Origin: Prevotella sp.
Lineage (GTDB): Bacteria; Bacteroidota; Bacteroidia; Bacteroidales; Bacteroidaceae
Length of the DNA stretch: 64,000 nucleotides
NCBI GenBank assembly: GCA_017619755.1
Contig: JAFZRU010000007.1
Span: forward strand, 1-64,000
Direction of reading: 5' to 3'
Of this stretch, positions 1 through 64,000 are shown piece by piece. The notes under the pieces are model-generated. The model was given only the letters and a program-made list of their open reading frames with translations, made no database searches and was not told where the DNA came from. The translations under genes and the position numbers were made by a program. The first letter of the stretch is position 1; each line of letters begins with the position of its first letter.

Positions 1-846
1 GGTGCATTCATCGAGATTGCACCTGGCGTAGAAGGTCTCATCCACGTTTCTGAAATGTCTTGGAGCGCACACCTCCACTCTGCACAGGACTTCCTGAAGG
101 TAGGTGACGAGGTTGACGCTGTCATCCTTACACTCGACCGCGAAGAGCGCAAGATGAGCCTCGGCATCAAGCAGCTGAAGGACGACCCATGGGAGACCAT
201 CGAGGTCAAATACCCCCTCAATTCACGCCACACCGCCAAGGTACGCAATTTCACCAACTTCGGCATTTTTGTTGAGTTGGAAGAGGGCGTTGACGGCCTG
301 ATTCACATCAGCGACCTTTCCTGGACGAAGAAGGTGAAGCATCCTTCCGAGTTCACACAGGTAGGTGCCCCCATCGATGTCGTCGTGCTTGAGATAGACA
401 AGGAGAACCGTCGTCTGAGCCTCGGCCACAAGCAGTTGGAAGACAATCCTTGGGATACCTACGAGACCATCTACACCCCCGGTTCCGTACACACGGGCAA
501 GATTACCGAGGCGATGGACAAGGGTGCTGTGATTGCTCTCAACGAGGGCGGCGAAGGCTTCGCCACTCCGAAGCACTTGGTGAAGGAAGACGGCAGCCAG
601 GCCCAGCTTGGTGAGGAACTTCCGTTCAAGGTGATTGAGTTTGTGAAGGAGACAAAGCGCATCATCCTCTCCCACAGCCGTACTTTCGAGGAGGGCAAGG
701 AAGAGAAGAAGGCACGCGGTACCCGCCACACTACTCCCAAGAAAGAGGAAGCACCGGCCATCAACAACGTTGCCGCCGGCACCACCCTTGGTGACCTCGA
801 CGCACTTGCTGCACTGAAAGCAAAGATGGAAAAAGGAGAGAAATAA
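1..846 (+). CDS. rpsA: 30S ribosomal protein S1, C-terminal part (5' end outside window)
   Basis: The reading frame is open from the first base, so the gene starts upstream of the window. Three S1-type RNA-binding repeats can be read. The first is cut at its start and ends GVEGLIHVSEMSW. The second has NFGIFVELEEGVDGLIHISD followed by the typical RRLSLGHKQL end. The third is more divergent (GAVIALNEGGEGFATPKHL ... KRIILSHSRT). A lysine- and glutamate-rich tail ending MEKGEK closes the protein. S1 binds mRNA on the small ribosomal subunit and helps initiation. The repeat spacing (about 85 residues) and the DNPWD linker between repeats fit S1 rather than another S1-domain protein. A strong hairpin follows the stop codon. 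Confidence 0.95.
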   Translation, partial: GAFIEIAPGVEGLIHVSEMSWSAHLHSAQDFLKVGDEVDAVILTLDREERKMSLGIKQLKDDPWETIEVKYPLNSRHTAKVRNFTNFGIFVELEEGVDGLIHISDLSWTKKVKHPSEFTQVGAPIDVVVLEIDKENRRLSLGHKQLEDNPWDTYETIYTPGSVHTGKITEAMDKGAVIALNEGGEGFATPKHLVKEDGSQAQLGEELPFKVIEFVKETKRIILSHSRTFEEGKEEKKARGTRHTTPKKEEAPAINNVAAGTTLGDLDALAALKAKMEKGEK

Positions 847-874
847 AACCTCTACCTTCACTACTAAAACATTG

Positions 875-910
875 GAAGAGCCTGCCTGTTCCCAGGCGGG
901 CTCTTCTTGC
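875..910 (+). terminator. Terminator of rpsA
   Basis: A 14-bp stem (875-888 with 893-906, one G-T pair) closes a four-base loop and is followed by a short T-rich stretch. It starts 28 bases after the rpsA stop codon and separates rpsA from the uronate genes. Confidence 0.8.
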
Positions 911-948
911 CATAAGAAGCAAACGAATTAAATCTAAACCTAAGAAAA

Positions 949-2181
949 ATGGAAAGAACTTGGAGATGGTTTGGCAAGAACGACAAAATCACCCTTGCCA
1001 TGTTGCGCCAGATTGGCGTGGAGGGAATAGTGACCGCCTTGCACGACGTGCCATTGGGCGAAGTATGGACTCGTGAGAAGATTCGAGACCTTCGCGAATA
1101 CATCGAGAGTTATGGCATGCGCTGGAGTGTTGTGGAGTCGCTCCCCGTGGTTGAGACCATCAAGTATGGCGGCCCGGACCGAGACGAACAAATTGAAATT
1201 TACAAGGAAAGCCTTCGCAACCTCTCACAGGAGGGCATCCATACCATTTGCTACAATTTCATGCCAGTGCTTGACTGGGCTCGCACCGACCTGTTACATG
1301 CCAATCCCAATGGTTCGAGCAACCTCTACTTCAACTATGCCGAATTTGCCTATTTCGACATCTACATTCTCAAACGGGAAGGAGCCCGCGAGGAATGGGC
1401 ACGTTTCGAGTTCCCCGCCGGCGTAGGCCAGGGCCGCGACGTGTTAGCCGAAGCCGACGAACTTGCCAAGACGATGACCCCCGAAAAGGAGCACCAACTG
1501 GTGGAGAACATCATCATCAAGACCCAGGGATTTGTATCGGGCAATTTCAGCGAGAACGACGAGGCTCCCATACAGAAATTCCGCGACTTCCTCTCCCTCT
1601 ATGTAGGCATCGACAAGAAGCAGCTTCGCGAAAACATGCGCTATTTCTTAGAGGCCATCATGCCCACCTGTGAGGAATGTGACATGAACATGTGCGTGCA
1701 TCCAGACGACCCCCCCATTGAAATTCTCGGTCTGCCCCGCATCGTGCGTACGGAAGAGGACATCGAGTGGTTCCTCAATGCCGTACCCAACCGCCACAAC
1801 GGTCTTACATTCTGTGCCGGCTCACTTTCCGCTGGAGCCTACAACGACGTAGTGGCCATGGCACGCAAGTTTGCCCCCCGCACACACTTCGTACATCTCC
1901 GCTCCTGCCACATATTCCCCAACGGCGACTTCACCGAAGCCAGCCATTTGGGCGGTCGTGCCGACATCGTGGAACTCGCCCGTATCTTCGAGAAAGAGAA
2001 TCCTTCGCTCCCCATGCGTGTGGACCACGGCATGACCATGCTCGGCGACGAAGACCGCGGTTACAACGCTGGATATTCCTTCCTTGGCCGCATGTTTGCA
2101 TTGGGTCAGGTGCAGGGCATCCTCGCCACCGTTGACCGTGAGTTGGGCATCACTTACCGCCAACCCGGCTTTTTCGACTGA
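949..2181 (+). CDS. uxuA: Mannonate dehydratase (UxuA)
   Basis: Predicted to dehydrate D-mannonate to 2-keto-3-deoxy-D-gluconate (EC 4.2.1.8) in the cytoplasm, the step after fructuronate reduction in glucuronate breakdown. The 410-residue protein starts MERTWRWFGKNDKITLAMLRQ, a start typical of UxuA, and contains the TIM-barrel signatures CYNFMPVLDW, MCVHPDDPP and HLRSCHIFPNGDFTEASHLGG, which carry the metal-binding Cys/His residues of the family. Length is close to E. coli UxuA (394). It lies 49 bp upstream of uxuB on the same strand and probably shares its transcript. No clear Bacteroidetes promoter is visible in the 40 bp after the rpsA terminator, so how it is transcribed is open. Confidence 0.95.
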   Translation: MERTWRWFGKNDKITLAMLRQIGVEGIVTALHDVPLGEVWTREKIRDLREYIESYGMRWSVVESLPVVETIKYGGPDRDEQIEIYKESLRNLSQEGIHTICYNFMPVLDWARTDLLHANPNGSSNLYFNYAEFAYFDIYILKREGAREEWARFEFPAGVGQGRDVLAEADELAKTMTPEKEHQLVENIIIKTQGFVSGNFSENDEAPIQKFRDFLSLYVGIDKKQLRENMRYFLEAIMPTCEECDMNMCVHPDDPPIEILGLPRIVRTEEDIEWFLNAVPNRHNGLTFCAGSLSAGAYNDVVAMARKFAPRTHFVHLRSCHIFPNGDFTEASHLGGRADIVELARIFEKENPSLPMRVDHGMTMLGDEDRGYNAGYSFLGRMFALGQVQGILATVDRELGITYRQPGFFD

Positions 2182-2230
2182 TACCAAGGCAACAACTCCA
2201 CATCCAGTCAATCCTAACATCCATTCAACA

Positions 2231-3817
2231 ATGAAACTGACAGACATCACCTCCGGCCATTACGACGCCGGCGAATGGGAAGCCAAAGGTTACCAACTTC
2301 CCCGATACGACATTGCCGCCGTAGCCAAGAAGACGCATGAAGCCCCCACATGGGTTCATTTCGGCGGCGGCAACATCTTCAGGGCTTTTCCTGCTGCCAT
2401 CCTTCACGACGCCCTCAACTCCGGCGAATACGACCGTGGCGTCATCGTAGCCGAAACCTTCGACTATGACGTGGTGGACATGGCCTACACCCCCTACGAC
2501 AATCTCTCACTATTGGTAAGCCTTCAGTCATCCGGCACGATAGAGAAGAAAGTCATCGGTTCGGTGACAGAGGCATTGAAAGCCGACTTCCAACACGCTG
2601 ATTGGCAACGCTTAGTTGAAATATTCCGCACCCCAAGCCTTCAGATGATTTCCTTCACCATCACGGAGAAAGGCTACGTAGTGACACCCGCAGACCTTGA
2701 CCGCGGTCTCACGCCAATGCTTGCCATGGGCAAGGTGACAGCACTCCTTCTGGAACGTTTCAAGGCCGGGGCACTCCCTCTCACGATTCAGAGCATGGAC
2801 AACTGCTCTCACAATGGCGACCGCGTGAAAGCTGCCGTCTTTGCCTACGCCCGCCGCTGGCAGTCCGATGGTCTGGTACCCCAAGCCTTCATCGACTATC
2901 TTTCAGACGAGTCCAAAGTGACCTACCCATGGTCGATGATTGACAAAATCACCCCTCGTCCCCATCAGAAAGTGCAAGAAATCCTTGCCGCCGACGGCTT
3001 TGAGGACAACGCATACATCGAGACGGCGAAGCACACCTTCACCGCTCCCTTTGTCAACGCCGAGGAGGTGCAATACCTTGTCATAGAAGACAACTACACC
3101 AACGGTCGTCCTCCCCTCCACCTTGGCGGTGCCCTTTACACCACCCGTGAGACAGTGGACCAAGTGGAGACGATGAAGGTGACGACATGCCTCAACCCTC
3201 TCCACACCGCCATGTCCATCTACGGCTGCATGCTGGGCTACACCCTCATCTCTGCCGAGATGGGAGACAGCGACCTTCGCGACTTCATTCAAAAATTAGG
3301 TTACATAGAAGCGATGCCTGTTGTCACCGATCCCGGCGTACTCAACCCCTACGAGTTCATCGGCACGGTCATCAACCGCCGTCTGCCCAACCCCTTCCTG
3401 CCCGATGCACCGCAACGCATCGCCATGGATACGAGTCAGAAGCTGCCCATCCGTTTCGGAGAGACCATCAAGAAGTACATCGCACGAGGTCTTGACATGG
3501 ACAACCTCCAACTCATCCCACTCGTGCTTGCCGGCTATGCCCGTTATCTGAAAGGCATTCAGGATGACGGCACCCCCTTCACTCCCTCGCCCGACCCGAT
3601 GCTGGAGGAACTGCAAGCCATCGTGGCCCCCCTCGAAGTGGGCAAGAGTGAGCAGGACTACAGTTGCCTCAAATCGCTTTTCAGCCGTGCCGACGTCTTC
3701 GGCCTCGACCTCTATGCCGCCGGCCTTGGCGAACGGATAGAAGGCATGGTGAAAGAACTATACGCCGGGCCGGGCGCAGTTCGCACCACCCTTCACAAAT
3801 ATGTGAAAGCCCGTTGA
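2231..3817 (+). CDS. uxuB: Fructuronate reductase, mannitol dehydrogenase family (UxuB)
   Basis: Predicted NAD-dependent D-mannonate oxidoreductase (EC 1.1.1.57) interconverting D-fructuronate and D-mannonate. The 528-residue protein has an N-terminal Rossmann half (THVHFGGGN-type motif, seen as WVHFGGGNIFRAFPAAIL) and a C-terminal helical mannitol-dehydrogenase domain. The sequence YPWSMIDKITPRPH holds the conserved lysine region of the active site. The ATG at 2231 was chosen because it begins MKLTDITSGHY just after the uxuA stop. The open frame runs further upstream, but only through uxuA in another frame. Neighbours uxuA and uxaB support the uronate role. Mannitol dehydrogenase is a less likely alternative. 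Confidence 0.9.
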   Translation: MKLTDITSGHYDAGEWEAKGYQLPRYDIAAVAKKTHEAPTWVHFGGGNIFRAFPAAILHDALNSGEYDRGVIVAETFDYDVVDMAYTPYDNLSLLVSLQSSGTIEKKVIGSVTEALKADFQHADWQRLVEIFRTPSLQMISFTITEKGYVVTPADLDRGLTPMLAMGKVTALLLERFKAGALPLTIQSMDNCSHNGDRVKAAVFAYARRWQSDGLVPQAFIDYLSDESKVTYPWSMIDKITPRPHQKVQEILAADGFEDNAYIETAKHTFTAPFVNAEEVQYLVIEDNYTNGRPPLHLGGALYTTRETVDQVETMKVTTCLNPLHTAMSIYGCMLGYTLISAEMGDSDLRDFIQKLGYIEAMPVVTDPGVLNPYEFIGTVINRRLPNPFLPDAPQRIAMDTSQKLPIRFGETIKKYIARGLDMDNLQLIPLVLAGYARYLKGIQDDGTPFTPSPDPMLEELQAIVAPLEVGKSEQDYSCLKSLFSRADVFGLDLYAAGLGERIEGMVKELYAGPGAVRTTLHKYVKAR

Positions 3818-3821
3818 CATA

Positions 3822-3851
3822 AAGCCCTCCCACTTCCGGGAGGGCTTTTTT
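3822..3851 (+). terminator. Terminator after uxuAB
   Basis: A 10-bp perfect stem (3822-3831 with 3838-3847), six-base loop and T-run, placed 4 bases after the uxuB stop codon. It makes uxuAB a separate transcript from uxaB. Confidence 0.9.
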
Positions 3852-3893
3852 GTTGGACGCAAACCTTTACGTTAAATTAATGCATTCCGCGCA

Positions 3894-3923
3894 TTGGTAT
3901 TATTGGAAAAATGCGTAACTTTG
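3894..3923 (+). promoter_or_regulatory. Bacteroidetes-type promoter of uxaB
   Basis: A TTG at 3894-3896 and TAACTTTG at 3916-3923 are separated by 19 bp, matching the -33/-7 consensus known from Bacteroides. The predicted start of transcription leaves a leader of about 45 bases before the uxaB ATG. Confidence 0.75.
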
Positions 3924-3973
3924 CAACGCAAATCAAAAAAGCGAAAAACTACAAATTAATCTAATAAAAACAA

Positions 3974-5452
3974 ATGAAGAGATTGCAAGAATTGAACAAG
4001 CGCACCGCTCCGAAGAGCGTGATGCCTGAGAAAGTCATTCAGTTTGGTGAGGGAAATTTCCTTCGCGCCTTTGTCGATTGGATTATCTGGAACATGAACC
4101 AGAAGACCGACTTCAACGGCAGCGTGGTAGTGGTGCAACCCATCGAGCGTGGCATGGTGGATTGGCTGAACGGTCAAGACTGCCTGTACCATGTCAACCT
4201 TCAAGGCCGTGAGAACGGTGAGACAGTGAACAGCCTTGAGCGCATTGACGTCATCTCTCGTGCACTGAACCCCTACACGCAGAATTGGGCCTATTTGGCA
4301 TTGGCCGACCAGCCCGAAATCCGTTTCGTCATCTCCAACACCACGGAGGCCGGCATCGCCTTCGACGACAGCTGCAAGCTGAGCGACGCCCCCGCCAGCA
4401 GCTATCCCGGCAAATTGGTGCAGCTGCTCTACCGCCGCTACCAAACGTTCAACGGCGATCCCACCAAGGGCCTCATCATCATGCCTTGCGAGTTGATTTT
4501 CCTCAACGGCCACCATCTGAAAGAGTGCATCTACAAATACATCGAACTGTGGAAAGACGACTTCGGTGCCAACTATGAGGGTTTCAAGGAGTGGTTTACC
4601 AAATATTGCTACGTGTGTGCCACACTCGTTGACCGCATCGTCCCCGGCTTCCCCCACAAGGAGATTGCTGACATCCAACAGAAAATCAGCTACAAGGACA
4701 ACCTGGTGGTTCAAGCCGAAATCTTCCACCTGTGGGTGATAGAGAAGGCCGAGAACATGACATGCGAAGAGCTTCGCGCCGAGTTCCCCGCCGAGAAAGC
4801 CGGTTTGCACGTGCTGATTGCCGAGAGCGAGAAGCCCTACCACGAGCGCAAGGTGACATTGCTCAACGGTCCGCACACCGTTCTCTCCCCCGTGGCCTAC
4901 CTGAGCGGTGTCGATATCGTGCGTGACGCCTGCAACCACGAGGTGATTGGCAAATACATCCACAAGGTGCAATTCGAGGAGTTGATGGAAACCCTCAACC
5001 TCCCGATGGACGAGTTGAAGCAATTTGCTGCCGATGTGCTGGAGCGTTTCAACAATCCTTTCGTGGATCATCAAGTGACGAGCATCATGCTCAACTCCTT
5101 CCCGAAATTCTGTGCCCGCGACTTGCCAGGAGTGAAGGTGTACTTAGAGCGCAAAGGCGAGCTCCCCCAGGGTCTTGTCATGGGTCTGGCTGCCATCATC
5201 ACTTACTACAAAGGAGGTGTTCGTGAGGACGGTGCACCCATCGTACCTAACGACGCCCAAGAAATCATGGACTTGTTGAAGGAATTGTGGGCCACCGGTG
5301 ACACGCAGAAAGTTGCCGACGGCGCGCTCTCCGCCACCAACATCTGGGGTGAAGACCTTCACAACGTAGCCGGCCTGGCCGACCTGTTGAAGAAGGATCT
5401 CGACCTCATCCAAGAGAAGGGAATGCTCGAGGCCGTGAAGACCATCCTCTAA
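3974..5452 (+). CDS. uxaB: Tagaturonate reductase (altronate oxidoreductase, UxaB)
   Basis: Predicted to reduce D-tagaturonate to D-altronate with NADH (EC 1.1.1.58), the galacturonate branch of uronate catabolism. The 492-residue protein starts MKRLQELNKRTAPKSVMPEKVIQFGEGNFLRAFVDW, the UxaB form of the Rossmann motif. It contains ERKVTLLNGPHTVLSPVAYLSG, the conserved lysine and substrate-binding segment of the mannitol dehydrogenase superfamily. It is distinctly different from the uxuB product upstream, so the two are not a simple duplication. It has its own promoter and a terminator. UxaA and UxaC are not in the window. Confidence 0.9.
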   Translation: MKRLQELNKRTAPKSVMPEKVIQFGEGNFLRAFVDWIIWNMNQKTDFNGSVVVVQPIERGMVDWLNGQDCLYHVNLQGRENGETVNSLERIDVISRALNPYTQNWAYLALADQPEIRFVISNTTEAGIAFDDSCKLSDAPASSYPGKLVQLLYRRYQTFNGDPTKGLIIMPCELIFLNGHHLKECIYKYIELWKDDFGANYEGFKEWFTKYCYVCATLVDRIVPGFPHKEIADIQQKISYKDNLVVQAEIFHLWVIEKAENMTCEELRAEFPAEKAGLHVLIAESEKPYHERKVTLLNGPHTVLSPVAYLSGVDIVRDACNHEVIGKYIHKVQFEELMETLNLPMDELKQFAADVLERFNNPFVDHQVTSIMLNSFPKFCARDLPGVKVYLERKGELPQGLVMGLAAIITYYKGGVREDGAPIVPNDAQEIMDLLKELWATGDTQKVADGALSATNIWGEDLHNVAGLADLLKKDLDLIQEKGMLEAVKTIL

Positions 5453-5457
5453 GGCCT

Positions 5458-6060
5458 TTACACCTCATCCTTGATTTGAACTTCCTCGAAAACCTTGTAA
5501 CCATCAAGGTTTTCGAGGTTTGCTTTTTCCACCCTCACCTCTCCCATTCTGGAGACATAAACATTGAAAGGCACAAATTCCTCTGTGAGGATGTCTGGCC
5601 TCCCCACACTTCCAAGGAAGCGCAGGTTGTTTTCATCCCGCCCGTTATAGACCATTCCCAAGAGAACATTGTGGCGCATATACTCCTCGTCAAGGAAAGA
5701 CTCAAACATGGCCTTGCTGAACACCTTCTCAAAGAACGTGCTACCATCTTTTCTCGTGATGACCACCTTGATGAGATTGTTGCGGTATTGCTTTCCCCCA
5801 TCGTCGGTGATGACAGAGATGCTGTCGTTTGTGTATCTGTGCACCCTCACCTTGTAGGTGCTCCCCACCCACTTGACGGTGTCCACGGTGACATCTATCT
5901 CATTCATCTTGTGAATGATGGTGTCAGGCTCCACATTTTCACGCGGTTTCACGATGATATTGTTCTTGATGTTGTCGTTATCACTTTTCTTCCCACAAGA
6001 CACAAAGATGCCGGCTACCAATGTGAGAGTTGTCAAGGCTATGATTTTTTTCATTTTCAA
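5458..6060 (-). CDS. Hypothetical lipoprotein
   Basis: No family recognised. The 200-residue product starts MKMKKIIALTTLTLVAGIF and reaches VSCGKK, a lipoprotein signal peptide with the lipidated cysteine near residue 22, followed by a polar linker. The rest (for example DVTVDTVKWVGSTYKVRVHRYTN) reads as a small beta-rich domain likely to sit in the periplasm or on the outer membrane. It is a single-gene unit with its own promoter. Its 3' end overlaps the terminator of the convergent uxaB gene, with only 5 bases between the two stop codons. Confidence 0.8.
   Translation of the reverse strand: MKMKKIIALTTLTLVAGIFVSCGKKSDNDNIKNNIIVKPRENVEPDTIIHKMNEIDVTVDTVKWVGSTYKVRVHRYTNDSISVITDDGGKQYRNNLIKVVITRKDGSTFFEKVFSKAMFESFLDEEYMRHNVLLGMVYNGRDENNLRFLGSVGRPDILTEEFVPFNVYVSRMGEVRVEKANLENLDGYKVFEEVQIKDEV
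5484..5528 (+). terminator. Terminator of uxaB, inside the convergent gene
   Basis: A perfect 13-bp inverted repeat (5484-5496 with 5506-5518, nine-base loop) is followed on the + strand by a T-rich stretch interrupted by G and C. It lies within the last codons of the convergent lipoprotein gene, so those codons double as the uxaB terminator. Confidence 0.75.
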
Positions 6061-6092
6061 TCAATCTTGTTAATGGTTCTTTGTTTGTTCTG

Positions 6093-6122
6093 CAAAGGTA
6101 GCGCAAGCCGAAGACAAAACAA
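6093..6122 (-). promoter_or_regulatory. Promoter of the hypothetical lipoprotein
   Basis: Read on the minus strand, TTG (6122-6120) and TACCTTTG (6100-6093) are 19 bp apart. The predicted leader is about 27 bases. Confidence 0.7.
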
Positions 6123-6261
6123 AATAAAAATCGCAATTTTTATTTTTTTTGTTGAGGAGAAGCCAACCATCGGCGAAGCCAGAGGAACTATAAATCTGTC
6201 GTTGCGATGCAATTTCCGTCATATTTTTTGAAATGTGGCTTTCTGTTTTAAGAAATTTGTG

Positions 6262-6269
6262 TAACTTTG
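6262..6269 (+). promoter_or_regulatory. Likely -7 box of the polysaccharide operon
   Basis: TAACTTTG matches the -7 consensus, but no good -33 TTG is found at the usual distance. It lies about 66 bases before the ATG chosen for the first gene of the operon. Confidence 0.5.
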
Positions 6270-6335
6270 CAACAATTTTGCAATTTTTGTGTTATTATAA
6301 TAAAGAGAGCACAAGTTTTGGCCAGGTCATACGAT

Positions 6336-6965
6336 ATGGGAACGGCGAGTTTAGCCTACAGCCACGATGCGATGCGTGGTTGGCAGCGCTGCTTGAAACG
6401 GGTGGCAGACTTTGTCTGCGCCCTTTTGGGGTTGTTGTTCCTTTCCCCAGTGTTTCTCGCCATTGCCTTGGTGATGCGTTTTCAGAAAAACGGCCCTGTG
6501 ATTTTTCGTCAAGAGCGTATCGGCTACAAGGGTAAGCCGTTCACCATATACAAGTTCCGCACACTAAGCACTGTGGTGGAAGACGAGGGGCCGCAGCTGA
6601 TAGCCCGTAGCGACAGCGTGAAATCAACACCCTTCGAACGGTATCTCCGCGAGCACCACCTCGACGAACTCCCTCAGTTGTGGAATGTGTTGATAGGCGA
6701 CATGTCATTAGTGGGTCCCCGTCCTGAACGCAAATACTTCATCGACCAGATCATGGAGCACACCCACGACTACGTGTTGGTTTACCAGATGCGTCCAGGT
6801 CTGACATCCGAGGCTACGCTCTACAACGGCTACACCGACACAATGGGAAAGATGCTGAAACGCCTTGACATGGACATACGCTACTTGGAAAATCGCACGT
6901 TGATGCTTGACTTGAAAATCATCCTCAGCACAGTTTACGGCATGGTGAAAAGCCTGCCCGACTAA
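6336..6965 (+). CDS. Initiating sugar-phosphate transferase (exopolysaccharide)
   Basis: A bacterial sugar transferase of the WcaJ/PglC type, predicted to move a sugar-1-phosphate from a nucleotide sugar to undecaprenyl phosphate as the first step of polysaccharide synthesis at the inner membrane. It has one hydrophobic segment (FVCALLGLLFLSPVFLAIAL), then FRQERIGYKGKPFTIYKFRT and LDELPQLWNVLIGDMSLVGPRPE, the conserved catalytic and substrate motifs. The frame opens earlier at a TTG at 6267, but that codon lies inside the -7 promoter box, so the ATG at 6336 (MGTASLAY) is used, giving 209 residues, normal for the short form of the family. First gene of a five-gene operon. Confidence 0.85.
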   Translation: MGTASLAYSHDAMRGWQRCLKRVADFVCALLGLLFLSPVFLAIALVMRFQKNGPVIFRQERIGYKGKPFTIYKFRTLSTVVEDEGPQLIARSDSVKSTPFERYLREHHLDELPQLWNVLIGDMSLVGPRPERKYFIDQIMEHTHDYVLVYQMRPGLTSEATLYNGYTDTMGKMLKRLDMDIRYLENRTLMLDLKIILSTVYGMVKSLPD

Positions 6966-7000
6966 ACATTCACCTCCTCATAAAAACTACGATTTGAAAT

Positions 7001-9601
7001 ATGAAGAAACCTATCATACTACTATTGATGTTGCTCATGCTGCCTTTGTGCACCATGGCGCAATCGTCGATGACCGACGAGCAAGTGTTCAAATACATCA
7101 TCAAAGAGCATCAGGAAGGCACTTCTCAGCAGCAGATTGTGGTCCAGTTGATGCAACGTGGTGTTGACATCAACCAAATTCGGCGTGTGCGCAAGAAATA
7201 CGAGCGTATGGCCAAGGAGCAGGGACTTGGCACGATGAGCAACAACACCGAGGGCGGCACCGACCGCACCCGCAAGAACAAGAAATCCCCCTACCAAGAC
7301 TCCGACTACGACGACAAACTGAGCGACAACCGCACGAACAGCAGCCTTTACAACTCCGGCATGCGCGTGAAAGAAGAAAATTTCCTTGGTCACACCTACG
7401 ACGAGGATGACGAGGATTTTCTGGAGTTCCAGGAAGAGTTGGATGACTGGCTTCCCGGCGACACCATCACGATGTATGAGAATCTCGTAGAGAAGTTGAA
7501 GAAACAGAAGAAGAAGATTTATGGCCATGACCTCTTCAACAACAAGAAGCTCTCCTTCGAGCCCAACATGAACATCGCCACTCCCGAGACATACCGTTTA
7601 GGACCCGGCGATGCCGTCTATATAGATATTTATGGAGCCTCCCAGAAGACCATTGAGGGCATTGTCTCACCTGATGGCAATGTGACCATTGAAGGCTACG
7701 GCCCCATCCACGTGGGCGGTATGACGGTGAGCCAAGCCAACGCCACCATCAAGCAACGCCTTGGCTCCCGTTATGAGAGTTCAAAACTCCGATTGACAGT
7801 TGGCGAAACGCGCTCCATCATGGTCAACGTCTTAGGCGACGTGAAAACCCCCGGCACCTACACCCTCTCCGCCTTCGCCACCGTGTTCCACGCCCTCTAC
7901 ATGGCCGGCGGTGTGACCGACCTTGGCACACTTCGCAACGTAAAAATCTATCGCAACAGCCAGTTGCTCTCCGTGGTCGATATCTACGACTACCTTCTCA
8001 ACGGCCGTCTCTCCGGCAACGTCCGTCTTCAGGACAACGACATGGTGATGGTAGGCACTTACGAAAGCCTTGTGAACATCGGCGGCAAGGTGAAGCGTCC
8101 GATGTACTATGAGATGAAGCGCAACGAGAGCCTGTCAGCCCTGTTGAAATACAGCGGTGGCTTCACCGGCGACGCCTACAAGAAATCCGTTCGCGTCATA
8201 CGTAAAACGGGACGAGAATACACCATCCATACTGTTGACGAATTCGATTTCAACTCTTTCACCCTTTCCGACGGCGACTCCATCAGCGTGGACTCCATCA
8301 TCGACCGCTTCAGCAACATGGTGGAAGTAAAGGGAGCCGTATTCCGTCCGGGCATGTATGAAGTAGGTCAAGAGATTGGCACAGTACGCTCCCTTATCGA
8401 GCATGCCGAGGGGCTAAAGGAAGAAGCGTTCACTCCCCACGCCGTGATGCACCGTATGAAACCCGACCGCACATTGGAGGTCGTACAAATTGACATCGAA
8501 GGCATCATGTCCGGCTCCCTCCCCGACGTATCCCTTCGCCCCAACGACGTGTTGTTCATCCCCACACGTCAGGAGATGATGGAAGACCAAACCATCACCA
8601 TCCATGGCGAGGTTCACTACCCAGGCGTTTACAAATACGCCTCCAACGAGACGTTGGAGGACTTCATCCTCCAGGCGGGTGGCCTGACAGAGACCGCCTC
8701 CACGGTGAAGGTTGACATAGCCCGCCGCGTGAGCAACCCCTCCGCTCTCACCACCGACTCCATCATTGCCAACACCTTCAGTTTCGCATTGAAAGACGGC
8801 TTCGTCATCGACGGGGAACCCGGCTTCACTCTCATACCTTTCGACGAGGTATATGTGAGGAAGAGCCCCGGCTCCTACAAACAGCAGAACGTGATGATTG
8901 AGGGCGAAGTGATGTTCTCCGGCACCTACACCATCTCCACAAAGGACATGCGCATCAGCGACTTGGTGGCTGTCGCCGGAGGTCTTAACGACCGTGCCTA
9001 CGCCCTTGGCGCTCGTCTGGAACGCCGATACACGCAAGAGGAACGCTTGAACGCCATCGAGGCGTTGAAGAAAGCCCGTGAGCAGGCCGAACTCAATCTC
9101 CAGGAGCAGATAGCCCGTTCGGGCAACGCCAACCTGATGAACATGACGCAGACCCAGCAGTTGCAGAAATACGAGGTGGGCGACACCTATCCTGTAGGCA
9201 TCGACCTCGACAAGGCATTGAAGCAGCCGGGCTGCGACGACGACATCGTCCTGCGCGAAGGCGACCGCATCATTGTGCCACAATACACCGGCACGGTGAA
9301 AATCAGCGGCGAGGTGATGCACCCCAATTCTGTGGCCTACGAAATGGGCAAGAACGTCAGCTACTACATCGACCAAGCCGGTGGCTTCGGCTCGTTGGCC
9401 AAGAAGCGCCAGGCGTACATCATCTACATGAACGGCAAGGTGGCCAAGGTAAACCACAAAGCCAAACCCATGCCTGGATGCGAAATCGTCGTGCCTTCGA
9501 AGTCCATCACCCGCACGTCGTTGCAAGAGCGTCTGAGCATGGCCACCGCCATTGGTTCGCTATCTGCCATCATCGCCACCATCATCAGCGTGGTGAAGTA
9601 A
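7001..9601 (+). CDS. Wza-like polysaccharide export protein with multiple SLBB domains
   Basis: Predicted outer-membrane polysaccharide export protein. The 866 residues begin with a signal peptide (ending near TMAQS), then a helical, charged region. Next come the poly-export domain (YRLGPGDAVYIDIYG, about residue 195 on) and several SLBB beta-grasp repeats, seen as recurring VxGDVKTPGTYTL-like and GEVHYPGVYKY-like segments. The C-terminus is hydrophobic (ATAIGSLSAIIATIISVVK), perhaps the membrane-crossing segment that Wza uses. It is much longer than E. coli Wza (379), as is common in Bacteroidetes. It sits 35 bp after the sugar transferase and 25 bp before the Wzz-like gene. Confidence 0.9.
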   Translation: MKKPIILLLMLLMLPLCTMAQSSMTDEQVFKYIIKEHQEGTSQQQIVVQLMQRGVDINQIRRVRKKYERMAKEQGLGTMSNNTEGGTDRTRKNKKSPYQDSDYDDKLSDNRTNSSLYNSGMRVKEENFLGHTYDEDDEDFLEFQEELDDWLPGDTITMYENLVEKLKKQKKKIYGHDLFNNKKLSFEPNMNIATPETYRLGPGDAVYIDIYGASQKTIEGIVSPDGNVTIEGYGPIHVGGMTVSQANATIKQRLGSRYESSKLRLTVGETRSIMVNVLGDVKTPGTYTLSAFATVFHALYMAGGVTDLGTLRNVKIYRNSQLLSVVDIYDYLLNGRLSGNVRLQDNDMVMVGTYESLVNIGGKVKRPMYYEMKRNESLSALLKYSGGFTGDAYKKSVRVIRKTGREYTIHTVDEFDFNSFTLSDGDSISVDSIIDRFSNMVEVKGAVFRPGMYEVGQEIGTVRSLIEHAEGLKEEAFTPHAVMHRMKPDRTLEVVQIDIEGIMSGSLPDVSLRPNDVLFIPTRQEMMEDQTITIHGEVHYPGVYKYASNETLEDFILQAGGLTETASTVKVDIARRVSNPSALTTDSIIANTFSFALKDGFVIDGEPGFTLIPFDEVYVRKSPGSYKQQNVMIEGEVMFSGTYTISTKDMRISDLVAVAGGLNDRAYALGARLERRYTQEERLNAIEALKKAREQAELNLQEQIARSGNANLMNMTQTQQLQKYEVGDTYPVGIDLDKALKQPGCDDDIVLREGDRIIVPQYTGTVKISGEVMHPNSVAYEMGKNVSYYIDQAGGFGSLAKKRQAYIIYMNGKVAKVNHKAKPMPGCEIVVPSKSITRTSLQERLSMATAIGSLSAIIATIISVVK

Positions 9602-9626
9602 CCCCCACCTCATAAAAGAGAAGAAT

Positions 9627-10709
9627 ATGGAAGAGACACAAGAGAAGAAAGGCGGCAAGTTGGAGCTCGACATCGTCAGCCTTCTGCGCTGCGTCCGCCA
9701 TGACAAACTTTGGATGGGCATATTCCTTCTGCTGTTCGCCATCCTCGGTCTTGCCGTGTCGTTTGGCACGCCAAAGGAATACAAAGCCTCTGTGATGCTC
9801 GCCCCTGAGACATCGAGCAGCAACAGTCTGACGTCCAACATCTCCTCCCTCGCCTCCATGGTGGGCATGGACATGGACTTCGGCAAGAGCAGCGACGCCA
9901 TCTATCCAGAAATTTACCCCGACTTGCTCCAATCCTCCGATTTCATCGTCGGTCTGTTCGGTGTGGAGGTGGAGACCAAGGACGGTAGCGTCCGCACCAA
10001 CTACTACGACTATCTGAAGAACCACACTCGCAAGGCATGGTACACGCTCCCTGGTGAGTGGCTTCACGCCTTGGTGGAGAAACTAAAGAAAGACGACGGC
10101 GCCTTTGGCACCGACAGTTCACGTGTGGATCCCTTTCGCCTGACAAAGCAGCAGTACAACATTGCCCACAACATCGGGAAAAGCCTCGATTGCAGTGTTG
10201 ACAAGAAGACGAGCGTGATCAGCATAGAGGTGACCGACCAAGACCCTGTTGTAGCTGCAGAGATGGTCGATTCCGTCCGCCAGCGTCTTCAAAATTTCAT
10301 CACCGCCTACCGCACCAAGAAGGCACGCAACGACTTGGCCTATATGGAGCGTTTGTTCATGGAGGCCAAGGAGCAATATGTGAAGGCCCGCCAACAATAC
10401 GCCGCCTACTCCGACGCCAACCAAGAATTGGTGCTCCAGTCCTACAAGACGATGCAAGACGACTTGGAGAATGACATGCAGTTGAAATACAACGCCTACA
10501 CACAAGTTTACGAGCAGTTGCAGCTTTCCCGAGCGAAGGTTCAGGAGCGTACGCCGGCATTCACGATAGTTCAGTCCGCCTCCGTTCCTGTGAAGCATAG
10601 CAACAAGTCAAAATTGGTGGTGATGCTGTTGTTCATGTTCCTCGGTGCGAGTCTCCGCTTGGTCATTCTCATGTGGAAGAAGCGCCGTGAGATTTGGAGC
10701 ATCGTCTGA
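9627..10709 (+). CDS. Wzz-like chain-length determinant protein (first of two)
   Basis: An inner-membrane polysaccharide co-polymerase of 360 residues. It has an N-terminal transmembrane segment (LWMGIFLLLFAILGLAVSF) followed by the Wzz signature PKEYKASVMLAPE, a long periplasmic region with coiled-coil character (residues about 230-320), and a second transmembrane segment near the end (KLVVMLLFMFLGASLRLVIL). No Walker motifs follow, so it is not a fused tyrosine kinase. Such proteins set the length of polymers made by Wzy. It sits between the exporter and a second, shorter relative. Confidence 0.85.
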   Translation: MEETQEKKGGKLELDIVSLLRCVRHDKLWMGIFLLLFAILGLAVSFGTPKEYKASVMLAPETSSSNSLTSNISSLASMVGMDMDFGKSSDAIYPEIYPDLLQSSDFIVGLFGVEVETKDGSVRTNYYDYLKNHTRKAWYTLPGEWLHALVEKLKKDDGAFGTDSSRVDPFRLTKQQYNIAHNIGKSLDCSVDKKTSVISIEVTDQDPVVAAEMVDSVRQRLQNFITAYRTKKARNDLAYMERLFMEAKEQYVKARQQYAAYSDANQELVLQSYKTMQDDLENDMQLKYNAYTQVYEQLQLSRAKVQERTPAFTIVQSASVPVKHSNKSKLVVMLLFMFLGASLRLVILMWKKRREIWSIV

Positions 10710-10723
10710 CAAAACCGACTGTG

Positions 10724-11686
10724 ATGGGAAGCGAGTTGAACAAGAGCGTCAGTCCCTTGCGCGCCTGCTTGAACAGATGGCGCATCTATCTGCTTGCCAG
10801 TTCCATTGCAGTCCTTTTGGGTGTCGTTGTCAGCGTGAGCATTCCCCGCACCTACGCCGCACAAGTGAAAATCGCCGACGAGCACAAGGAGACAGACCTG
10901 CTGTTAGGCTTGAACACCTTCGCCGCTTGGGCAAAAGGAGCACTCGATGACCACGAGGGACTTCGACAACCAGAGGTATATCACAAATTGGTGGAGACAC
11001 GTGAGTTTGCCGAGGAGATGTCGGCAGTGAGAGTGGAAAGCCTTGGCACCGACTACTACCACCACATCTCCACACACCACCGTGAACCTTGGTGGGAGCG
11101 TTGGTTTTCTCCCTCGGAAAGCGAACGTGAGCGCGTCATTCGCATCATCCGTGAAAGCATTCGTTCCAAGGCCGCCGCCCTTTACGGTACGGTGACGCTT
11201 CAAGTCAGCGACCAGGACCCCGTGGTGGCCGCCCTTTTGGTGGATTCCGTCCGAACCCATCTTCAACGTCACATGGCTGACTATGCCCGCGACCGCTCTT
11301 GGCGCGACTTGATGGATGCCGAGCAGAAGATGTCGCAAGCCGAGGAGCACTACAAGTCAGCTCGCGACGACTACGCCCGTTTTGAGGACACACACCGCGA
11401 CATCAGCTCGGCGAAGGTCCAGTCGGTGGAGGATCACCTGTTGAAGGAATACGAGAGTGCCTTCAACGAGTACAGCAACACCGTGACTCAATATCGGCGT
11501 GCCAAGGCCTTGGTGGACAAATTCTCCTACACTTTCGCCGTACTGAAAAACGCCACGGTGCCAGTGAAGGCTTCAGCCCCCTTCATGCCTGGCTATGTGA
11601 TGGCCTTCCTGTTCATTGCCTGGGTGTTCACCACTTGGGGTGTGTTGTTGAATGAAAAGATATCAAGGAGAAAGCGATGGAGATAG
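10724..11686 (+). CDS. Wzz-like protein (second copy)
   Basis: A 320-residue relative of the preceding protein with the same plan: an N-terminal transmembrane segment (IYLLASSIAVLLGVVVSVSIP), RTYAAQVKIADE in the Wzz-motif position, a coiled periplasmic region (DLMDAEQKMSQAEEHYKSARD), and a C-terminal transmembrane segment (PGYVMAFLFIAWVFTTWGVLL). Shared strings such as SDQDPVVAALLVDSVRTHLQ suggest duplication from the first copy. The ATG at 10724 (MGSELNKS), 14 bp after the previous stop, is preferred to an overlapping TTG at 10694. It overlaps the following gene by 10 bp. Confidence 0.8.
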   Translation: MGSELNKSVSPLRACLNRWRIYLLASSIAVLLGVVVSVSIPRTYAAQVKIADEHKETDLLLGLNTFAAWAKGALDDHEGLRQPEVYHKLVETREFAEEMSAVRVESLGTDYYHHISTHHREPWWERWFSPSESERERVIRIIRESIRSKAAALYGTVTLQVSDQDPVVAALLVDSVRTHLQRHMADYARDRSWRDLMDAEQKMSQAEEHYKSARDDYARFEDTHRDISSAKVQSVEDHLLKEYESAFNEYSNTVTQYRRAKALVDKFSYTFAVLKNATVPVKASAPFMPGYVMAFLFIAWVFTTWGVLLNEKISRRKRWR

Positions 11687-12948
11687 GCATGATCATCGTG
11701 ATGGGGCTTCTTGTCGCCGGCTTCCTTTCATTCAAGGTTGGCGATGTCTTCGCCCCCTGGACCATCACCCTGTTGGTGTGGTTGGCCATGCTGCTTCTGT
11801 TCCAAGTGCAAGGCGACCTGCTTTACCCACTTGGCGACCAGTTTCTCACTTGCCTGCTTCTCTGGGTTCCTATTTTGGTGTGCACATCGCTCATCACCTA
11901 TTATCTACTTCCCGGAGCCCCTCCCGATGAAGAATCCACACCGTTGATGTCCCGCCGTCCGGCTTTCAACGATGTGTTGTTCAATTTCCTCTATTTCATC
12001 TCCATGGTCATCACCCCCCTCTATCTTTACAAAATCATGAAGGTGGTGATGATGTTCGACCTTTCCGACATGCTGTGGAACCTTCGCATCCTCGCCGTCT
12101 ATGGCGACGAGAGCTATGGTTTTCTCAACTACAGCTACGTCCTCAACCAAGTGCTTCTCGTGGTGGCTTTTTGGGAGTATCCACGAGTTCCGCTGTGGAA
12201 AGTGCTGACCATCGTCTTGGCAAGCATTATGAGCGCCTTTGCCATTATGGAGAAAGGCATGCTCTTTTTCCTTTTTTCATCGATGCTTTACGTTCTTTAC
12301 GCCAAGCGTGTGATTCGCATGCGCTCCATGGTGCTGTCGGTGTTGTCGGTGGTGCTGGTGTTCTTCCTCATCAACATAGCTCGCGACTACCGCGAGGACG
12401 CCGACCCCAACGACGCGATGACCTTCCTCGACTTTTTCGGCATCTACGTCATGTCTCCAGCCGTGGCTTTCGAGCAGGTGCAGGAAGACCTCACGCCTCA
12501 GTGGGGCTCACATACTTTCCAGACTGTCTATCTGTTCCTTGCCCGCTGGGGTGGCGACTATGAAGTAAACAAGAAACTTCAAGAATTTGTATGGGTGCCC
12601 CTCCCCACCAACGTCTATACCATCTTCCAACCATTCTTCGAGGATTTCAAGTACAAAGGCGTTGCCTTTTTTGCATTCTTCTACGGGGTATTCAGCGGTT
12701 GGTTCTATCGCCTTGCCCGCAACAACAATGGTTTTGGGAAATGTGTCTATGCCATGGTGGTTTATGTACTGGCTTTGCAATTCTACCAGGAGAATGTGAT
12801 GCTCAGCATCGTTTCCCTGATACAATTCATTTTCTTCACTTATTTGGTGATGCAGCAGGATTTTGGCATCACTTGGCGGAGTGCTTTTAAGAAAAAAACC
12901 GACGCCCCGCCGACAGAAGCCGGGGGGCGCACGGAAATAGAAATGTGA
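11677..12948 (+). CDS. Wzy-like polysaccharide polymerase (multi-pass membrane protein)
   Basis: A 423-residue protein with about ten hydrophobic segments (for example IIVMGLLVAGFLSF, WTITLLVWLAMLLLF, VLLVVAFWEY) and a large loop containing RDYREDADPNDAMTFLDFFGIYVMSPAVAFEQV. This resembles the oligosaccharide repeat-unit polymerase family, whose sequences are poorly conserved. The last gene of the operon, it overlaps the second Wzz-like gene by 10 bp, and its position beside two Wzz proteins supports the polymerase call. An O-antigen ligase is the main alternative. Its final codons contain a minus-strand terminator. Confidence 0.7.
   Translation: MEIGMIIVMGLLVAGFLSFKVGDVFAPWTITLLVWLAMLLLFQVQGDLLYPLGDQFLTCLLLWVPILVCTSLITYYLLPGAPPDEESTPLMSRRPAFNDVLFNFLYFISMVITPLYLYKIMKVVMMFDLSDMLWNLRILAVYGDESYGFLNYSYVLNQVLLVVAFWEYPRVPLWKVLTIVLASIMSAFAIMEKGMLFFLFSSMLYVLYAKRVIRMRSMVLSVLSVVLVFFLINIARDYREDADPNDAMTFLDFFGIYVMSPAVAFEQVQEDLTPQWGSHTFQTVYLFLARWGGDYEVNKKLQEFVWVPLPTNVYTIFQPFFEDFKYKGVAFFAFFYGVFSGWFYRLARNNNGFGKCVYAMVVYVLALQFYQENVMLSIVSLIQFIFFTYLVMQQDFGITWRSAFKKKTDAPPTEAGGRTEIEM
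12892..12929 (-). terminator. Terminator of the adhesin-like gene, inside the polymerase gene
   Basis: On the minus strand a GC-rich hairpin (12929-12924 with 12908-12903 plus inner pairs) is followed by a run of seven T (12898-12892). It lies within the last 20 codons of the convergent polymerase gene and ends transcription of the gene stopping at 12955. Confidence 0.7.
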
Positions 12949-12954
12949 ACAGCC

Positions 12955-15900
12955 TTACTTGATGGTTATCCGTGTTGCTGCTCCTGTTCGTTTGTTCACC
13001 ACGATATAAGTGCCTTTGGACAGTTTGAGCATTGAGCCTACACCCTCTGCCACCTTGGCACCTCCGATGGTATAGACAACCACCTCTCCGACGTGACTGT
13101 TATCAGCCATGGTTTGTGCTATGTTGGTCACGAAAGTGGCCTTGTTGCTCAACGGGGATTCCAGCATCACCACCTCCCCATCTATTTCCGCCCCATAGAG
13201 CGAAGTGATATGGAACTGGTGTTCGCCTTCCTCCAAGCCATAGATAATGGTCTCGTTTTCAGCAATTGTCAGGGTGGTGAAGAGTTCCCCGTCGGCATAT
13301 ACGTTGACACCCTTGTATTCAAATCTCATCTGCCGTGCGTATTCGGTAGTGTATGTGAGATACTCTATGGTCTGGTCCAAAGTTTCCCATTGCAGGCGTA
13401 TGCCATCTTCGCTCTCAAAGGCCACAAGTCCTTCCGGTGCGGGCATGGTCATGTCTGTTCCGGGGAGAATGACACTGATGACCTGCATCTGGGCATGTGC
13501 CACATTGTTCACCTGGTTTTCGTCGCCTTCTGCCGTCACCTCCGCCGTGATGTTCACTTCTCCGAGCATGAACGGAGTGAAGTCCATCTGCGCGGTATAG
13601 GTCTTCTTGCCTCCCATCGCAGGCAGTGCATAGCCTTGTTCTGCCAGAAGCACGTTGGAGGCCTTCTTTCCGTCCACCATGTATTCCACGGAGAGTTTCA
13701 CCGCATAGTCGCCAGAGGTATTCACGCCCTCATTGGTCACGGTAATAGCAAACTGGGCCTTGTTGCCTGTCATCACCATCTCAGGGGCTGTGATTTTTGC
13801 GGCGAGGTCTTGTCCAGGCATGTCTATCACTTTCACATTGTCGATGACAATGCCCGCCCCTCCGTCTTGTGCGATACCGGCAAACTGCAGGATAATGTAT
13901 TCGTCGTCGATATAATCGGCCAAATCTACAAAGGCTCTCTCAACACCAGCTCCAGTCACCAACTCGTCCATACTTATCTCTGCAAGAGTGTCAACAACAC
14001 CTTTTTGTTCCCTATCCACGAGGATGGCGAGCGAAGCTTCAGCTTCAGCCCAACCCTTGTAGTCGAAAGACAGCATGGGATGGTTCGTGCCTTTGAGAGA
14101 GATTTTCCTTGTACCCAAGAGTGCTTTTCCTCCGTCTTCCAATGCCGTGAAAGCCGCTGCTCCTCTGTCTCCGTCAGTGTCGTCGTCCACCAAGGTCCAA
14201 TCGGCACTCCCTTCAAATTGTCTCCACCACCAAAATTCGGAGGTGGTGACCTGCATGTTGGCGAACGACTCCTCCATCGGCAGCAGAACTGGCGAACCAG
14301 TGATGAGGAACGCCACAGCCGTCTCTCCCTCCACGAGTTGGTCATCAATCATGGCGAACTTGTTGGCGAGCACTTCGCCACCGTCAGTGATGACACCCCC
14401 TTCGAGGAAGATGGGCAAAATGTCGCCAGCTATGGTGTCAGTGCCGATGGTGTCCTGCGGCTCCACGCTTCCCTGCTTGTGTGCCACAGCCGACACTCCT
14501 CTCACAATCCATCCCGGCTTGCCTTGGAGGTTCTCCGTGAAGGTGTATGAGGAACCTTTCTCCACGTATGCCACTTGCTCGCCCTGCACCATCCCAGGCA
14601 CATCGTTTTGAGCATTCATAAGGCAAGGAACGGGAAGTAAGTCCACCTGATCCATAGTGAAGTTATAAACAATGTTGTCAAGGTTGCTGACATCCACATA
14701 TCCTCCGAAAGCTCCCTTGGAGCTGTTTTCCCATGAGATGGTCACCGTCCCGTCTCCATTGTCCACCATGGCAACTTTTGGCAGGGCCGGGACATCCTCT
14801 CCCACATACACTTGCATGGATGCTTCCTCTCCATTTACGCCGTAGGCATTGGCCCTTGCGGCATAAAGATGGAGTCCTTGTGCCGGCACCTTGTCGTCCT
14901 GATAAGTAATCAATTGTCCCGGTCTCGGATTCTCGATGGTTTCAATCACCATTCCATCACGCATGATGCAGATGGACGAGATGTGGCTCAGTTCCTTACC
15001 ATCCACATCAGTGAGTGGAGCCTTGAAGGACACCGTGACAGAGAGTTCCCCCTTCTCTCCCGGTATGACACTAAACAGCGTGGGAGCTGCGGGCGGCATG
15101 ACTTCCGTCGGTCCGCTGATGCCGAAATATCTCACCTCCATCGACGTCCCCTCGATAAGTCCCCACGCCTTGATGGCGATGCGACAAACTCCAGTGGTCG
15201 TTGGAACAAATCTGCATTCCATCGTCTTTTCCTCGAAATTCCGTGGGAGGTTGGTCACTTCCATCAATTGCTGAAAACCTTCAGGAGGTGTGAGCGAGTT
15301 GCTTCCATACGCCATCGACACCCTTCCTCCGAAATCGGCGGCAGCGGTCATCTTGACGCTGTACTCGTATCCCGTCATAAGCAACAAGGGTGGCGAAATC
15401 AGCCAGTCGTTGGTCTCTTCTTCTCCCCCTGCTATCCTCATGGTCTTTTTCTCGACGTCATATTCCCATGTGACACCGTCATTATTGGCGTCCACGCTCT
15501 CCCAATATCCCTCGGCGTCGTATAGTGTTTCAAACCAAGTATCGTATGGAGTATTGAGGTATTCTCCCACCTTTACCCTATTGGAATAGGCGGCAATGGA
15601 GGGTTCCAAACCTTCTGCTACAGACTGCACAGAGTAGGTGATGTAGTCAAGCAAGTCGGTTTGTACGATCTCTTGGAATTTTGTCCCCACGGTGTTGGCT
15701 TTCTCCACGCCTCCCGGCTGTTTCTTGACGATGTATCTCACTTTCTCTCCATCCACATAACCTCCGTGCTCGCCCAATGTGACGGCCTTCCAAGTGAGGG
15801 TGGCCAGATTTCCCACCACACTAAGCGTTACCTCCTCCGGAGCCATGGGAACGTCAGGGCCGGCCCACACCTTCACCTGCCTCTTCTGGCTATTGCCTAC

Positions 15901-17145
15901 CTTGTTGGTCACACAGACATCAAGCGTGAGTTGTTGCTGCTGTGGTAGTCCACCGATGGTCGTAGCCACCTTTCCTCCCGGTACGGCTGTGCCTTGCGCC
16001 ACAATTTCTTCCCCAAGCATGACGGCGTATGTCAATTGGCCGGTGAGTTTTTCCTCTCCGTCGTTGGTCTTGGTGGGCATGGTGAATGCCAAGTCGATGT
16101 TCTCGCAGTCGGCCTCGTTGTAGTTCCAAGAAAGATGTTCGACCATTCCGGGAGCCTTCCCCTCCACGCCATGCAGGGTGTTGTAGAGGTCACCAAACTG
16201 CACACGTCTGTCGAACTCACAAACAACGGTGGTTTCAGCCGTTGCAAGGTCCACTTCTGCTACACCTGAGGAGTTGTCCTCCCTGATGAAGGTCCAGAAG
16301 AGTTTTCCCACTGCGCTGTCGATGGCGGCCGCCTGATGGTAAGTGCTGGGGGTGATGCCAGTGCTTCCCACAAGCCTTTCAGAACCGGAGAATTTGTCAA
16401 TCATATACAAGTCACCCCGGGTGTCAATGCCATACAACTGTGCCGTGCTGTCATCGATGGCCATGACAATGAAAGTATGTTGCGGAATGGCAATGGTCTT
16501 CCTCGTAAGGGACGCGTAATCCATGGAGCAGAATTCCAACCCTGTTCCATCGGCATTGAAGAAAAGACCATAAGCTTTCTCCGTCTCATCGTCGTATGGG
16601 GTGTTGGTCCATGCAAGATAACTTGGACTTTGCCCCGGTATTCCCTTGCTGTTGTCCTCGTACTCCATGGTTTCAAGATTGAAGTCGTATCTGACGTAAA
16701 AGATGACGCCGGTGACAAGCAAGCTGGTGACGAAATAATAGTGATTCCCCACGATGGTACTTCCCCCGTCGGCATGCATCACACCGTAACTGTCGATGAA
16801 TGCTGGTGTCAGTGTGCCCTTGTCTGGGTCGAGGTCGTAAAGACCGTAGTTGTTAGCGCCATCGCTCCATCCACCATCGTTGATGACACACCCCCTGAAA
16901 GCCGATCCTGAGATAGCCTTCGGCATAGACATCGGTTGAATATGCGTCATATTATTCCCTGCGAAATTCTTGACACCCGCTTCTTGCGCCATTCTCCTAC
17001 CCAGAAGCGTTCCGGCGTCCACTTTCATCGAAATCACGCCGTCAAGTGATGGCGATGGTGCGCCTTTCTGTGCCATGGTAGGAATGATGGCGAAAGTGAG
17101 CATGACCACCATGCCCATCATCAACGAAGTCATTTTCTTTTCCAT
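12955..17145 (-). CDS. Large secreted choice-of-anchor J / fibronectin-type protein with type IX-like C-terminus
   Basis: A predicted cell-surface or secreted protein of 1396 residues starting MEKKMTSLMMGMVVMLTFAI with cleavage near MAQKG. The start at 17145 avoids a 26-residue extension rich in Phe and His. An N-terminal beta-propeller-like region (YGLYDLDPDKGTL) is followed by fibronectin-like repeats. Two choice-of-anchor J (MAM-like) jelly-roll domains are seen, one with NDWLISPPLLL (about 605) and one with FWWWRQFEGSADWTLVDDDTDGD (about 1010). Then come a CARDB-like domain and a C-terminal sorting domain (KLSKGTYIVVNKRTGAATRITIK). Homologues are often annotated as adhesins or peptidase companions. 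No catalytic motif is recognised. It is divergent from the regulator gene at 17295. Confidence 0.75.
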   Translation of the reverse strand: MEKKMTSLMMGMVVMLTFAIIPTMAQKGAPSPSLDGVISMKVDAGTLLGRRMAQEAGVKNFAGNNMTHIQPMSMPKAISGSAFRGCVINDGGWSDGANNYGLYDLDPDKGTLTPAFIDSYGVMHADGGSTIVGNHYYFVTSLLVTGVIFYVRYDFNLETMEYEDNSKGIPGQSPSYLAWTNTPYDDETEKAYGLFFNADGTGLEFCSMDYASLTRKTIAIPQHTFIVMAIDDSTAQLYGIDTRGDLYMIDKFSGSERLVGSTGITPSTYHQAAAIDSAVGKLFWTFIREDNSSGVAEVDLATAETTVVCEFDRRVQFGDLYNTLHGVEGKAPGMVEHLSWNYNEADCENIDLAFTMPTKTNDGEEKLTGQLTYAVMLGEEIVAQGTAVPGGKVATTIGGLPQQQQLTLDVCVTNKVGNSQKRQVKVWAGPDVPMAPEEVTLSVVGNLATLTWKAVTLGEHGGYVDGEKVRYIVKKQPGGVEKANTVGTKFQEIVQTDLLDYITYSVQSVAEGLEPSIAAYSNRVKVGEYLNTPYDTWFETLYDAEGYWESVDANNDGVTWEYDVEKKTMRIAGGEEETNDWLISPPLLLMTGYEYSVKMTAAADFGGRVSMAYGSNSLTPPEGFQQLMEVTNLPRNFEEKTMECRFVPTTTGVCRIAIKAWGLIEGTSMEVRYFGISGPTEVMPPAAPTLFSVIPGEKGELSVTVSFKAPLTDVDGKELSHISSICIMRDGMVIETIENPRPGQLITYQDDKVPAQGLHLYAARANAYGVNGEEASMQVYVGEDVPALPKVAMVDNGDGTVTISWENSSKGAFGGYVDVSNLDNIVYNFTMDQVDLLPVPCLMNAQNDVPGMVQGEQVAYVEKGSSYTFTENLQGKPGWIVRGVSAVAHKQGSVEPQDTIGTDTIAGDILPIFLEGGVITDGGEVLANKFAMIDDQLVEGETAVAFLITGSPVLLPMEESFANMQVTTSEFWWWRQFEGSADWTLVDDDTDGDRGAAAFTALEDGGKALLGTRKISLKGTNHPMLSFDYKGWAEAEASLAILVDREQKGVVDTLAEISMDELVTGAGVERAFVDLADYIDDEYIILQFAGIAQDGGAGIVIDNVKVIDMPGQDLAAKITAPEMVMTGNKAQFAITVTNEGVNTSGDYAVKLSVEYMVDGKKASNVLLAEQGYALPAMGGKKTYTAQMDFTPFMLGEVNITAEVTAEGDENQVNNVAHAQMQVISVILPGTDMTMPAPEGLVAFESEDGIRLQWETLDQTIEYLTYTTEYARQMRFEYKGVNVYADGELFTTLTIAENETIIYGLEEGEHQFHITSLYGAEIDGEVVMLESPLSNKATFVTNIAQTMADNSHVGEVVVYTIGGAKVAEGVGSMLKLSKGTYIVVNKRTGAATRITIK

Positions 17146-17247
17146 AAGATTTCCTTTTGTTAAATGGTTTCCAATCAACATACATGAATTTGGGTGTAAA
17201 ATTACGAAAAAAAAGTGAAACAACTACCAAAGTAGGGAAAAAAAGCA

Positions 17248-17255
17248 TATATTTG
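17248..17255 (+). promoter_or_regulatory. Possible -7 box of the regulator gene
   Basis: TATATTTG fits TAnnTTTG and lies 39 bases before the ATG. No -33 TTG is present at 18-20 bp, so this may be a weak or activator-dependent promoter. Confidence 0.35.
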
Positions 17256-17294
17256 CAGTCTATTTCACTATTTGATGTCATAATAAAGAGGTAA

Positions 17295-19856
17295 ATGATA
17301 AGAAAAGCATTGTTGTCGCTCCTGTTGCTCCTTGCTGTCTGTCGCCCGATAGTCAGTCAGCCCATCTGCTATCTGCATTACTACGACGAAGACAACGGCC
17401 TTCCCCACGGTCATGTGACACAGTTGCTTCAGGACCGCCACGGTTTCCTTTGGTTCTCCACTTGGAACGGTCTCAGCCGGTATGACGGCTACGAGTTCCA
17501 GACCTTCAAGCCCACTGCCGGCGACGGCTGCAAGATGAACACGGACCGCATTCGTGACATCGCCCTCCTTCCCGATGGCAACATCATCTGCCGTGTTGAC
17601 GACGACTGCTACCTTTTTGACACTCGCCAATGCCTCTTTCGCGACCTCGACGAGAAAGAGTCGCAAAGCGCTTCCGACGCACTCCAACATCATCGCCAAA
17701 GCCTATCCGTCATACGCGACGGCTACACTTGGCGCGACCACCACGGCACAACCTGGTCGTTTTCAAGCGACGGCGTCCTATCTTACTTTTCATCCGATGG
17801 CCATTTTACTCCCTACCCCCTTCCCTTCGCCATCAACAAACCCAATTTTGCCTTGCTCGACATGCAAGGCAACCTCTGGGTGCTTGGTGGCTCTGGTGTT
17901 TATAAGTTATGTACGGACATACGTCGAACCACTCGAGTTCCGTCAGTTCCATCCTCCGAAGTGAAATGCCTCTTCTCCGACAGCCGAAACCGTTACTGGG
18001 TATGCACGAAGGACGACCGTCAGGTGCTCGCCTTTTCCAAAGAAGACGACCACCTATTAGGCAGCCTTGGCGGCGATGGCCTGCTGCACCATTCTCCCAC
18101 CGCATTTCCCTCCGCCGTATATTGTATGTATGAGAGTGCTGACGGTACGCTTTGGTTGGGCAGCAAGCCCGATGGTCTCTACCGACTCACGGAAAATGCC
18201 GACGGACGATTTACCATCACCCACATCACCACCCTTCCCTCCCCCAATGTTTACAGCATTGCTGAGGATGCCTTTGGGCGTCTGTGGGTGGGAACCCTCG
18301 GCGGCGGTATATGCTACAGCGACAACCCCAAGGCTTCTCAACCTGTTTTCCGCACACCCTCCGGCTATCCGAAAGACGGCACGGGCCAGCGCGTGCGCTA
18401 CTTCCACATCACCCACGACAGCATCCTCCTTGCCGCTACCACCGACGGTCTTGTACTGTCACGCCTTGAACGGGAAGCCGACCACATGCAATTCCACCAT
18501 CACCATCGTGAGCCTTCCCGTGCCAACAGCCTCAGCAGCAGTGCCACCATGGACATTCTGGAAGACCCTTCCGGACGAATACTCATCAGCACCGAGAGCG
18601 GTGGTGTCAACATTGTCGAAGGCAAGCATCTTCTTGACAATCAGCTTGCCTTCCGCCACCTCGACACCTCCCACCATCAGCTGCCCTCCGATGTCACGTT
18701 GTCACTCACGTCAATGGGTTCGGGCAAAACCTTGGTGGTGGGCAGTCATTTGATCAGCATCATCCAACATGACAGCCTTTTGCGCGTGTTCGACACCCGC
18801 TATTTCAATGCCAACTATCGTTTCAGCGAAGCCCACCCCCTTTCCCTCGGTGGCGACCGCTGGCTCTTCGGCCTCACCGACGGGGCGTTCATCACCACGG
18901 CCTCTGAGATGAACCGCCCGGCCTATCGTCCTCGCATCGTCCTCACCGGAGCCAGCATCCAAGGAGTTGCTGGACACTGGGGCTTGGAAGATTCCGACAC
19001 ACTCAGTCTCTCTTCCTCGGAGCGCAGTGTCGCCATCCACTTCGCCGCCATCGACTACAACACCACGGGGTTGGTTCGCCATTCCTTCCGCCTCCTCCCC
19101 ACTACCTCTGACAGCAATGACTCCCCTTGGAACCACATTGGCTCCGACCGCACCATCACCCTTTTAGACCTCTCCCCCGGAAGTTATCTATTGGAGATAC
19201 GCACCACCGACAGCGAAGGCCAATGGACAGACAACATTCGCCGTCTCACCATCTTGGTGACGCCAACCTTCTGGGAGTCCGCCATCGGGCGTCTGCTCAT
19301 CGCCTTGATGGCCTTGCTTGTCATCTCATCCGTGCTAGCCACCTATTTATATATTCGCCGCATCAAGCGGCAGCAACACGAGACCCTCGAGGCCTATCTC
19401 GCCCTGCTCACCCATCCATCAACAGAGCATTCGGACGGTGCAAACAAGCCAAGTGCATCGAGCCGTGCAGACCATTCCATCCCATCCGACCAGACCGAAA
19501 AGCCAGGCATGCCTTCGCCTCGCTTGTCCCCCGAGGATGATGCCATGATGAAACGCCTGATGTCCTTCATCGAGGAAAACATCTCCAACAGCGACCTCCG
19601 CGTAGGCGACCTTGCTTCCGTTGCCGCCACCAGCCCATCAGGCCTTCAGCGCAAGTTGAAACAAATCATGGGCATCACTCCCCTTGACTTGTTGCGCGAA
19701 GCTCGCATCAAGCATGCCTGCCTGTTGCTTCAGGAAGACTTTAAGAACGTCTCTGAAGTGGCCTACGCCTGTGGTTTCAGCGACCCCAAGTATTTCAGTC
19801 GCTGCTTCAAAGCAAGTGTAGGAGTTTCTCCTTCGGAGTATAAAAAGAGGAGGTAG
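17295..19856 (+). CDS. Propeller-sensor/AraC transmembrane regulator lacking kinase and receiver domains
   Basis: An 853-residue protein built like a Bacteroides hybrid two-component regulator with the middle removed. It has a signal segment (residues 1-22) and two-component-regulator propeller repeats (starting DNGLPHGHVTQLLQDRHGFLWFSTWNGLSRYDG, with later GRLWVGTLGGGICY), then a Y_Y_Y domain (about 600-655). A transmembrane helix follows (about 665-690, RLLIALMALLVISSVLATYLY), then a linker of about 60 residues, and an AraC-type helix-turn-helix at 750-853 (VAYACGFSDPKYFSRCFKASVGVSPSEYKKR). No H-box, HATPase or receiver Asp is present. It precedes two pectin esterase genes and probably controls them in response to a periplasmic glycan. 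Confidence 0.85.
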   Translation: MIRKALLSLLLLLAVCRPIVSQPICYLHYYDEDNGLPHGHVTQLLQDRHGFLWFSTWNGLSRYDGYEFQTFKPTAGDGCKMNTDRIRDIALLPDGNIICRVDDDCYLFDTRQCLFRDLDEKESQSASDALQHHRQSLSVIRDGYTWRDHHGTTWSFSSDGVLSYFSSDGHFTPYPLPFAINKPNFALLDMQGNLWVLGGSGVYKLCTDIRRTTRVPSVPSSEVKCLFSDSRNRYWVCTKDDRQVLAFSKEDDHLLGSLGGDGLLHHSPTAFPSAVYCMYESADGTLWLGSKPDGLYRLTENADGRFTITHITTLPSPNVYSIAEDAFGRLWVGTLGGGICYSDNPKASQPVFRTPSGYPKDGTGQRVRYFHITHDSILLAATTDGLVLSRLEREADHMQFHHHHREPSRANSLSSSATMDILEDPSGRILISTESGGVNIVEGKHLLDNQLAFRHLDTSHHQLPSDVTLSLTSMGSGKTLVVGSHLISIIQHDSLLRVFDTRYFNANYRFSEAHPLSLGGDRWLFGLTDGAFITTASEMNRPAYRPRIVLTGASIQGVAGHWGLEDSDTLSLSSSERSVAIHFAAIDYNTTGLVRHSFRLLPTTSDSNDSPWNHIGSDRTITLLDLSPGSYLLEIRTTDSEGQWTDNIRRLTILVTPTFWESAIGRLLIALMALLVISSVLATYLYIRRIKRQQHETLEAYLALLTHPSTEHSDGANKPSASSRADHSIPSDQTEKPGMPSPRLSPEDDAMMKRLMSFIEENISNSDLRVGDLASVAATSPSGLQRKLKQIMGITPLDLLREARIKHACLLLQEDFKNVSEVAYACGFSDPKYFSRCFKASVGVSPSEYKKRR

Positions 19857-19860
19857 AGGT

Positions 19861-19914
19861 TATAGTGACTATAGTTTCTATAGTGACCATAGCGACTATA
19901 GTCACTATATGGTG
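19861..19914. repeat. 9-bp tandem repeat, six units
   Basis: Six consecutive imperfect 9-mers of the form TATAGTGAC (units at 19861, 19870, 19879, 19888, 19897, 19906). The first unit is the exact reverse complement of 19901-19909, so the array can also fold as a long hairpin. It lies just downstream of the regulator stop codon. No spacers or coding potential. Confidence 0.85.
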
Positions 19915-19989
19915 TGTTTTTCCACTATTTGATTTGTTTTTACCCATTGTTTGCCGTGTTTTTCACCCTTCTTTGAGAAGAAAAGGGAG

Positions 19990-19997
19990 TAATTTTG
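19990..19997 (+). promoter_or_regulatory. Likely -7 box for the pectin esterase pair
   Basis: TAATTTTG lies 25 bases before the ATG of the acetylesterase gene. No TTG is found at the standard distance, which would fit dependence on an activator such as the regulator encoded just upstream. Confidence 0.45.
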
Positions 19998-20022
19998 CAG
20001 CGTCCAAAAACTTCAAAAACAA

Positions 20023-21918
20023 ATGAAAAAACAACTACTAACAATGATGATGGCCCTGATGGTGTTCACCCCCACCTCATGGGCCAAGAAAGTACACACC
20101 CTAGGTGATTCCACCATGGCTCCCTACGACGAGAATGCCACAGTAACCCGAGGTTGGGGAATGTATTTCGGCAACTTCCTCACCAATGGCTGGACGAGCG
20201 TCAACTACGCCAAAGGCGGTCGCGACTCCCGTGGCGGTTACAATGAATTGTGGCAAACAGCCAAGAAGAACGTGGAAGCCGGCGACTACGTCATCATCAC
20301 CTTCGCCCACAACGACGAGAAGAACGGCGGCATGGACGGCGTGGCCCTCTATGAATACTACAAGAGCATCGGCGACAACACGAAGGCCGCCGCCGTGGAC
20401 CAACGCGGCACCGTGCCCTCCACCACGTACAAGGAGTACCTTGGAAAAATTGTCGATGAAGCCATCGCCCTGGGGGCTCATCCCATCATCTGCTCCCCCG
20501 TCTGCCGCAGCTATTTCTCCGGAGGCAAAATCCGTCGAAACGGCCGTCACGACCTCGGTGACTCCTTCTCCATCCTCACCGACAAGGGCCCCGTGGAGGG
20601 ACAGAAAGTGGGAGCTGACGACCACACCATGGACTACGCCTGGCACTCCGAGCAATTAGCCAAGGAGAAGTCAGTTCCCTTCATCGACCTCACCAACGCC
20701 ACCGCCGACCTCTATGAAAGCTATGGTGATGCCAAATGCCATGAATACCTCTTCGACGGAGACGGCTCCACCCATTTCAACACTACTGGTGCGCTGCTTG
20801 TGGCACGCGAATGCGCCCGCCTTATGAAGGCCCAAGGCATCATGGCCGACGACATCATCCTTCCCACTGACATCAGCGTCACCCCCTCCCGTGCCGACTT
20901 TGGCCAGGCCTACCGTGGGCAGACCCTCACCAAGGAACTCACGCTCAATGGTTTCGGCCTCAACCCAGAAAGCGGTGTGGTCAGCATCACTGCAAGCGAA
21001 GGCATTCTTCTCTCTACAGACAAGAGCACATGGCAAGAGAGTTTGACAGCAAACTACCAAGCCTCCACCCTCGTCCAAACCTTTTATGCCCAACTCACCT
21101 TGGAGCATGACGGTGAAACCACGGGAGTTATCACCATCACTCAAGGAGAGAAGACCTTGGAGGTGCCTGTGAGCGCCACCGCCATCTCCCTCGAAGGAGG
21201 AACGGAGGTGAAAGTTTACTGGCGGTTGGAGAAGGATGCCACCTACGAACTCACTGGTCCTGCAACAGTCATCGATGAGAGTTGGACGGGTATGTACGTC
21301 CAACGCTATTCCAATCCCAACGCCAACACCGTTTGGCCGGAATGGACGGGATTCGATGCCACGCGCAAGACGCAGCGAAACCTGCTCACCGGCGATGCCT
21401 GGCCTGCCGACGAGATAGACGACAATCCCGAGCGCTACATACAATTTGGCATCAAGGCCAATGCCGGAACTACCTTGAAAATCAACAACATCAGCCTGTT
21501 TGTCTGTGGTTGTGGCGGCAATGGCATGTGCAGCCATATCTATTACTCCACCGACAATTTCGCCACCCGCACCACCATCTTCGAGATGAAGAAGATGCCT
21601 GCCAACAACATGCAGGACGTGACGGTGGCTCCCGTCATCTCGCTTGAAGAAGGCCAGGAACTGCTGCTGCGCATTTATCCTTGGTACAACGGAGCTGCCA
21701 CTGGCAAAACCATTTGCCTAAGCGACGTCACCATCAGCGGCATGGCCATGGGGGCAACAAGCGTGAACGGCGTGAAAGACAATGGACAGAGCAAAGTGGA
21801 CAGCATTCGCTATTTCACCCCCGATGGCAGGGAGCAAGCCTGCCTTGGACGTGGTCTCAACATCATCCGCTGCCAATTCACCGATGGCACTGTTGTCGTC
21901 AGCAAGGTGATGGAATAA
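20023..21918 (+). CDS. Rhamnogalacturonan acetylesterase-like SGNH hydrolase (CE12 type) with C-terminal extension
   Basis: Predicted secreted esterase removing acetyl groups from rhamnogalacturonan or a related pectin. After a signal peptide (MKKQLLTMMMALMVFTPTSWA), the SGNH blocks are visible: GDST with nucleophile Ser30, the GGRDSRGG block, the AHND block in place of GxND, and DGSTHFNTTGA with Asp247/His251. The catalytic domain takes up about 285 residues. The remaining 345 form one or two beta-rich domains not recognised, followed by a C-terminal tail (IRYFTPDGREQ ... GLNIIRCQFTDGTVVVSKVME) of the kind used for type IX export in Prevotella. It lies 40 bp upstream of the pectinesterase gene, likely one transcript. 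Confidence 0.85.
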   Translation: MKKQLLTMMMALMVFTPTSWAKKVHTLGDSTMAPYDENATVTRGWGMYFGNFLTNGWTSVNYAKGGRDSRGGYNELWQTAKKNVEAGDYVIITFAHNDEKNGGMDGVALYEYYKSIGDNTKAAAVDQRGTVPSTTYKEYLGKIVDEAIALGAHPIICSPVCRSYFSGGKIRRNGRHDLGDSFSILTDKGPVEGQKVGADDHTMDYAWHSEQLAKEKSVPFIDLTNATADLYESYGDAKCHEYLFDGDGSTHFNTTGALLVARECARLMKAQGIMADDIILPTDISVTPSRADFGQAYRGQTLTKELTLNGFGLNPESGVVSITASEGILLSTDKSTWQESLTANYQASTLVQTFYAQLTLEHDGETTGVITITQGEKTLEVPVSATAISLEGGTEVKVYWRLEKDATYELTGPATVIDESWTGMYVQRYSNPNANTVWPEWTGFDATRKTQRNLLTGDAWPADEIDDNPERYIQFGIKANAGTTLKINNISLFVCGCGGNGMCSHIYYSTDNFATRTTIFEMKKMPANNMQDVTVAPVISLEEGQELLLRIYPWYNGAATGKTICLSDVTISGMAMGATSVNGVKDNGQSKVDSIRYFTPDGREQACLGRGLNIIRCQFTDGTVVVSKVME

Positions 21919-21958
21919 ATTCGACAAAACATCCTAAATCCCATTAAAAACTAATTTT

Positions 21959-24900
21959 ATGCAAAACAAAACCTTATCTTTTTTTCGCCTGCTGCTAACA
22001 CTGACGGTGCTTATCCCAATGGGGGCCTTGGCCGACAGCGTTCAGCTGGCCACATGGACGTTCGATACAGGCTATGACGTGTCGGGCGACGTTTACACTC
22101 CCAACAGCAACCCCTGGGCTGAAATCAGCACGCAGTGGTTTAATGCTTCCACCCCGCAGTTCCTCCCCGACGAGGCCGCCGGAAACAAGTCCGACTACAT
22201 CCTCACGGGCAAAACCTCCCGTTACTGGCAGGTGTGCACCGGGTGGGAGAACCATGTCTTCCGCATTGTCAACGACACGGAGGCCAACGACATCGCCGAC
22301 CTTACCGACGGCTCGAAGCACAACAACTATTATGAAGTTCGCTTCCCCACAAAAGGCTACAAGAACGTAAGCATGGAACTTGCCTGCGCCTACGGCAACA
22401 ACGCCGAGGCCACCTTGAATGCCGTGGTGAGCACCGACGGCGGCGCCACATGGAAAGACGCCGGCACTTACACCACCGCCGGCACATGGTGGACATACAA
22501 CAAGGGTTCCATCGGCATTCCCGCCGTTGACAAGGATGCCGTCATCGTCCGCCTGCTCTTCGGCAACGGCTTCTCCTCCAACTGGAACCTCGACTATCTC
22601 ACGCTGACTGGCGAAGCAAAAGGTGGTGGTGCCTCCGCAGACCATCAACAAGCCACCGTCAACTTCAAGTTCGACCAAGGCACTGAAGGCCAGACCGCCA
22701 CTTTCGGTGACGGCGCCGGCGAATGGTTCAAGACGAGCTACATCCAACTTGGCGAGAACATCTACATCAAGGGTGTAGGCACTGTTGGTGGCACGATGCA
22801 GACACAAATCAACCCCTTGGTGAACAACGACGGCACCGCCAACGATGGCAACGCCATCAACTTCTATATGATTCCCAAGCGCGGCATGACGTTCACTCCG
22901 ACAAAGGTGTCTTTCAACACCACCCGTTACGGCACCGACGGCGGCAAGGTTGACGTGAGCTGGGTGAACAGCGACGGCACAACCATCGCCCTTGACCAAG
23001 AAGTCAAGCCGGCTCGTAACAACGCCACTCCCAACATCACGGAATGGAGCAAGACCATCGAGGGGGCGCCGGCAAGCAGCGAGCTCTGCGGCCTTCGCCT
23101 CAACCTCTATGGCCTTGGCAGCACGAAGCAAGTGGGTTTCAGCGACATCGTGATTGAAGGCATTGTCAACGGAACGGCCGAAGAAGCCAAGCAATGCCAA
23201 TTCAACGTGGAACTCTCCCCCTCCGGCGCCGGTCGTCTCACTGTCATCCCCAACAGCGACGTGTTTGATGAAGGAGACGAGGTCACCATCTCCGTCACCG
23301 AAAACTTCAGTTTCCACTTCACAGGTTGGACAACCCCCGACGGAACCATCGTCTCAACGGAGAATCCCTATACCTTCGTCATCACCGAGGACACCCACCT
23401 CATCGGCATATTTGACAAAAAAGACATCTACGCCCTGAACCTGACTTTGACGGATGGTGCTCGCGACAACCTTGTGGAAATCACCCCCTCCGGCACGATG
23501 GTCGATGGGCAGCGGATGTATGAAACAGGCACCGAGGTGAAATTGGTGGCCAAAAACAACAAGATCCTCACCTTCACAGGTTGGGAGGACAACACCACCG
23601 ATGCCGAGCGCATGGTGAAAATGGACGGCGAGCAAAATCTCACCGCCAATTTCTCCGCTGTCGATTACATCGTAGGCTGGGATCTGTACTACGACCAACC
23701 CAACCAAAATCGCGCCGCCGATTACAAGAGCGATAGCGAGAACGCCGGCATGCTCTCCCTGCGCAAAGCCGACGGCAGTACGTCGAGCTGGCTTACCCGC
23801 GGCATTGGCAACGGCTTCGAGAACGGCCGCGCAGGCGCCCGCGTGTGGAAACTCCGCTCCGAAGGATGGTATTTTGAAATCTCCTTCTCATCAAAGGGCT
23901 ACACCAACCTGAAACTCTCCAACGGCATGGGCGTGAGCTACAACACTTACAGCAAGTTCAACGTGGAATATTCCATCGACGGCGAGAATTACACCAAGTT
24001 CGGAGAATTTCCCGAACTGGCCACTGGTTGGACGGACGGTGAGTTCGAACTTCCCTCCGAAGCCAACGAGCAGGAAAAAGTATATATCCGCTGGATGGGC
24101 GACCCCTCTTCCGACCTTGTAGGTGCCCAAACCGACTACGACGGCTTATGCATTGGCGACATCTTCATCACCGCCGACGCCGGCTCCCTCGCCGACGAGC
24201 GAGCCATCCTGGTGTCGAGCAACCCGGGAAATGGCGCCACCGGCGTCTCCCGCAATGGTTCCATCATCCTCAATTTCGACAAGAAAATCAAAGCCGGTGC
24301 AGGCACTGCCACGCTCAACGGCGAAGCACTCACCCCCATCATCAGCGGAAAGAGCGCCATCTTCAAATACTCCGGTCTGGCCTACAACAGCCAATACACG
24401 TTTGACATGCCCGAGGGCGTTCTGACCTCCCGCAGTGGCAACGCCGTGGCAGCCACCACCATCTCCTTCACCACGATGGAGCGCAGCCAACCGGAGCCTC
24501 GTCTTTATGACGCCGTGGTGGCAAAGGACGGCAGCGGAGACTACAAAACACTGCAAGGAGCCATCGACGCGGCTCCCGAAGGACGTGCCAAGCCCTGGCT
24601 CATATTCGTAAAGAACGGAAATTACAACGAGCACATCGACATCCCGGCCAAGAAGCCCTATCTCCACATCATCGGCCAAGATCGTGACAAGACGATTGTG
24701 CTCGACAGCCGCCTCTGCGGTGGTGACAACGCTTATTCAGTGGATCCGGGAGCCACCGTCGTGGTGAAAGGTGCCAACACCTTCTTTGAGAACATCACCC
24801 TGGAAAACCAACACGGCCATGAGAAGCAAGCCGGCCCGCAAGCCCTGGCTCTCAACACTCAAGCCGACCGTGTCGCCCTCAACAACGTGGCGTTGCTCTC

Positions 24901-25828
24901 CTACCAAGACACGTGGATTACCACCTCCACCTCCAACAACCGCCACTATATCAAGAACTCTGTCATCGAGGGTGCTGTGGACTTCATCTACAACTCCGGC
25001 AACGTCTATCTTGACAGCGACACATTGGAAATCAACCGTCCCTCCGGAGGTTACATCGTGGCTCCGAGCCATGCCGCCGATGTGAAATGGGGCTATGTGT
25101 TCCAAAACAACGTCATCCGCGCCCATAAAGGTGTCGAAGTGACCGACGTATGGTTAGGACGACCCTGGCACAACAATCCCAAGACAGTGTTCATCAACAC
25201 CCAGACTTTCGTCAACATCCCAGCAAAGGGATGGTATGAACACATGGGCGGCCTCCCCGTGCTGTGGGCCGACTACAACACGGTAGATGCCAACGGCAAC
25301 CCGCTGGATCTCAGCCTCCGTGAAGACACCTACTGGATTGAAGTGGACGGCGAACGCGTCTATCAGAAGGCCAAGAACTACCTCACCCCGGAAGAGGCAG
25401 CTCAATACACTATCAAGAATGTGATGGGCGGCGACGACAACTGGCAACCCGACCTGTTGTGCGAAGCATGCGACACACCCGAACCTGTCATTACCGGCGA
25501 GGCCATCTCCTGGAAACCCGTCGCCTACGCCATCTGCTACGTGGTGACGAAGAACGGGGAGGTGGAAGCCATCACCACCGAGACCTCCTTTGCAGGAGCC
25601 GACCCCAATGCCACCTATCAAGTGCAGGCAGTCAACGAGAACGGAGGCCTTAGCGCCAAGGGTCTCGCCACAAGCGGCACTGACATCCGCTCCATGGAGC
25701 ATCATAATGAAACAGCCATCCCCACCGCCACCTACAACATCGACGGCCGCAGGATGAGCCAACCCACACGTGGCATCAACATCATCCGCATGAGCGACGG
25801 CAGCGTGAAAAAAGTGACAAGAAAATAA
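21959..25828 (+). CDS. Multidomain pectin methylesterase (CE8)
   Basis: A 1289-residue secreted protein. After a signal peptide (ends near GALADS) come beta-sandwich modules, a divergent InlB-like repeat (GRLTVIPNSDVFDEGDEVTISV, about 415-480), and an SbsA-like Ig domain (LVSSNPGNGATGVSRNGSI, about 745-840). The CE8 right-handed beta-helix runs from about 850 (AVVAKDGSGDYKTLQGAID) to about 1165. Pectinesterase motifs are NGNYNEHI, SYQDTW (acid/base Asp near 982), GAVDFIYNSG (nucleophile Asp near 1007) and WLGRPW. It should hydrolyse methyl esters of homogalacturonan. The C-terminus (YNIDGRRMSQPTRGINIIRM) is a type IX-like tail. Together with the CE12-type enzyme it de-esterifies pectin for lyases encoded elsewhere. 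Confidence 0.9.
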   Translation: MQNKTLSFFRLLLTLTVLIPMGALADSVQLATWTFDTGYDVSGDVYTPNSNPWAEISTQWFNASTPQFLPDEAAGNKSDYILTGKTSRYWQVCTGWENHVFRIVNDTEANDIADLTDGSKHNNYYEVRFPTKGYKNVSMELACAYGNNAEATLNAVVSTDGGATWKDAGTYTTAGTWWTYNKGSIGIPAVDKDAVIVRLLFGNGFSSNWNLDYLTLTGEAKGGGASADHQQATVNFKFDQGTEGQTATFGDGAGEWFKTSYIQLGENIYIKGVGTVGGTMQTQINPLVNNDGTANDGNAINFYMIPKRGMTFTPTKVSFNTTRYGTDGGKVDVSWVNSDGTTIALDQEVKPARNNATPNITEWSKTIEGAPASSELCGLRLNLYGLGSTKQVGFSDIVIEGIVNGTAEEAKQCQFNVELSPSGAGRLTVIPNSDVFDEGDEVTISVTENFSFHFTGWTTPDGTIVSTENPYTFVITEDTHLIGIFDKKDIYALNLTLTDGARDNLVEITPSGTMVDGQRMYETGTEVKLVAKNNKILTFTGWEDNTTDAERMVKMDGEQNLTANFSAVDYIVGWDLYYDQPNQNRAADYKSDSENAGMLSLRKADGSTSSWLTRGIGNGFENGRAGARVWKLRSEGWYFEISFSSKGYTNLKLSNGMGVSYNTYSKFNVEYSIDGENYTKFGEFPELATGWTDGEFELPSEANEQEKVYIRWMGDPSSDLVGAQTDYDGLCIGDIFITADAGSLADERAILVSSNPGNGATGVSRNGSIILNFDKKIKAGAGTATLNGEALTPIISGKSAIFKYSGLAYNSQYTFDMPEGVLTSRSGNAVAATTISFTTMERSQPEPRLYDAVVAKDGSGDYKTLQGAIDAAPEGRAKPWLIFVKNGNYNEHIDIPAKKPYLHIIGQDRDKTIVLDSRLCGGDNAYSVDPGATVVVKGANTFFENITLENQHGHEKQAGPQALALNTQADRVALNNVALLSYQDTWITTSTSNNRHYIKNSVIEGAVDFIYNSGNVYLDSDTLEINRPSGGYIVAPSHAADVKWGYVFQNNVIRAHKGVEVTDVWLGRPWHNNPKTVFINTQTFVNIPAKGWYEHMGGLPVLWADYNTVDANGNPLDLSLREDTYWIEVDGERVYQKAKNYLTPEEAAQYTIKNVMGGDDNWQPDLLCEACDTPEPVITGEAISWKPVAYAICYVVTKNGEVEAITTETSFAGADPNATYQVQAVNENGGLSAKGLATSGTDIRSMEHHNETAIPTATYNIDGRRMSQPTRGINIIRMSDGSVKKVTRK

Positions 25829-25837
25829 AGAGATGAC

Positions 25838-25884
25838 GGAATGACGTTATGACGGATAACGGAATGACGTTATGACGGATTAAC
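25838..25884. repeat. Tandem 23/24-bp repeat
   Basis: Two adjacent near-identical units (25838-25860 and 25861-25884) that differ by one inserted T; both begin GGAATGACGTTATGACGGAT. Decayed GGAATAAC and GGTTAACGTTA pieces continue to about 25917. Intergenic, after the pectinesterase stop codon. Confidence 0.85.
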
Positions 25885-25919
25885 GGAATAACTAAATAAC
25901 GGGTTAACGTTATTTTTAG

Positions 25920-25957
25920 AAACTGCTTCCTGAGGCGATTGTCCCGGGAAGCAGTTT
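25920..25957 (+). terminator. Stem-loop after the pectinesterase gene
   Basis: An 11-bp perfect stem (25920-25930 with 25947-25957) with a 16-base loop, but no T-run follows. It could stop transcription or protect the mRNA 3' end. Confidence 0.5.
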
Positions 25958-25992
25958 AGATGCGAAAAAGTCATAAAAAAACGGCAATTATT

Positions 25993-26022
25993 TTGCCAAT
26001 CGCATGAAATGCGGTAACTTTG
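25993..26022 (+). promoter_or_regulatory. Promoter abutting the lipoprotein start codon
   Basis: TTG (25993-25995) and TAACTTTG (26015-26022) with a 19-bp spacer, a consensus match. Only five bases separate the -7 box from the ATG at 26028, so transcription would start at or inside the start codon. Confidence 0.75.
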
Positions 26023-26027
26023 CCGAC

Positions 26028-26423
26028 ATGAGCCATCATACTCCTCCCCTCTTGTCCGCCAGAGGCTTCCAGCTCACCTCACGCGTTGCGCTGTTGTGCC
26101 TCCCGCTGCTGCTTGGCAGCTGCGACCGAGCCCTCTTGCGGCGCGTCATCAACAAACTGGGGAAAAAGTCGGAGGAGAAACCGGCTATCTATCACGAATA
26201 TGAGGGCTACAGCCCCGGTGCCCGGCGCACGAAGTCCTTAGAAGACTTCAACCGCTATTACTATTACATCGCTCCCGACCCAGAAGAACTGCTCAACTCC
26301 GACCCACAGATCTATTACCGTGAGGACTACGAGGTGATAGAAACCCCTGCGAATTTCGATGAGGAGCAGTATTGGCGCGAGCATCCTCTTCCCACTTACG
26401 ACGACGAACCCAACACCCCATGA
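26028..26423 (+). CDS. Small hypothetical lipoprotein
   Basis: A 131-residue protein, family not recognised. A short basic N-terminus is followed by a hydrophobic stretch (VALLCLPLLLGSC) ending in a lipobox-like cysteine near residue 33. The mature part is rich in Tyr, Glu and Asp (HEYEGYSPGARRTKSLEDFNRYYYYIAPDPEELL). Starts at 26004 or 26028 are both in frame. 26004 precedes the -7 box of the promoter and is therefore unlikely to be on the transcript. The patatin gene begins 3 bases after the stop, so the two are co-transcribed and probably act together at the envelope. Confidence 0.7.
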   Translation: MSHHTPPLLSARGFQLTSRVALLCLPLLLGSCDRALLRRVINKLGKKSEEKPAIYHEYEGYSPGARRTKSLEDFNRYYYYIAPDPEELLNSDPQIYYREDYEVIETPANFDEEQYWREHPLPTYDDEPNTP

Positions 26424-26426
26424 ACC

Positions 26427-27437
26427 ATGCGACAAACAATCAACTTCTCCCTTCTGTTCATCCTACTTTTTTTCAGCATCAACCTGACAGCCAATTGTTC
26501 CGAACCACGCCCCCGCGTGGGGCTCGTACTTGGTGGCGGCGGTGCGAAAGGTGCTGCAGAGGTAGGTGCCTTGAAAGTGCTTGAGGAACTCGACATCCCC
26601 ATTGACTACATCGCCGGTACGAGCATCGGCGCCATCGTCGGCGGCCTCTATGCCTGTGGCTATAAGTCCGAGGACTTGGAAACCCTCTTCCTCAGCCAGC
26701 AATGGTTGACGCTTTTCGCCAACCGCAACACCAGCGTTGGCGGTAACATCATCGACGAGCGCGAAGGCACACTCTACATCCTCGGCTTCCCCATCCTTCG
26801 CACCAAGGACAAGGATAAGAACAAGATGCCCAAGGACAGCACCGACGTGACGACAGGCGGCATCGGACTGTTCAGCGGCAAACAAATCACAGAACTGCTC
26901 GACAGTCTGACGAAGCCCTACGACGGCATAAAGAGTTTCGACCAGCTCCCCATTCCCTTCCGCTGCGTGGCGGTGGACATGAAAACCCAGGAAGAGGTGG
27001 TGATGGACAGTTGTGAGTTGGAACTTGCGATGCGTGCCAGCATGGCCATCCCCGGAGCCTTCAAGCCTGTGAGATGGAAAGGCCGCATATTAGTGGATGG
27101 CGGCATGCAAAACAACCTTCCGGTCGATGTGGTTCGTGCGATGGGTGCCGATGTGGTGATAGCCATCGACTTGGAACAAGCCGAGCATGAGGACCGCGAC
27201 TTCTCCTTGAAGGAGACACTTGGCATTGGCGGTTTGCTCGACTGGGCCGTTTCACGCCCCGATTGGAAGAAAAACAAGGCGAACCGTGAAGATGCCGACG
27301 TGTGCATCTCCCCCGACTTGGCAGAATTCGACGTGTCGAGTTTCAGCAAGGAGAGCATTGGCAGGATGGTGCTGCGCGGTGAGAAGGCAACCCGTGAGAA
27401 GTCCAAGGAAATCAAGGCGTTGCTGAAGAAGAAATAA
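26427..27437 (+). CDS. Patatin-like phospholipase
   Basis: A 336-residue exported acyl hydrolase. After a signal sequence (MRQTINFSLLFILLFFSINL) the patatin hallmarks follow: oxyanion-hole GGGGAKG at 36-42, the lipase box GTSIG with nucleophile Ser66, and the catalytic dyad Asp in VDGGMQNNLPVDV near residue 222. It lacks the C-terminal POTRA and beta-barrel parts of the larger secreted PlpD-type proteins, so it is likely periplasmic or anchored. It probably hydrolyses phospholipid or other acyl esters. It is co-transcribed with the small lipoprotein upstream, with a shared terminator region downstream facing the aminotransferase gene. Confidence 0.85.
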   Translation: MRQTINFSLLFILLFFSINLTANCSEPRPRVGLVLGGGGAKGAAEVGALKVLEELDIPIDYIAGTSIGAIVGGLYACGYKSEDLETLFLSQQWLTLFANRNTSVGGNIIDEREGTLYILGFPILRTKDKDKNKMPKDSTDVTTGGIGLFSGKQITELLDSLTKPYDGIKSFDQLPIPFRCVAVDMKTQEEVVMDSCELELAMRASMAIPGAFKPVRWKGRILVDGGMQNNLPVDVVRAMGADVVIAIDLEQAEHEDRDFSLKETLGIGGLLDWAVSRPDWKKNKANREDADVCISPDLAEFDVSSFSKESIGRMVLRGEKATREKSKEIKALLKKK

Positions 27438-27444
27438 AGGCAGG

Positions 27445-27490
27445 AAAACGACCTCCCCCGACTCCTTTAAACAGAAGTCGGGGGAGGTCG
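27445..27490. terminator. Shared terminator between convergent operons
   Basis: A perfect 15-bp stem (27449-27463 with 27476-27490) lies between the patatin and aminotransferase stop codons. The T-run (AAAA at 27445-27448 on the + strand) favours the minus-strand operon, but the stem can serve both directions. Confidence 0.8.
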
Positions 27491-27504
27491 TCATTGTAGG
27501 TGGT

Positions 27505-28818
27505 CTATGCCTTGTTGTTTTCCTCGAAGATGGCCATTCGCTCTTCGAGCAAGTCATACTGGTTGTCACGAATGAAGGAGGTACACACCCTGAGACCCTC
27601 TTGGTGGCTTCCTGTGGTGACGAGACAGATGGCACTCACCCCATAGTACATCAGTTCACGTGCCAATTGTCCGCTGGTCATGCCGGGATAGCCAATGGTG
27701 AAATAGAAACCGTCGGCGATGGGCTTGCCCATATCTTGGTCGTAAACGATGTAGAAGCCATGTCGTGTGAAGATGTCCTTCAACTTTTTGGCCCTGTCTC
27801 CATATACCTTCACCTCGTCCCTAAAGGAGTATGCTCCGTCGCATGCCGCCTTCATGATGGCTGCGAGTGCATACTGCGCGCTGTGACTGGTGCCAGAAGA
27901 GAGTGCGTAAAGGATTCGTGTGGAGAAGACCATTCCAAAGGGCAACCCTTCGTACTTGTCTGCCAATGCCTTGAATTTCGTATGGAAAAGTTTGTCGCTG
28001 ATACAAGCCACTGCGATTCTCTCCCCGGCATAGCTGAAAGCTTTAGAGCCGCTGATGAGGAGGATGTAGTTGTCCGTGTAACGAGCCACAGTGGGTTGGT
28101 ATGGCGGTTGGAAAGGCTTGCCAAGGTCGTTTCTGAAGTCCATGGCGAAATATGCAAGGTCTTCTAATACGACAGTCCCGTATTTGTCGGCCAAGGCTCC
28201 AATGTCCTTGAGTTCCTGCTCGGTGAGACACACCCACGAGGGATTGTTGGGGTTGCTGTAAAGGATGGCGCAGATGTTTCCCTTTTGGAGGTATTCCTCC
28301 ACCTTGGGAGCCAGTTTGTCACCCCGGTAGTCGTAAATGTCGAACGAAGCCAGTTTGACGCCCATCACCTGCAGTTGCATCTTTTGCACGGGGAAGCCCG
28401 GGTCGATGAACAGCACGGTGTCCTTTTGCGGATCCATCTGCGAACAGAGAAGCATGGAAGCATACGTGCCCTGCATGGAACCCACGGTGGGTACGCAACC
28501 CTCCGGTGCGACATCTACTCCGATAAACGCCTTGACAAACCTGCTGGCTTGCTTCTTGAGTTCCGGGTAGCCCTGGATGTCAGGGTAGCTGTTGGCGATG
28601 CCCTCCTGTAGTGCTTTTATCTGCGCCTCCACTCCGACTTTAGCCGCCGGCAGTCCCGGTATGCCCATCTCCATCTTGATGAACTCCACTCCGGCCTCCT
28701 TCTCGGCAAAGGCGGCGATGGCCTTCACCTCCCTGATGGTGGCCTTGGCGAAATCCTGGATGCCGTAGTCTTTGAAGGCGTTGTCCACCAACGCCTTGGG
28801 TATGGGTGTTGGTTTCAT
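27505..28818 (-). CDS. PLP-dependent aminotransferase (class I/II)
   Basis: A 437-residue fold-type I aminotransferase. The PLP-binding lysine lies in SGSKAFSYAGER, and the family's NPxNPTG motif appears as SNPNNPSW. VLEDLAYFAMD corresponds to the PLP-pyridine aspartate region. Its start overlaps the iorB stop by four bases (ATGA), a sign of translational coupling. In that setting the likely role is moving amino groups between aromatic or branched amino acids and their 2-oxo acids, supplying or using the substrates of IorAB. The exact substrate cannot be read from sequence. Last gene of the operon, before a strong terminator. Confidence 0.85.
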   Translation of the reverse strand: MKPTPIPKALVDNAFKDYGIQDFAKATIREVKAIAAFAEKEAGVEFIKMEMGIPGLPAAKVGVEAQIKALQEGIANSYPDIQGYPELKKQASRFVKAFIGVDVAPEGCVPTVGSMQGTYASMLLCSQMDPQKDTVLFIDPGFPVQKMQLQVMGVKLASFDIYDYRGDKLAPKVEEYLQKGNICAILYSNPNNPSWVCLTEQELKDIGALADKYGTVVLEDLAYFAMDFRNDLGKPFQPPYQPTVARYTDNYILLISGSKAFSYAGERIAVACISDKLFHTKFKALADKYEGLPFGMVFSTRILYALSSGTSHSAQYALAAIMKAACDGAYSFRDEVKVYGDRAKKLKDIFTRHGFYIVYDQDMGKPIADGFYFTIGYPGMTSGQLARELMYYGVSAICLVTTGSHQEGLRVCTSFIRDNQYDLLEERMAIFEENNKA

Positions 28819-29387
28819 CTCTGTGCTTCCTTTCCTATGGCGAGGGCCTTGATGTTGGCCTCCACGATTTTCTCCCCTTTTCTTCCAAAGACCCTTCTGA
28901 TGGCGTCCTCTATTTTGTCATAGTCGATGCCAAGGGCTTTCTGTGCCGCCCCGAGGAGAATGACGTTGGCCGAGCGTGGCACGCCGTTGTCCTTGGCCAG
29001 TTGCTCGATGTCGATGAGAATGACGTTGCCCACCTTGAGGAGGTCCTCCTTGATTTTCTCCATATCGGGGTAGTTGGGTATGTTGACAAATGGTGTGGAG
29101 GATGTGATGACCCATCCGTCCTTGCCAAGGAAAGGCAGGTATCTAAGCGCCTCCATGGGTTCCATGGAGATGATGACGTCCGCTTGTCCCTTGGGTATGA
29201 GGTCGCTGGCGATGGGTGATGAAGCGATGCGCAAATTGCTCTGCACGTCTCCTCCCCTTTGCGACATACCGTGCACTTCTGCCTGTTTGATGTAAAGGTT
29301 TTCCTTCATGGCAGCCTCGCCGATGATGGTTGCGATGGACAGGATGCCCTGTCCTCCCACTCCACAAAGAATGATGTCGGTTTTCAT
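28815..29387 (-). CDS. iorB: Indolepyruvate oxidoreductase subunit beta (IorB)
   Basis: A 190-residue gamma-type subunit of a 2-oxoacid:ferredoxin oxidoreductase, containing the nucleotide-like motif IILCGVGGQGILSIATIIGEAA, HGMSQRGGDVQSNLRI and the C-terminal helical part. With IorA it oxidatively decarboxylates aryl pyruvates to aryl-acetyl-CoA. The ATG at 29387 (MKTDIILCG) was chosen because it overlaps the iorA stop by four bases, while an upstream 19-residue extension lies inside iorA. It also overlaps the aminotransferase start by four bases. Confidence 0.92.
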   Translation of the reverse strand: MKTDIILCGVGGQGILSIATIIGEAAMKENLYIKQAEVHGMSQRGGDVQSNLRIASSPIASDLIPKGQADVIISMEPMEALRYLPFLGKDGWVITSSTPFVNIPNYPDMEKIKEDLLKVGNVILIDIEQLAKDNGVPRSANVILLGAAQKALGIDYDKIEDAIRRVFGRKGEKIVEANIKALAIGKEAQR

Positions 29388-30994
29388 TGTTTCGCCTCCT
29401 TGTTTTTCTTTTGTTTGAGATGCCTCTGATAGGTCTGCATGCACTCCCTTCTTGGAATGATGACACTGACACCCTTGTATTCAATTTCTTCCTTGATGGC
29501 GGCCTTGATTTCAGGCATGTTCTTCGGCAGTGGCACGACGACGCGCAGGTGCTCGTCTGCCACGCCAAGTCCTCGGCAGATGGCCTCGAACTTGTTGGTG
29601 CCGGCGGAGTCCTGTCCTCCCGTCATGGCCGTTGTGAGGTTGTCGCTGATGATGACGGTGATGTTGGCGTTCTCATTGACGGCATCGAGCAGTCCTGTCA
29701 TGCCGGAGTGCGTAAAGGTGGAGTCGCCGATGATGGCCACCGCCGGCCATTGTCCGGCATCTGCCGCTCCTTTTGCCATGGTGATGCTGGCACCCATGTC
29801 CACACATGAATGAATGGCATGGAACGGTGGAAGGAAGCCGAGCGTATAGCAGCCGATATCTCCAAAGACCCTGGCGTTGGGGTATTCGAGCAGCACCTCG
29901 TTGAGTGCGGCATACACATCCCTGTGTCCGCATCCCTTGCACAAAGCCGGCGGTCTTCCCACGACGTCGTCGCAAGGCTCATGCGCCTCTTGTTGAGGCA
30001 GTCTGAGAGCCGCCCTGACGCAGTCGGGGCTGAGTTCTCCCGTCCTGGGAAGGTCTCCGGTAAGTCTGCCTTTGATGACGGCGTTGCCGGGCATGACACC
30101 GTTGATTTGCTCCTCTACGACGGGTTGTCCCTCCTCCACTACCAGTACGTTGTCGCACATTTCGGTCATTCTTCTAACCAAATTCTTGGGAAGCGGGTAT
30201 CTCGTGACCTTGAGGATTGGGAAGGGGCATTTTTCGGGATAGCACTCCCTGACGTAGTTGTATGCGATGCCGCATGCGATGATGCCGAGGGAATGGTCGT
30301 CGCCGTCGAACCATTCGTTGGTGTCGGCCTTCTCTGCGTCATCCTCCAAATGCTGCTGTTGTGAAGTGACGTAGTTGTTGCGCCTTCTCGCATTGACGGG
30401 GAGAAGCACCCAGTTGGCTGCTACGGAGTCGTAGTTGAGAGGGTTCTGCTCCCTCGCTTCCTCCTTGACCTCCACGACGGCTCTGGAGTGAGCCATTCTG
30501 GTGGTGATGCGCATGAGGACAGGCAGCTTCTCCTTTTCCGAATAGTCGAAGGCCTCGATAATCATATTGTATGCCTCCTGCTGTGAACTGGGTTCGAAGA
30601 CGGGCAGCATGGCAAACTTGCCGTAGAAGCGGCTGTCCTGCTCGTCTTGCGAGGAGTGCATGGAGGGGTCGTCAGCCGCGATGACAACGATGCCACCATT
30701 GGTTCCCGTCATGGCGGCGTTGACGAATGGGTCGGCGCAGACGTTAAGTCCGACGTGCTTCATGCACACGAGGGCGCGCTTACCCATATACGACATTCCA
30801 AGAGCGGCCTCCATGGCCGTCTTCTCGTTGGTGCACCATTTTCTGTGCACGTCTCTTTGAATGGCGAGCGGGGCGTTTTGTATGTACTCGGTGATTTCAG
30901 TGGATGGTGTGCCGGGATAGGCATACACTCCGCTGAGTCCTGCATCGAGTGCACCTTGTGCAATGGCCTCGTCGCCCAAAAGGAGTTTTTTCAT
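29384..30994 (-). CDS. iorA: Indolepyruvate oxidoreductase subunit alpha (IorA), without the C-terminal ferredoxin domain
   Basis: A 536-residue subunit joining a pyrimidine-binding domain (MKKLLLGDEAIAQGALDAGLSGVYAYPGTPSTE) to a TPP-binding domain: CKGCGHRDVY at 352-361, GDST at 423-426 and SDN at 450-452. It should bind thiamine diphosphate and decarboxylate indolepyruvate, phenylpyruvate or hydroxyphenylpyruvate. Archaeal IorA proteins carry two [4Fe-4S] cysteine clusters after this point. Here the protein ends PRRECMQTYQRHLKQKKNKEAKQ with a single cysteine, so that electron-transfer domain is missing. It is translationally coupled to iorB and lies 21 bp after the DUF4861 gene. Confidence 0.92.
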   Translation of the reverse strand: MKKLLLGDEAIAQGALDAGLSGVYAYPGTPSTEITEYIQNAPLAIQRDVHRKWCTNEKTAMEAALGMSYMGKRALVCMKHVGLNVCADPFVNAAMTGTNGGIVVIAADDPSMHSSQDEQDSRFYGKFAMLPVFEPSSQQEAYNMIIEAFDYSEKEKLPVLMRITTRMAHSRAVVEVKEEAREQNPLNYDSVAANWVLLPVNARRRNNYVTSQQQHLEDDAEKADTNEWFDGDDHSLGIIACGIAYNYVRECYPEKCPFPILKVTRYPLPKNLVRRMTEMCDNVLVVEEGQPVVEEQINGVMPGNAVIKGRLTGDLPRTGELSPDCVRAALRLPQQEAHEPCDDVVGRPPALCKGCGHRDVYAALNEVLLEYPNARVFGDIGCYTLGFLPPFHAIHSCVDMGASITMAKGAADAGQWPAVAIIGDSTFTHSGMTGLLDAVNENANITVIISDNLTTAMTGGQDSAGTNKFEAICRGLGVADEHLRVVVPLPKNMPEIKAAIKEEIEYKGVSVIIPRRECMQTYQRHLKQKKNKEAKQ

Positions 30995-31015
30995 TTTAAA
31001 TGTGATATGTTGTTG

Positions 31016-32236
31016 TTACTTGATGACTGTTTCGAGCGGGCTGTGGAGCGCGTCGAGGAAGTTGTTGATTCTGAGAACCCACTCGTCGAAGTTGCGCACG
31101 TCGTTCTTGCTCCATGCCGAACCGAAATAATAGGTGAATCGCTGTTGGTTGGTGTAGTCCTTGCATATTCCCACGGCGTGTCCTGCGATGCCATTCTGTG
31201 GTGCGTCGAGCATGAGTGGCTTGGTCTCGGAGATGCCGTTGGGATAGAGTGTGGCGACGTAGATTTGGAAGTTCTGCGCCTCGGGGTTATCGGTGGGGTC
31301 TGCGTATGCCACGTAGTCCCTCCCGCATTTGACGGTCTGGGTGTCTTCTTGGTGGATGACGACTCCAGATGCGACGTCGATGGGTTTGGTGAGTCCCTCG
31401 TACCACACGGTCATTTTATTGAAATTGGAGCCTTTGTCAAGGCTGAGAATTCTGTGTTCGATGATGTTTTTCTGCCCTGCCGCCGTAGTGGGGTTATAGG
31501 TAAGTTCCACAGTGAAGCGCAACGGTCCGTTGTCAAGGATTTTGTAGTCCTTGTAGCAATAGGGCATGACAAGATAGCCATTTTCCATGAGTGCGGGTGT
31601 TCCGCATCCGAGCGATGGTCCCACTTTGTAGCAGTCAAGGCCATACCCGTGGTCGAAATGGTAGGTGGTCTCTATCTCCAATTGCTTGGCCTCGTCCTTC
31701 TTTCCCTCCTTGATGAGTTGCTGGATGCGCTCATGGTTGGAGAGTTCTACCTTATATCTTTGTTCCACCTCGAGATCGGGCGTGTTTTTCACCCATACGT
31801 CGATGCCGAAGGCCCTTTCCCCAGAACGTTGCAGGGCGGGACCGTAGAGACGGTATGCAGTGCGGTCGTTTTCCCATGCGATGTCATCCACCCTTTCCGG
31901 ATACATTTTTCCAGTGACGAATGTTTTCATTTTCTGGGGTGTCCCGGTGGTGACGGTATATGTGGCCGTTCCGCATGGTCTAACAGCCGCGTCAATGAGG
32001 AGCAGTCCGTCGTAGGTGAGTTGGTAAGGCACTTCCTGCCCGAGTGCGTTCCTAACGATGAGCGAGGCGCCTTGTGCCGCCCCGAGTTGTTGGTACACCT
32101 TTTGTGCGTTGACCTCCACGAGTTCCTGTCTCTGCACTCGCTCGTTGTTGATCACGACGACGTTGACGTCCTTTGCCTGCACGGGTGCCATGGCAGCCGC
32201 GATGGTCATTGCTGTGATGATTTTCTTGATTGTCAT
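31016..32236 (-). CDS. DUF4861 family exported protein
   Basis: A 406-residue protein with a signal peptide (MTIKKIITAMTIAAAMAPVQAK), reading as the DUF4861 family: RKDGQ-like strands, TYHFDHGYGLDCYKVGPSLGCGTPAL, and a C-terminal YYFGSAWSKNDVRNFDEW. The family's activity is not established to my knowledge. Members often lie in loci for uronic-acid-containing glycans. Here the gene is flanked at 40 bp by a dipeptidyl peptidase and at 21 bp by iorA on the same strand, an unexpected setting. Confidence 0.75.
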   Translation of the reverse strand: MTIKKIITAMTIAAAMAPVQAKDVNVVVINNERVQRQELVEVNAQKVYQQLGAAQGASLIVRNALGQEVPYQLTYDGLLLIDAAVRPCGTATYTVTTGTPQKMKTFVTGKMYPERVDDIAWENDRTAYRLYGPALQRSGERAFGIDVWVKNTPDLEVEQRYKVELSNHERIQQLIKEGKKDEAKQLEIETTYHFDHGYGLDCYKVGPSLGCGTPALMENGYLVMPYCYKDYKILDNGPLRFTVELTYNPTTAAGQKNIIEHRILSLDKGSNFNKMTVWYEGLTKPIDVASGVVIHQEDTQTVKCGRDYVAYADPTDNPEAQNFQIYVATLYPNGISETKPLMLDAPQNGIAGHAVGICKDYTNQQRFTYYFGSAWSKNDVRNFDEWVLRINNFLDALHSPLETVIK

Positions 32237-32276
32237 TGTGGATGGTTGTTTATTGTTTGTCGTTTGTCATTGAGTG

Positions 32277-34484
32277 CTATTGGAGATGCTCCTTGAAGAA
32301 AGTGGCAATCTGCCGGAGGAGGTGGTTCCTGGTGTTTCCTCCGTATATGCTGTGGTTCCTATTGGTGTAGATTTGCTCCTTGAAGTCCTTGTCTGCCTGC
32401 ACGAGGGCTTCGGTGTATTCGAAGGTGTTCTGCGGATGCACGTTGTCATCGGCCAGTCCGTGGCAGATGAGCAATGCTCCATGGAGTTTTTCAGCCCTGA
32501 CGGTGGGGTTGGTATCATAGCCATCAGGGTTCTCCTGAGGAGTTCGCATGAATCGCTCGGTATAAATGGTGTCATAGTATTTCCAACAGGTGGGGGGTGC
32601 CACGGCGACGCCGGCCTTGAAGACCTCCCTCCCCTCGCTCATGCTCATGAGTGTGCAGAAACCTCCATAGCTCCATCCCCAAATGCCGATGTTGTCAGCA
32701 TCGATGTATGGTTGCCTGGCGAGCCAGATTGCTGTCTCCACCTGGTCACGTGCCTCAAGTTCACCGAGTTGCAAATAGGTGCATTTCTCGAAGTCAGCCC
32801 CTCTTCCTCCAGTACCCCTTCCGTCGGTGCAGACGACGATGAAGCCCTGCTGCGCGAAGTACTGGTCGAACATGGCTCCCTGACCCATGGAGCCGATGCT
32901 CCATGAGTTGACCACCTGCTGACTTCCTGGCCCGCTATACTGGAACATAATGACGGGATATTTTTTCTGCGAGTTGAAATGAGGCGGTTTCACCATCCAT
33001 CCGTTGAGGTTGACACCCTCGGAGGTGGAGAGCGTGAAAAATTCCTTTGTCGGTGTATCAATGTCGCCCAACCGTTTTTTGAGTGCGGCGTTGTCCACCA
33101 CGGAGCGCAACTTGTTGCCCTTGATGTCGAAGACGTCACATTCAAAGGGAGTGTGCATATCGCTCCATGTGAGGATGTAGTAGTTGTAGTCGGCAGAGAA
33201 GAGCGCCTTATTCCATCCTTTCCTTTTGGTGAGGCATGTCGCCCTTCCTTTGTTGTCGGCTACATAGACCTCCCTTTCCATGGGCGAGACACCGGCGGCC
33301 TGGAAATAGAGTTTTCGTGCCTTTTCGTCGTAGCCGTAGATGGCAGTGACGCCGTAGGTAGCATTTGTGAGTTTTCTCACGGTCCGGAAGTCCTGTCCGT
33401 AGAGATAGGCTTGCATGGCTCCGTCCCTGTCGCTGAGAAGCAACATCCCGTTGTTGGTGAAGACGAGGTTGGCGAGGACGTCCTCCTTGATGTATTTCGG
33501 CACGGTCTCGGTGACGAGGTGCCGGCAGTCGCCGCGTGTGGCGTCGGCGCTGTAGATGGCGAGGGTGTCCTGGTGGCGGTTCATGGTACAAAGCACAATG
33601 TCGCCCTCCACGATGCCGGGCAGTATGCGGGGGATGTACCCCTCATGCGGTATAGGGAGGTCGATTTGCTTGGTTTGGTTGCTGGCGATGTCGTAGCTCC
33701 AAGCGGTGACGAGTGCGTTGTCCTGACCAGCCTTGGGGTATTTGAAAGCATACTGTCCCGGGTAGTCGGCATATTCGTCATTTTCGGGGCGTAGTCCCTT
33801 GAACATCTGCAGGGCGTATGTCTTCACGCGTGTCTCGTCGTAGCGGATCCAACAGATGTGTCGGCTGTCGGCGGTGAAGGCCATGGCCTTGGAGAAGCCG
33901 AACTCCTCCTCGTTTACCCAGTCGGGTATGCCGTTGATGACCTCGTTTCGTCGTCCGTCAGTGGTGACTTGCTGCTCCTCGCCGGTGACGATGTCGGTCA
34001 CGAAGATGTTGTTGTCTCTGACGAATGCCACCTTTCTACTGTCGGGAGCCCAAACAGGGGCTTGCTGTCTGCCGTTTTTGGAGAGGGGGGAGAGTTGGCG
34101 TGTTTTCACGTCATAGACGTAGAACAGCGCGGTGTAGGAATGACGGTATATTCGCTTGGTGTCGGTGCAAATCAACAATTTGGAACCATCGGGGCTTGGT
34201 GTGTAGTCGTCGATGGCGACGATTTTCTCTCCTTTGGCATCATTGATGTTGAAGATGACCCCGGTCTGTTCTCCTGTGTCAAAAGCGTATTCGAGGATTT
34301 TGTCTCGGTCGGAATTGATTTGTGCGAAATGGTTCCCTCCGGCGAGTGGCGCAAGTGAACGGAGATTCTCGGCCGCATATTTGCCGGAGGTGATGTCTTT
34401 TATGGTGATGGTGTCGCCAGCCATCGCCGTGGCGGCGATGGCGACGGCGATGGTGACACAAAAAAGGTTTTTTCTCATAATCAT
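32277..34484 (-). CDS. Dipeptidyl peptidase IV family serine peptidase (S9)
   Basis: A 735-residue exported peptidase that should release X-Pro or similar dipeptides from peptide N-termini. A signal peptide (MRKNLFCVTIAVAIAATAMAG) leads to an eight-bladed propeller region, then the alpha/beta-hydrolase domain with nucleophile Ser605 in GWSYGGF, Asp680 in HGLADDNVH and His711 in NHSIYGG. The N-terminal propeller holds NEEEFGFSKA, resembling the substrate N-terminus-binding Glu-Glu pair of DPP IV. Two in-frame ATGs (34484, 34478) are equally possible. First gene of an apparent five-gene operon with a consensus promoter upstream. Confidence 0.9.
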   Translation of the reverse strand: MIMRKNLFCVTIAVAIAATAMAGDTITIKDITSGKYAAENLRSLAPLAGGNHFAQINSDRDKILEYAFDTGEQTGVIFNINDAKGEKIVAIDDYTPSPDGSKLLICTDTKRIYRHSYTALFYVYDVKTRQLSPLSKNGRQQAPVWAPDSRKVAFVRDNNIFVTDIVTGEEQQVTTDGRRNEVINGIPDWVNEEEFGFSKAMAFTADSRHICWIRYDETRVKTYALQMFKGLRPENDEYADYPGQYAFKYPKAGQDNALVTAWSYDIASNQTKQIDLPIPHEGYIPRILPGIVEGDIVLCTMNRHQDTLAIYSADATRGDCRHLVTETVPKYIKEDVLANLVFTNNGMLLLSDRDGAMQAYLYGQDFRTVRKLTNATYGVTAIYGYDEKARKLYFQAAGVSPMEREVYVADNKGRATCLTKRKGWNKALFSADYNYYILTWSDMHTPFECDVFDIKGNKLRSVVDNAALKKRLGDIDTPTKEFFTLSTSEGVNLNGWMVKPPHFNSQKKYPVIMFQYSGPGSQQVVNSWSIGSMGQGAMFDQYFAQQGFIVVCTDGRGTGGRGADFEKCTYLQLGELEARDQVETAIWLARQPYIDADNIGIWGWSYGGFCTLMSMSEGREVFKAGVAVAPPTCWKYYDTIYTERFMRTPQENPDGYDTNPTVRAEKLHGALLICHGLADDNVHPQNTFEYTEALVQADKDFKEQIYTNRNHSIYGGNTRNHLLRQIATFFKEHLQ

Positions 34485-34543
34485 AACATTGATGTTGCGA
34501 CAAAAAGAAATGTCACGGGAGAGCTTCGCCCGCTAACAAAATG

Positions 34544-34574
34544 CAAAAATAATGTTTTTTTGCATTATGGCCAA
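34544..34574 (-). promoter_or_regulatory. Promoter of the DPP IV-DUF4861-iorAB-aminotransferase operon
   Basis: On the minus strand, TTG (34574-34572) and TATTTTTG (34551-34544) with a 20-bp spacer. It overlaps a short inverted repeat (AATGCAAAAA at 34540-34549 with TTTTTGCATT at 34557-34566), which could be an operator. The rest of the 34485-34713 gap shows no gene. Confidence 0.65.
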
Positions 34575-34713
34575 ACTTTTGCCACATTCATTTCAAATCC
34601 ACATAATAGATATGATTTATGGATATGATTTGTATCGTCATGCTGGTGGAGGGGAGAATTATCAGTTGACTATTGATTCCCGTTTAATCATCTTATATGA
34701 TAGATTCAATTAG

Positions 34714-37290
34714 TCACTTCACTTTTACGGTGATGGTCTTGAGGGCGTTGGCATCGCTTGAGTTGCCCACCATCATGAGGTATTTGCCGGGGATGATGCG
34801 CATGGTGTTGGTGTTGTCGTCCCATGACTCGAAGCGTTCGCGAGGCATATCGATGACCACCTGCTGCGTCTCTCCCGGGTTGAGCGTCACTTTCTTGAAG
34901 CCACGGAGGGTTTTGAGGAGTTTGCCCTTGTCGCCAATGCGCTTGAGATAAACCTGGACGGTCTCCGAGCCGCGAAGTTTTCCAGTGTTGGCGACGGAGA
35001 CAGTCACCTTGCCGTTCTTGTAGGTCGGCTTGGAGATGTTGAAGGAGGTGTAGCTCAATCCATATCCGAAGGGGAAGAGGGCCTCGCCTGTGAAATAGCG
35101 GTAGGTGCGGTTGTCCATACGGTAGTCGAGGAAGTCAGGGAGGTCGTTGACGCTCTTGTAGAAGGTGATGGGGAGTTTCCCCTCGGGGTTGTAGTCACCG
35201 AAGAGGACATCGGCCACGGCATTGCCACCTTCCTCACCCGGATACCATGCCTGTAGGATGGCGTCGGTGGTCTCCAATTCCCGTGTGAGCGCGATGGCGC
35301 TACCTGAACAGTTGACAAAGATCACCTTCTTCCCGGCTTCGTGGAGGGCTTTCAGCACGTCACGCTGCACATGTGGCAACTGGATGTCCGTTCGGTCGCC
35401 ACCCTTGAATCCCGGTGCGTCCACCTTCATCTCCTCCCCTTCGAGGCGTGGTGATATGCCACCGACGAAGACCACGGTGGAGAAACCCTCCGCCTGTTGG
35501 AGCAGTTGCTGTTTGGTGGGCTGCATCTTCCTGATGATATCAAACTGCAGAGCCCCCAAGTCGGTGTCCTGCTTGTAGTCGAGTTGCAGCCGGTAGGCCT
35601 GACCCGCCTTGACGCGGAAGGTCTTCTCCGCCACTTGTATGCGTGCCCTTCCGTTCCACACATTAAAGAGCGTATCGCCGTTGATGAGCAGTCGCACACC
35701 ATCGTCGAACTTGGCGGTGAAGGTCACCTCCTCGTCCTTCTCAGGTTGGAAGACCCCTTCGTAACGAGCGGAAAATTTCTCCAAGTTGACCCCCGGGGCA
35801 AAGACAGTGTTTCCCCCATTGCTCAGATTGATGGGTTCCGTCACAACAGTGACTGCCGCCGGTTCACCGTTGAATTTCATATTATTATAATAGGTGGCTT
35901 TCAAGCCCTTGGTTCCTTCCGGGGTGGAGAGGCATGCAAAGAGACTCTGCTGTACCTCGTCGCGTGTGAGGTCGCATGCCACATAATATTTCACGTCACG
36001 ACCCAGTTTTTTGCGGATGCCCTGAAGGATGGTGGTGTTGGTGGTGGGGTATCCCGAATAGTTGGCCCACTGCATAACACTATCGTTGGCATTGGGTCCC
36101 ATGACGATGACACGCTCGTTTCGATTGAGCGGCAGTGCATTGTTGCGATTGTGCAACAGCGTCATCGACTCCCTCGCCATCTGCAAGGCGAGTTGCTTGT
36201 GCTCCCGTGAAGCCACGACACTTTCATCCATCCGTTGCCAATCGACAAGGCTCTCCGGGTCGAAATCCCCCAGTTCAAACCTGGCCTTGAGCAACCTCTT
36301 GAGGCTGACGTCGATCTCCGCCTCCGTCACCTCGCCATTGGCCACGGCCTCAGGGAGAGAGACATAGTTGGAGCCGCACTCCACGTCGGTGCCGGAGCGC
36401 ACGGCTTTCGCCGAAGCCTCGTGTCTGTTTTTCGAAACCCCATGCCGTCCAGGTCTCCAGAAGTCATCCACCGCTCCACAGTCGCTGGTCACCAGTCCGT
36501 CGAAGTCCCACTCGTCTCTAAGGATATGCTGGAGGTACCTTGTGTTTCCACAACAAGGGTCTCCGTCGATGCGCTGATAGGCACACATCACTTCTGCCAC
36601 CTTGCCATCTTGGACAAGGGCCTTGAAGGCGGGGAGGTAAGTCTCCCAAAGGTCCCTTTCGGGAAGAGACTCAACATTGAACTCATGCCTGTTCCATTCC
36701 GGTCCGCTATGCACGGCGAAATGCTTGGCACATGCGAGGAGCTTGCGGTAGCGGTGTGTGCCGTCGCCCTGTAAGCCACGCACGACGGCAAGCCCCATCC
36801 TCTCGGTGAGGAATGGGTCTTCACCGTAAGTCTCCTGTCCCCTTCCCCACCTTGGGTCACGGAAGATGTTGATGTTGGGGGTCCAAAAGGAGAGACTTTG
36901 GTATCTCTTCACCACACCAGAATGTCTTGCGGTGTTGGCCTTTGCACGTGCCTCGTCGCCGGCAGCATCAAAGACCTTCTGCAGCAGTTGGTCGTCGAAG
37001 GACGCCGCCATCCCGATGGTGGCGGGGAATACCGTGGCAAAACCGTTGCGCGCCACGCCATGCAGCACCTCGTTCCACCAGTCGAACTGCGGAATGCCAA
37101 GTCTCGGGATGGCCGGCGACGAACTCATCATAAGACTCGCCTTCTCCTCAAGGGTGAGTCGCTTGCAGAGGTCTTCCGCCCGCTGCTCTGCCGAGAGTTC
37201 GGGGTTTTGATAAGGGAATGTTTGTGCTGCGGCGCCGATGGAGAACAGCACCGCGATGGCGATGATGATGTTTTTCTTGTTCATGGACAT
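34714..37290 (-). CDS. Glycoside hydrolase family 3 with PA14 insertion (beta-glucosidase or beta-xylosidase)
   Basis: An 858-residue exported exo-glycosidase. After the signal peptide (MNKKNIIIAIAVLFSIGAAAQ) the GH3 TIM-barrel has RLGIPQFDWWNEVLHGV, DPRWGRGQETYGEDP, CAKHFAVHSGPEWNRH and the nucleophile Asp in LVTSDCGAV. The second GH3 domain is interrupted by a PA14-like module (about 465-610, FKAKFDDGVRLLINGD-type strands), and a fibronectin-like C-terminal domain follows (SYTSFNISKPTYKNGKV). This arrangement is seen in Prevotella beta-xylosidases and beta-glucosidases; substrate cannot be fixed here. It lies 67 bp after a sugar transferase gene on the same strand with no promoter seen between. 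Starts at 37290 and 37284 are both possible. Confidence 0.9.
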   Translation of the reverse strand: MSMNKKNIIIAIAVLFSIGAAAQTFPYQNPELSAEQRAEDLCKRLTLEEKASLMMSSSPAIPRLGIPQFDWWNEVLHGVARNGFATVFPATIGMAASFDDQLLQKVFDAAGDEARAKANTARHSGVVKRYQSLSFWTPNINIFRDPRWGRGQETYGEDPFLTERMGLAVVRGLQGDGTHRYRKLLACAKHFAVHSGPEWNRHEFNVESLPERDLWETYLPAFKALVQDGKVAEVMCAYQRIDGDPCCGNTRYLQHILRDEWDFDGLVTSDCGAVDDFWRPGRHGVSKNRHEASAKAVRSGTDVECGSNYVSLPEAVANGEVTEAEIDVSLKRLLKARFELGDFDPESLVDWQRMDESVVASREHKQLALQMARESMTLLHNRNNALPLNRNERVIVMGPNANDSVMQWANYSGYPTTNTTILQGIRKKLGRDVKYYVACDLTRDEVQQSLFACLSTPEGTKGLKATYYNNMKFNGEPAAVTVVTEPINLSNGGNTVFAPGVNLEKFSARYEGVFQPEKDEEVTFTAKFDDGVRLLINGDTLFNVWNGRARIQVAEKTFRVKAGQAYRLQLDYKQDTDLGALQFDIIRKMQPTKQQLLQQAEGFSTVVFVGGISPRLEGEEMKVDAPGFKGGDRTDIQLPHVQRDVLKALHEAGKKVIFVNCSGSAIALTRELETTDAILQAWYPGEEGGNAVADVLFGDYNPEGKLPITFYKSVNDLPDFLDYRMDNRTYRYFTGEALFPFGYGLSYTSFNISKPTYKNGKVTVSVANTGKLRGSETVQVYLKRIGDKGKLLKTLRGFKKVTLNPGETQQVVIDMPRERFESWDDNTNTMRIIPGKYLMMVGNSSDANALKTITVKVK

Positions 37291-37357
37291 ATTGTTTTAG
37301 TTAGGCTTATCATCAAAAGTTTGCGCACCCACCAAGTGATGGGCAAGAAAAGATACA

Positions 37358-37966
37358 TCAGTTGTGACCGTTGAAGGCCTCCATGGTGGCGGAGCCCTCG
37401 CCGCTGATGCCCTCCCTGACAAGGACCGCCTTGATGGTCTTCCACACCACCCTGACATCGGTGGCGAAGGACAGGTGGTCCACATACCACACGTCGTACT
37501 CGAATTTTTTCGCCCACGTCATGGCATTGCGCCCATGGCACTGCGCCCATCCCGAGATGCCCGGACGCACCTCGTGCCTGCGGCGTTGCTCGGTAGAATA
37601 AAGCGGGAGGTATTGCACGAGCAGGGGCCTTGGGCCGATGAGCGACATATCACCCTTCAACACGTTGACAAACTGAGGGAGTTCGTCAATGGACGTGGAA
37701 CGCACAAACCTCCCCACCTTGGTGAGCCGCTCGCTGTCGGGGAGGAGGTTTCCCTGTGCGTCTCGCTCGTCGGTCATGGTCTTGAATTTGATGACTTTGA
37801 AGAGTTTGTCCCCCTTCCCCACCCTTTGTTGGAAGAAGAAGGCTCCCGCCCCTTTGTTGGCAAAATGAAGCCAGAGGGTGACAACGAGCAAGATGGGTGA
37901 AATAAGCACCAAGGCCAAGGCCGAGATGACGATGTCGAGGAAACGCTTGAAGAAATGCTTGTACAT
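37358..37966 (-). CDS. Second initiating sugar-phosphate transferase
   Basis: A 202-residue monotopic phosphoglycosyl transferase of the PglC/WcaJ short type. It has an N-terminal membrane segment (FLDIVISALALVLISPILLVVTLWL), then FFFQQRVGKGDKLFKVIKFKTMTDERD, TSIDELPQFVNVLKGDMSLIGPRPLL and RPGISGWAQ, the conserved catalytic and nucleotide-sugar motifs. RPGISGWAQ is absent from the transferase at 6336, where RPGLTSEAT is found, so the two are distant paralogues probably acting on different sugars. It stands alone, with no glycosyltransferase beside it. Confidence 0.88.
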   Translation of the reverse strand: MYKHFFKRFLDIVISALALVLISPILLVVTLWLHFANKGAGAFFFQQRVGKGDKLFKVIKFKTMTDERDAQGNLLPDSERLTKVGRFVRSTSIDELPQFVNVLKGDMSLIGPRPLLVQYLPLYSTEQRRRHEVRPGISGWAQCHGRNAMTWAKKFEYDVWYVDHLSFATDVRVVWKTIKAVLVREGISGEGSATMEAFNGHN

Positions 37967-37995
37967 AGTTTATATGGATGAAGGGGGTGAGAGAA

Positions 37996-38103
37996 GCGGC
38001 GGCAAAGCCACCGCCTACGGAGAATAAAGCGGCCAATGGAGAACAATGCTACCAACGGAGAACAAAGCTACCAACGGAGAACAAAGCCACTGCCTACGGT
38101 GAA
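37996..38103. repeat. 29-bp palindromic repeat copy with attached tandem array
   Basis: A full copy of the local 29-bp repeat (37996-38024, GCGGCGGCAAAGCC then ACCGCCTACGGAGAA) runs into 19-bp tandem units (38020-38038, 38039-38057, 38058-38076) of the type GAGAACAAAGCTACCAACG. A decayed second copy (38082-38103) sharing CAAAGCCACYGCCTACGG ends the array. It fills most of the gap between the sugar transferase and FHA genes. Confidence 0.85.
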
Positions 38104-38132
38104 CCGCGCATGCGATGGGTGGCAGGGGGTGG

Positions 38133-38663
38133 TCAAGGGGTGTCCTGGGCGGTGCGGAGGATGATGCTGGTGGCCCCGATGGTGAAGAGGGTGCCGTCGT
38201 GGATGGCGCGCCTTTCACGGTCGCCAAGGATTTCGTTATCGACGAAGGTGCCGGTGTTGCTTGGGCCATCACGGAGGACGTATCTTAGTTTGCCTTTCTT
38301 GTCCTTTGAGACATTGATGACGCAGTGGAGCATATCGACACTGGGATCCACCGTCTCGATGGGTGTGTTGGTCTTGCTGCCCTTCATGTAGCGTCCGATG
38401 GTGTTGTCGCCCATTTTCAGAGGTATGACCTGCTTGAAGTGGAAGACGTTTTCTATGACGACGATGGAGCCGCAAGCCTCGTCGTTGCCATGCTCGTCGT
38501 AGGTCTCATCCTTCTGCCTGTTGCGCAGTTGCGAGACCCCCATACGAATGCCGAACTGCTTGTTGCAGTTCGGGCATTCGAAGACCAGTGCCTGTCCGTT
38601 TTGGTATCTTGTCTCGTCGAAAGTGATGAACTGTTCGCACTTAGGGCATCGCACTCTTTTCAT
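38133..38663 (-). CDS. Zinc-ribbon/FHA domain protein
   Basis: A 176-residue cytoplasmic protein. The N-terminus MKRVRCPKCEQFITFDETR ... FECPNCNKQF is a CxxC-CxxC zinc ribbon. Residues about 85-176 form an FHA domain (NTIGRYMKGSKTNTPIETVDPSVDMLHCVI, then the SNTGTFVDNEILG strand), which recognises phosphothreonine peptides. The start at 38663 is fixed by the TGATG overlap with the upstream gene, so the two are translationally coupled. A role in signalling to the HU-SPOR protein encoded just before it is possible but unproven. Confidence 0.82.
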   Translation of the reverse strand: MKRVRCPKCEQFITFDETRYQNGQALVFECPNCNKQFGIRMGVSQLRNRQKDETYDEHGNDEACGSIVVIENVFHFKQVIPLKMGDNTIGRYMKGSKTNTPIETVDPSVDMLHCVINVSKDKKGKLRYVLRDGPSNTGTFVDNEILGDRERRAIHDGTLFTIGATSIILRTAQDTP

Positions 38664-39703
38664 CAGTTCTTCACCTCCATGATCCATCCGGTGAGTCCCT
38701 GCTCCTGGAACGCCTGCAGCTGCTCGTAGGCTTCAGCACTGGTTTTGTAAGAGCCATAGACCACCATGTTGTCGGAACGATAGTTGAATAGCACAGCCCC
38801 ATTCACGCCCTTCTGCTGAATCTGCGAGAGGAGGATTTGGGCGTTTTTGAGCGGCATGTTGCACCCCAGGACGATGGTATGGCATCCCGCCTCTGGTGTG
38901 ACGGCGCGATGCTTGGCAGCCTCCATCTTCTGTGCAAGGTCGCACAATGCCGGCACGATGCCCACGCCGACAGCCGCCTGCTCCTGCTGTGCCTGTTCTG
39001 GCATGGCAAGCATGCTTGCCTGTGAGGCGCCGGCGTCTTCAACCGCCTCGCCCGGTGCCACCGGCCTTGCGAAGAGCAGCAGTGCTACAGCTGCGACGGC
39101 TGTCACTGCCAGGTTTTTGAGAAGGCTGACCTTGATGCTGATGGTTTTCTCTTCCTCTTTTACAGAGGTGTTGTCGATGTGTGACATAATGGTGGCCAAA
39201 GTGGGTTTTGCGGTGTTGATGGATGATGATGCAGGATGGATGGGCATGACAACGGTGGGCGCCGTGTTCCTCGCGGTCTTTTGCAGTGCCAAGGGCGTTA
39301 TCTCGAATGCCCCGAGGCCATAAAGCCCTGGCGAGAGTATGCCCGCCGTGCAAGGTTCAAACTCATATCTCCCGGAACTGCTCACACGGAGCGTACCCAA
39401 GTCGGGCAGTTCGAGCACCCCGGCGGTTTCGAGGCGTTCCTTGAGGAGTTGCACCTCATGCTCCACTCGCTTCACCGCCTCGGGGAAGCTGAGGTCGTAG
39501 GCATCGGCATACGACTGTGCAAGGAGCGAATCGGTCATGGTGAGTTTGGGGTTGAAACCCAGGGTCCTGATGGGTGGTATGAACATACCATCGGCCTCGT
39601 CATAACGAGCCGTGCGGTGGTGAGCCATGAAGCCACCCAGATTGGGTACTATCACACAGTCGTTGCGCAATAGCAATATTTCAATGTGTCTTCTTAATTC
39701 CAT
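38663..39703 (-). CDS. HU/CCDC81-like domain membrane protein with SPOR domain
   Basis: A 346-residue protein. Residues 1-130 read as the bacterial HU-CCDC81-type domains (HIEILLLRNDCVIVPNLGGFMAHHRTARY, then LPDLGTLRVSSSGRYEFEP). A transmembrane helix lies near 197-216 (NLAVTAVAAVALLLFARPVA), followed by an Ala/Glu-rich linker and a C-terminal SPOR domain (CHTIVLGCNMPLKNAQILLSQI ... YGSYKTSAEAYEQL), which binds denuded septal peptidoglycan. Topology would put the HU-like fold in the cytoplasm and SPOR in the periplasm. Its promoter abuts the ATG. It is coupled to the FHA gene downstream. Confidence 0.8.
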   Translation of the reverse strand: MELRRHIEILLLRNDCVIVPNLGGFMAHHRTARYDEADGMFIPPIRTLGFNPKLTMTDSLLAQSYADAYDLSFPEAVKRVEHEVQLLKERLETAGVLELPDLGTLRVSSSGRYEFEPCTAGILSPGLYGLGAFEITPLALQKTARNTAPTVVMPIHPASSSINTAKPTLATIMSHIDNTSVKEEEKTISIKVSLLKNLAVTAVAAVALLLFARPVAPGEAVEDAGASQASMLAMPEQAQQEQAAVGVGIVPALCDLAQKMEAAKHRAVTPEAGCHTIVLGCNMPLKNAQILLSQIQQKGVNGAVLFNYRSDNMVVYGSYKTSAEAYEQLQAFQEQGLTGWIMEVKN

Positions 39704-39707
39704 GCTG

Positions 39708-39738
39708 CAAAATTACGGTTTTTTATCCGAATCGGCAA
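39708..39738 (-). promoter_or_regulatory. Promoter abutting the HU-SPOR start codon
   Basis: On the minus strand, TTG (39738-39736) and TAATTTTG (39715-39708) with a 20-bp spacer. Only four bases lie between the -7 box and the ATG at 39703. Confidence 0.65.
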
Positions 39739-39794
39739 GGGTTTTGGGGAGATTTTTTGTGGAAAAACGTGTGTGTGAGAGAATGACGAGGCTC

Positions 39795-40997
39795 TTAGTG
39801 GCGGGCCTTTCGCAGTTGGAGTTTGGGAATCATGTACTTCTGCCCAGGCTGGGGGTCGGCATTTCCTCCGTTGAGCACGACGAGGTACTCGGTGTAGTCG
39901 GTGCCGAGATAAGTGCGGGCGATTTTTTGGAGGGTCATGCCGGAAGGCACGGTGATGGTGCTTGCCACACCCACGATGTCATAACCACCGTAGGGAAGCT
40001 GGGCGTTCATGGCAGCGAAATCGAGGAGCGGGGCGGCGGGGGCTTCGGAGGATGGCTCGGAAGCTGGCTCTGCGGCGGCAGAACCGCCGCCTGCGGAAAA
40101 CTGCGAGGATGACGGGGCTTGCTCGGAGGAAACGGACGGGGCTGGCTCGGAGGGAGCGGATGGGGCTGGCTCGGAGATGGGCGAAGCTGGCTCGGAGGGC
40201 CTCAAGATGAAAAAGAAGAGGACACAAGCTGCCAAGAAAAGGGCGGGGAGAAGATAACGGAGGAAACGGCGGGAAGGAGCAGGGGCTGGCTCTTCTGAAG
40301 GGAATGGCTCTTCAGCGGCGGCAGAACCGCCGCCTACGGAGAACGGCGCGGCGGGCGTTTCCGGCTCCTGCTTTTCTTGGAAGATGAGGAAGGTTTTGTT
40401 GTCCTTTTCTTCGGGGAAGCGGTGGGTGGAGGTTTCAATGTCGGGGAAAGTCACCCCTTCGTTGAGTTCCACGGGTTGAAAGAAAGCGAAGGGCTTGTTG
40501 ATGTCGGCCAGGAGGGCGCTGTCGGGGGTAAAAGCCACCTTTCCGTAAATGGCGTCGGCCACCCTCATTTGCGCGAGTGCGAAGACACCGAGACCCCCCA
40601 CCTCCACGGAGGGGGTATCCTCCATGGCGTCGAGAATGGTTTTGAAGAACATCACGGCAAACTTGTGTGCGGAGAGTTGGTTTTCACCGTGCTCCTTCAC
40701 AATGGCCTCTGCCATGCGTGAGAAAGCCTTGCTGTTCTCCCTCTCCTCCTTGTCAATGAGCGGCATGGGCGTAAACAGGAGTTGCAACGAGGGCGGCACG
40801 AGCCACCTTTTCTTGGTGGCGGTGTCGAAGTAGATGAACTCCAAATGCTTTTTAATGCGGAACTCACCGAAATCGCTGACGAGAAGCCTTCCCTCCTCCA
40901 CGATTTGTCGCACCACCCACTTGACGACAGTGGCAGCATATTTTGAGGCGACTTCCAGGGAGCACCCGGCATTGCGTGAAAGGTCGTTGATGAGCAT
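39795..40997 (-). CDS. HU-like domain membrane protein with LysM domain
   Basis: A 400-residue protein. Residues 1-60 resemble an HU/IHF-type fold (MLINDLSRNAGCSLEVASKYAATVVKWVVRQIVEEGRLLVSDFGEFRIKK), and a second related domain spans about 100-175 (NQLSAHKFAVMFFKTILDAMEDTPSVEVGGLGVFALAQ). A transmembrane helix follows at 245-265, then a Pro/Ser/Glu/Ala-rich linker and a LysM domain at 345-392 (PSGMTLQKIARTYLG), which binds peptidoglycan. Two copies of the 29-bp repeat lie in frame, encoding FSVGGGSAAAE (219-229) and FSAGGGSAAAE (300-310) on either side of the helix. It lies 6 bp after rimO and is probably co-transcribed with ftsY-rimO. Confidence 0.8.
   Translation of the reverse strand: MLINDLSRNAGCSLEVASKYAATVVKWVVRQIVEEGRLLVSDFGEFRIKKHLEFIYFDTATKKRWLVPPSLQLLFTPMPLIDKEERENSKAFSRMAEAIVKEHGENQLSAHKFAVMFFKTILDAMEDTPSVEVGGLGVFALAQMRVADAIYGKVAFTPDSALLADINKPFAFFQPVELNEGVTFPDIETSTHRFPEEKDNKTFLIFQEKQEPETPAAPFSVGGGSAAAEEPFPSEEPAPAPSRRFLRYLLPALFLAACVLFFFILRPSEPASPISEPAPSAPSEPAPSVSSEQAPSSSQFSAGGGSAAAEPASEPSSEAPAAPLLDFAAMNAQLPYGGYDIVGVASTITVPSGMTLQKIARTYLGTDYTEYLVVLNGGNADPQPGQKYMIPKLQLRKARH
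40072..40100. repeat. 29-bp palindromic repeat, copy inside the HU-LysM gene (downstream one)
   Basis: A copy with GCGGCGGCAGAACC followed by GCCGCCTGCGGAAAA; the CCTACGGAGAA end has changed to CCTGCGGAAAA. Read on the minus strand it encodes FSAGGGSAAA. Confidence 0.9.
40315..40343. repeat. 29-bp palindromic repeat, copy inside the HU-LysM gene (upstream one)
   Basis: A copy with GCGGCGGCAGAACC followed by GCCGCCTACGGAGAA. Read on the minus strand it encodes FSVGGGSAAA, in the same frame as the other coding copy. Confidence 0.9.
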
Positions 40998-41003
40998 GGC
41001 GGT

Positions 41004-42308
41004 TTAAATGATAGGGGTGGCGTAAAGGTCAAATTCCTCTGCACCAGTGACTTTGACGTTATAGAACTTTCCTGTGACGAGTGGCTTGCGAGAGGTTTCG
41101 ACGGGAACAAGCACCTCCGGGTCCACCTCGGGCGAGGAGAACTGCGTCCTTGCCACATAGTAATCGCCCTCCCGTCGGTCAACGACAACCTTGAAAGTCT
41201 TCCCTACGGCCTCTGCCTCAATTTCCGCGCTGATGCGCTGCTGCAGAACCATGAGTTTGTCGAGACGCCGTGTTTTCACCTCCTCCGGCACGTCGTCCTT
41301 GTAATGCTCGGCGGCGTAGGTACCCTCCTCCTCCGAATAGGCGAAAGCACCCAGTCTCTCAAACCTGGCCCACTCCACAAACTCCATGAGTTGCTGGAAA
41401 TCCTCCTCCGTCTCTCCAGGGAAGCCCACCATCATAGTGGTGCGCAGGGCGATGCCTGGAACCGCCTTCCTGACGTTCTGCACGAACTCCCTCGTCTGTT
41501 CCCCGGTGATGTGTCTCCTCATGCGCCTCAGCACGTTGTCGCTGACATGCTGGAGAGCCACGTCGAGATATTTGCACACATTGTCCCGACGGGCCATCAC
41601 GTCAAGGAGGTTGTAGGGGAACTGCGTGGGATAGGCGTAATGGAGCCTCACCCACTCCACTCCCGGCACGTCGGCGATGGCGTCAATCAGTTGGGCGATG
41701 CGCCTCTCACCATAGATGTCGAGACCGTAGGCGGTGAGCTCCTGTGCAATGACTTGGAACTCCACCACCCCAGCAGAGACGAGCTGTCTCACCTCCTCCA
41801 GCACCTCCTCGACAGGTTTGCTTTGCTGCCTTCCCGTCATGATGGGAATGGCGCAGTAGGCGCAATGCCTGTCGCATCCCTCGCTGACCTTGACATAGGC
41901 ATAGTGAGCGGGCGTGGTGACACATCTTGCCGGACTTGGCTGGGAGAGGGCCAAGCCCAAGTCGGTGATGAGTTGCTTGTAGTCGAATTTCCCATAATAA
42001 GCATCGACTTCGGGAATTTCCTCCTTGAGTTGCTCCCTGTATCTCTGCGAGAGACATCCCATGACAAACAGTTTGCCTATTTCACCCCTTTCCTTGGCTT
42101 GCGCCAGTTGCAGGATGGTGTCGATGCTCTCCTGCTTGGCGTCCTGGATGAAGCCACAGGTGTTGACGACAACGATTTCCCCTTGGGGATGTTCGCTGTC
42201 ATGGAAGCATTGGTATCCGTTCACCTGGAAGAGCCTCATGAGTGTCTCGCTATCGACGAGGTTTTTGGAGCATCCCATGGTGATGATATCGACACGGTTT
42301 CTCGTCAT
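41004..42308 (-). CDS. rimO: Ribosomal protein S12 methylthiotransferase (RimO)
   Basis: A 434-residue radical-SAM enzyme that methylthiolates an aspartate of ribosomal protein S12. The N-terminal UPF0004 domain has IITMGCSKNLVDSE, NTCGFI and VMGCLSQRY with three cluster cysteines. The radical-SAM motif is CDRHCAYCAIP, and a C-terminal TRAM domain ends the protein (GKTFKVVVDRREGDYYVARTQFSSPEVDPEVLV). CSKNLVDSE and the short length point to RimO rather than MiaB. The start at 42308 (MTRNRVDIITMGCSKN) lies 7 bp after ftsY; an upstream 14-residue extension would lie inside ftsY. Confidence 0.93.
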   Translation of the reverse strand: MTRNRVDIITMGCSKNLVDSETLMRLFQVNGYQCFHDSEHPQGEIVVVNTCGFIQDAKQESIDTILQLAQAKERGEIGKLFVMGCLSQRYREQLKEEIPEVDAYYGKFDYKQLITDLGLALSQPSPARCVTTPAHYAYVKVSEGCDRHCAYCAIPIMTGRQQSKPVEEVLEEVRQLVSAGVVEFQVIAQELTAYGLDIYGERRIAQLIDAIADVPGVEWVRLHYAYPTQFPYNLLDVMARRDNVCKYLDVALQHVSDNVLRRMRRHITGEQTREFVQNVRKAVPGIALRTTMMVGFPGETEEDFQQLMEFVEWARFERLGAFAYSEEEGTYAAEHYKDDVPEEVKTRRLDKLMVLQQRISAEIEAEAVGKTFKVVVDRREGDYYVARTQFSSPEVDPEVLVPVETSRKPLVTGKFYNVKVTGAEEFDLYATPII

Positions 42309-42315
42309 AGCTTGC

Positions 42316-43278
42316 TCAATTCGTCCTGTCAGCGAAGAGGGAATCCACAAACTGCCGCTTATTGAAGAGTTGAAGGTCCTCCATACCCTCGCCCAGGCCG
42401 ATGTATTTTACCGGTACTTTTAGTTGGTCGCTGATGCCGATGACGACGCCGCCCTTGGCCGTTCCATCAAGCTTGGTCACCGCCATGCTGGTGATATTGG
42501 TAACGGCAGCAAACTGCTTCGCTTGCTCGAAGGCGTTCTGCCCAGTACTTCCGTCGAGGATGAGCAGCACCTCGTCGGGAGCTTGTGGCAGCACCTTTTT
42601 CATCACATCCTTGATTTTCTTCAATTCGTTCATCAGTCCCACCTTGTTGTGGAGCCTGCCGGCGGTATCGATGATGACAACGTCGGCGTTGTTGGCCTTT
42701 GCCGAGCAGAGGGTGTCGTAAGCGACAGAAGCCGGGTCGGCTCCCATCTGCTGTTTCACCACCGGCACCCCCACTCTCTCGCCCCAGATGCAGAGTTGGT
42801 CCACGGCAGCAGCGCGGAAGGTGTCGGCAGCTCCGAGGAAGACCTTTTTCCCTGCGTTTTTGAATTGGTAGGCGAGTTTTCCGATAGTGGTGGTCTTTCC
42901 CACTCCGTTGACACCTACGACGAGGATGACGTATGGCTTGTGGTCCTCGGGGAGGTCCCAGTCATCGCTGTCTGTGGTGTTGTTCTCAGCGAGCAAGGAT
43001 GCTATTTCGTCGCGCAGGAGGTTGTTGAGTTCGTTGGTGGAGACATATTTGTCCCTCGCCACCCTTGCCTCAATGCGCTCGATGATTTTGATGGTGGTCT
43101 CCACGCCGACATCGGAGGTGATGAGAACCTCTTCGAGGTTGTCAAGCACCTCGTCATCCACCTTCGACTTTCCGGCGATGGCCTTTGAGATTTTAGAGAA
43201 GATGCTTTGCGATGAGCGCTCAAGTCCTTGGTCGAGTGTCTCCTTTTTTTTCTTTCCAAAAATACCGAATAATCCCAT
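42316..43278 (-). CDS. ftsY: Signal recognition particle receptor FtsY
   Basis: A 320-residue SRP GTPase that docks ribosome-nascent-chain complexes at the inner membrane. It has a short N-terminal basic segment (MGLFGIFGKKKKETLDQGLERS), the N domain, then the GTPase motifs GVNGVGKTTTIGKLA, DTFRAAAVDQL, DTAGRLHN and TKLDGTAKGG. The long acidic domain of E. coli FtsY is absent, as usual in Bacteroidetes. The start at 43278 was chosen over 43308 because of the conserved MGLFG start. It has its own promoter. The 294-bp gap to the DUF4295 gene is filled with repeats. Confidence 0.95.
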   Translation of the reverse strand: MGLFGIFGKKKKETLDQGLERSSQSIFSKISKAIAGKSKVDDEVLDNLEEVLITSDVGVETTIKIIERIEARVARDKYVSTNELNNLLRDEIASLLAENNTTDSDDWDLPEDHKPYVILVVGVNGVGKTTTIGKLAYQFKNAGKKVFLGAADTFRAAAVDQLCIWGERVGVPVVKQQMGADPASVAYDTLCSAKANNADVVIIDTAGRLHNKVGLMNELKKIKDVMKKVLPQAPDEVLLILDGSTGQNAFEQAKQFAAVTNITSMAVTKLDGTAKGGVVIGISDQLKVPVKYIGLGEGMEDLQLFNKRQFVDSLFADRTN

Positions 43279-43296
43279 AAGTTTCCAAATTTTCGA

Positions 43297-43325
43297 CAAA
43301 GGTAGCAATAAAAAATGGCAAACAA
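43297..43325 (-). promoter_or_regulatory. Promoter of ftsY-rimO-HU-LysM
   Basis: On the minus strand, TTG (43325-43323) and TACCTTTG (43304-43297) with an 18-bp spacer, giving a leader of only about 13 bases. Confidence 0.6.
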
Positions 43326-43351
43326 GCGGAAAAGGGAAAAATTTTGCTTGA

Positions 43352-43380
43352 GCGGCGGCAAAACCACCGCCTACGGAGAA
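43352..43380. repeat. 29-bp palindromic repeat, intergenic copy upstream of ftsY
   Basis: A copy with GCGGCGGCAAAACC followed by ACCGCCTACGGAGAA, immediately upstream of the ftsY promoter and next to a separate tandem array. Confidence 0.9.
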
Positions 43381-43398
43381 CCCACGCGGCGGGGGATA

Positions 43399-43525
43399 GA
43401 GGACGGGCGATGGGAACAGGAAGGAGGACGGGCGATGGGAACAGAAAAGGAGGACGGGTGATGGGAACAGGAAAGGAGGAAGGCGATGGGAACAGAAAGG
43501 GAGGGCGGGCGACAGACACAGAAAA
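43399..43525. repeat. Tandem array of about 25-bp units, five units
   Basis: Units starting at 43399, 43424, 43450, 43476 and 43500, 24-27 bp each, with the common core GACGGGCGATGGGAACAG and a purine-rich end. No unique spacers lie between units. The array lies between the ribosomal-protein terminator and the 29-bp repeat copy. Confidence 0.85.
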
Positions 43526-43549
43526 GGGAGCGCTTGTGTGAGCGCTCCC
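43522..43549 (-). terminator. Terminator of rpmB-rpmG-DUF4295
   Basis: A perfect 9-bp stem (43526-43534 with 43541-43549), a six-base loop, and a TTTTC tail on the minus strand. It lies 23 bases after the DUF4295 stop codon. A T-run on the other side would allow function on the + strand as well. Confidence 0.8.
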
Positions 43550-43572
43550 TTTTTCTATCGAGTAAAGAAAAA

Positions 43573-43731
43573 TTATTTCTTGAAGAAATCCTGTACGGCC
43601 TCGTTGGGGACCATTTGCTCGTCGAAGATGTAAGCACCAGTTTTGGGGCTTTTAACCATCTTGATGACTTTTGTGTAAGCGCGCCCGTCCTTCGAACCTT
43701 CGTGGAGGGTAGCAACGGTTTTCTTTGCCAT
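43573..43731 (-). CDS. DUF4295 small basic protein
   Basis: A 52-residue protein beginning MAKKTVATLHEGSKDGRAYT and ending VQDFFKK. DUF4295 proteins sit right after rpmG in Bacteroidetes, and their size and charge suggest a ribosome-associated role, which is not proven. It lies 9 bp after rpmG and before the operon terminator. Confidence 0.88.
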   Translation of the reverse strand: MAKKTVATLHEGSKDGRAYTKVIKMVKSPKTGAYIFDEQMVPNEAVQDFFKK

Positions 43732-43740
43732 ATTCTATGA

Positions 43741-43932
43741 TTATTTGATTTCCTTGTGAACAGTCATTTTCTTGAGGATGGGGTTGTATTTCTTCAACTC
43801 CATGCGTTCGGGAGTGTTCTTACGGTTTTTCGTAGTGACATACCTGCTTGTGCCAGGCAGTCCACTATTTTTCATTTCCGTGCACTCGAGGATGACCTGC
43901 ACCCTATTGCCTTTCGCTTTCTTTGATGCCAT
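43741..43932 (-). CDS. rpmG: 50S ribosomal protein L33
   Basis: 63 residues, [20 protein letters not shown] ... [27 protein letters not shown], the L33 pattern. It lacks the paired CxxC motifs, so it is the zinc-free form. It lies between rpmB (4 bp) and the DUF4295 gene (9 bp). Confidence 0.95.
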
Positions 43933-43936
43933 GGTA

Positions 43937-44200
43937 TTAATCTCCTATCACTTTAATGTCTTTCCAATCCACATAGCCTTTAGCCACGGCCTGCTTAAGT
44001 GCGGCGTCAAGCCCCACCTTGTTGATGAGACGCAGTCCGGCGGCACTGATTTTAAGGCTGATCCAGCAGTCCTCCTCGACATAGTAGAATTTCTTTGTGA
44101 ACAAGTTCACGTCGAAAGTCCTCTTTGTGCGATGTTTCGAGTGGGAAACGTTGTTGCCAACCTGTGCTTTTTTTCCCGTAATTTGACAAATCTTCGACAT
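43937..44200 (-). CDS. rpmB: 50S ribosomal protein L28
   Basis: 87 residues, [21 protein letters not shown] ... [16 protein letters not shown], typical of L28; only one cysteine, so no zinc knuckle. First gene of the rpmB-rpmG-DUF4295 transcript, with a consensus promoter 52 bp upstream of its ATG. Confidence 0.95.
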
Positions 44201-44251
44201 TTCTATCTAAATTTTTGTTTTCGTTTTTTGATACCTATTCCAAACAGGGTG

Positions 44252-44281
44252 CAAAATTACGAAAAATTTTGTGAATGGCAA
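44252..44281 (-). promoter_or_regulatory. Promoter of rpmB-rpmG-DUF4295
   Basis: On the minus strand, TTG (44281-44279) and TAATTTTG (44259-44252) with a 19-bp spacer, an excellent consensus match. Confidence 0.8.
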
Positions 44282-44330
44282 AATTTCCACAGGAATTATT
44301 TATGGATTTAATGATTTTTTTGAATTTTGG

Positions 44331-44359
44331 GCGGCGGCAGAACCGCCGCTTGCGGAGAA
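44331..44359. repeat. 29-bp palindromic repeat, intergenic copy after the C10 protease gene
   Basis: A copy with GCGGCGGCAGAACC followed by GCCGCTTGCGGAGAA, in the same orientation as the others and 16 bp beyond the protease stop codon. It could act as a hairpin at the end of that transcript. Confidence 0.88.
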
Positions 44360-44375
44360 GCCGGATGGGAGGGGA

Positions 44376-47300
44376 TTATGGGACCACCACCTTTTTGCCA
44401 TTGACGATGTAGATGCCTGGAGGGAGGGTGGACAGATGACGGAAGGAACCGACGAGGCGACCGGTGACATCGTGGACAGTGTAGCCGGAGGCGGGACGGC
44501 TATCGCTCATTGTCACGGTGGATATGCCATCGGGGAGCATGGGACCTTCGATGGAGATGACAGCATCCTGGGCGACAGGGGTGTCGGTGAGGATGTATGC
44601 ACGGAAGGGTGCCAGCGGGGTGTCATCGGCGACGGCTGTGAAACGGTCTCCATCGAGCGCGAAGACAGAGCAGGGGGGAGCAGATACTGGGATGAAGGAC
44701 GCCAGTTTTTCCGGTGTTGTCCAGATGGAAGGCGTGAGGATGGTGCAATCATCGAGCGTGACAACCATGTCCTTGGCGAAGTCAGCCTTCAGGGAGGTTT
44801 CCTTTCCACTCTCAAAGACGAGGGTCTTTCCTGCAAGTTCAGGGCTTATACTAATAAAATAGGTGGTGAAGGGCAGGAATTGATCGGCGTAGTCGAGGGA
44901 GAGGATGCCGTTTTTCACCTCCTTGATGGTCTGGAGATAAAAGCCCTTTCCATTGTCATCCCCCTGACGGAACCAGTCCACCTCCACGCCGTCGGCGGTG
45001 ATGGTCTTCGGTTCGAATGGGAGGTTGATGGTGGACCACTTGCCCACTTCGTCAGGTTGGAAGGTGCGTGAGAACCTTGCCGCCGCCGTGACAAAAAGAT
45101 CCTGAGGGAAGAAGCAGTCGTACCCATCATGGATGTTGGCATATCCGCCCTTGTTCTCGAAATTGAAGTTGTTTTTCCCTGACAGTCCCTTTGGCACGTT
45201 TTTGTCGAGCATGTAGATGGTGTTGGGGTTGTCGTTGGGTGTGACGTTTTTGGTGTACGCCATTCTGACATTGACCGCGACGGCCTCCTGCGGCACCTCG
45301 AACACCTGCGCCGCCGTCTTGGTCATCAGGCGTCCTTCAGCGGTCCAATACACAGCCCCCTTCACCACGTCGAGCATGGGGGTCTCGCAGAGTGACGTCA
45401 ACTTCTTTCCTTTGTAAGTCTTCAGCACCACCTTGTATTTCTTGTCGAAAACGGAGGGTTTGAGTTGGGCGACATACTCCATGGAGTCCCTCCCCCCAAT
45501 GTTGACCAAGCTGCTTTGCGCCACTTCCTCCCCCTGCTCATCGACCATCGACAAGGCGAGGACATGGCGGTAGGAACCTTCGCCACTGTTGTTCAACTTC
45601 ACCCTGCACATCACTTTGTCACCCACGACGGCGGTACTGTCCTCCGAATAGTTAAGGATGTCCAAGCTTCCCTCCATGTCCGCCCCCTCGTTGGTGGCGT
45701 TGCTGTAGAAATACTGTTCGGGGTAAGAGTCAACGGATAGGAAGAAGACGTCATTTTGCAGGTCGAGAGAGTGATTGTCGTCAATATAGAGGCAGATGGA
45801 GCGAGTCGTGGAAGGCAAGATGGCCGCCGGTTCGTATGCCACGTCCTCCACCTCTCCTTTGTTGTTGAGTTTTCTTGCTGCGAGGAAGCCATTGAACTCC
45901 TCGTCGTTGTTGGTGAGGTTGACGACGATGTTTTGCCCATCCTTCCTCACACTGTTGACGACGAAGTCGGCCTTAGGCACCGGTGTGACGAGCATGGTGT
46001 CCCCCTTGATAAGGATTTCGAGGTGGTTTTTATCGGCATTGAACACCGTTTGCATATTTCCCATGCTCCCCTTTCGGAAGACGGGCATGATGGAGTATTC
46101 GCCCTCCTCGATGTCTTTTCCCACATTGAAATTGAACTCCACGTCGTCACCGTAACCCGGCCAGAAGGAACGCGAAGTGCTCTTGAGAGTCTTGAGGTAC
46201 GTTCCCGTACTGTCGTAGAGCGCCAATCCAAGGTAGAAATTCTCCTCGCGCTCCCCCATGTTGATAAAAGACAATTCCACGGTGATTCCCTTGAAGTCAG
46301 TGCTGGCCCCCGTCCTGGTGTAAGTGCGCCCGAACTTCAGACTCGGCCTTGCACATACCGAAAGGGTCTTCTCCGGGGCTTTATACTCGTCCTCTCCGGA
46401 GGTTTTCACCCCGATGAGTGCCGACTGCATGACGGAGAATCTCATGGAAGTGGCACTCCCACCGGTGCCGGAGGTGTTGGCGTCAAGCACAGAAATGCGG
46501 TAATGTGCGTCACCGTTCCCACTCCATCCCCAGTTGATGTGGTAAAACCCCTTGCCATCATATCCGTCGCAGAGGAAGGCATGCCCCTCGTATGCCATGG
46601 TGTAACCCGTGTAAAGCACGGGGCGCTTGTTCTTGAGTTCGTTGACGAGGATGCTGTCCCACTGTTCGATGGAATACCCATCCCTTGACACCTCGTGAAT
46701 GGTATTGGGATAATTGAAGTATTGCGGCAGGACCCATCCCAAGAAGGAGGTCGAAGCCCCTGATGAAGCCGGTGTATAGTCCATCTGCACCAATTGTCCG
46801 CAATAACGCATCAGTTCGGCCACGGCATCCTTCTGCTTCTGCGTGGCGTTGCGTCCGTAGGAGCGCAGCATATCGTCCCATTTGAAAGCGGTGGGTTGCA
46901 GCTTTTCCACCTCCACCTTGTACGAATAAGTGGTGTAGCCATCGATGGCCTTGGTGCTGTCAGCCGGCCATTTGTGGTAATACATCAACTGAGCCAATGC
47001 CGTGGCCACGCATCCCGTAGGTGGCAACGAGCCGTTCACACGCGGGCACTGCTGGTTGTAAGGGTCCATCTGGTCCCATTTCGTCGTGATGAGCGGCGAG
47101 ATGACATCGGTGGGCCTGGCCGTCGGAGCCTGGTTGGTGAGCTGCATGTCGGCCACCTGCGCCACGGCCTCCTCATAGTAGTCCATCCACCACTGCATGT
47201 TGGGAGGCATGTTGTCGGCGTCGAAGGAGCCGGTATCGGAATATGCGAGGACAGGCACGGTGCGGTCGTCGCCAGAGAGGATGACAAATCCCTCGTTATC

Positions 47301-47507
47301 GCCCATGTTGCAGACATAAAGGCGTGGTTCCTGGTCGCCAGCCTTCCGTCCCTTGTACGCCACGGTGAGTTTCTGCCCCACCCTGTTGGCGAGGTGCTGT
47401 TTGAGGAAGATCTTGGCATTGCCAAGTGCGGCACGCTCGGACAGGGGTTTGGCGAAAGCAATGGTAGTACACGCGAGAAAAGCGACGACTGCAAAAAACT
47501 TGTTCAT
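44376..47507 (-). CDS. C10 family cysteine protease (streptopain-like), secreted
   Basis: A 1043-residue protease precursor. It has a signal peptide (MNKFFAVVAFLACTTIAFA) and a Spi-like propeptide (about 20-133, ending before the PLITTKWDQMDPYNQ that opens the mature enzyme). The C10 catalytic domain has Cys166 in PPTGCVATALAQ and His309 in YEGHAFLCDGYD, with GFYHINWGWSG after it. About 650 residues of beta-rich, CARDB-like domains follow, and a type IX-like C-terminus (GYTVHDVTGRLVGSFRHLSTLPPGIYIVNGKKVVV). It probably degrades proteins at the cell surface. The start at 47507 was chosen for its clean signal peptide and its distance to the promoter. Confidence 0.9.
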   Translation of the reverse strand: MNKFFAVVAFLACTTIAFAKPLSERAALGNAKIFLKQHLANRVGQKLTVAYKGRKAGDQEPRLYVCNMGDNEGFVILSGDDRTVPVLAYSDTGSFDADNMPPNMQWWMDYYEEAVAQVADMQLTNQAPTARPTDVISPLITTKWDQMDPYNQQCPRVNGSLPPTGCVATALAQLMYYHKWPADSTKAIDGYTTYSYKVEVEKLQPTAFKWDDMLRSYGRNATQKQKDAVAELMRYCGQLVQMDYTPASSGASTSFLGWVLPQYFNYPNTIHEVSRDGYSIEQWDSILVNELKNKRPVLYTGYTMAYEGHAFLCDGYDGKGFYHINWGWSGNGDAHYRISVLDANTSGTGGSATSMRFSVMQSALIGVKTSGEDEYKAPEKTLSVCARPSLKFGRTYTRTGASTDFKGITVELSFINMGEREENFYLGLALYDSTGTYLKTLKSTSRSFWPGYGDDVEFNFNVGKDIEEGEYSIMPVFRKGSMGNMQTVFNADKNHLEILIKGDTMLVTPVPKADFVVNSVRKDGQNIVVNLTNNDEEFNGFLAARKLNNKGEVEDVAYEPAAILPSTTRSICLYIDDNHSLDLQNDVFFLSVDSYPEQYFYSNATNEGADMEGSLDILNYSEDSTAVVGDKVMCRVKLNNSGEGSYRHVLALSMVDEQGEEVAQSSLVNIGGRDSMEYVAQLKPSVFDKKYKVVLKTYKGKKLTSLCETPMLDVVKGAVYWTAEGRLMTKTAAQVFEVPQEAVAVNVRMAYTKNVTPNDNPNTIYMLDKNVPKGLSGKNNFNFENKGGYANIHDGYDCFFPQDLFVTAAARFSRTFQPDEVGKWSTINLPFEPKTITADGVEVDWFRQGDDNGKGFYLQTIKEVKNGILSLDYADQFLPFTTYFISISPELAGKTLVFESGKETSLKADFAKDMVVTLDDCTILTPSIWTTPEKLASFIPVSAPPCSVFALDGDRFTAVADDTPLAPFRAYILTDTPVAQDAVISIEGPMLPDGISTVTMSDSRPASGYTVHDVTGRLVGSFRHLSTLPPGIYIVNGKKVVVP

Positions 47508-47542
47508 ATCAGACAGATGATGGATAATAATGATTTTGCGTG

Positions 47543-47573
47543 CAAAATTACAAAGAAAAAAGAAACCATGCAA
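47543..47573 (-). promoter_or_regulatory. Promoter of the C10 protease gene
   Basis: On the minus strand, TTG (47573-47571) and TAATTTTG (47550-47543) with a 20-bp spacer; leader about 30 bases. No equally clear promoter was seen for the divergent gene at 47688. Confidence 0.7.
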
Positions 47574-47687
47574 CGCAAAAGAGATAAAAAACCACGATAA
47601 GGATGTTATTCAATCCCCCTGAAAAAAAACGGGAAAAATAAACCTTTCCATCTTTTCAGCATCCAATATACAAAATCATGCTCTAAA

Positions 47688-50600
47688 ATGAAGCCCCACC
47701 ACACCCTCCTTCTGTTGTTTCTGCTACTGTTCACGACCCTCCCCCTTTCCGCCCAGGACACTTCCCTCCATGGCAAGGTGAGCGATGCCGAGAGTCGCGA
47801 GCCCCTCGTGAAAGCCACCCTCCAGCTCTATCGCCTCACCACGTCGCGCAACCACACCGACACGGTGTTCACCGACGGCACGCTATCCGACGAGCAGGGA
47901 ACCTTTGCCTTCCACGACCTCCCCTCCGGACAGTATCTCCTCCGCGCCACTTACCTCGGCTACGAGGAGGCCACCCGCACGGTGAGGAAAGGCGCCACCG
48001 CCTTGTCATTAGGCGACATCGCCTTGAAGGCCGACGCCGTGGTGCTGAGCGAGGCCGTGGTGACCGCCAACATCCCGAAAATGGTGGTGAAGGACGACAC
48101 CCTCGTTTACAATGCCGACGCCTTCCGCGTACCAGAAGGCTCTGTCATCGAGGCGTTAGTGGAGGCGTTGCCCGGGGCGAAGATAGACGACAATGGCGGC
48201 ATCACAGTGAATGGCAAAAGCGTGAGGCGCTTCAAAATGGACGGGCGCGACTACATGACGGGCAATAACGAAGCGGTGATGAAAAACCTGCCGGCCTACG
48301 TTATCGACCAGGTGAAGGCTTACGACGAGAAGAGCGACCTCTCGAAACTCACCGGCATCGACGACGGCAACGACGACTTCGTGTTGGAGTTCGTCACCAA
48401 ACGCAGCGCCCGCAAGGGCCTTCAGATGAACCCCGACGTAGGTGTGGGCACCGACGACCGCTACGGCATTCGTCTGACGGCCATGAAGCCCTTCGGTGAC
48501 ATGCGCTACACCTTCATGGGCAACGCCAACAACGTGAACGGCCGCAACTTCACCGGTCGCGGTGGCCGTGGCCGTGGCAACAACAACGGCCAGCGCCACA
48601 CAAAGACCGCCGCCTTGGATGCGAGCTATGAGGACGGCAAGCAGTTGAAAATGAACGGCCGAGTGACATGGAGCCACGACAACACCGATAACTGGAATCG
48701 CACCGGTTCGGAGACTTTCGTCAATACCCGAGGCGGAGCTTTCTCCAACAGCATCAGCCAAAACTACTCCCGCTCCAACAGTTGGACAGGCAACATGAAC
48801 CTGCAATGGCAAATCGACTCGCTCACCACCCTCTCCTTCCGTCCCGACCTCAACTTCTCCACCAACGACAGCCGGGGCTATTCCACCTCCGCCTCGTTCA
48901 ACGCCAACCCCTTCGACTACACCGATAAACCCCTCGAATCCGAAGGCTTAGCGGTGATGGACAGCAAGAACTTGGTGGTGAACAGTCGCAACAACAAGCA
49001 GATGGGCTACAACAACAGCCACAACGTCAACGCACAATTGCAACTACACCGCCGCATCGGCATCCGCGGCCGCAACGTGGCGTTGAACGCCAACGTTAGC
49101 TACCGCGACGGGCAAAGCCGCAACGCCAACCTCTCCGCCGTACACCTCTACCAGGAGATGGACATCACCGGCAACGACTCCACCTACCAGACCAACCGCT
49201 ACAGCCTCACCGATCAGGACAATTACAACTACAGCATAGGAGTCACTTACACCGAGCCATTGCTCCTTTTCCAAACGAAGCCGGCTGAAGAACCCGACAT
49301 GCCCGGCTTCCCGCCGGGAGGCCGCCGCCAAGAACGCGCCCGAGGCTTGCAGGGCCTCTTCCTTCAAGCCAACTACCGCTTCCGCCACAGCTACCAGGAG
49401 AGCGACCCCTCGACGTATGACTTCCCCGACTTCAGCAACGAAGCCCTTGCCGACGTATTGGTGAAATACCGTGACTGGACGCGCCTTTTCGGTTACTTGG
49501 ACAACCCCTACGAAAGCTATCTCTCCGACAGCCTCAGCCGTTACTCGGAGCGCACGGAGAACGAGCACAACATCGACTTGCAGCTGCGCCTCGTCAGGCA
49601 GAAGCTCAACCTGAACGCCGGCATCAGCATCCAACCACAAAGGTCTCACTACATACAACAATACCTCGGCGTGCCAGTAGATACCACGCGGACGACGACC
49701 AACTTCACCCCCACCCTCAATTTGCGCTACCGCTGGAACCAGCAAACCAACCTGCAAATGACGTTCCGAGGCTCCACGTCGCAGCCCTCCATCACCCAAC
49801 TGCTCGACATCTACGACGACACCAACCCCCTCTCCATCACCATGGGCAACCCGGGGTTGAAGCCCTCCCTGACCACCTCCTGGAACGCCAATTTCCAAAA
49901 GCAACGCTCTCCCAAGTTCACCACCGACACCTTAGGCCTGAGCATCCCGGTGAACCAACGCCACTGGAGTTTCAACGCCAACGGCAACCTCCAACGCACC
50001 TACAACGCCATTGGCAACGTGGTGACCTACAACGAAACGACGGGCGGGCGCATCAGCCGCCCCGAGAACATCAACGGCAACTGGAACGCCAGTGCCGGCA
50101 CCACCTTCAACCTCGCCCTCGACACCCTCAACCGCTGGGACGTGAGCGGTTCCATCCGAGGCAGTTACAGCCACCAAGTGGGATATGTCAACCTCAAGCG
50201 CACAGCCATCCCCGACCGCAACATCACCCACACCTACAACCTCTCCCCCTCCACCTCGCTCAGCTTCCGCAACAGTTGGCTCAGCTTCTCCATCAACGCC
50301 AACGCCACCTACGCACGTACACACAACCGCCTCCAGGCCTCGAACAACCTCGCCACATGGAACTTCTCCTACGGCGGGAACACCAAAATCACATTCCCAT
50401 GGGGCACCAACCTCTCCACAGACATACACATGCACAGCAAGCGAGGATACAGCGACCAGTCGCTCAACACCAACGAACTGCTGTGGAACGCCCAGCTCTC
50501 CCACAGTTTCCTGCGCGGAAAGCCACTCACCATCATGCTGCAATGGTATGACATCCTCAACCAGCAATCGAACTTCACACGGACGGTGAACGCCAATGGC

Positions 50601-50813
50601 TGGACCGACCGTGAAGTAAACTCCATCACCTCATACGCCATGCTGCATGTGAGCTACCGCTACAACATGTTCGGACGCGGACGCGGCGGTGGAGAGCGTG
50701 GTGGAGAATTCCGAGGACGTGGCGGCGAAGGCCCACGCGGCGACCGTCCACGCGGCGGATTCGGTGGCGGATTCGGCGGCGGCGGCGGCTTCGGTGGCGG
50801 AGGAGGGTTCTGA
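47688..50813 (+). CDS. TonB-receptor-like outer-membrane beta-barrel protein with RGG/FGG tail
   Basis: A 1041-residue protein. A signal peptide ends at LPLSAQD, then a carboxypeptidase-regulatory-like domain (LHGKVSDAESREPLVKATLQLYRL), then a plug-like region (VIEALVEALPGAKIDDNGGITVNGKSVRRFKMDGRDY), as in the outer-membrane beta-barrel family related to SusC but lacking a SusD partner. The barrel fills most of the rest, with alternating aromatic strands up to SYAMLHVSYRYNMFG. The last 47 residues are almost only Gly, Arg, Glu and Phe (GRGRGGGERGG ... GGFGGGGGF), and a second short RG patch lies near 293 (GRGGRGRGNNN). Ligand unknown. Confidence 0.82.
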   Translation: MKPHHTLLLLFLLLFTTLPLSAQDTSLHGKVSDAESREPLVKATLQLYRLTTSRNHTDTVFTDGTLSDEQGTFAFHDLPSGQYLLRATYLGYEEATRTVRKGATALSLGDIALKADAVVLSEAVVTANIPKMVVKDDTLVYNADAFRVPEGSVIEALVEALPGAKIDDNGGITVNGKSVRRFKMDGRDYMTGNNEAVMKNLPAYVIDQVKAYDEKSDLSKLTGIDDGNDDFVLEFVTKRSARKGLQMNPDVGVGTDDRYGIRLTAMKPFGDMRYTFMGNANNVNGRNFTGRGGRGRGNNNGQRHTKTAALDASYEDGKQLKMNGRVTWSHDNTDNWNRTGSETFVNTRGGAFSNSISQNYSRSNSWTGNMNLQWQIDSLTTLSFRPDLNFSTNDSRGYSTSASFNANPFDYTDKPLESEGLAVMDSKNLVVNSRNNKQMGYNNSHNVNAQLQLHRRIGIRGRNVALNANVSYRDGQSRNANLSAVHLYQEMDITGNDSTYQTNRYSLTDQDNYNYSIGVTYTEPLLLFQTKPAEEPDMPGFPPGGRRQERARGLQGLFLQANYRFRHSYQESDPSTYDFPDFSNEALADVLVKYRDWTRLFGYLDNPYESYLSDSLSRYSERTENEHNIDLQLRLVRQKLNLNAGISIQPQRSHYIQQYLGVPVDTTRTTTNFTPTLNLRYRWNQQTNLQMTFRGSTSQPSITQLLDIYDDTNPLSITMGNPGLKPSLTTSWNANFQKQRSPKFTTDTLGLSIPVNQRHWSFNANGNLQRTYNAIGNVVTYNETTGGRISRPENINGNWNASAGTTFNLALDTLNRWDVSGSIRGSYSHQVGYVNLKRTAIPDRNITHTYNLSPSTSLSFRNSWLSFSINANATYARTHNRLQASNNLATWNFSYGGNTKITFPWGTNLSTDIHMHSKRGYSDQSLNTNELLWNAQLSHSFLRGKPLTIMLQWYDILNQQSNFTRTVNANGWTDREVNSITSYAMLHVSYRYNMFGRGRGGGERGGEFRGRGGEGPRGDRPRGGFGGGFGGGGGFGGGGGF

Positions 50814-50902
50814 AGACCTTCAGACTAAGAAAAAACCCATCTATAAAAGAGTGAAGGCAATCCCTTCAGCCCGGTCCTTCGGACACTGTGGTTATTGAGA
50901 AC

Positions 50903-50934
50903 AAAAAAGAGTATGACTGCCAGATCATACTCTT
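50903..50934 (-). terminator. Terminator of the toxin-antitoxin pair
   Basis: A perfect 10-bp stem (50907-50916 with 50925-50934), an eight-base loop and six T on the minus strand, starting 27 bases after the antitoxin stop codon. Confidence 0.75.
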
Positions 50935-50960
50935 CAATCAAATCGTTGTTGGAATACAAG

Positions 50961-51284
50961 TCAGCAGAGTGCGATTTTCCCAATGCCGGACATTTCGAGA
51001 TTCACGGAAATATCCATGGCCTTGAACACACGCATCACACTGGAGAGGCTGATGCTCTTGCCTTTCTCCAACCGTGAGATCTGTGACCTCTGCACCCCTA
51101 TTCTCTGGCCAAGTTCTTCCTGTGTAAGGTTCCTGGCAAGTCTCGCCTGCTTGATGGCCTCGCCGACATGGTAAGCATGGATTTCCTCTGCCAACTGTGC
51201 CTCGAACTCATCACGCTCTGGTGTCCCGACAGGACCGAGGTCTCTGTCTTTCAACTCATCCAATGAATAAAGTTTCATCGACAT
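50961..51284 (-). CDS. HTH-XRE antitoxin (HigA-like)
   Basis: A 107-residue DNA-binding protein with a xenobiotic-response-element helix-turn-helix: AIKQARLARNLTQEELGQRIGVQRSQISRLEKGKSISLSSVMRVFKAM at about 43-92. It follows the toxin gene by 7 bp. Such antitoxins bind the toxin and repress their own promoter. An internal ATG (MKLYSLDEL, 51278) is an alternative start. Confidence 0.85.
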   Translation of the reverse strand: MSMKLYSLDELKDRDLGPVGTPERDEFEAQLAEEIHAYHVGEAIKQARLARNLTQEELGQRIGVQRSQISRLEKGKSISLSSVMRVFKAMDISVNLEMSGIGKIALC

Positions 51285-51291
51285 TATACCA

Positions 51292-51636
51292 TTATTTTGA
51301 TTCGTAATACTCTTTTCTCAAAGCTTCCGCTCTTGCTATTTCCTTGGCTGGCACTTTCCATGTTTTCTTTACAAAACCATGAGTGGCAACCACCAACCGC
51401 TTCTTCTTAGCATCCCAAAATGCCAGCAGACGATAATGGATGCCGTTGAAGAGTGTGCGGAACTCCCAGAAGTCATCAGAGCCTTCAAGCTTCTTGAACA
51501 AGTCGCCATCCTTGATGCCTCCCGCTACCTTTGTGATATTGTAGTATATCTTCTTACGAGGCTGGTTCGGCAGGTTCTTCAAGAACTCGCTTGCATCATC
51601 CATGAAGAAAACGTCAAATTGACCCTGCTGTTCCAT
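51292..51636 (-). CDS. RelE/HigB-like toxin
   Basis: A 114-residue protein of the RelE/ParE superfamily, closest to the HigB/Gp49-like branch: FLKNLPNQPRKKIYYNI, LFKKLEGSDDFWEFRTLFNGIHYRLLAFWDAKKKRLVVATHGFVKKTWKVP. It should cleave mRNA at the ribosome when free of antitoxin. The toxin gene comes first, as in higBA. It is transcribed from a consensus promoter with a leader of about 20 bases. Confidence 0.85.
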   Translation of the reverse strand: MEQQGQFDVFFMDDASEFLKNLPNQPRKKIYYNITKVAGGIKDGDLFKKLEGSDDFWEFRTLFNGIHYRLLAFWDAKKKRLVVATHGFVKKTWKVPAKEIARAEALRKEYYESK

Positions 51637-51661
51637 TTGTCATCATATTTGTTTGATACTG

Positions 51662-51692
51662 CAAAAGTAATCATTATGATTGATTAATGCAA
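51662..51692 (-). promoter_or_regulatory. Promoter of the toxin-antitoxin pair
   Basis: On the minus strand, TTG (51692-51690) and TACTTTTG (51669-51662) with a 20-bp spacer. The overlapping ATCATTATGATTGAT at 51671-51685 has dyad symmetry (ATCAT/ATGAT) and could be the antitoxin operator. Confidence 0.65.
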
Positions 51693-51773
51693 GTTTTTTT
51701 AGAATAACTAAGAAAAAAACACCATCCATGAAAAAAAGTCTGAAAAACATTCGTCGATTTGATAAAAAAGTCA

Positions 51774-51781
51774 TAACTTTG
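51774..51781 (+). promoter_or_regulatory. -7 box of the tRNA-Ser gene
   Basis: TAACTTTG lies 24 bases before the mature tRNA 5' end. No -33 TTG at the usual spacing. Confidence 0.5.
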
Positions 51782-51805
51782 CAACCCGAAATCAGTAACA
51801 AGCAA

Positions 51806-51893
51806 GGAAAGGTGCTCGAGTGGCTGAAGAGGCACGCCTGGAAAGCGTGTGACCGACAAAATCGGTTCGTAGGTTCGAATCCTATCCTTTCCG
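51806..51893 (+). tRNA. tRNA-Ser (anticodon GGA)
   Basis: 88 bases folding as a class II tRNA: acceptor stem GGAAAGG with CCTTTCC, discriminator G, an anticodon stem CACGC/GCGTG closing the loop CTGGAAA (anticodon GGA), a long variable arm (GACCGACAAAATCGGTTC), and a T loop GTTCGAATC. CCA is not encoded. Confidence 0.93.
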
Positions 51894-51909
51894 CGAAGAT
51901 AACAAGTTG

Positions 51910-51940
51910 AAAGAGAGCCATTTGGCTCTCTTTCTTTTTT
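51910..51940 (+). terminator. Terminator of tRNA-Ser
   Basis: A perfect 10-bp stem (51910-51919 with 51924-51933), a four-base loop and a T-rich tail to 51940. The symmetric A/T flanks let it also serve the convergent gene ending at 51939. Confidence 0.85.
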
Positions 51941-53450
51941 ATGGATTTTGTCCCAGTCGTCTGGTATATTTCACGTTGACGGCTTCACCTTTGAGCAGGT
52001 CGGCAAAGTCTTGAGGCCGGATGGTGACGGGTCCACGCATGAACTCCGGGATGTTGTAGCTGCGCATAAACTGCCTGTGATAGTCGGGGTCGGCGGAAGG
52101 CAGTTCAAAAGGCTTGCTCCCATGCCCATTGGTGTCGATATGGGCGATGAAAGGCCGTGTGAACGTCCCGTCGTCACGCCGGCTGCTGAAAATAACCCAT
52201 CGTCCATTGCTCGACCAGGAATGGTAACTTTCTGTGTCAGGCGAGTTCCATTCATTCATTTTACGCACTTCCCCACTTTTGAGGTCCATCATCCACAAAT
52301 CGGCGTCATGGTGCCAGATATGGAAATAACCATGCTCGCCGGAAGAGAAGAGGAGGAAGCGTCCGTCAGGAGAGATACGCGGCAAGACGGCGCTTTGCCC
52401 CACGGCAGCGGCGTCGAAAACCAACTCACGCGGCCCAAAGAGCATGGTCTGCGGGTCGAAGCTTTTCTTATAGATGTTGTATTTCAGATTTTTATAATGA
52501 GTCACCACATTCCATTTCTTGGGTAAATCTGTATCGCCCTTGACGAAATGGCCACTGCAATAATAGAGGGTGTTGCCGTCAGGCGACCAGGCAGGGAACA
52601 CCTCAAACTCCGTCGAGTCATTCTCAAGATTGGTCACCAGGTCATTCTCCACATCGTAGGCAATGATGTCGCTCGCCGTATCATAGACCTCTACTTTATT
52701 CGAATCCACGGTGTGAAAATTCTGCACGGTCTTGTCGGTGGCATAGACGATGAGGTTGAGTTGGGGATGCCATGCCGGATACACACCCGCTAAAAGAATG
52801 GAGTCGTTCCTCATATTCACCTTTTTCATCTTCCCGTCATAGACCACCACGGTGCCTCCGAGTGTCTGGCGAGCATGGAACTGCATCCTCCCCGGATTGT
52901 AATTCTGATAGTGATGGCAGTTGATGCACTGTCCGTCCCTCTCATGCCCGCAAAGGAAATTGTCGTAGATGACACTCTCGTCATAATTCTCCAAGCACCG
53001 CTGGTTGATGGTCAACGTCTCATACGTGACAAACGAAGGGGAGATGAGACGATAGCTGATATACGGGTCGATGGAATCAGGAGAGACATACAAGTTGAAG
53101 GGTTTGTACCGTGTCCATTGACCATCCTTTCGCAAATAGACATCCACCTTGATGGCACCGCCCTTCGCCTTGGCCGTCAGTTCACGCCATTCATCCATCT
53201 CTGGCTGCATCTGCCCGCCACAAACGACCACCTGGTCCCCTACGGTGTAGCTTGCCACCATCTCATCGGCAGGTTGGTCGGCCTCAAAAGTCAGGGGGGC
53301 GATGTTGATGGGGATGGTTACATTGACATAGTCGGGATATATGGTGGGAAACGCTGAGGACTGGGTGTAGTCAGCAGGCACGGACACCTTTTCACACGAC
53401 ATCAGCGAGACGATGGCCAGAGCGGCCATCCAACATCTCATTGTATTCAT
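51939..53450 (-). CDS. TolB/PD40-type propeller lipoprotein with a CxxCH heme motif
   Basis: A 503-residue lipoprotein (signal MNTMRCWMAALAIVSLMSC, lipidated Cys19). Residues 35-150 form a beta-rich domain. CINCH at 175-179, inside GQCINCHHYQNYNPGRMQFH, is a c-type heme attachment motif. The rest carries PD40-like blades (PAWSPDGNTLYYCSGHF, PRISPDGRFLLFSSGEHGYFHIW, HSWSSNGRWVIFSSRRDDG). Homologues are often called TolB-like or cytochrome c biosynthesis proteins without experimental support known to me. It lies 4 bp after the DUF6057 gene and is probably co-transcribed with it. Confidence 0.72.
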   Translation of the reverse strand: MNTMRCWMAALAIVSLMSCEKVSVPADYTQSSAFPTIYPDYVNVTIPINIAPLTFEADQPADEMVASYTVGDQVVVCGGQMQPEMDEWRELTAKAKGGAIKVDVYLRKDGQWTRYKPFNLYVSPDSIDPYISYRLISPSFVTYETLTINQRCLENYDESVIYDNFLCGHERDGQCINCHHYQNYNPGRMQFHARQTLGGTVVVYDGKMKKVNMRNDSILLAGVYPAWHPQLNLIVYATDKTVQNFHTVDSNKVEVYDTASDIIAYDVENDLVTNLENDSTEFEVFPAWSPDGNTLYYCSGHFVKGDTDLPKKWNVVTHYKNLKYNIYKKSFDPQTMLFGPRELVFDAAAVGQSAVLPRISPDGRFLLFSSGEHGYFHIWHHDADLWMMDLKSGEVRKMNEWNSPDTESYHSWSSNGRWVIFSSRRDDGTFTRPFIAHIDTNGHGSKPFELPSADPDYHRQFMRSYNIPEFMRGPVTIRPQDFADLLKGEAVNVKYTRRLGQNP

Positions 53451-53454
53451 AACA

Positions 53455-55431
53455 CTAATATTGCGGGAGGTTTGACATCAGATAATAATCATAAAAATAG
53501 GTATTTCCAAAGAGTGGATACAACAACTTCCTCGCCTCCTCCATGTCCAAGCCATCGTATTGGGAAGCAGCTTGCGAGAACTGTTCATAAGTCGTTTTCA
53601 CCCCTGGGTCAAAAGGCATGCTGTCGAGGTCGGGTCGCTTCTCCTCCACACCAAACGTATAGGCAGCCTGCTGATAATACAATGGTATCTTGTCATTGGG
53701 ATGCAGTTTGACATAGTTGGTGAATTGATACCAGAAAAACTCTGGAACTTTCAGCCACATGGACGCCAGCAGGCATTGCTCCTGAAAGACAGGGTCTCCA
53801 ACATAGTTGGTGTGGGCGAGGTGTTTCATCAGGTATTCCTCTACGAAACCATTATCGGAACTCAGTTCATTGGGATAGTGGAGCATGTGGGTGATGGGTT
53901 CCATTTCCGGGTCCTTGGCTATCTGTTCTGGGTGGTTCAGCAGGTTCTCCGCCCATGCCGCCCAATCTTTGAAAAAGGTGGTATTCTTCAGGATATGGAT
54001 GTATTTTTTAGCCAAAGACTTGTCTCCATCAAGGATGGCACAGCGGGTCAGGTATTTGTAATACACCGGCCGCCAGTCATATTCCACCCCCATCTCCATG
54101 GCCAACCGTGCACAGTCGTTCAGTTTTCCATATTGATAATAAATGAGCATGCCAACGACCTGCATCATGCGTACGTCAACGTGGATGGCATCTTGTTGAT
54201 GAAAAAGAGGATCATAAAATTTGCTCTTTTTCGAGCCGTTTTTGAAATTGTACATCTCCGTGCTTTGACGTCCCAGACGTGACAGAGCCAGGTTTTTCAT
54301 CATCACGATGGCACGGGTGGGTTCCTCCTCTTGGGCGGCCGCCTCGCTGATCACCCCCTCCCAGTCATGTTGCTCGATGCAATGCTGCATCCTCAACTCA
54401 CGATGGTAATTGGAATCCTTGAACCAGAAATGTGCCACACCTACGGTGAGCAATGCCACAATGACGACGGTCCACACAGTCGGTGCCCAACGACGCCATT
54501 TGCCGGCGGCGACAGGTTTCCTTGCTGCCCTGGCAGGCTTGCCCATTTTCTGCTGCTTCCTTCTCTCTTGCCTCGACAGCTGTGGCTCGCTGGCTTCTGC
54601 AGGCTTTTGCGCAATTGGGGCGACAGTCTTCATCTTCATCCGCTTCCAAGGCACACACGCCATAACGACGAAGTAGAGCAACAGCAGATAGAAAGGTATG
54701 TAATATTGATGGTATTCTTCCACGAGATAATAGAGAGGCAGTTCCGTGAAATAGATATTGGTGATGTTGGTTTCATGATAGACATACCGGTAACACAGCA
54801 AAGGAACAGCCACCACGCCAAGCACCGCCACCACGCTGTTGAGCAAGGCCGTGCCTCGTGATTGGAGACGCCAAGACCAAATCGCCATCAACAACACAGC
54901 CGCCAACCCATAGATGCCCATCAGGGGATAACCTGCCACGGCGACTACCAACAGGAATATCGTGCGGAGAAAGAAACGGCCGGTCAGGCAGCGGAAACAC
55001 CACAACAAGGCCACCACCGCCGTGCAACCGATGGTTGCGACGAAGAAGTGCCCCCGTAATTTGAGGAAATAGACCCAATATCCTTGGTCAACGATGGTCA
55101 ACAGCAGGAGGGTGACGGGTATCAGCATCAGCACCGCCCACTTGTCAGGCACCTGGAAGGTGCGCTTGACCAATCCCATCAACAGGAGCCACCACGCACA
55201 GAGCATCAACACCCCCACCGTGGGATGATGGAGAAACTGCGTGAAAAACGTGCCGAGATAAGTGAGCAACCCACCCGACACGACCATCTGCTGCTTGAAA
55301 TAGAGCGAGGTGTTGAGGAAAAGATTCATCTCCTGCATTTTCCAAAGCAGGTCGTTCTCATACACCAGCAAGGCACAGGCAATGACAACCAGCGCCAGAA
55401 GCCATATTGCAATGAATGATATTTTTTTCAT
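53455..55431 (-). CDS. DUF6057-like multi-pass membrane protein
   Basis: A 658-residue protein. The first half is a polytopic membrane domain (ISFIAIWLLALVVIACALLVYENDL, VLMLCAWWLLLMGLV and about six more helices) with a conserved-looking YYLVEEYHQYYIPFYLLLLYF. After a basic cytoplasmic linker (about 305-365, rich in Arg, Lys, Ala and Gln) and one more helix, a soluble alpha-helical half looks TPR-like (RMQHCIEQHDWEGVISEAAAQEEEP ... ALSRLGR). Function unknown. The start at 55431 (MKKISFIAIW) was preferred to an upstream one lacking a signal-like character. A TATTTTTG box at 55480-55473 on the minus strand may be its promoter. Confidence 0.78.
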   Translation of the reverse strand: MKKISFIAIWLLALVVIACALLVYENDLLWKMQEMNLFLNTSLYFKQQMVVSGGLLTYLGTFFTQFLHHPTVGVLMLCAWWLLLMGLVKRTFQVPDKWAVLMLIPVTLLLLTIVDQGYWVYFLKLRGHFFVATIGCTAVVALLWCFRCLTGRFFLRTIFLLVVAVAGYPLMGIYGLAAVLLMAIWSWRLQSRGTALLNSVVAVLGVVAVPLLCYRYVYHETNITNIYFTELPLYYLVEEYHQYYIPFYLLLLYFVVMACVPWKRMKMKTVAPIAQKPAEASEPQLSRQERRKQQKMGKPARAARKPVAAGKWRRWAPTVWTVVIVALLTVGVAHFWFKDSNYHRELRMQHCIEQHDWEGVISEAAAQEEEPTRAIVMMKNLALSRLGRQSTEMYNFKNGSKKSKFYDPLFHQQDAIHVDVRMMQVVGMLIYYQYGKLNDCARLAMEMGVEYDWRPVYYKYLTRCAILDGDKSLAKKYIHILKNTTFFKDWAAWAENLLNHPEQIAKDPEMEPITHMLHYPNELSSDNGFVEEYLMKHLAHTNYVGDPVFQEQCLLASMWLKVPEFFWYQFTNYVKLHPNDKIPLYYQQAAYTFGVEEKRPDLDSMPFDPGVKTTYEQFSQAASQYDGLDMEEARKLLYPLFGNTYFYDYYLMSNLPQY

Positions 55432-55472
55432 AACCGCTGAAGCAAATTTTTTGGATTCACTTAAAGAAAATG

Positions 55473-55480
55473 CAAAAATA
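55473..55480 (-). promoter_or_regulatory. Possible -7 box of the DUF6057 gene
   Basis: TATTTTTG on the minus strand, 41 bases before the ATG; no TTG at the expected -33 position. Confidence 0.35.
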
Positions 55481-55513
55481 CAAAATAAAATGGAAACCGA
55501 TGGGTTTTTATTC

Positions 55514-55561
55514 AAAAAATCGTGCGTCACGTTTCCGCAAAAAATCGGAAAGTGACGCACG
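55514..55561 (-). terminator. Terminator of the SusCD locus
   Basis: A 10-bp perfect stem (55521-55530 with 55552-55561) extended by a 5-bp inner stem (55532-55536 with 55547-55551), followed on the minus strand by six T. It lies 39 bases after the stop codon of the last gene of the locus. Confidence 0.85.
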
Positions 55562-55600
55562 ATGAGATGAGTTACCCTCTATATAAGAGAGTAAAAGATT

Positions 55601-57811
55601 TTACTTATTCACGAGTTTCTTGCCATTCCTGACAACGATGCCCTTGTAATCCTTGGACACACGCTGGCCTGCGAGGTTGAAGGTAGCAGTAGGAACAGTG
55701 TTGGTGCTCACCACAGTGCTGATGCCCTCCGGGTCGGAGTAAACCTCAGGATTGCCACCAAGAACCTTCACATAGAAGTTCTCTGAACCTGTTTCATTGA
55801 TAAGAGCCTCATTGTCGTCAGTTTTCCAGACAAAGTCTTTCAGCTCGTAGATGTTGGCGTCCTTGATTTCTGACAAGTTGAAGGCAATGGACTGCATTCC
55901 GTCAGCCTCTCCAGCAACAGTGAATGTGTTCTCGAAGTCTTGCCATTCCTCAGTGAAGTTGACATCACCGATGGCAGCCCAGTGGAGGTAGTTGCCTGGT
56001 GTGCTGTGGCTCTGTGTGGAAACCCTTGCGGGAATGGCACTCTTGTACTTGAACTGGACGGTAGTGTTCTCACCAGCTTTAAGCGGACGGTTGGAAACGA
56101 TCCAGAACTGGTTGTCCCAAGGCTGGCCGGGGTTAGCAGGAGCCTCGATTCCAAGTGATTCAGCTTCAGAAGTCGTGTATTCTCTTTCAAGAGCATTGAT
56201 TTTGACAAGAGTCGGGTTGGGCTTGATTTCAACCGGTTTAAGTTCTCGACCTTCGAGCATCTCGAATGCCATGGCCTTGTACTCATCAGTAAGGTAAATC
56301 TTCCAGATACCCTCACCGGGAAGGTTCAGTTTGGCAAGGCTTGATTCTGTGTAGTCAATCCAATCTTCGCGGTCGTCGGTGATTTCGCGAGTAGGCTTGA
56401 GCGTGGCGCTCTTGAAGGCAGCGTCGTTACCGCGAACGGTGGAAATCATAACTTGTGACACATATTCATTCTTGCTGCCAATGGTAGCCACGTAGCAAGG
56501 AATTTCAGCTGCTTCCGCGTCCCAAACGAACTGGACTGCATTGTCGAAGTCATACTCAAGACCAGCACTGGGGTTGGCGCCAGCAACAAAGTAACCCTCG
56601 TCAAGCTTCATGGATTGCCATGAGAGGTCGTCGAAATAGAAGTTAATAGCATCCTTGTCATTCTGGTTCAGCTGGAATGCGATAGACCAAGTACCGGCCA
56701 TATCATCAGCAATAGTCATCGTACCGTTGAAATCCTGCCATTCTTCTTTGAATGTAACGTCACCAATAGCATGCCAGATAAGGTAGTCAGATGGGTTCTG
56801 ATTGTGGCATTGAGTAGCAACCGTTACTTCCTTTGAAGCCTTGTAACGGAAGTGAATCTTCACCTGGTCGCCAGACTTCCAAGCTTTAGGAGATTGGATC
56901 CAGAACTGGTTGTCCCATGCAGAGGCATCACCCTCTGTGGTGGCAGCCTGACCATGGACGACGAATACGTGGCTGCCATCCACCTCTTCAATATCGGCGG
57001 GGAATGGATCCCAACCATCATTTTCATTCATGTTGCGACCTTTCTCCTTGCCCCATGCACAAATCAGATAGTTCTTTTCCTGATCGTTGAATTTTGCGTT
57101 AGGATCGCTCCAAGGTGTCTCGGCATCACCCATGTAGGTGGGGATGGGATTTCCATCGACAAGAACAGGTTGTCCATCACTTGTGAGCCACTCAAGCCAC
57201 TGGACAGGTCTTGTCTCCTTCTTCCAATGATAAACTGTAACGCTCTTCCACTCGATGGTGGCAGCGACGGTACCCGGCTGTGCGACGAGGTTGCAAGAAG
57301 CACCTCCGATGCCGTTGTACTCCCATTCCACCTCTTGCCAATCAGTGCCAATTGCAACGGAAGCGCTGGCCTGCTGGCCACTAGCCCAACCCCAACCCAT
57401 GTTGACGTTGATGGTACAAGGTTCAGAAGCCTTCACCATTGCCACGACTTTGTAAGTGCCATCGATTTCTGTTGGAATGCCATCGGCAATGAAATACTGG
57501 TGCCAATATGGACCAGCACCTGTTACCTTCTGATACTCAACTCCATTAGCGGTTGTGGTTGAACCAGCAGAAGACTCTCCTTCTTTCCATTTGCTGTCAC
57601 CATCACCATCCAGATTTTCCTGAGTTTCATACCTGTAATCTGAGCCAAAGTCGGTCATCACACCGTCATACCACTCTGGCACATACCCCATTACGTAGAA
57701 TGGGAATCCAGTGTTCTGTGAGTAGTCGATTTTGTAAACTTCCACCCACTCTGCTGCCCTTGCTCCCATGAAGCATGTCAAGAGAGCCAAAAGAGTAAAG
57801 ATTTTTTTCAT
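55601..57811 (-). CDS. Secreted protein with duplicated carbohydrate-binding-like modules
   Basis: A 736-residue protein with a signal peptide (MKKIFTLLALLTCFMGARA). A first beta-sandwich lies at about 85-200 (WHQYFIADGIPTEIDGTYKV). Two clearly homologous modules follow at 297-400 and 564-662, sharing WDNQFWI, F+YK, TQ.H, AIGDV.F.EEWQDF and SIAF.L, in the style of CBM4/CBM22-type jelly rolls. No glycosidase motif is seen. The C-terminus (ATFNLAGQRVSKDYKGIVVRNGKKLVNK) is a type IX-like sorting tail. As the last gene of the SusC/D operon it probably binds the target glycan at or beyond the cell surface. Confidence 0.75.
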   Translation of the reverse strand: MKKIFTLLALLTCFMGARAAEWVEVYKIDYSQNTGFPFYVMGYVPEWYDGVMTDFGSDYRYETQENLDGDGDSKWKEGESSAGSTTTANGVEYQKVTGAGPYWHQYFIADGIPTEIDGTYKVVAMVKASEPCTINVNMGWGWASGQQASASVAIGTDWQEVEWEYNGIGGASCNLVAQPGTVAATIEWKSVTVYHWKKETRPVQWLEWLTSDGQPVLVDGNPIPTYMGDAETPWSDPNAKFNDQEKNYLICAWGKEKGRNMNENDGWDPFPADIEEVDGSHVFVVHGQAATTEGDASAWDNQFWIQSPKAWKSGDQVKIHFRYKASKEVTVATQCHNQNPSDYLIWHAIGDVTFKEEWQDFNGTMTIADDMAGTWSIAFQLNQNDKDAINFYFDDLSWQSMKLDEGYFVAGANPSAGLEYDFDNAVQFVWDAEAAEIPCYVATIGSKNEYVSQVMISTVRGNDAAFKSATLKPTREITDDREDWIDYTESSLAKLNLPGEGIWKIYLTDEYKAMAFEMLEGRELKPVEIKPNPTLVKINALEREYTTSEAESLGIEAPANPGQPWDNQFWIVSNRPLKAGENTTVQFKYKSAIPARVSTQSHSTPGNYLHWAAIGDVNFTEEWQDFENTFTVAGEADGMQSIAFNLSEIKDANIYELKDFVWKTDDNEALINETGSENFYVKVLGGNPEVYSDPEGISTVVSTNTVPTATFNLAGQRVSKDYKGIVVRNGKKLVNK

Positions 57812-57935
57812 AATAGAAACAATTAGTTAATAATAAAGAGATAAAAAATGATGTTATATTACTTTTGAAAGATAATTGCCAGGAAAAACAGAACAGGTTC
57901 CATTTGTTCACAGGCAATTATCTGTTGTCAAGTTC

Positions 57936-59594
57936 TCATTGGCCACTGAGGGCATCGCAGAACGCCTTGTAAGTGGCAGTGCGCACCCAGTCCTTGCTAT
58001 TCTTGTCAATAGACCACAGCCCTACGGGATCACTCGTATCTGCCATGTTGCCCTTGCAGATGCCGGCTTGCTTGTCATTGGGAATCTTGTTCATATAACT
58101 CTTGATGACGTAGCCATAGTAGTCGGCGAGTTTCTGCCGTTGGCCCTCACTGATCTTATCAGCCGCCACAAAGGCACCTTCTGCATCCTGATACTTGATG
58201 TCGAAGTTGGAGAGGCGGATGAGTTTACCGGTGGTGGCAAGATTGGCAAGAAGATTGTCAAGAGAAGCAATGTTGGCAGCCTGTGTGGCTTCATCTTCGC
58301 TATAGAAGAGATTCAGTTTGGCATTGATGCCGTCAATCTTCGCTCCATTGGCGTCCCAAATGCCTATCCAGTATTTGAGGCTTTCCAATTTCTTCGGGTC
58401 ATCCAACCCCGACTCACCGATGAAGAACCTCAGTTCGGCGGGATTGCCTTCATACTTTTCGAATGCCGCACTTGCCGACCTTGAAACGACGGGAGCATAG
58501 TTTTCACTACCAAGGATATCTTGCCAGAAAATCTTATCGGTGGAGTGCTTGAGGTCAAGCATACCGTTCTCAAGAGTGGCTTTGGAGTCGATAGCTTCGT
58601 CGATGAGGTCGAAAGTCTTGATACGGCCTCTGTTGATTTTCATCAGTCCATCGCACCAGGCGTTGAGAGCATAGTAAATGGTATCCGTTTTCTCCTGTTC
58701 CGTCTGCGGGCGGTGGTTGTCGGGATTGTGCATCACCTGGACGCTCTTGATATAGACATTGCCGTTCAAGTTACCATCAATCATCAAGTAACCGTATGAA
58801 ATATCATCACCCGGCATAGCATCCACCACCACTTTCACCCATTTTCCAGGCTTGAGGTCGTATTTCTTGTCACCTCCGTTTTCCTGAATTCTCTTGGAGT
58901 CGCAGAAAGTACAGTAAATGGATTCATCCTTGTCCACCTTTGCATAGAACGTGATGGTGTATTCACCGAGTGGATCGACATCAAAGTCTTCCACGATGTA
59001 CACTTTTGAAAACCTCGGGACCCTGAGCGCATTGTCTTCACCGTCATAATTCTTTTCGATTCTTGGTTTGCCGCTCACCGCCGTACCAGTGAACTCTTCC
59101 ATGGTGGTGTAATCTACAAACTTGTCTTCCACAGGATCCACAGGAATTTCGATAGGGGCGGTGAGGGTGCTCAACCAACTGTCTGCCTGATTGGCATTGG
59201 CAAAGAGAGGACTGCCATAAACCACTGCATTTATTTCTTCCACATGGTCAAGAAGGTCATTCATGTCAAGGAAGTTCATCACACCTTTGGCGTTCACAAT
59301 GGTGCCAGACATGAGAGAAGTACCGAAAGTGACATCGTTGAAGTTGGTGATGGCTGCCGAATGAGCCAGTTCCTGCTTGTTGAAATCTGTCGCCTTGAGT
59401 GTGGCGCCGATGGACATGTTGGGATGGGCGTCCCTGTTAATATATGACTTGACAGGTGCCAAATCCTTATATGGCTCTACGAAGGCAGGGTCAATCTCGG
59501 CATGGAAATCGTCTGTCACGTTATAGTCGGCACAGGAAACCGCAAGGACACCTGCAGCCAACATCAAGAGACCGTTTCTAAAATTAGCATTCAT
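57936..59594 (-). CDS. Degenerate GH10-like lipoprotein, probable surface glycan-binding protein
   Basis: A 552-residue lipoprotein (LAVSC, lipidated Cys21). Residues 60-150 and 300-550 follow the family 10 xylanase order, with a CBM-like beta-sandwich inserted at about 155-290, as in Bacteroidetes Xyn10 enzymes. Key sites have changed. The family's ENEMK motif reads GTSLMS (in FNDVTFGTSLMSGTIVNAKG). GHTLVWH reads YGSPLFAN. The nucleophile motif TELD reads SNFD (460-465). The acid/base region is kept as DLIDEA (Glu333), and the end LWSIDKNSKDW resembles the xylanase WGVxDxxSW. It is unlikely to hydrolyse xylan; glycan binding is inferred from its place in a SusC/D operon. Confidence 0.72.
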   Translation of the reverse strand: MNANFRNGLLMLAAGVLAVSCADYNVTDDFHAEIDPAFVEPYKDLAPVKSYINRDAHPNMSIGATLKATDFNKQELAHSAAITNFNDVTFGTSLMSGTIVNAKGVMNFLDMNDLLDHVEEINAVVYGSPLFANANQADSWLSTLTAPIEIPVDPVEDKFVDYTTMEEFTGTAVSGKPRIEKNYDGEDNALRVPRFSKVYIVEDFDVDPLGEYTITFYAKVDKDESIYCTFCDSKRIQENGGDKKYDLKPGKWVKVVVDAMPGDDISYGYLMIDGNLNGNVYIKSVQVMHNPDNHRPQTEQEKTDTIYYALNAWCDGLMKINRGRIKTFDLIDEAIDSKATLENGMLDLKHSTDKIFWQDILGSENYAPVVSRSASAAFEKYEGNPAELRFFIGESGLDDPKKLESLKYWIGIWDANGAKIDGINAKLNLFYSEDEATQAANIASLDNLLANLATTGKLIRLSNFDIKYQDAEGAFVAADKISEGQRQKLADYYGYVIKSYMNKIPNDKQAGICKGNMADTSDPVGLWSIDKNSKDWVRTATYKAFCDALSGQ

Positions 59595-59609
59595 ATTCTT
59601 AGCCTCCTA

Positions 59610-60743
59610 TTATGGTTTAATGTATTTTGGTGAGAAGAATACTTTCTGGTTAGACTCCCGAGTTTGAACGACAAGGGTATCGTTTGTGGAGGATTGAATG
59701 TTCAATTTGTCGAAGCTTACATTATACGAAAGACGGAGAATGTCTCGCTGGACAGGCTCGCCATTCATGCTTCCCCATTGATAGTCCTTGTATTCCTGCC
59801 TTTCTGTTCCCTTGACAATGAATTCTCCAGAACCAGTAACTGTTACATCCTCATCGTCGGTAGATATCGTGCAATTGTTACCATTGAAAGTAAGGATGAG
59901 GTTGCACAACAAGGAAGCCTGATTACCAGAACGTTTGATTGAAACGGGGAAGATGGCTTGCGACATGTTCTTGGTGGTGATGCCACACACCTCGTCGTTC
60001 TGGTTGACAGGGTTCTCCTTGTAATGCTCAAGGTCGGAGTTAATCAATGAGAAATCCTTACGTACATAAGTATTGGTAACACCATTTTCCGTCACATTGT
60101 CCACACCGCGTCGGATATATTTTCCCTGCCAGGGGTTCATGTACTTCACGCAGTAAAGCACATAGTCCTTGGCAAGAACTTCCCAATCCTCCGTATTGGT
60201 ACGGGATGGCTGGAGCCCTTCACGTGGAGTACCCGTAAGGATGTGGTCAATGCCTTTAACGTTCGTCATCACCAATGGAATGACGTAGGTTTCGTCAATG
60301 GCTTTGGGATCGTTGAAGAAAGCATCAGTGAACTGCACTTCCACATATCCTCTTTGATCTCCCTTGTAAGGAATGACATTGGAAGAAAGGGTATAATATG
60401 CCGATGGCATGGGAAGGACGGGGGCAGATGGATTACCACCTGCATCAACAAACCAGAGGTTGTTGCAAAGAGCCTCATCTACTGCAATATCCACGTATGC
60501 GTTTCTTCCACCGTATGCTCCACCCATGGTTGACCATATCCGGCACTTGTGCTCGTTATCGAGGGTGTTGTCGTAGATGTCGTTTCCAAGTACAAGGGTT
60601 CGTACCGGGAACTGGTAAGCGAAGTAGGCAGTAGTACCTCCTTCATAGTCAGGGAACTCATGGTCTGCATTATAGCAAGAGACGTAGGTGAGCGAAAGAG
60701 CTCCCAAGGCTATTCCGAATATATATGTCTTAAGTCTCATCAT
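59610..60743 (-). CDS. DUF1735/DUF5627-type lipoprotein of the SusCD locus
   Basis: A 377-residue lipoprotein (GALSLTYVSCYNADHEFPDYEGG, lipidated Cys23). The first half looks like the DUF1735 beta-sandwich found in Bacteroidetes surface glycan-binding proteins and some glycosidases (VDIAVDEALCNNLWFVD ... YYTLSSNVIPYKGDQRGYVEVQFTDAFF). The second half resembles DUF5627 (GKYIRRGVDNVTENG ... LRLSYNVSFDKL). It probably helps capture the glycan on the outer membrane. It lies 15 bp before the GH10-like gene and 21 bp after susD. Start may be 60743 or 60740. Confidence 0.75.
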   Translation of the reverse strand: MMRLKTYIFGIALGALSLTYVSCYNADHEFPDYEGGTTAYFAYQFPVRTLVLGNDIYDNTLDNEHKCRIWSTMGGAYGGRNAYVDIAVDEALCNNLWFVDAGGNPSAPVLPMPSAYYTLSSNVIPYKGDQRGYVEVQFTDAFFNDPKAIDETYVIPLVMTNVKGIDHILTGTPREGLQPSRTNTEDWEVLAKDYVLYCVKYMNPWQGKYIRRGVDNVTENGVTNTYVRKDFSLINSDLEHYKENPVNQNDEVCGITTKNMSQAIFPVSIKRSGNQASLLCNLILTFNGNNCTISTDDEDVTVTGSGEFIVKGTERQEYKDYQWGSMNGEPVQRDILRLSYNVSFDKLNIQSSTNDTLVVQTRESNQKVFFSPKYIKP

Positions 60744-60764
60744 AATAATATATGTTTAAACAAT

Positions 60765-62603
60765 TTAATACCAGCCCTTGTTTTGCTTGAGGTTGCTAAA
60801 TTTGAGCACTTCACTCTTGGGAATTGGTCCGAACCACTGATAAGAGCTGTCGAACTCACGTTTTTCCACATCTTCCTTGACTTTATAGACAAGAGTGCCG
60901 GTTTCTTCAATACGGGTAATCTCCATACCTCTGATTGGCTCGTTGATGGGCAACATCCAACGGCGGAGGTCCCAGAAGCGCTTGTTCTCAAAGCAAAGCT
61001 CTAAGCGACGCTCGTTACGGATGAGATTCGTCATCAAGGTCTTGTCCGCAGCACAGGCTTCGAGATAGACATCACCTTCTGGAAGGGGTTGGCCAATCTC
61101 GTTAGTTCCAAGACCTGCACGCTGACGAATGGCTTTGATGACGTCGTATGCAGTGAAACCTATGCCAGTTGGATCTGCCTTGGGTCCCCAGGCATCGTTG
61201 GCTGCTTCCGCATAGGCCAGGAAGATTTCCGTGTAGCGAATGCGTGGATAGACGTGCCACTGCTTGATTTCCGACCCACTTGCCGCAGGTGCCACATCGT
61301 CACGGAGAAGTTTCTTCAGGTAATAACCAGTACGTGTTGACTGATAAGGTAGTTTGTCGACGTTGTCATGAAACTCGCCCTTGGAGTTGGCATAGTAACC
61401 TGTGATGATATCAATTCTTCTGAATGTGGTGCCGTTATAGATGATGTAGTCAGAAAGACGAGGGTCACGGTTCAAGTATGGGTCCTGTGGGTTGTAACCC
61501 GAGGCGGGATCCGTGATGGGAAGTCCGTTGCGCATGGGGAAGGCATCAACAAGGTTCTGTGATGGATTGACGCGTCCGTTGCCATAGAGTGATGGCGGGA
61601 AGTTGTCCGCTTCCTGCGATGAATTGTTGTGTCCGTCTTCACGGCTTTCCCGCCAAAGAATTTCAGGCATCTCAGCAGACCCCGGCCCAAGTTTGGAAGT
61701 ATTCTTGTACCAGATGTTTCCCGTGGGGTCGAAGCCATCCAATCCTCCGTTGTGCTTGAGCACAATGGCACAAAGCGAGGCAGCATCTGCAGAAGTCACT
61801 CCGCTTTGTTCGCGGAATGCCGGGCTTGCAGCAAGCAAGGCAATTTGTGCCTTGACAGCTTCGACAATCTTTGCAGACATCAAGCCTTCTGCCTTGTAAC
61901 CGAAGACGAGGTTGAAACTGGAGTAATTCGCCCCGAGAGACCTATACTTGGCAGGGATTTCATCATCATCGAAGACGTCAATGTATTCATAAGGGAGATA
62001 CATCAAAGCACTGTCGCAGTCGGCAAAACATTGCTGTACGCATTTGGTGAAAGTGGCACGTGGCTGATTGAAATCGGAACTACCATCTTCCGGTGTGGTG
62101 AGCAAAGGTACTCCGTATAGAATGCCGTCGTCCGCATAACCACCATGGGCCTGTAGCAAATAGTAATAAAGTAGCGCACGAAGTGCGAATGCTTCCCCTT
62201 TCAACCGGTCAGTGAACATCTGTTGCTTGGATTCAGCACTGGGGGCCCATTTCGTCTTGTCAACAATCGTGAGGAATAGATTGACATACTGGATGCCACC
62301 CTTGCATTTGACCCATTGAGACATGGGGTCGTTGTCAGACTGCCATGAACCATAAGCAGCCATCTCCATGTAAGCGTTGCTTTTCGCATTGGAGACCGCA
62401 TCATCGGTGGCAACGTCCGTCTGAGTGGTATTCATATAAGGAAGACTACCGTAGGCGTACATCAGCAGACCATGTGCATAGTCAGATTCCTCGGCCAAGT
62501 CATCCAACTGCCGGAAGTTTTCTTTTGCCGGCTCGAACATGTCATCACATGCGCATAAGGCAAGGAGACCGATGAAAAAGCATATAATGTGTCTTGTCTT
62601 CAT
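60765..62603 (-). CDS. SusD/RagB family outer-membrane lipoprotein
   Basis: A 612-residue lipoprotein (MKTRHIICFFIGLLALCACDD, lipidated cysteine near 18-19) with the SusD TPR helices: SDYAHGLLMYAYGSLPY, LKGEAFALRALLYYYLLQAHGG (the SusD RAE.r.lRA.yy..L motif), YPRIRYTEIFLAYAEAAND, and the C-terminal LIRNERRLELCFENKRFWDLRRWM. It binds an oligosaccharide and acts as the lid of the SusC transporter encoded 15 bp upstream. Confidence 0.95.
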   Translation of the reverse strand: MKTRHIICFFIGLLALCACDDMFEPAKENFRQLDDLAEESDYAHGLLMYAYGSLPYMNTTQTDVATDDAVSNAKSNAYMEMAAYGSWQSDNDPMSQWVKCKGGIQYVNLFLTIVDKTKWAPSAESKQQMFTDRLKGEAFALRALLYYYLLQAHGGYADDGILYGVPLLTTPEDGSSDFNQPRATFTKCVQQCFADCDSALMYLPYEYIDVFDDDEIPAKYRSLGANYSSFNLVFGYKAEGLMSAKIVEAVKAQIALLAASPAFREQSGVTSADAASLCAIVLKHNGGLDGFDPTGNIWYKNTSKLGPGSAEMPEILWRESREDGHNNSSQEADNFPPSLYGNGRVNPSQNLVDAFPMRNGLPITDPASGYNPQDPYLNRDPRLSDYIIYNGTTFRRIDIITGYYANSKGEFHDNVDKLPYQSTRTGYYLKKLLRDDVAPAASGSEIKQWHVYPRIRYTEIFLAYAEAANDAWGPKADPTGIGFTAYDVIKAIRQRAGLGTNEIGQPLPEGDVYLEACAADKTLMTNLIRNERRLELCFENKRFWDLRRWMLPINEPIRGMEITRIEETGTLVYKVKEDVEKREFDSSYQWFGPIPKSEVLKFSNLKQNKGWY

Positions 62604-62618
62604 TTTCTTGTCGTTTAA

Positions 62619-64000
62619 TTAGAGGGTTACCTTTACACCGAGATTATAGAAACGAGTCTGTGGGGCATATCCAACGGTTGTCTCCATCAACTTGCGCTCC
62701 TTGGAGAAGGTGAGGAGGTCGTTGCCGTTCACATAGATGGAGAGAGCATTCACCCACTTGCCATCAAAGATTTTCGACGGGAAATCATAAGTGAGTTGCA
62801 CCTTGCGGAGGTCGAAGCGGTCCGTGCTGTATTTCCAGAAAGTAGAAGCCTCACCATTGTGGGCGTGGTTCCCTGCAGTCAGACGAGGATGCGTAGCCGT
62901 ATTAGCTGTCTCAGGCGTCCAACGCCCACGAGCATTGACGGAGTACTTGGTGTTAGAACACATATAATAGTAATTGTTGTTCTTCATTCCGTATGCACCA
63001 TACTGACCATTGCCCAAGAGGAAAAGGGTAAAGTTCTTATATTTGAGAGTGAGGTTCAAACCAACCGTGATGGGAGCACCGAATGTACCACTCTTGCCAA
63101 GGTCAACCTTATCCTTGCCGTCGATGATGCCGTCACCATTCACATCCTCATACTTCAAGTCACCAGGCTGGATGGTGCCGCCAATCCTTGATTTCGGCAG
63201 GTCGCTTCTCAATTCGTATTTTGTCGTACCATCAGCGTTTGTGGTCACATTAAAATCACTGACAGGATAGAATCCCAAACATTTGTAACCCCAGAGGACG
63301 TCAAGAGGACGTCCCTCGTTGTTTTGGTGCTTCGTCAAGTCATCCAAGAGTTCATCGCACTTTTTGTACTCAGTGGTGAGATAGGTGCCGACAACACCCA
63401 GCTGGGCGTAAACTTGCCCCAACTGCTTCTGAACAGTTACGCTGAAGTCAAGTCCCTTGCGGTTCTGGATGTTGTTGTTGATGGCCGGCATAAACGTTCC
63501 GTTGTTAAGGCCACCCTGCAAGTGTGAAGGGAATGTGGACAAGTTTTGGACAATGAAGCCATCCATATCCGTATTGAAGAAGGTGAGGTCGGTGGTAATC
63601 AGCTTGTTGAAGAACGACCCACGAAGGCTAACGGAGAATTCCTTGCGGTGGATGAAGTCAAGGGCGGGGTTGCTACCAACTTGAGAATTCGTAAGATTGA
63701 CAGATGTACCTTCATTCCAAGAGAATGAACTTCCAGCACTATTTGTCCACGTAGGCTCGTAGATATAGTAGTATCTACTACCCAAATAGACATCTATATC
63801 CTCGTTGAGGTCGCTATAGGATGCACTGAGCATCAAGTCATCAATGAAGCTGTCCTGCAAGAAGGCCTCCTTGGCAATATTCCAACCAATCGTGAAAGAA
63901 GGGGAGAGTGCTTCGCGATGCCCCTCTGCCAGACGTGCAGAATGAACAGCCGCCAACGAAGCTTCCGCGAAGTAGCGATCCATGAAGTCATAACCGGCCA
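62619..64000 (-). CDS. SusC/RagA TonB-dependent transporter, C-terminal part (5' end outside window)
   Basis: About 460 residues of the C-terminal barrel of a SusC-type transporter. The frame is open to the window edge, upstream of the first ATG (YDFMDRYFAEASLAAVHSARL resembles the SusC YKGRYLLEAS strand), so the gene continues beyond 64000. Barrel strands include LGSRYYYIYEPTW, DLTFFNTDMDGFIVQN, KGLDFSVTVQKQLGQVYAQLGV and the usual SusC end FSKERKLMETTVGYAPQTRFYNLGVKVTL. DVNGDGIIDGKDKVDLGKSG is the standard Ca-binding-like loop of the family. It imports the oligosaccharide captured by SusD. Confidence 0.93.
   Translation of the reverse strand, partial: AGYDFMDRYFAEASLAAVHSARLAEGHREALSPSFTIGWNIAKEAFLQDSFIDDLMLSASYSDLNEDIDVYLGSRYYYIYEPTWTNSAGSSFSWNEGTSVNLTNSQVGSNPALDFIHRKEFSVSLRGSFFNKLITTDLTFFNTDMDGFIVQNLSTFPSHLQGGLNNGTFMPAINNNIQNRKGLDFSVTVQKQLGQVYAQLGVVGTYLTTEYKKCDELLDDLTKHQNNEGRPLDVLWGYKCLGFYPVSDFNVTTNADGTTKYELRSDLPKSRIGGTIQPGDLKYEDVNGDGIIDGKDKVDLGKSGTFGAPITVGLNLTLKYKNFTLFLLGNGQYGAYGMKNNNYYYMCSNTKYSVNARGRWTPETANTATHPRLTAGNHAHNGEASTFWKYSTDRFDLRKVQLTYDFPSKIFDGKWVNALSIYVNGNDLLTFSKERKLMETTVGYAPQTRFYNLGVKVTL

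Follow-up and report, generated by a model that had tools for sequence, protein, structure and literature searches.

Does a GH10-type lipoprotein that has lost its catalytic nucleophile still act on xylan, or has a xylanase been turned into a binding protein? The question is raised by a gene (P0001) in a window of 64,000 nucleotides from a Prevotella genome (positions 1 to 64,000 of contig JAFZRU010000007.1), for which a preliminary description had proposed the second answer. The coordinates given there for the open reading frame were right, for a gene encoded on the minus strand (Table 1). A xylanase turned binding protein is the best, if unproven, reading of the sequence: P0001 is probably a catalytically dead Xyn10C-type xylanase that has been kept as a surface xylan-capture protein, akin to the SusE/F-like glycan-binding proteins, within a core xylan operon.

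Table 1. Features of the P0001 locus (positions in the window; residue counts by amino acid are for the 78 members of the P0001 family)
Feature	Position	Strand	Basis or remark
SusC-like transporter, cut by window edge	62619..63998	-	complete in L007 5619-8579
SusD-like protein	60765..62603	-	Pfam
XusE-like protein, BT_3987-like_N + DUF5627	59610..60743	-	Pfam; 41% identical to BACOVA_03430 equivalent
Dead GH10-fold lipoprotein P0001, 552 aa	57936..59594 (including stop)	-	ORF translation, Pfam
Lipoprotein signal peptide and lipobox, residues 1-21	59532..59594	-	lipobox by eye; 78-row alignment
GH10 barrel part 1, residues 22-147, to end of beta3	59154..59531	-	alignment with active GH10s; without confident model
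CBM4-like insert, residues 148-293	58716..59153	-	Pfam in family; insertion point as in PMC7848910
GH10 barrel part 2, residues 294-552, alpha3 to alpha8	57939..58715	-	Pfam, model, xylanase matches
Glu333 codon, acid/base position	58596..58598	-	E 68, K 8, R 1, G 1
Lys426 codon, Gln203 position, covaries with residue 333	58317..58319	-	K 68, E 9, Q 1
Asn463 codon, GH10 nucleophile position	58206..58208	-	N 77, D 1
Multi-CBM4 protein P0003, 736 aa, signal peptide by eye	55601..57811	-	constant downstream partner of P0001

The GH10 homology first seen by eye was borne out by a Pfam profile match (E = 1.1e-11; 44.9 bits, twice the curated cut-off of 22.1), with residues 301-503 as the best stretch. 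For comparison, we assembled a family set of 78 proteins (P0001, members from 69 genus genomes and from 8 further family genomes, E<=1e-180, none dropped), of which 76, P0001 counted, matched GH10 in a one-by-one Pfam scan (E<=0.01). The signal sequence of P0001 terminates in LAVSC21, a lipobox by eye, and Cys21 is identical in all 78 members, in agreement with the lipid anchor suggested earlier. About 146 residues are inserted between beta3 and alpha3. P0001 alone matches no CBM in Pfam, its insert being divergent, and CBM_4_9 was matched in 23 of the 78 members in the same scan. The insert lies at the site where active Xyn10C enzymes bear CBMs and thus qualifies as a CBM4 insertion of the Xyn10C type, which upholds the view of a CBM-like domain set between two GH10 parts. 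Searches against PDB sequences gave no match for P0001 alone (phmmer) and weak matches for the family profile (best E 0.041), so that the evidence for the fold rests on models. A full-length AlphaFold model built on a three-row alignment was poor (pLDDT 47), and the barrel that had been anticipated is supported for residues 293-552 only, by a good model of this C-terminal segment (pLDDT 78), which matches xylanases.

Alignments of 145 and 176 GH10-like proteins showed which residues have been lost; labels such as K47 and H205 follow the usual GH10 numbering. In P0001, K47 is replaced by M95 (Met in 78/78 members), H80 by S128 (S 77, C 1), W84 by A132 (A 76, S 2), H85 by N133 (N 77, S 1), N127 by D332 (D 74, E 4) and H205 by N428 (N 66, S 8, D 3, T 1; n=78 throughout). 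The GHTLVWH motif had thus been correctly described as lost, as had the nucleophile, for which alignments with active GH10s place Asn463 in P0001. The same losses run through the whole family, as a homologue search was expected to reveal if this was a family: the nucleophile Glu is absent in 78/78 members and the K47, H80 and H85 equivalents are gone from all 78. P0001 therefore has neither the nucleophile Glu of a GH10 nor the active site of a Xyn10C endo-xylanase. One change turned out not to be special to P0001, namely the absent E of ENEMK, since active homologues already have GNxMK and CjXyn10C has Gly there (PMC7848910). Active Xyn10C relatives likewise lack the -2 subsite Glu; they keep the nucleophile, the acid/base, HxxxWH, K47, Q203 and H205, whereas P0001 keeps only the acid/base Glu of these.

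That this acid/base Glu remains is true of P0001 itself (Glu333), but 10 of the 78 family members have K, R or G instead, so that the Glu is no catalytic remnant under constraint. The residues at positions 333 and 426 occur as the pairs E-K (68 members), K-E (8), R-E (1) and G-Q (1). Because the charge is exchanged in step with residue 426, we read Glu333 as a pairing partner, probably forming an ion pair with Lys426. On the tree the charges were exchanged just once, with a G-Q change in L092 besides, too few events for a statistical test. Several residues of the catalytic face are invariant in 76-78 of the 78 members. Contrary to expectation, conservation of the ex-catalytic columns as a set does not exceed that of other barrel columns (p = 0.25). 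The insert is the least conserved part of the protein (mean entropy 1.49 vs. 0.85 for the barrel, n=78), which speaks for the barrel mattering and seems odd for a binding domain. The Glu kept in 68 members, together with the strong conservation of Asp332, Asn463 and Asp465, would suit a protein that is still an enzyme, through relocated catalytic residues or another reaction; we consider this very improbable given a nucleophile Glu missing from every member, a replaceable acid/base and the family-wide loss of K47, H80 and H85.

The loss of catalytic residues is all that would favour a decaying xylanase pseudogene. In 26 pairs of family members (those with 0.1 < dS < 1.5 out of 27 pairs above 80% identity), omega was 0.07-0.22, with a median of 0.11, and all 78 members have open frames of at least 540 codons. 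The gene is under purifying selection and is not decaying; with almost all members sharing one set of replacements besides, a pseudogene is scarcely credible. Among 398 sampled genomes of the genus to which the window belongs (its own genome counted), 70 have a family member, as do 9 of 300 other genomes drawn at the family level, one of which, G708, was also in the genus draw. No close orthologue was seen in the other 392 genomes of an order-level draw, where the next best protein was 41% identical over part of its length, and scans of viral contigs gave no relatives of P0001.

The gene lies in a minus-strand series in the order GH10-esterase gene, susC, susD, susC, susD, XusE-like gene, P0001, P0003 (first susC/susD pair by eye), in which the GH10-esterase gene and the first pair fall past the SusC-like gene, outside the window. 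The preliminary description had placed susC, susD and a DUF1735 gene upstream: susC and susD are there, as two pairs, but the adjacent gene is the XusE-like one. Successive genes are separated by 21 bp (susD to XusE-like), 15 bp (XusE-like to P0001) and 124 bp (P0001 to P0003). A XusE-like homologue ends 3-72 bp upstream in 77/77 testable members, the 78th having 2 bp of upstream DNA; XusE-like genes also precede many intact GH10s. P0001 thus occupies the place after susC-susD-xusE that belongs to Xyn10C, and its operon is the core xus cluster, published as xusA-xusB-xusC-xusD-xusE-xyn10C (PMC7848910), except that Xyn10C has given way to a dead protein. Active Xyn10C-like proteins (BACOVA_04390, BACINT_04215 and Pm25; PMC7848910) have both this operon slot and the CBM4-type insertion point in common with P0001. 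With the same cut, the insert measures 149 aa in P0001, compared to 288-513 aa in 35 and 146-183 aa in 12 of 47 intact rows (thinned set). Beyond this series, a sensor-regulator gene (Reg_prop, HisKA, Y_Y_Y) is encoded on the opposite strand. A promoter/terminator scan gave 11 promoter-like sites (7.1 expected, sd 2.6). Two of them, both minus-strand, fall within or next to the gap that precedes P0003 (57945-57917 and 57857-57830), so that P0003 may be transcribed separately; the scan gave no terminator-like site in this gap.

The earlier remark that no characterised inactive GH10 could be cited no longer stands. BACOVA_03431, from Bacteroides ovatus PUL-XylL, is an inactive GH10 and a lipoprotein of the cell surface, with two xylans, BGX and CX, as ligands (Rogowski et al. 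2015, PMC4491172), and it is called an inactive GH10 of the core xylan utilization cluster in PMC4855328. The authors of PMC4491172 state that no other naturally inactive GH10 was known to them, and in the open-licence literature we found this one case with a tested function. A review (PMC11610566) suggests an inactive, xylan-binding GH10 role for a Phocaeicola gene too. Two other apparent cases were set aside: PMC12333352 was a false match, the relevant text concerning GH107, and that of PMC5593877 concerns GH10-like substrate range. In a different family, GH18-like chitin-binding lectins are inactive glycosidase-family members used for binding (PMC4491172), as proposed here for P0001.

A scan of contigs with a Bacteroides relative, P0002, gave 2 loci, B. 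ovatus not among them; the BACOVA_03431 equivalent was recognised by gene order, via its GH98 neighbours, at L227:10925-13174, in a genome (G1092) that is probably B. ovatus ATCC 8483. There, two susC/D pairs and a XusE-like gene are followed by the equivalent, a GH30 gene (a weak match, 23.2 bits) and GH98. Like P0001, the protein is a lipoprotein with GH10 homology, an insert and a lost nucleophile, encoded in the slot after susC-susD-susC-susD-XusE-like, and the XusE-like neighbours of the two are 41% identical. The two proteins themselves are 27% identical over 266 and 29% over 144 residues. The equivalent differs from P0001 in its size (750 aa, with a longer insert), in its former catalytic positions (Asp at the nucleophile and Asn at the acid/base, vs. 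Asn and Glu) and in having no P0003 homologue in the 6 kb behind it, where GH30 and GH98 lie.

P0001 is accompanied by P0003 with great regularity. A P0003 homologue lies directly downstream on the same strand, its frame opening within 475 bp, in 77/77 testable members (the 78th has 677 bp of DNA). Many of the 98 other GH10 loci have little downstream DNA, and a genome-wide count was therefore preferred as the comparison. In the 398-genome sample, the window's own counted, P0003 (E <=1e-40, only the two best candidates per genome being scored) was found in 70/70 genomes with the P0001 family vs. 3/328 without it, two of these three being short fragments; the genomes are related and the count is uncorrected for this, so the Fisher value is descriptive only. 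Residues 552-674 of P0003 match an intact GH10 on contig C28 of the same genome (38%), and residues 81-195, its first CBM, match 4MGS/4QPW (E 2e-8). These are structures of 142-150 residues deposited as GH10, which we take to be CBMs of B. intestinalis BiXyn10A. Stretches in seven further open frames of this genome resemble the last 40-55 residues of P0003, which might be a shared C-terminal sorting tag. Most of P0003 is also borne by very large proteins in other genomes (L235:4025-9379, L236:3256-8067 and L237:4638-8723), which have BspA-type leucine-rich repeats, a dockerin or InlB-type repeats as well, suggesting that the CBM block is mobile.

The strict pairing with P0003 would also fit a dead barrel that serves as a structural or docking subunit, such as an adaptor for SusC/SusD or a surface anchor for P0003, and binds no xylan itself. 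The absence of the catalytic residues agrees with such a role, and the near-fixed catalytic face is compatible with a protein interface. We think it unlikely, since BACOVA_03431, with a comparably gutted active site, binds xylan (PMC4491172), and since the CBM4-like insert has been kept, recognisably so in the 23 members with a CBM_4_9 match. Alternatively, the pocket might hold a decorated side chain or another polysaccharide, not the xylan backbone. The new residues in the old pocket are nearly fixed, and complex xylan (CX) is recognised by BACOVA_03431 and by the SusD protein BACOVA_03427 (PMC4491172), both of which would accord with a different glycan. The neighbours examined are all of xylan type (the GH10-esterase gene, XusE-like and SusD proteins related to those of xylan operons, and a xylanase-type CBM in P0003), making this quite improbable.

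The xylan-capture reading that we prefer draws on the GH10 homology and fold, the residue losses, purifying selection, the XusE-like slot, P0003 co-occurrence and the presence of other GH10 genes in the genome, one of which (L028) has a complete catalytic set. It draws further on the slot that P0001 has in common with BACOVA_03431, a surface-exposed, inactive and xylan-binding protein, and on the xylan-type first CBM of P0003. According to this reading, the lipid anchor would place P0001 on the outer membrane beside two SusC/SusD pairs. The barrel would be kept as a scaffold, its -1 subsite refilled by M95, S128, A132, N133, D332, N463 and the Glu333/Lys426 pair. The CBM4-like insert, the remodelled cleft or both would hold xylan, with the help of the adjacently encoded P0003 (unless P0003 itself does the holding), and present it to SusD/SusC, as proposed for BACOVA_03431, while other GH10 enzymes would do the cutting. 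The old cleft need not bind xylan, since nearly all of the examined catalytic and -1 subsite residues have been replaced. Operon position alone is no proof of binding either, given that the neighbouring XusE-type protein BACOVA_03430 bound no xylan (PMC4491172), although binding to arabinoxylan was seen for UNK, encoded before Pm25 (PMC7848910).

Was catalysis lost once or several times? In a tree of the GH10 core (77 rows by 375 columns, from which the insert and the catalytic positions had been removed; family thinned from 78 to 17 rows and intact proteins from 78 to 47, with 7 fragments left out), the P0001 family formed one clade (100/100) with an intact protein, L143 from genome G766, as its sister (100/98), and the BACOVA_03431 group was placed apart. 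A single clade of the P0001 family and BACOVA_03431 was not rejected (p-AU 0.297), and holding all inactive rows together gave p 0.049, for groups chosen after the first tree had been seen. The partner genes gave a sharper picture. The L143 operon was again sister to that of P0001 in a XusE-like tree (39 rows; 100/98) and a SusD tree (34 rows; 100/100), and one clade with BACOVA_03431 was rejected in both (p 0.003 and, as printed, p 2.8e-69, respectively). Because these trees separate the P0001 operon from that of BACOVA_03431 and join it to an intact sister, the simplest reading is that catalysis was probably lost separately in the two lineages. Gene replacement inside the operon could give the same picture. 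A 508-residue P0003-type frame stands behind L143 (26% identity), which makes it probable, on the basis of this one sister, that the CBM protein was already a separate one when catalysis was lost.

Further dead or half-dead GH10s occupy the same slot in other lineages: L121/L191/L194, L148, L025, L062 and L063, of which L148 and L025 are long branches whose placement in the GH10 tree is unsure. L190, the same gene as L121, is from Bacteroides cutis. The number of losses is uncertain, with at least two favoured. We tentatively put forward, as a possibility that is less likely than not to hold in full, that the Xyn10C slot is an evolutionary switch point of repeated catalysis loss: in the P0001 lineage, a separate protein of the P0003 type would first have supplied the xylan-binding modules, and the barrel would then have lost catalysis and become the constant member of a xylan-capturing pair, with the former active site serving as a specific pocket or docking face. 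A relative of the B. cutis protein (L191:10001-11758) is half-dead, with both catalytic Glu kept and K47 and HxxxWH lost. In a distant genome, L063 and L046 form a tandem GH10 pair (L186:7359-12161). L063 retains the nucleophile, carries Asp at the acid/base position and lacks K47 as well as the two HxxxWH His, and L046 has the full set.

An inactive GH10 of this kind had thus been described once already; what P0001 adds is a probable separate origin, a near-fixed pocket with a charge swap, an intact sister and a constant CBM partner. If loss did occur more than once in one operon slot, gut Bacteroidota would have gained surface glycan receptors repeatedly through enzyme death, and annotation that relies on the GH10 profile by itself would overcount xylanases, a consideration that touches the 70 of 398 genus genomes with a family member. 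With an intact sister and a constant CBM partner at hand, direct tests can address both which step came first and how the work is divided.

Some other features were seen in the genome and in the window. The same genome encodes, at L009:7030-9420, an intact GH10 whose insert is long and whose C-terminus looks dockerin-like by eye; inspection by eye of the surrounding 18 kb showed no frame resembling susC or susD. Behind P0003, the window encodes a DUF6057 protein and a PD40 propeller protein (51939-55560, Pfam), and a similar pair was seen by eye behind the GH10 genes of a distant genome (L186:14938-18071). Further along are a tRNA-Ser (GGA) on the plus strand (51806-51894) and, on the minus strand (50961-51636), a small gene pair that is RelE/HigB-like plus HTH by eye, of the toxin-antitoxin type.
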